Below, one piece after another: positions 1-15,052 of a stretch of DNA of 15,052 nt. Each line of letters starts with the position of its first letter. Positions within the stretch are counted from its first letter, which is position 1. The stretch covers positions 1 to 15,052 of the forward strand of contig JAJYAH010000078.1 in the NCBI GenBank assembly GCA_021779635.1. Reading direction: 5' to 3'. The DNA is from Pseudomonadota bacterium. Lineage in GTDB: Bacteria > Pseudomonadota > Alphaproteobacteria > Rhizobiales > Xanthobacteraceae. Both the position numbers and the translations under genes were made by a program. The notes under the pieces were generated by a model. It was given only the letters and a program-made list of their open reading frames with translations. It ran no database searches and was not told the origin of the DNA.

Positions 1-488
1 GCGTGCGCCGCAAGGAGGTGGACTTCGGTATCGGACCCAATGTGGAATCCCCGGCCGAGTTTCAGTTCACTCCGCTTTTCGACGATCCGATCTATGCGCT
101 TGCTAGCCGGGCCTTCTCGTTCCGAAAGCGCGCATCGGTCGATCTGGCTGAGCTCAGCGCTTTTCCCATCCTGGTCAATTCCAGGTCGGCCGCGTTGCGC
201 ACGATGCTGGACCGGGCGCTTGCCGCCCGGAATCTGGTCATCAAGATCAAGTTCGAAATGGTTCACACGCATACGCTGATCGCCTTTGCGTCGGCGGGCA
301 TGGGTGTCGGCATCCTGCCGAAAGTGGCGCTGCCGTCGCGGCTCAAGCGAACCATGCAGGCCCTGCCGATCGGAAATCCGTCGCTGGTTCGCACGGTCAG
401 CATCATTACCCTGAAGGGGCAATCCTTTTCCCCGGCTGCGCGAGCATTGGCGGGCGCCGTGCAGAAGTTTCTGAAAGCCGGCGACTAA
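1..488 (+). CDS. LysR-type transcriptional regulator, C-terminal part (truncated by window edge)
   Basis: The frame is open from the left edge to TAA at 486-488. The GTG at position 3 is only the first start-like codon in the fragment; the true start lies outside the window. The roughly 161 visible residues match the second half of a LysR effector-binding (type 2 periplasmic-binding-protein-like) domain. The clearest sign is the 'GMGVGILPKVAL' stretch near fragment residues 98-109, typical of the final Rossmann-like lobe, followed by a C-terminal helix. The HTH domain is not in view, so targets and effector cannot be inferred. The next gene, an acyl-CoA synthetase-like enzyme, is on the same strand after about 320 bases, so the classical divergent LysR-target arrangement is not seen here. 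Family assignment is fairly sure; function is unknown. Confidence 0.85.
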   Translation, partial: VRRKEVDFGIGPNVESPAEFQFTPLFDDPIYALASRAFSFRKRASVDLAELSAFPILVNSRSAALRTMLDRALAARNLVIKIKFEMVHTHTLIAFASAGMGVGILPKVALPSRLKRTMQALPIGNPSLVRTVSIITLKGQSFSPAARALAGAVQKFLKAGD

Positions 489-807
489 GCTGAACTGCCG
501 TCTGTCGAACCTGAACGACCTTGGCGGATCATACGAACGCCCCGTCATTCGCTGAAACGCAAATATTTTTACCGATCACTCAGTTGTTGCGATCACCGGA
601 TGCTGCGAGCGCGAAGCCGACCGATTGCAGCGTTCGGATGATGGCTCCGTTGCGAACCCGGCTTCATCGACGTTGCCGAAGTTGCTTTCCAAACGCCGTT
701 TTCCCGAAAGCCCGGCCCAAAATGCCCCGATCACGTCTAAATGACCTAGACCAACCTCACATTGATCGGCGATAGTGACGTGACTGACCAGCAAACTGGA
801 ACGATTG
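489..807. other. Intergenic gap, no gene recognised
   Basis: About 320 bases between the truncated LysR gene and the acyl-CoA synthetase-like gene. Both strands carry short open frames (for example 521-775 on + and 576-827 on -), but their translations look like no protein family, have no convincing ribosome binding site and are rich in Arg and Ser, as chance frames in GC-rich DNA are. An imperfect TCAC...GTGA arrangement near 748-777 could be an operator, but it is too weak to call. The promoter of the downstream gene is presumably here. Confidence 0.4.
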
Positions 808-2325
808 ATGGCTCTCCACCGATTCACGTTCTCCGATGTCTACCATCGCAATGCCGAATTCTTTCCCGACCGCACGGCATTCGTGTTCGAGGGCCGGCGC
901 GTTAGCCATCGCGACTATTTGGGCCGGATCCGGCGGCTGGCGGCGGGGCTTGCGCGCGAGGGCGTAAAGCCCGGCGATCGCGTCGCCATTCTGTCGCAGA
1001 ACTCGCTCGAAATGATCGACCTGATCGGCGCGGTGGCGATGCTTGGCGCCATACTGCTGCCGGTTAATTTCAGGCTCAACGCCGAAGAAATCGGTTTTGT
1101 CCTTGCCGACGGTGCGCCGGTTTTGGTGATCGCCGGGCCGGAATATCAGGAGACCGTCGCGGGCCTGGCCTCGACACTTCCATTTGTCCGCAGGTTTTTC
1201 GCGATCGGGACGGCTGCCGCACCTTTCTCGCCGTTTGCCGAACTGGCCAGCGGAGCGGCGTCGTTGCCCGAAACCAACGCCGACCCGAACGGCGGCTTCG
1301 TCATCATTCACACCGCTGCCGTCGGCGGGCGGCCGCGTGGCGCGCTGCTATCGCAGACCAATCTTCTGACGGCGCAAAGTTCGCTGGTGCAGGCCTGGGG
1401 GCTGACCGAGCAAGATGTCAATCTCGGCGTGCTGCCGCTATTCCATGTCGCCGGCCTCGGCCTGATGCTGACCGTGCAGCAGGCTGGCGGTTCCAGCATC
1501 ATCGCCGCGAAATTCGACCCGCAACAGGCGGTTCGCGACATCGCCACCGAGAAGGTGACCGTGATGTCGGAGTTCGCGCCAATGCTGGCGGGGCTGATGG
1601 ATCAGGCCAAAGGCAATGAACTGGCGTCATTGCGCGCGGTGACCGGACTGGATACCCCCGCGACCATTGAGCGCTTCGAGACGATGTGCCCCCACGCCAT
1701 GTTCTGGGCCACGTTCGGGCAATCCGAAACCTCCGGCCTCGCAACGCTGTCGCCCTACCGCGACCGGCCGAAATCCGCCGGGCGACCGCTGTTCTGGCGC
1801 ACCATCGCGGTGGTCGACAGCACCGACAAACCAAAGCCTGCCGGACAAACCGGCGAGATCGTGGTGCGCGGTCCCACCGTGTTCAAAGGCTATTGGAATA
1901 ACGAGGCCGATACCGCCTTCACCTTCCGCAACGGCTGGCACCATACCGGCGACATGGGATATTTCGATGCCGACGGTTATCTCTGGTACGCCGGCCGCGC
2001 GCCCGAAAAGGAACTGATCAAGACCGGCGGTGAGAATGTCTATCCGGCGGAAGTCGAGAATGCGATTCGCCAGCATCCTGACATAACGGAGGTCGTGGTG
2101 ATCGGCGTGCCGGATCCGCAGTGGAGTGAAGCGATCAAGGCCGTATGCACGCAGCGCGCCGGCGCGACCACCACTCCCGACCACATCATCGAATTCGTGG
2201 CCGGACAGATCGCGCGCTACAAGAAGCCGAAGCACGTCGTGTTCGTCGCTCAATTGCCGAAGAATGACAAAGGCGAGATCGACCGGGCGGCGGTCAAGGC
2301 GGCGCATGGTGAGGGATCATCCTAG
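808..2325 (+). CDS. Acyl-CoA synthetase-like AMP-binding enzyme with degenerate active-site motifs
   Basis: A 505-residue member of the class I adenylate-forming family (acyl-CoA synthetases), normal in length. ATG at 808 is preferred over the TTG at 805 directly before it; the Shine-Dalgarno match upstream (CTGGAAC near 796-802) is weak. Visible family motifs include FGQSETSG (A5 region), the hinge/A8 region 'GRAPEKELIKTGGENVYP', and the C-terminal lid domain. Two catalytic elements deviate. The P-loop, usually TSGTTGxPKG, reads HTAAVGGRPRG at residues 168-178 and lacks the Ser/Thr-rich core. The A10 motif, usually PxxxxGKI with the catalytic lysine, reads PKNDKGEIDR from residue 484, placing Glu at 490. 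K488, two residues upstream, might substitute. Members normally form acyl-AMP from a carboxylic acid and ATP, then transfer the acyl group to CoA. The family is sure; activity and substrate are not. Confidence 0.85.
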   Translation: MALHRFTFSDVYHRNAEFFPDRTAFVFEGRRVSHRDYLGRIRRLAAGLAREGVKPGDRVAILSQNSLEMIDLIGAVAMLGAILLPVNFRLNAEEIGFVLADGAPVLVIAGPEYQETVAGLASTLPFVRRFFAIGTAAAPFSPFAELASGAASLPETNADPNGGFVIIHTAAVGGRPRGALLSQTNLLTAQSSLVQAWGLTEQDVNLGVLPLFHVAGLGLMLTVQQAGGSSIIAAKFDPQQAVRDIATEKVTVMSEFAPMLAGLMDQAKGNELASLRAVTGLDTPATIERFETMCPHAMFWATFGQSETSGLATLSPYRDRPKSAGRPLFWRTIAVVDSTDKPKPAGQTGEIVVRGPTVFKGYWNNEADTAFTFRNGWHHTGDMGYFDADGYLWYAGRAPEKELIKTGGENVYPAEVENAIRQHPDITEVVVIGVPDPQWSEAIKAVCTQRAGATTTPDHIIEFVAGQIARYKKPKHVVFVAQLPKNDKGEIDRAAVKAAHGEGSS

Positions 2326-2431
2326 CCGCCCGGCGAAAGCCCCGCCTTTATCGATCCAAATGCGCGGGTCGCATGGTGTTCTACGCACTTAAATTATGAT
2401 AAATTGGCGATTTCGTTGCAAGGAATCGCAT

Positions 2432-3331
2432 ATGCCCACCACGTTCGACTGGGACTCCATGCAGTCCTTCCTCGCCGTCGCAAGGGCTGGTCGTCTCACC
2501 GTTGCGGCCCAGCGGCTCGGCATCGATCACACGACCCTGAGCCGACGCATCAAGGACCTTGAGAGCACATTGCAAACGCGATTGTTCGATCGGAGCGTGG
2601 GCGGCTATGCGCTGACTTCTCAGGGCGAGCGTTTCCTGCAATCCGCCCAGGCCGTCGAGACCCTTGCGCTGGAAGTCCTGCGTGACGTCGCCGGTTCGAG
2701 TTCGAAGGTCGCGGGCACTATCCGGATCGGCGCTCCCGATGGATTTGGCACGAGTTTCCTCGCCCCTCGCCTCGGACGCATGCGCGAGGCCCAGCCCGAA
2801 CTATCGATTGAACTGGTGACGATGCCGCGCCTGTTCAATTTGACAAAGCGCGAAGCCGACCTCGCCATCGGGCTGGCGCGGCCCGAGGAAGGACGTCTTC
2901 ATGCGAGAAAGCTGACGGACTATGAATTGGGATTGTACGGGTCGACCGAATATTTGAACCGGTGCGGCGTGCCTCGCGATCTGGAGGCCCTGCGAGAACA
3001 CACGCTTCTCGGCTACATACCCGAGATGATCTATGCGGAGGAATTGGACTACATTCCCCTGATTGCGAAGGACGTGGGCCCCTCCATCACCAGTTCAAAT
3101 CTCATCGCACAATTCAACATGACGCTGGCGAGTGCGGGCCTCTGCATCCTGCCATGCTTCATGGCGGCACGTGAGGCAAGGCTAAAGCGCGTGCTTCAAA
3201 AGGACGTCAAGCTGATCCGTTCCTTCTGGCTGATCGTCCATGCCGACATCCGAGATCTTGCGCGCGTCCGATTCTGCTCGGAGTTCATCGCCGAGGAAGT
3301 CCGGGCGCAGCGCAAATTGTTCCTGCCGTAG
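2432..3331 (+). CDS. LysR-type transcriptional regulator
   Basis: A complete 299-residue LysR regulator. The start at ATG 2432 is chosen over the in-frame ATG at 2396 because AGGA (2421-2424) sits 7 bases upstream and because the HTH begins at residue ~9, as usual in the family. Residues ~9-66 form the winged HTH ('LTVAAQRLGIDHTTLSRRI' holds the recognition helix), followed by a linker helix and, from ~93, the effector-binding domain ('GTIRIGAPDGFGTSFLAPRL'). It is a DNA-binding cytoplasmic regulator; the ligand is unknown. It follows the acyl-CoA synthetase-like gene by 106 bases on the same strand, and no divergent partner is present, so the target cannot be read from context. A TATGAT hexamer at 2395-2400 could be its -10 box, but no good -35 box is visible. 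Confidence 0.9.
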   Translation: MPTTFDWDSMQSFLAVARAGRLTVAAQRLGIDHTTLSRRIKDLESTLQTRLFDRSVGGYALTSQGERFLQSAQAVETLALEVLRDVAGSSSKVAGTIRIGAPDGFGTSFLAPRLGRMREAQPELSIELVTMPRLFNLTKREADLAIGLARPEEGRLHARKLTDYELGLYGSTEYLNRCGVPRDLEALREHTLLGYIPEMIYAEELDYIPLIAKDVGPSITSSNLIAQFNMTLASAGLCILPCFMAAREARLKRVLQKDVKLIRSFWLIVHADIRDLARVRFCSEFIAEEVRAQRKLFLP

Positions 3332-3968
3332 ATTCCAATTCCTCGGCCTGAAGATCGAGCCGATGCCGTCGGCGTGTTGCATGAGCGCGCCAGACCAGAA
3401 TACAAGCGGTTGCCCGATGCCACCGTCGTGCACGAGTTGAGTAACTACAGGGTCGCCGTATCCCCACCTTTCCGGGTGATTCGGCAGATACCGCTTCTCG
3501 CAAACTGCGGCGCACCTATGTGTCCCGCTGGACCCTTGTCAGGGATGCATAAAGCGCGGGCATTCTGACCCCTCGACCGGATGCTGCCCCGCTCCGCGAC
3601 CTGATCTTTTGAAGCCATCAACGCCGTGAGCCTCGCGGGGCCGGCCCTCGGACGACACGGGTGGATACGCTTCAGGCGCTGCAGGGACTCAGCGGCGGCC
3701 AGCCAAGCGATTCTGATTTATCCGTATTTTCAATGAGTTGTCAGGCGGTTCCGGAGCGAGCGAGTTAAGCCCGAATGAACACGCCGCCGCCAAATGATCG
3801 CGAGCGGTGAGTGAGTTTAGGGCAGTGGGATGTCCTCATACAGGCTCGCATAGTAGGCAGCATGCAGGAACGTAAGTATGGCTGCCGCTTAATCATGCCT
3901 CAAAAGAGGTCTTGCCGTTGCGCCGCGATTGGCGATAAGTTTTTATGCAGCTGATGATGGATTGTGCC
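3332..3968. other. Intergenic stretch with a possible decayed coding remnant on the - strand
   Basis: About 640 bases without a convincing gene. On the - strand, roughly 3535 to 3345, the frame reads as plausible protein, including 'CEKRYLPNHPERWGYGD' followed soon by 'HDGGIGQPLVFWSGALMQHA'. A TGA lies just upstream (about 3540), there is no in-frame ATG (only GTG at 3433), and after about 3340 the frame runs antisense through the end of the LysR gene. It may be a leftover of a degraded gene. I cannot name the family, and chance remains possible. The rest (3540-3944) has short frames only and no RNA gene that I can recognise. Confidence 0.3.
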
Positions 3969-4307
3969 ATGCACATCAACATGAATCTGCGAGCGGATAC
4001 AATAAGAAAGTCCACTTCCAAGACGCCGGCTAGCATCTGGTTCGGAGGTGTAGCAGTTCGAACGATTTTCCTGGTTGTTCTGACGGTTTTGACCGCGCGC
4101 GTCGCCAGCCCTCAAATCGAAAACATCTGGTCGGTGTTCGAGACGCCTGGCGACCTCATCCGGGTGGCATTGGGTTTCGCGGTTTGCGTGTGGTTCGTCA
4201 TCAACCTTTTCATTTTGCCCAAGGACGCAGGCGCATACCGAACCTGGCTTTACCTCGGGGTGGCCATTTTGCCCTTGTCGCTGCTCTGCGCCATCGTCGT
4301 CTGGTGA
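3969..4307 (+). CDS. Small hypothetical membrane protein, three predicted TM segments
   Basis: I do not recognise a named family. The product is 112 residues from ATG 3969, which has a GATGGA stretch about 7 bases upstream; in-frame ATGs at 3945 (120 residues) and 3981 (108 residues) are also possible. After a polar, basic N-terminus there are three hydrophobic stretches: one around 'RTIFLVVLTVLTARV', one around 'IRVALGFAVCVWFVINLFIL', and a C-terminal one 'LYLGVAILPLSLLCAIVVW' ending at the last residue. Between the first two lies a conserved-looking polar loop 'SPQIENIWSVFETPGDL'. This suggests an inner-membrane protein. It converges on the efflux operon's last gene, whose stop is 179 bases away on the other strand. 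No function is proposed. Confidence 0.65.
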   Translation: MHINMNLRADTIRKSTSKTPASIWFGGVAVRTIFLVVLTVLTARVASPQIENIWSVFETPGDLIRVALGFAVCVWFVINLFILPKDAGAYRTWLYLGVAILPLSLLCAIVVW

Positions 4308-4476
4308 ATCCGGCATAAAACTTGGTTGCCAGTTTCGGAGCCTGCCGCCTTTCCCTTCGCAAAATGCCGTTCTCGGCGCTCAAACCGGAATCTCTTGCCG
4401 TTATCGATGCGCGTGAGTTCAGAGGCTTCGCGCGCAAGGGCAACTGCCGGAATCAGTCATCTCTGATCGAGAGCAG

Positions 4477-4498
4477 AAAATCGCGCTATTGCGGTTTT
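4477..4498 (-). terminator. Possible weak hairpin terminator at the end of the efflux operon
   Basis: An inverted repeat of 8 pairs (one G-T wobble) with a 6-base loop: AAAATCGC pairs with GCGGTTTT. The stop codon of the outer-membrane efflux gene (4486-4488) lies in the stem-loop. Read on the - strand, the right arm ends in four T residues, so it resembles a short intrinsic terminator. The U-tract is short and the stem is half A-T, so the call is tentative. Confidence 0.25.
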
Positions 4499-6045
4499 GC
4501 GATCGGGGCAGGACTCAAGCGATCCTCGCCCATCGCGCATTCCCGCCAAACCGGAGTTGTGCAGCCGACCGGCCAGCCGCCGCCGAGCGCCATGAACAAT
4601 GCGGCGGTGTCGGAGAGACGATTGGCTTCGGTTTGCACGCGGTTTATCGCGGCGGTCAGGTAGGTCTGCTGCGCATTGAGAACCGCGAGTTGATTGACCT
4701 GCCCGGCGCTGAGCTGCTTCTGGACGATTTCGAGGCTGGCCTTTGCGGTGTCTTCGGCATGAACAGCCGCCTTGATCGCACGGGCATCGGCCTGCAGGGC
4801 GCGCAAGGCATCTGCCACATTCTGGAATGCGGTGATGACGGTGGCGCGGTACTGGGCTTCGGCCTGTTCGAGCGCTGCCTCAGCCGCCTTCTGCTTGTTG
4901 TACAACGTGAACCCGTCAAAGATCGGCGCGGTTGCGCCGGCTGCGAGCGTATAGAATCCGGTTCCGGGCGTAAAGCTTTGTGCAATGGTGTAGGCGTTAG
5001 ATCCGCCGTTGGCCGAGAGCACGATGTTCGGCAGGCGGGCAGCGATCGCGACCCCCACCAGCGCGCTCGCCGAGTGCATATTGGCTTCCGCAGCCCTCAC
5101 GTCCGGGCGCTGATCAACAAGCTTGCCGGGCAGGCTCACGGGCAAGTTTGCCGGCAATTTAAAATGCGCAAGATCGAATTTCTGTTCGATCTCATCGGCT
5201 GACAATTGCCCGGCAAGGGCTGTCAGCAGATCGCGTTGCTGTGCGAGCTGCTTCTCGAGCGGTGGAAGCAACTCTTCCGCCTGTGCCAGTGCCGCATCCT
5301 GCGCGAGCACGTCCGCTTGCGCCGCCTGACCGAAGCTGAGCTGACGCTTGAGGATATCGAGAAGGTTACGCTCAATACCGATAATGCGCTGCGTCGCCGC
5401 GATCTGGCCGCGAAGCGAGGCCTCCTGAATGGCGGCCGTCACGACATTGCTGGTCAGGGCGAGGTAGGCGGCTTCAAGCTGAAACAGTTGTTGTTCCGTC
5501 ACGGCGTCAAGGTTCTCGACCGCCCGGAAGTTGGCGCCCCAGACATCCGGCACGAAGGTGACCGTCAGCTGATTGGTCACAAGCGTGTATTGAGACTGTG
5601 GTCCCGTCGTTGGAATGGGCGGCACCTGGCCGGGATTGGCAATTAGGTAATCCGCGCCGTTCGAATTTCCCGATATCTGCGGAAAATACAGTCCGCGCTG
5701 AGCCAGGGCATTGTATCGAGCGACCTTGATCGCCGCCTCGGCCGCCTGCAGGTTTGGATTGCGGTCGACCGATTGCCTGACCAGTTGGTTTAGCGGCGGG
5801 GATTTGAACGCCGACCACCACCGTGCTGAAACGTCGGCCCCGGTGACGAAATGCTGCCCGGCCACCGCAGGTCCGCCGCGACCAGGATCAGGCGAAGCAA
5901 GTTTTCCGCGCACGTAACCATCGGCGTCCGGCGCTGGAGGCGAGACAAAAGTCGGGCCGACGGCACAGCCAGAAATGGCCAACGCAAGGATCCCGGCGGG
6001 GACTCCGCAGGCCGCTTGCCACCATCGACGCACGATGTACAACAT
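4486..6045 (-). CDS. NodT-family outer-membrane efflux lipoprotein (TolC-like channel of an RND system)
   Basis: A 519-residue protein, normal for RND outer-membrane factors. It would form the trimeric channel that carries substrate across the outer membrane, docking on the fusion protein and pump encoded just upstream. A lipoprotein signal is clear: basic 'RRWW' near the N-terminus, a hydrophobic core, and lipobox I24-S25-G26-C27 with Ala at +2, consistent with outer-membrane sorting. Two TolC-like repeat domains (OEP type) follow, roughly residues 75-280 and 295-485, rich in long Ala/Gln helices such as 'NPNLQAAEAAIKVARYNALA' and 'QRPDVRAAEANMHSASALVG', the latter the usual 'RPDVRxAE' signature. 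ATG at 6043-6045 follows the RND pump's stop by 41 bases, so the genes are almost surely co-transcribed. Its Shine-Dalgarno is weak. The family call is firm; substrate specificity is not set by this component. Confidence 0.92.
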   Translation of the reverse strand: MLYIVRRWWQAACGVPAGILALAISGCAVGPTFVSPPAPDADGYVRGKLASPDPGRGGPAVAGQHFVTGADVSARWWSAFKSPPLNQLVRQSVDRNPNLQAAEAAIKVARYNALAQRGLYFPQISGNSNGADYLIANPGQVPPIPTTGPQSQYTLVTNQLTVTFVPDVWGANFRAVENLDAVTEQQLFQLEAAYLALTSNVVTAAIQEASLRGQIAATQRIIGIERNLLDILKRQLSFGQAAQADVLAQDAALAQAEELLPPLEKQLAQQRDLLTALAGQLSADEIEQKFDLAHFKLPANLPVSLPGKLVDQRPDVRAAEANMHSASALVGVAIAARLPNIVLSANGGSNAYTIAQSFTPGTGFYTLAAGATAPIFDGFTLYNKQKAAEAALEQAEAQYRATVITAFQNVADALRALQADARAIKAAVHAEDTAKASLEIVQKQLSAGQVNQLAVLNAQQTYLTAAINRVQTEANRLSDTAALFMALGGGWPVGCTTPVWRECAMGEDRLSPAPIAKPQ

Positions 6046-6086
6046 CAGATCGATCCACTCAAAACGTCGACCATCGGACTACTCGA

Positions 6087-9000
6087 TCAACCTTCTAGAC
6101 CTTTTTCAGCTTCCGGTGCGCCCTCATCATCGGCGACAATCGGATTTTCTCTTGCGAGAAATATCTTTCGAAGCGCGGGCGCGACCACGAGCAGCAGCAG
6201 AGGTCCGATAAACATACCGCCCACGACCACGGTCGCCAAAGGGCGTTGCACCTGGCTTCCTATGCCATGCGAGATCGCTGCCGGAAAAAGGCCAACGCCT
6301 GCCGAGAGCGCGGTCATCAGCATCGGCCGCATCCGTTGTTCAGCGCCATGGAAGACCGCCTCGGCGATATCCATGCCCTGCGCCCGGAGTTCCCGGAAGT
6401 AGGTAATGTTGAGAATTCCATCCATGACGGCGACGCCAAACAGCGAGATGAAGCCGATCGCTGCCGAGACGCTGAAATCGAGCCCGGCGAAATACAGGGC
6501 GATCAGGCCGCCCCCGATCGCAAACGGGATGCCGGCAACTGCCAGCAGGCTGTCGCGCAACGAATTGAACAGGCCATAGAGCAGCACAAGAATAAGAAGC
6601 AGGGTGATCGGCACCACGACCATGAGCCGCTTCTTTGCATTCTGCAGGTCGTCGAACTCACCGGCCCAAAGGATCTGGTATCCGTTCGGGAGCTTGATAG
6701 CCTTGGCGACGCGCGCCTGTGCCTCCTCGACCGTGCTGCCGAGATCGCGGCCGCGAACGCTGAACTTGATCGGAATGAAACGCTGGCTGCGCTCGCGATA
6801 GATGAACGAAGCGCCCGTATCGAGCGTGATGTCAGCCAATTCGCTCAGCGGAACATATCCATTGATGCCTGACGGGGTCGAATAGGCGACTTTGACAGTT
6901 CGAATGGCCGCAATGCTGGTGCGGTATTTGGGATCCAGCCTGACCGCCAGGTTGAACTGCCGATCGCCTTCGAGGATGGTTGTCGCGTTCGTGCCGCCGA
7001 GCGCTGCCTGAACCACGGTATTGACGTCGCCGGTATTGAGACCGTAGCGAGCGGCTTTTTCGCGATTGACCTTGATGTTGAGATTGGGCTGACCGAGCAA
7101 GTGAAATATGCCGAGGTCGGCGACGCCCTGAACCTTGGTCATCTCGGCCATCACCTGGGTCGCAAGCGATTCCAGCGTCTCCAGGTTTGGTCCTACGATC
7201 TTGACCGAATTGGCGCCCTTGACGCCCGACAGGGCTTCCTCGACGTTGTCCTGGATATACTGCGAGAAGTTGAAGCCGATTCCGGGCAATTCCTCGCTGA
7301 ACTCCTTCTGCAACTCCTCGGTCAGTTTTTCCTTGGTGAGGTCGGCCGGCCATTCGTCGAACGGCTTGAGCGGTGCAAACAGCTCGACATTCGAGAACGG
7401 CGAGGCATCGCTGCCATTGTCGGGACGACCGTGTTGGGAAACCACGGTGAGGACCTCCGGATGCCGCAACAGGATTTCCCGCATCTTGCCCGTGGCCGCG
7501 GTGCCCGCATCAAGCGACATCGTAGACGGCATCGCCGCCCTGATCCAGAAATTGCCCTCCTCCAACGCCGGCAGGAATTCACTGCCAAGCCGGGAGGCGG
7601 CAAGCCCGCTGAGCGCGAGAAACGCCACTCCCACCATGACGGCAATCCCGAGATGGGACAGCGCCCATCGAAGCACCGGCGTATAGCTCGACCGCAGGGC
7701 ACGGACGATTATCGTCTCGGTCTCCTCAATTTCCTTCGGCAGCAGCAGGGAGGCCAGAACCGGCGTCACCGCGAATGTCGAGAGCAGCGCGCCTGCCAGC
7801 GCGTAGCCATAGGTCCGGGCCATCGGACCAAAGATCTGGCCTTCGACGCCCTGCATGGTGAACAAGGGCACGAACGCCGTGACTGTAATCGCCGCCGTAA
7901 AAAAGACAGCCTTGTCGACCTGCAACGCACTGACGAAGATGACGCGCAGTCGCTCCGTCCACTTCTTGGCCGATGTGGTATGGGCATGTGTCGATGTCGG
8001 ATCGGGGCCCCAATAACCTTCCGACAGATGCTGAAGAAGCGTTTGCCTATGCGCGTTGTCTGACTGAAAATTGCGGTAAATATTCTCCATCATGATCACC
8101 GCGGAGTCGACGATGATGCCGAAGTCGACCGCCCCGAGCGACAGCAGGTTCGCGTCTTCGCCCTGCAGCACGAGGATAATGATGGCAAAGAACAACGCGA
8201 ACGGAATATTCGCGCTGACGATGATGGCGCTGCGCAGATCGCCGAGGAATATCCATTGAATGAGAAAGACCAGCAGGCAGCCGAAAATGAGATTGTGCAG
8301 GACGGTATGCGTGGTCACCCCGACCAGCGAGCTGCGATCGTAGTAGGAAACAACTTTGACCCCCGGCGGCAGGCTTCCATCGCTATTGAGCTTCTCGACC
8401 TCGGCCTCGACGCGCGGGATGATATCGTTGGTATGCTGGGTCCGTCCCATCACCACAATCGCGGCCGCGATATCGTCATCATGGTCCCTGCCCCCGATTC
8501 CCAGGCGCGGCACGTAACCAACGGAAACGCTCGCGACATCCTTTACCTGGATCGGAAGACCGTTCGACTGGGTTAAGACGACGTTCTCGATATCCTGGAC
8601 CTTGTAACCCTTGGTGACGTCGTCGGCGCCACCGCTGTCGACCAATCCAACACCGCGAATATTGACGGACTGCTGGCCGATCGAGATTTCGCGGCCGCCA
8701 ACATTGATGTTGGCATTGCCGAGCGCGGTGATGAGCTGGGGGATCGAAATATTGTAGGCTTCCAGCTTTCCGAGATCGGCGTCGACGTTGAATTGCTTTG
8801 TGGTGCCGCCCCAGCTGTTGATCTGCACCACGCCAGGGATGGTGAGAAGGCGCCGGGTGACGACATAGTCTTGTAACGTCCGCAGATTGGTCAGCCCGAA
8901 ATGCGGCGGACCGACAACCTGATAGCGGTAGATTTCACCGACCAGGCTGGATTGCTGTATCTGGGCGACCTGGTTGCCAGGCAGGTTGACGTTCTGCTGC

Positions 9001-9341
9001 AGGCTGATCGACGCTTGCGTCAGGGCAAAATAGAAGTCGACCCCGTATTTGAAGGTGACGCGGACAAACGACAGGCCATAGAACGAGGTCGAGCGGATAT
9101 TGATGACCCCGGGCGTCGGGTAAAGCCCCACTTCCATTGGAATGGTGTAATATTTCTCCATCTCCTCGGCGGACAGGCCGGCGGCCTGTGCCGTGATTTC
9201 CAGAATAACCGGCGCCGGATTTGGGTAGGCTTCGATGTTGAGCCGTGAAAACGCGATGATTCCCGCGGCACAGAACACCACAAGACCCAGGACAATGATC
9301 GCGCTGCGCGTCAGCCCGAACTCAAGTAGAGACTTAATCAA
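6087..9341 (-). CDS. HME-type RND efflux pump, inner-membrane permease (CzcA/CusA-like)
   Basis: A 1084-residue RND permease with the expected order: TM1 (about residues 12-33), periplasmic porter loop, TM2-7, second periplasmic loop, TM8-12. It is a proton-driven exporter and works as a trimer with the fusion protein and outer-membrane factor encoded beside it. TM4 reads DFGIIVDSAVIMMEN with D406, D412 and E419. This is the D-x5-D-x6-E pattern that defines the heavy-metal (HME) class; D402, D408 and E415 of Cupriavidus CzcA are the known counterparts. Around 'EEALSGVKGANSVKIVG' I do not see a methionine matching the CusA copper/silver relay, so Cu/Ag specificity is not supported. The cytoplasmic stretch between TM4 and TM5 seems longer than in family members I recall and carries H452 and H454. 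The start is TTG at 9339-9341, with GGGG 4 bases upstream; no nearby in-frame ATG exists before the first porter domain. The exact substrate is unknown. Confidence 0.9.
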   Translation of the reverse strand: MIKSLLEFGLTRSAIIVLGLVVFCAAGIIAFSRLNIEAYPNPAPVILEITAQAAGLSAEEMEKYYTIPMEVGLYPTPGVINIRSTSFYGLSFVRVTFKYGVDFYFALTQASISLQQNVNLPGNQVAQIQQSSLVGEIYRYQVVGPPHFGLTNLRTLQDYVVTRRLLTIPGVVQINSWGGTTKQFNVDADLGKLEAYNISIPQLITALGNANINVGGREISIGQQSVNIRGVGLVDSGGADDVTKGYKVQDIENVVLTQSNGLPIQVKDVASVSVGYVPRLGIGGRDHDDDIAAAIVVMGRTQHTNDIIPRVEAEVEKLNSDGSLPPGVKVVSYYDRSSLVGVTTHTVLHNLIFGCLLVFLIQWIFLGDLRSAIIVSANIPFALFFAIIILVLQGEDANLLSLGAVDFGIIVDSAVIMMENIYRNFQSDNAHRQTLLQHLSEGYWGPDPTSTHAHTTSAKKWTERLRVIFVSALQVDKAVFFTAAITVTAFVPLFTMQGVEGQIFGPMARTYGYALAGALLSTFAVTPVLASLLLPKEIEETETIIVRALRSSYTPVLRWALSHLGIAVMVGVAFLALSGLAASRLGSEFLPALEEGNFWIRAAMPSTMSLDAGTAATGKMREILLRHPEVLTVVSQHGRPDNGSDASPFSNVELFAPLKPFDEWPADLTKEKLTEELQKEFSEELPGIGFNFSQYIQDNVEEALSGVKGANSVKIVGPNLETLESLATQVMAEMTKVQGVADLGIFHLLGQPNLNIKVNREKAARYGLNTGDVNTVVQAALGGTNATTILEGDRQFNLAVRLDPKYRTSIAAIRTVKVAYSTPSGINGYVPLSELADITLDTGASFIYRERSQRFIPIKFSVRGRDLGSTVEEAQARVAKAIKLPNGYQILWAGEFDDLQNAKKRLMVVVPITLLLILVLLYGLFNSLRDSLLAVAGIPFAIGGGLIALYFAGLDFSVSAAIGFISLFGVAVMDGILNITYFRELRAQGMDIAEAVFHGAEQRMRPMLMTALSAGVGLFPAAISHGIGSQVQRPLATVVVGGMFIGPLLLLVVAPALRKIFLARENPIVADDEGAPEAEKGLEG

Positions 9342-9387
9342 GTGACCCCGCAGTGTGTACCTGGTTTAACGAGTCCAGAGCCGTTCA

Positions 9388-10614
9388 TCAGCCGGCATCG
9401 CCGAGCAGGAGTTTGTTGCTCAGAAATATCGCGCCATCCGTGACAACGATTTCTGCAGGCTGAAGGCCTTCCAATATCTGGGTCCAGCCATCCTGCTGCA
9501 GGCCGACCTTAACGGTTCGTTTTGTGAAATGACGGCTGTCGCTGGTCACCCACACCGTCATCGTTCCGTCACCTTCCCTGACAACGCCGTTCGCCGGCAC
9601 CGCAAGCGACTGCATCGGGTCTCCGACACGAATGACAAAGCTTGCGAACATTCCCGACCGCAGCAGATGCTTGGGATCGTCGATTTGCGAGCGGACCAAT
9701 TGCCGATGGGTGTTGGGGTCGATGATCGATCCCAACGTCGTCACGCGCCCTTTGAAGACGGTGTCCGGATATGCCGGTACCTTTACCTCTACGCTCTGAC
9801 CGAGCTTGTAGGCCGGCGCGTCCGTCTCGATGACATTCGCGATCATCCACATCGTCGATAGATCAGCCACCGCATACGGCGCCGGCGCATTGCCCGGCTG
9901 GGTCAGGAACCCGGGCGCCGCACTGCGCGCCACCACTCTTCCGGAAATCGGGCTGGGGACCAGCAGAACGGAATCGACCTTGCGCTTGTCGACGATCTGG
10001 TCGATCTCGGCATCGGTCTTGCCGAATATCCGAACCGCGTCCCTTGCGGCCTTGAAATTACCCTCCGCGGTCTGCTCGTCCGAGGTTGACTGATCGACGT
10101 CTTTCTGGGCGCTGCCGCCCGCCTTCAAAAGCTGGGTGGCGCGCGCCAGCGTCCGCTTCTGCAATTCCAGTACGCCGGCGGCCGCGAGCAGCGTTGATTC
10201 AGCCTGCAGCAGGTCCGGGCTATCGATGGTGAAGAGGACGTCGCCGGCCTTGACGTCGTCGCCTATGTTGAAATTGGCTTTGAGAATCTTCCCCGGATAT
10301 TGCGAAAATACCTGGACGAGCAAATCCTCGTTAAAATCAATGGTACCGACAGCGGTTTTGAAAAGTGTAAAATCACGCGATGCCAGAGGACCTATCTTGA
10401 GGGCACTCGCCTGCTTTTCGGATAAATCAACCGACGCGTCCGACGACTTGCCGGATTGGTCCGCGGCCGCAGATGAATTCGCCTCCTTTCGTCCCGCCGC
10501 AGTATCGGCATGGCCGATGAAGCCCCTGCTCCAAAACAGTGCGGCCACGCCGATCACGATCAGCGCGAAAAGCACCACCCGAGATAGCCTCGAAAGGCTT
10601 CCGAAAACATTCAC
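9388..10614 (-). CDS. RND membrane fusion protein (periplasmic adaptor, CzcB/CusB-like)
   Basis: A 408-residue periplasmic adaptor that bridges the RND pump and the outer-membrane channel. An N-terminal hydrophobic anchor or signal segment spans about residues 12-28. The barrel-sandwich (lipoyl-like) halves lie at about 98-132 ('YPGKILKANFNIGDDVKAGD') and 215-250 ('PSPISGRVV'), separated by an alpha-helical hairpin (about 134-208). A beta-barrel (about 254-330) and a membrane-proximal domain follow. The N-terminal region lacks the Met- or His-rich metal-binding segment of CusB-like proteins, so the adaptor gives no hint of copper. The start is GTG at 10612-10614 with a GGGGG run about 8 bases upstream; an ATG beside it is out of frame. 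The pump gene starts 46 bases after this gene's stop, so it is the first gene of a three-gene efflux operon. Its promoter should lie in the 300 bases upstream. Confidence 0.92.
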   Translation of the reverse strand: MNVFGSLSRLSRVVLFALIVIGVAALFWSRGFIGHADTAAGRKEANSSAAADQSGKSSDASVDLSEKQASALKIGPLASRDFTLFKTAVGTIDFNEDLLVQVFSQYPGKILKANFNIGDDVKAGDVLFTIDSPDLLQAESTLLAAAGVLELQKRTLARATQLLKAGGSAQKDVDQSTSDEQTAEGNFKAARDAVRIFGKTDAEIDQIVDKRKVDSVLLVPSPISGRVVARSAAPGFLTQPGNAPAPYAVADLSTMWMIANVIETDAPAYKLGQSVEVKVPAYPDTVFKGRVTTLGSIIDPNTHRQLVRSQIDDPKHLLRSGMFASFVIRVGDPMQSLAVPANGVVREGDGTMTVWVTSDSRHFTKRTVKVGLQQDGWTQILEGLQPAEIVVTDGAIFLSNKLLLGDAG

Positions 10615-10840
10615 GTGACTACCCCCGGAGACGAACAGCTACCCATAACACCATCAGTCTCAACGCCAATTTCGCCTGATCGACCCTAGGCCACTACGCT
10701 TACGTCCGCCTTACAACCCCCAGCCCCTTGCGTCGCTTTTTTACGGCATTCACACGATTACTTGCTGCAAATCAAGCAGCGCAGACGCGCGGCGCAAATG
10801 TCGCACCCTGATTCGAGCCGTTTAAATCTAAAGTAGAGAA

Positions 10841-10852
10841 CGTCCCGGGACG
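10841..10852. repeat. Perfect 12-bp palindrome (CGTCCCGGGACG)
   Basis: CGTCCCGGGACG equals its own reverse complement. It lies 12 bases from the longer 22-bp palindrome, in the gap upstream of the efflux operon. GC-rich palindromes this short can occur by chance in GC-rich DNA, so an operator role is only suggested by position. Confidence 0.5.
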
Positions 10853-10864
10853 CCCATCCACGGG

Positions 10865-10886
10865 CCGGAATAATCGATTATTCCGG
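10865..10886. promoter_or_regulatory. Perfect 22-bp palindrome, possible operator or hairpin
   Basis: The 22 bases read identically on both strands: a CCGGAA / TTCCGG outer arm around an A/T-rich core TAATCGATTA. It begins 32 bases downstream of the stop of the small exported protein gene and about 250 bases upstream of the fusion protein start, both on the - strand. Two readings fit: a dimeric regulator's binding site, or an RNA hairpin (9-bp stem, TCGA loop) ending the small-protein transcript. No T-tract follows on either strand, so it is not a standard intrinsic terminator. Confidence 0.55.
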
Positions 10887-10918
10887 ACTCAAGCCAAAGG
10901 CGGAAGTGGCGAGGCGCG

Positions 10919-11161
10919 CTATTCGACTTCCCGCCACATCGGAGACTTCGGACCTCCATAGTAGCGCATGGCGGCGGGCCCTGCGCTCTCCCGAGCCGGG
11001 GCGCCTTGGATATATTGCGCCCGCGCGTTCAACCCATGGAAAGGAGCGGTGTGAACCCTGTGCCTGGCCGCAGCATCGCTGGCGAACCCGGCGGCAGGGA
11101 TCATCGCTGCAGCCAAAGCCAGGGACCCCCTCCGCGCACTTCTGGAATTAATGTTGGGCAT
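10919..11161 (-). CDS. Small exported protein ending in MRYYGGPKSPMW motif
   Basis: Not a family I can name. The start is ATG 11159-11161, with GGGGA 8 bases upstream (and GAGG closer), in preference to an upstream start at 11209 that would add 16 residues before a normal signal peptide. The 80-residue product has a basic N-terminus (RSARRGS), a hydrophobic core 'LALAAAMIPAAG' and a probable signal-peptidase site near residues 26-30 (GFASDA). The mature part of about 52 residues holds a short His-containing stretch (HRVHTAPFHG, about 34-43) and ends with MRYYGGPKSPMW at 65-76 plus four residues. The last 12-residue motif is shared with the next gene upstream. It is therefore probably a periplasmic or surface protein encoded between the barrel genes and the RND efflux operon. 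Function unknown. Confidence 0.7.
   Translation of the reverse strand: MPNINSRSARRGSLALAAAMIPAAGFASDAAARHRVHTAPFHGLNARAQYIQGAPARESAGPAAMRYYGGPKSPMWREVE
10934..10969 (-). repeat. 36-bp coding repeat, copy 1 (encodes MRYYGGPKSPMW)
   Basis: This stretch matches 11206-11241 at 32 of 36 positions, in the same strand and frame. The four differences fall at third codon positions of GG, P and K codons (GGA/GGC, GGT/GGC, CCG/CCA, AAG/AAA) and leave the protein unchanged. Confidence 0.9.
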
Positions 11162-11193
11162 GGCCTCAATCCCCAAATACGAAGTCTTCACAA

Positions 11194-11352
11194 CTAGCGA
11201 TCCGACCACATCGGAGATTTTGGGCCGCCATAGTAGCGCATCTGACCGCTACCGTCCGACTTCCCCGATGTCGCAACTCCCGTATCGCCGGCGCATCCCG
11301 CAGCAGCGCCACAGAGCGCGGCGGCAGCCAGCACAATCCCGGTCCTTCGCAT
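11194..11352 (-). CDS. Very small lipoprotein ending in MRYYGGPKSPMW motif
   Basis: Not a named family. From ATG 11350-11352 the product is 52 residues: MRRTGIVLAAAALC leads to lipobox A17-A18-G19-C20, so the mature lipoprotein would be only 33 residues. It has a Gly/Ser/Thr-rich linker and then MRYYGGPKSPMW at 38-49, ending three residues later. The open frame extends upstream to 11463, but that start is TTG and would put 37 polar residues before the signal. The chosen start has no good Shine-Dalgarno, so it remains uncertain. The gene ends 32 bases before the start of the small exported protein gene and begins 82 bases after the Omp25/31-like gene's stop, on the same strand. Ala at +2 after the Cys suggests outer-membrane location. 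Confidence 0.65.
   Translation of the reverse strand: MRRTGIVLAAAALCGAAAGCAGDTGVATSGKSDGSGQMRYYGGPKSPMWSDR
11206..11241 (-). repeat. 36-bp coding repeat, copy 2 (encodes MRYYGGPKSPMW)
   Basis: Second copy of the 36-bp coding repeat at 10934-10969, within the small lipoprotein gene. The flanking sequence of the two genes shows no comparable similarity, so only the motif is kept. Confidence 0.9.
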
Positions 11353-11434
11353 CCACGCCGGCAAGGTCGCGTTCGCTTTGCGCTTGCGGCATGAAAACGG
11401 TTCTACATCGACCGTTGAACGGCTGAGGCAGGCG

Positions 11435-12169
11435 TCAATATCTCGTAGCAACGGCCCCTCCAAATTTGAAGTCCAGGCCCAGCGTTATGACGGAGTAGGT
11501 GCTGTTGACCGTGTAAGGGAGCTGACCGTTCGGCGTGAGCGGCGCGCCGGCGCGGCTGTACGCACCAAAATCGTAGTAGCGGTATTCCAGTTTGCCGATG
11601 ATGTTATCGGTCAGCGCATAGGCAATACCGCCGCCGCCGGTCAGGCCGCTCCGGTGATTCGTGAACTGATCGATTCCATTTACCGGATCGGTGTTGGTAT
11701 GAACCAGGTCGCCATATGCCCAGCCACCGGTGAAGAACATCAGCAAGCGGTCAACGGTGAAACCGCTTCGCGCACGCAGCGTGCCGCCCCAGCGCAGGTT
11801 TGTCGCATCGTTCGAACCGAGGGCAAACGCGTCGTTGCCCTTGATATTGGACCAGAACAAGTCGCCTTCGACGCCGAATAAATATCGGCCGCTCTGCACG
11901 TTGTACCCCGCCTCGCCGCCCGCCAATTCGCCCTGCGAGGAATAATTGACGGTGTAATTTGCAGCGCCGGCAAAGCCCAGCGCGTTATCGAGATTGTGAT
12001 TGCCGTAACCGCCGCCACCGAACCCGCCGACGTAGAAACCGGTCCAGTCATAGACTGGCGCCGCGAGCACCGGAGACTTGGTATAGGCGGTCGGAAGATC
12101 GGCCGCCAGTGCCGGCGATAACAGGCCGAGCACGCCAAGCGCGACGGTGGTGAAAAGAATTCGTTTCAT
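11435..12169 (-). CDS. Omp25/Omp31-like outer-membrane beta-barrel protein
   Basis: A 244-residue member of the small porin/OmpA-like barrel family common in Rhizobiales. Signal peptide residues 1-22 end in ALA before ADLP. Next comes 'AAPVYDWTGFYVGGFGGGGY', the usual start of the first strand in this family. Alternating Gly/aromatic strands follow, such as 'YLFGVEGDLFWSNI', 'GFTVDRLLMFFTGGWAYGDL' and 'IGKLEYRYYDFGAY', and a final strand 'YSVITLGLDFKFGGAV' ends in ATRY. It should sit in the outer membrane as an 8-stranded barrel; the exact role of such proteins (structural, diffusion or host-surface) is usually unknown. ATG at 12167-12169 has a strong AGGGGA 5 bases upstream. It starts 70 bases after the larger barrel gene's stop, on the same strand. 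Confidence 0.88.
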   Translation of the reverse strand: MKRILFTTVALGVLGLLSPALAADLPTAYTKSPVLAAPVYDWTGFYVGGFGGGGYGNHNLDNALGFAGAANYTVNYSSQGELAGGEAGYNVQSGRYLFGVEGDLFWSNIKGNDAFALGSNDATNLRWGGTLRARSGFTVDRLLMFFTGGWAYGDLVHTNTDPVNGIDQFTNHRSGLTGGGGIAYALTDNIIGKLEYRYYDFGAYSRAGAPLTPNGQLPYTVNSTYSVITLGLDFKFGGAVATRY

Positions 12170-12239
12170 ATTATTCCCCTATCGAATTGGTCCGATGAAG
12201 TGTCTGATGACAGATGGTCGTCACCAACCTTTCCTTGCA

Positions 12240-13874
12240 TCAGAAGTGAATGATGATGTCCGCCGAACCGATGAGGGCGAAGTCTTTGGTAGCCGGGATA
12301 CCGAGGTTCGAATTGCCATTGAACGCGTTCGCATTCAGCGACCTGTAATACGAAACCTCGGGCCGGATCTCGATCTGGGGAGAGAACCAGTGCTGCCAGC
12401 CGATACCGGTCTCGAAGTACGCGGTCTTGGTGCCGGTACGCTGTCCTTGAGCATCGTCATAATACTCAAGACGATACGAAATGTTGTCCAGCGGCGACGG
12501 CTTGTAGTTCAGGTAGGCGAGAGCGGTCGTCGTGCTGGTATTACAGGTGAGCACCGTTGGGTCTTTGCATTGCGCGAGGCCGGGCGCGTTGAACGGCATG
12601 AATTGGGGCGAGAACGGAGTACCTCCGCCGGCGACAATGCCCGCGGCCGTGCCATTAAGCGCATTGGGTACGTTTCTCTCGCCCAAATTGTACGCTTCGA
12701 ACGAGATATGCCACTGATCGTTGAAGATGTGATAGTAGGTCAGTCCGTACCATTGCAGGTTGTTGTAGCCCCACTGACCACCATTGATCGCGTCGGCGAC
12801 AACGTTGATGCTGTCTTTTCCGCTGTCGGTTGTGTAGCGAAGCCCGGCGGTGACGCTGGGCGTCGCGCCCGGATCTTTCAGGAATGTCGAACCTGGATAA
12901 AGCGGGTTGCCCGGGAGCAGGTTCGTGAGACGCGCGCCTTCGTCCCAGGGCATCGTGTCGCTGCCGACACTATAACCTAGTTGGAGAATCCAGTTCTTGG
13001 TCATCGCCAAAGTGGCTTGAACTCCGGTGTTGGTGTAGTTGTCGAAGGTGTAGGTCATCGAGTGCGTGTACATGTAATTGTTCGGCGCGAGCTGGGCCTC
13101 GATGTCCGGAATTGAAATGAAGCGCCCGAACCGGATCAAAAGTCCCTCGGCGACCTGCGGGATGAATACCTCGCCATAGGCCATCGGCAGGTCGTAGCCG
13201 TAATTCTTGTTCTCGTTCAGGAGCTGGTTGCTCCACAGGCCGTAGGCCGTGGTATAGCGATAATTCTCGCCGTAAATCGGCGCTAACCGGAAGCCCCAGT
13301 CGACGTGGTCCTTCTGGACCGTATCCGGCAGCCGCTCGATATAGACGACCGCCTGATCGAGTTGGACCGTGTTGGGGTTATAGTCATAGGCCGCCGGCGC
13401 GTTGCCGCCCTTCACGGTATTGGTGCTGAGGTTGCCGCCGGCATTGATCCAGCCATAAATCTGAATATGAGAATCGCTCAACGCCTGACCCGCGGTAGTA
13501 TTGCTGAGCGCAGCCATCAGCGGGCTATCGATCGAGTTCGGCCGCGTCACGCCAAGGCTGGTCGATCCGCCATACGGCCACTCCGTAAACGGCATCGGGG
13601 GCGTGCTCTGCGGCGTGGTCGGCCAATAATCACGACGCGACGGTGGCACTTTTGGATCTGCCGGCGCGACTTCATGCCCCCATTCGAGTCTGTAGTAGCT
13701 GACCAGACGACTCATGAAATCCAGGCCGAGATAAGGGTCGAGACACGAATAGTTCTTGTAGGGATCGCCGCCGTTGATGCAGGCGTTGGCCTTAGGCGTG
13801 GCGTCCGCAGCACTTGCCCCGTTGATCATGCCGATCGTCGCCAACGAGACGCCTGCCAAAAGAAGTTTTTTCAT
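12240..13874 (-). CDS. BBP2-like outer-membrane beta-barrel porin
   Basis: A 544-residue exported protein. A signal peptide (MKKLLLAGVSLATIG..., cleavage near GASA at 19-22) is followed by a mature N-terminus with Cys32 and Cys44, then a Pro-rich stretch. Long runs of alternating polar/aromatic residues follow, such as 'QIYGWINAGGNLSTN', 'VDWGFRLAPIYGENYRYTT' and 'SYRLEYYDDAQGQRTGT', with a C-terminal Phe in DIIIHF, the BAM recognition pattern. It resembles the putative beta-barrel porin-2 (OmpL-like) family of Bradyrhizobium relatives, known only as outer-membrane porins. A second Cys pair (QCKDP...LTCNT) lies in a likely extracellular loop. ATG at 13872-13874 has GGGGC 6 bases upstream. It is first in the seven-gene - strand block and may be co-transcribed with the Omp25/31-like gene. 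Confidence 0.8.
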   Translation of the reverse strand: MKKLLLAGVSLATIGMINGASAADATPKANACINGGDPYKNYSCLDPYLGLDFMSRLVSYYRLEWGHEVAPADPKVPPSRRDYWPTTPQSTPPMPFTEWPYGGSTSLGVTRPNSIDSPLMAALSNTTAGQALSDSHIQIYGWINAGGNLSTNTVKGGNAPAAYDYNPNTVQLDQAVVYIERLPDTVQKDHVDWGFRLAPIYGENYRYTTAYGLWSNQLLNENKNYGYDLPMAYGEVFIPQVAEGLLIRFGRFISIPDIEAQLAPNNYMYTHSMTYTFDNYTNTGVQATLAMTKNWILQLGYSVGSDTMPWDEGARLTNLLPGNPLYPGSTFLKDPGATPSVTAGLRYTTDSGKDSINVVADAINGGQWGYNNLQWYGLTYYHIFNDQWHISFEAYNLGERNVPNALNGTAAGIVAGGGTPFSPQFMPFNAPGLAQCKDPTVLTCNTSTTTALAYLNYKPSPLDNISYRLEYYDDAQGQRTGTKTAYFETGIGWQHWFSPQIEIRPEVSYYRSLNANAFNGNSNLGIPATKDFALIGSADIIIHF

Positions 13875-14320
13875 AGTTTTGCCCCAAGCTGCTATTACAG
13901 ACGCCTTCAGGCGCTCTCACGGTTTGTTCACCCTGAGAATTATCTTTCGTTGGGGGACAGAAAAAATCGATACGCTTCGCCGCGCCGTTTCATAAAGAAT
14001 AGATAACTAAAATCGCGGCTTTGACCCTGATTGCTCGTGCAATCATCAGTTGCCCATTGGAGCTGCTTAAATACCCGGCGAAATACGCGACTTTTCAGCA
14101 AATATCGGCAACGCGCTGCAACAATTTCCTCAGCCATGTGTCTTTTTCGTTACAATGTCTGACACTGATCGAAGATCTTTTGTCCGCGAAAACAAGCAAG
14201 CCGCGCCTTGGCTATTTTTTTTCTATGGAAATGGCGGCGTTTGCCCATCGAAGATATATGTCGCTAATCGTTATGCTGGCGTGGTGAACGAAATCTGTTC
14301 GCTCCTCACGAGGCGTGACG
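13875..14320. other. Divergent intergenic region with an inverted repeat and an A/T-rich leader
   Basis: About 445 bases between the porin gene (-) and the orphan gene (+). It contains the TGATTGC/GCAATCA inverted repeat (listed separately), a TACAAT hexamer at 14151-14156 that could be a -10 box for the + strand gene but with no good -35 partner, and a run of eight T residues at 14215-14222 after a weak 4-bp hairpin, which might attenuate transcription in the leader. Short open frames here (for example 14021-14287 on +) look like chance. Promoters for both flanking genes must lie here. Confidence 0.5.
14028..14045. promoter_or_regulatory. 18-bp inverted repeat TGATTGC-N4-GCAATCA, possible operator
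   Basis: TGATTGCTCGTGCAATCA has perfect 7-base arms around TCGT. It lies 154 bases upstream of the porin start and 276 bases upstream of the divergent orphan gene. The shape fits a dimeric repressor or activator site. I cannot match it to a named regulator by eye. Confidence 0.45.
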
Positions 14321-14956
14321 ATGGAAGCTGTGGCAGACGCTGCATATGACGTGGGTAGCGTGGCTCTCGCAGGCGGGATTGAGAACTTCGATCTCAGTTT
14401 CTTGCCGAAGAACCTGACGGCTCAGTGCCAGAGTCTGATCGTCAGCTACCACGAATTGCACGGCTATGCGTGCCTCCCGAACATCCTGTGGAAGGCCAGG
14501 CTGGGGCATTTCATCGAAGCGCATCAGGAATTTCGGCAACTCCTCAAGAAAGCTTCAACGACCCGGAGCGCAAAGAAATCCAACGAGGGCTTTGCTCTGA
14601 TCGCAACGACGATATTGTCGCTTGAAATCCTGGCAAGCAGTTTCGCCGGATGGAGCGCGATCTACCCGCAAGCGGGATTGATCGCCCGTACAATCCTGCA
14701 GCAAAATGCGCGCAGCCCGCATATGCCTTTGATGGAGTTCTATCTCTATCCGCCCAAATATATCAGTTCAACCGCCATCGCGACGCTTGCTCCGCCCGCG
14801 ATTCTGCAACCAACCGAGACGGAATTGTATCCCGCGGCGAAACCAGAATTCTCCGACGAGAAGCTGGCCCTCAATTACGCCAATACGATTCATCGGGCGT
14901 TGCATGGACGGCCGCTTTATACGGTTGCAACATCGCCCGCCTTCGATCCGGCTTGA
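14321..14956 (+). CDS. Hypothetical protein, 211 residues, family not recognised
   Basis: I do not recognise this protein. ATG 14321 is chosen over the in-frame GTG at 14315 because GAGG at 14310-14313 is 7 bases upstream. The N-terminal half (residues 1-75) is acidic to mixed with a single Cys26-like region 'PKNLTAQCQSLIVSYHELHG' and predicted helix. Residues ~78-88 are basic (TTRSAKKSNEG). Residues ~90-126 are hydrophobic with 'FALIATTILSLEILASSFAG', which could be a membrane segment or a buried helix. The C-terminal third is Pro-rich (PPKY, APPAILQP). There is no signal peptide at the start. A phasin-like helical protein was considered, but the pattern is not clear enough. It is divergent from the envelope block and shares its upstream region. 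Nothing in the sequence shows its function. Confidence 0.6.
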   Translation: MEAVADAAYDVGSVALAGGIENFDLSFLPKNLTAQCQSLIVSYHELHGYACLPNILWKARLGHFIEAHQEFRQLLKKASTTRSAKKSNEGFALIATTILSLEILASSFAGWSAIYPQAGLIARTILQQNARSPHMPLMEFYLYPPKYISSTAIATLAPPAILQPTETELYPAAKPEFSDEKLALNYANTIHRALHGRPLYTVATSPAFDPA

Positions 14957-15052
14957 TTGGCGCAGCGACTCCAGAAGCGGCTGCCAGCGGCAATCCGTCG
15001 CGGTTGGCGGCATCGCGCGGCTAAATATCGCTCATCCCGGCGGTCGGACATC
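14957..15052. other. Right-edge sequence, nothing assigned
   Basis: The last 96 bases after the orphan gene hold no gene start, hairpin terminator or repeat that I can support. Confidence 0.4.

Follow-up and report, generated by a model that had tools for sequence, protein, structure and literature searches.

Two adjacent tiny genes in the 15,052-nucleotide stretch of DNA analysed here (the window) end in the same residues, which raises the question of what a tail common to two small exported proteins might be for. A reading of the sequence alone had described one of the genes as having a plain signal peptide and the other a lipobox, had placed the pair between barrel genes and an RND efflux operon, and had proposed that the tail is translated and selected. 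Both open reading frames were found on the minus strand where that reading had put them, with OMP_b-brl and BBP2 genes upstream and the genes of the adaptor, the RND pump and the NodT-type subunit downstream, as follows.

11194..11352, minus strand: gene B, small lipoprotein of 52 aa (open reading frame with ATG at 11352 and stop at 11194), ending MRYYGGPKSPMWSDR
10919..11161, minus strand: gene A, small exported protein of 80 aa (open reading frame with ATG at 11161 and stop at 10919), ending MRYYGGPKSPMWREVE
11206..11241, minus strand: tail of B, MRYYGGPKSPMW, 36 nt
10934..10969, minus strand: tail of A, MRYYGGPKSPMW, 36 nt
12240..13874, minus strand: BBP2 porin gene (c0; PF07642, 123.1 bits)
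11435..12169, minus strand: OMP_b-brl outer-membrane barrel gene (c3; PF13505, 47.2 bits)
9388..10614, minus strand: RND periplasmic adaptor of HlyD_D23/CusB type (profile match)
6087..9341, minus strand: RND pump of the CusA/CzcA family (TIGR00914, 833.9 bits, cut-off 701.45)
4486..6045, minus strand: NodT-type efflux outer-membrane subunit (TIGR01845, 367.6 bits)
14315..14956, plus strand: c5, conserved divergent neighbour of 213 aa (no Pfam or NCBIfam match)

Two small exported proteins with one tail

B begins MRRTGIVLAAAALCGAAAGC, in which a lipobox was read by eye, and A carries a plain signal peptide, also recognised by eye and probably cleaved after DAAA; a gap of 32 bases separates the two genes. 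The tail MRYYGGPKSPMW lies close to the C-terminus of both proteins, followed by SDR in B and by REVE in A. At the DNA level the two copies form a 41-nt direct repeat (10929-10969 and 11201-11241, 85% identical), and a codon comparison bore out the earlier count of four differences over the 36 coding bases (GGC/GGA, GGC/GGT, CCA/CCG and AAA/AAG), each at a wobble position and every one silent. AlphaFold2 predicted a signal helix in B (mean pLDDT 63.6) and a low-confidence long helix in A (mean pLDDT 58.3), and gave the tail no confident structure; this agrees with a linear motif but is weak evidence, since low confidence is common for short sequences with shallow alignments.

Between A and the RND adaptor gene lies a perfect 22-bp palindrome, CCGGAATAATCGATTATTCCGG (10865-10886), the sole perfect, spacer-free palindrome of at least 16 bp in the window. 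It was rejected as a feature going with A, being absent from the 500 nt after A in 22 other A loci.

The residues of the tail are under strong purifying selection

Counting all pairs among loci picked by a tail expression that demanded P and W and restricted several other positions, a choice that inflates tail conservation, we obtained a pN/pS within the tail of 0.079 in B (30 loci, without the B of L104, which the script missed) and of 0.041 in A (23 loci). Outside the tail, the ratio was 0.657 in the B signal, 0.776 in the B linker and 0.791 over the 30 aa preceding the A tail. Synonymous positions of the tail were free to vary (pS 0.51-0.57) and its residues hardly changed: R, the first Y, G, G, P, K and W were invariant across these loci, and the Lys was constant in 30/30 B and 23/23 A loci, with a search expression that permitted K, E, R or Q there. 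The selection ratio that had been proposed as a check thus came to 0.04-0.08, with no excess of non-silent change, and the low ratio together with the variable synonymous positions upholds the claim that the motif is translated and selected and is not a DNA repeat. A control free of selection by the tail expression is provided by the search that started from the porin, described below.

Tails of A and B were as alike at the nucleotide level within a locus (identity 0.847) as between different loci (0.849; 18 loci). Gene conversion between them is therefore not supported as an explanation of their likeness, and the two tails are kept independently.

Six loci (L113, L115, L119, L126, L127 and L128) carry a single gene with the front of B and an A-type end (RAPAEN). 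In L115, L126, L127 and L128 about 490 nt of downstream DNA are 75-77% identical to the DNA that follows A in L114; this is what fusion of the pair by a deletion between the tails would produce, and such a deletion seems to have occurred there. Downstream of the fused gene in L113 and L119, comparison with L114 gave no such match. Some A proteins (L103, L107, P0127, P0129 and P0136) have the tail twice, with the second copy internal, which shows it as a module. The tail Lys is followed by 2-11 residues in the loci read and by more in a few database entries (P0044), and in one A relative (P0082) Glu replaces it. Both the residues after the Lys and the internal copies speak against a tail that is read as a free C-terminus or processed in the manner of a sortase substrate.

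The complete tail occurs almost only in Bradyrhizobium

Protein searches yielded 77 homologues for B and 60 for A, the majority on short contigs, and a recognisable tail is kept in 134 of these 137, a share biased upwards by the selection of candidates through shared words, those of the tail included. The source names ‘anti-sigma factor RsiW’ and ‘poly(3-hydroxybutyrate) depolymerase’, attached to the A/B relatives P0004, P0081 and P0085, look like automatic mislabels.

When 84,980 species, represented by one genome each, were searched for DNA encoding the 10-residue core (YYGGPK followed by Ser, or by one of a few alternatives, and PMW), 15 stretches matched. The sequence-only reading had proposed a search for the motif across the Rhizobiales; it does occur in other genomes, but its exact form is nearly restricted to Bradyrhizobium, which accounts for 14 of the 15 stretches. 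The remaining one lies on a contig filed as Streptomyces sp. AcH 505 (NZ_JTIY01000027.1, loci L003 and L129), where BBP2, OMP, B, RND and two-component genes stand in the order found in Bradyrhizobium, so that it is probably an assembly contamination. A slightly wider pattern matched 13 of 391 genomes of the family. One of these, G358, falls outside the set of 265 genomes searched for the genus, and the system therefore seems to extend into a neighbouring genus.

A and B belong to a wider group marked by RYxGGPK

The motif had been described as a property of the A/B pair; both proteins do bear it, but RYxGGPK also ends several other small exported families. In 12 Bradyrhizobium genomes, hand-picked and most of them chosen for an already known tail match, the pattern [RS]Y.GGPK gave 35 matches against 14 for the reversed pattern. 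Thirty of the 35 were read in context; 29 of these have R, all ending 2-10 residues before the stop, and 28 of the 29 have a signal-like start as judged by eye, the other (L150) lying in a short, broken-looking frame. A or B account for 10 of the 29, and the others belong to further families: family C (AGSTITDKSYWPNEAR...RYxGGPKS), family D (...HRYHGGPKSND) and family G, which joins another front to the end of D. Position x is occupied by Y, H, Q, E, S, V or D, and signal peptides were recognised by eye in A, B (with its lipobox), C, D and G.

Profile comparison with hhalign aligned C with D over nearly their full length (98.7%) and A with D over 58 columns (96.9%), whereas A-C (17 columns), B-C (20) and A-B (26) aligned in the tail region only. 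Variants of C bridge to the KSPMW end of A and B, with a KSPW end in L210 and L214 and KSPMI inside L205. For family D, 1895 of 7996 scored candidates matched at E<=10, the candidates having been picked by shared words with tail words among them; among the 120 matches listed, RY.GGPK is present in 115, its Lys always three residues before the end. At the level of the family, 198 genomes gave 37 DNA matches to RY.GGPK and 71 to its reverse, which is no enrichment; the evidence there comes from position and protein context. By reading, 16 of 26 new family-level loci are of a tail type and 10 are chance or doubtful.

No Pfam family matched A, B, C, D or G above the cut-off, the one below-cut-off match of D being to another family, and NCBIfam gave three matches far below the cut-off for B and none for A. 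Searches for PDB relatives of B and C returned chance-level matches only. The earlier statement that no function has been described for the motif agrees with a search of the open-access literature, subscription papers and supplements being outside its scope, in which the motif strings were not found. A and B are thus members of an apparently undescribed group of small exported proteins in Bradyrhizobium and related genera, with RYxGGPK near the C-terminus as its hallmark.

The tail system co-occurs with the BBP2 porin

With the BBP2 protein of the window as query, 30 of 257 genomes of the genus matched at E<=1e-100, and a tail protein was present in 30/30. B matched in 27 of them (E<=3e-19), and the remaining three (G172, G008 and G053) have A-type proteins only. 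The B search itself reached 99 of 257 genomes at E<=0.01, of which 28 (E<=4.1e-16) were taken as B, G172, G008 and G053 being counted as A only and the other matches set aside as weak; the porin and B searches were assumed to cover the same 257 genomes, since the same number and draw are stated for both. B is present without a BBP2 match at E<=1e-100 in G004, and G078 has three porin matches and three tail matches. This co-occurrence could also arise if an island is inherited as a whole, its products never touching one another.

Neighbourhoods of 35 tail loci gave a concordant picture, with BBP2 in 33, OMP_b-brl in 32, c5 in 32 and RND genes in 22. A response regulator is present in 33 and a sensor kinase in 31 of the 35 stretches, both named by eye and presumably KdpDE-like; the window ends before them. 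RND pumps near A/B are of two kinds, 85-89% or 46-48% identical to that of the window. A is present in 18 of the 22 tail loci with RND genes and in 4 of the 13 without (Fisher p 0.004, a value that overstates significance because loci of one genus are non-independent); L123, with its B-like profile match, was counted as lacking A in this tally, yet was labelled A in the neighbourhood survey and stands among the 23 A loci of the pN/pS analysis. With RND genes in only 22 of 35 loci and two pump types, the pump cannot be the sole partner, and as an obligate partner of A/B it is ruled out by the 13 loci without it and by the change of pump type. The pump gene of L098 (9721-12879) appears split into two adjacent open reading frames of 511 and 535 aa, perhaps by a frameshift or an assembly error.

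Family C is linked to RND genes and ECF16-type sites

Of the C loci, two divergent members (L215 and L217) included, 18 of 23 have an RND gene within 7-8 kb, compared with 1 of 16 loci of other tail families, and most tail loci of D/G type have no RND gene nearby. Three pumps were scanned, from two C loci, and belong to the CusA/CzcA family (1227-1567 bits), as do all RND pumps scanned, namely that of the window, that of L138, two of L131 and one of L207. With crude gene calling, an NrsF-like gene adjoins the C gene in 13 of the 23 loci and an ECF sigma gene is found in the stretch in 12; the pair in L131 matched sigma-70 regions and NrsF (PF06532, 212.9 bits). An ECF16-type site, GTAACC...CG, stands about 300-340 nt before the tail in 20/23 C loci and in 0/14 D/G loci, GTAACC and an anchor on the tail having been adopted once the result with a wider pattern was in hand. 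That wider GTAAC pattern, anchored on gene starts and with a background of 0.134 per kb per strand, was found in 18/23 C loci and in one D/G locus (L225, 40 nt upstream).

Such sites recall two described responses. In Caulobacter, copper raises the expression of the SigF/NrsF genes, and mutation of sigF makes the cells sensitive to copper (PMC8224329). In B. japonicum, the ECF16 factor EcfF and OsrA answer H2O2, and the EcfF promoter is GTAAC(g,a)-N14-15-(c,t)CG(t,a) (PMC3420878; also PMC6180224). Family C resembles this EcfF-OsrA regulon in its GTAAC...CG promoter and, in 13 of 23 loci, in the adjoining NrsF-like (DUF1109-type) gene; unlike the regulon, A/B are without the promoter site. Hypothetical genes are among those in the regulon table of PMC3420878. 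C is also like the DUF2282 proteins of the Caulobacter copper regulon (PMC8224329), being small, exported, set in an ECF sigma/NrsF context and preceded by an ECF16-type site. Against this likeness, A, B, C, D and G have no DUF2282 match and a different tail, and mature A and C lack Cys, a few members excepted. DUF2282 proteins are also called bufferins, and their genes adjoin one for a DUF692 (MNIO) enzyme; among nine profile-scanned neighbours from five loci, no DUF692 gene was found.

Around A and B, 34 loci showed no ECF16-type site close upstream of either gene, with scattered matches only: before the tail gene of L122 (280 nt), before the porin of L103 (254 nt) and upstream of c5 in L109, L110 and L120. 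ECF16 control of A/B was rejected, as the single tail-gene match among the 34 loci is 280 nt away.

A docking peptide and its alternatives

Short, constant and without predicted structure, carried on variable linkers, doubled at times and followed by variable residues, the tail behaves like a linear docking peptide. Its carriers are both lipid-anchored and free exported proteins, which together with the variable residues after it speaks against a free-carboxylate tag or a sortase signal. We give a probability of roughly 0.45 to the reading that the tail is a linear docking peptide of small envelope-stress proteins, which at this locus serves the porin/OMP/metal-efflux island. The variable linker would carry the tail from the membrane anchor in B, or from the mature N-terminus in A, to a common envelope partner. 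We infer that the tail binds a protein; the partner or client at the A/B locus would most likely be the porin/OMP pair that nearly always accompanies it, with BBP2 as the best candidate client. The C-family tail protein, encoded beside RND efflux genes, would take part in an ECF16-type stress response and, by analogy with C, metal or oxidant stress would be the best candidate setting for A/B.

A bolder extension, which we regard as doubtful, is that RYxGGPK is an unrecognised C-terminal address code read by one dedicated envelope receptor in Bradyrhizobium and its allies. If this were true, unlike small exported proteins would be placed at porins and metal-efflux complexes under envelope stress. 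C-terminal sorting tags such as LPXTG, PEP-CTERM and GlyGly-CTERM are likewise short, conserved motifs near the C-terminus of otherwise unlike exported proteins, but unlike sortase and exosortase signals RYxGGPK has no hydrophobic helix or basic cluster after it, the proteins ending in SDR, REVE, SGQ, RGPAEN and so on. Few components of the bacterial envelope are as poorly understood as small exported proteins, and here a tail with a pN/pS about 8 to 20 times below that of the rest of its genes marks a group without a Pfam model above the cut-off, linking two branches of the group to porins, to stress control of the ECF16 type and to RND efflux. For soil and symbiotic Bradyrhizobium, the tail peptide as bait, the porin that nearly always travels with it and a promoter that might be induced offer handles on the function of these proteins.

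Among the alternatives, the best surviving, although unlikely, is that the tail is a metal-binding or metal-handling peptide, with A and B acting as periplasmic metal buffers or as chaperones for the RND pump, much as CusF serves CusCBA as periplasmic metal chaperone. Like the CusF/CzcE-type proteins, which are small periplasmic partners of HME-RND pumps, the tail proteins are small and predicted to be periplasmic, and by gene neighbourhood they lie near RND genes at the 22 A/B and 18 C loci counted above, the pumps scanned being of CusA/CzcA type; A is moreover basic and rich in His and Arg, and the A/B tail includes Met and Trp. However, RYxGGPK, the core that the families have in common, contains neither Cys nor Met, and no His in it is obligatory; the tail is kept in the 13 A/B loci without RND genes, and RND genes are near only 1/16 loci of the other tail families. 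Unlike the CusF/CzcE-type partners, A, B, C, D and G have no Pfam match above the cut-off, B and C have chance-level PDB matches only, and the linkage to pumps is inconstant.

We consider it distinctly improbable that the tail is an envelope tether, its GGPK Lys joined to peptidoglycan or the tail itself binding the wall, so that B would bridge the outer membrane and the wall. The model for this is the Braun lipoprotein Lpp, a small lipoprotein whose C-terminal Lys is joined to peptidoglycan, and B, with its lipobox and its constant Lys near the end, is alike; its neighbours, moreover, are outer-membrane barrels. In B, however, the Lys is followed by SPMWSDR, in none of the loci read is it C-terminal, the module can be internal and Glu stands in place of the Lys in P0082. 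The predicted helix of B, unlike that of Lpp, is the signal only, and the alignments of A, C, D and G, proteins judged by eye not to be lipoproteins, show no general lipobox.

Just as improbable, in our estimate, is that A, B and their relatives are precursors that give rise to a free signal or effector peptide made of their conserved end. Peptide-hormone precursors have the same architecture of a signal peptide, a variable linker and a constant, sometimes repeated end, which the tail proteins match down to the occasional second copy. B would nevertheless be lipid-anchored, what follows the core varies from family to family, the co-occurrence with the porin is left unexplained, and no processing protease was found among the identified neighbour clusters, most neighbours having been clustered and not annotated.

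That the motif is a DNA or RNA element, such as a repeat or a regulatory RNA, is very unlikely and was rejected on the codon pattern and the lack of any Rfam match in the window at gathering scores, despite the direct repeat and the likeness of the DNA after the fused genes of L115, L126, L127 and L128 to that after A in L114.

Other small exported families

Two further sets of small exported proteins came to light beside families C, D and G. Proteins with HHYxGGPKSE-type segments, repeated in L056, L183 and L232 and also present in L059, form a small exported family, perhaps one more branch of the tail group. Four loci (L042, L043, L055 and L064) encode small exported proteins that contain Cys and have CVVNPYYGGPK close to their end; we take them to be DUF3551-like.
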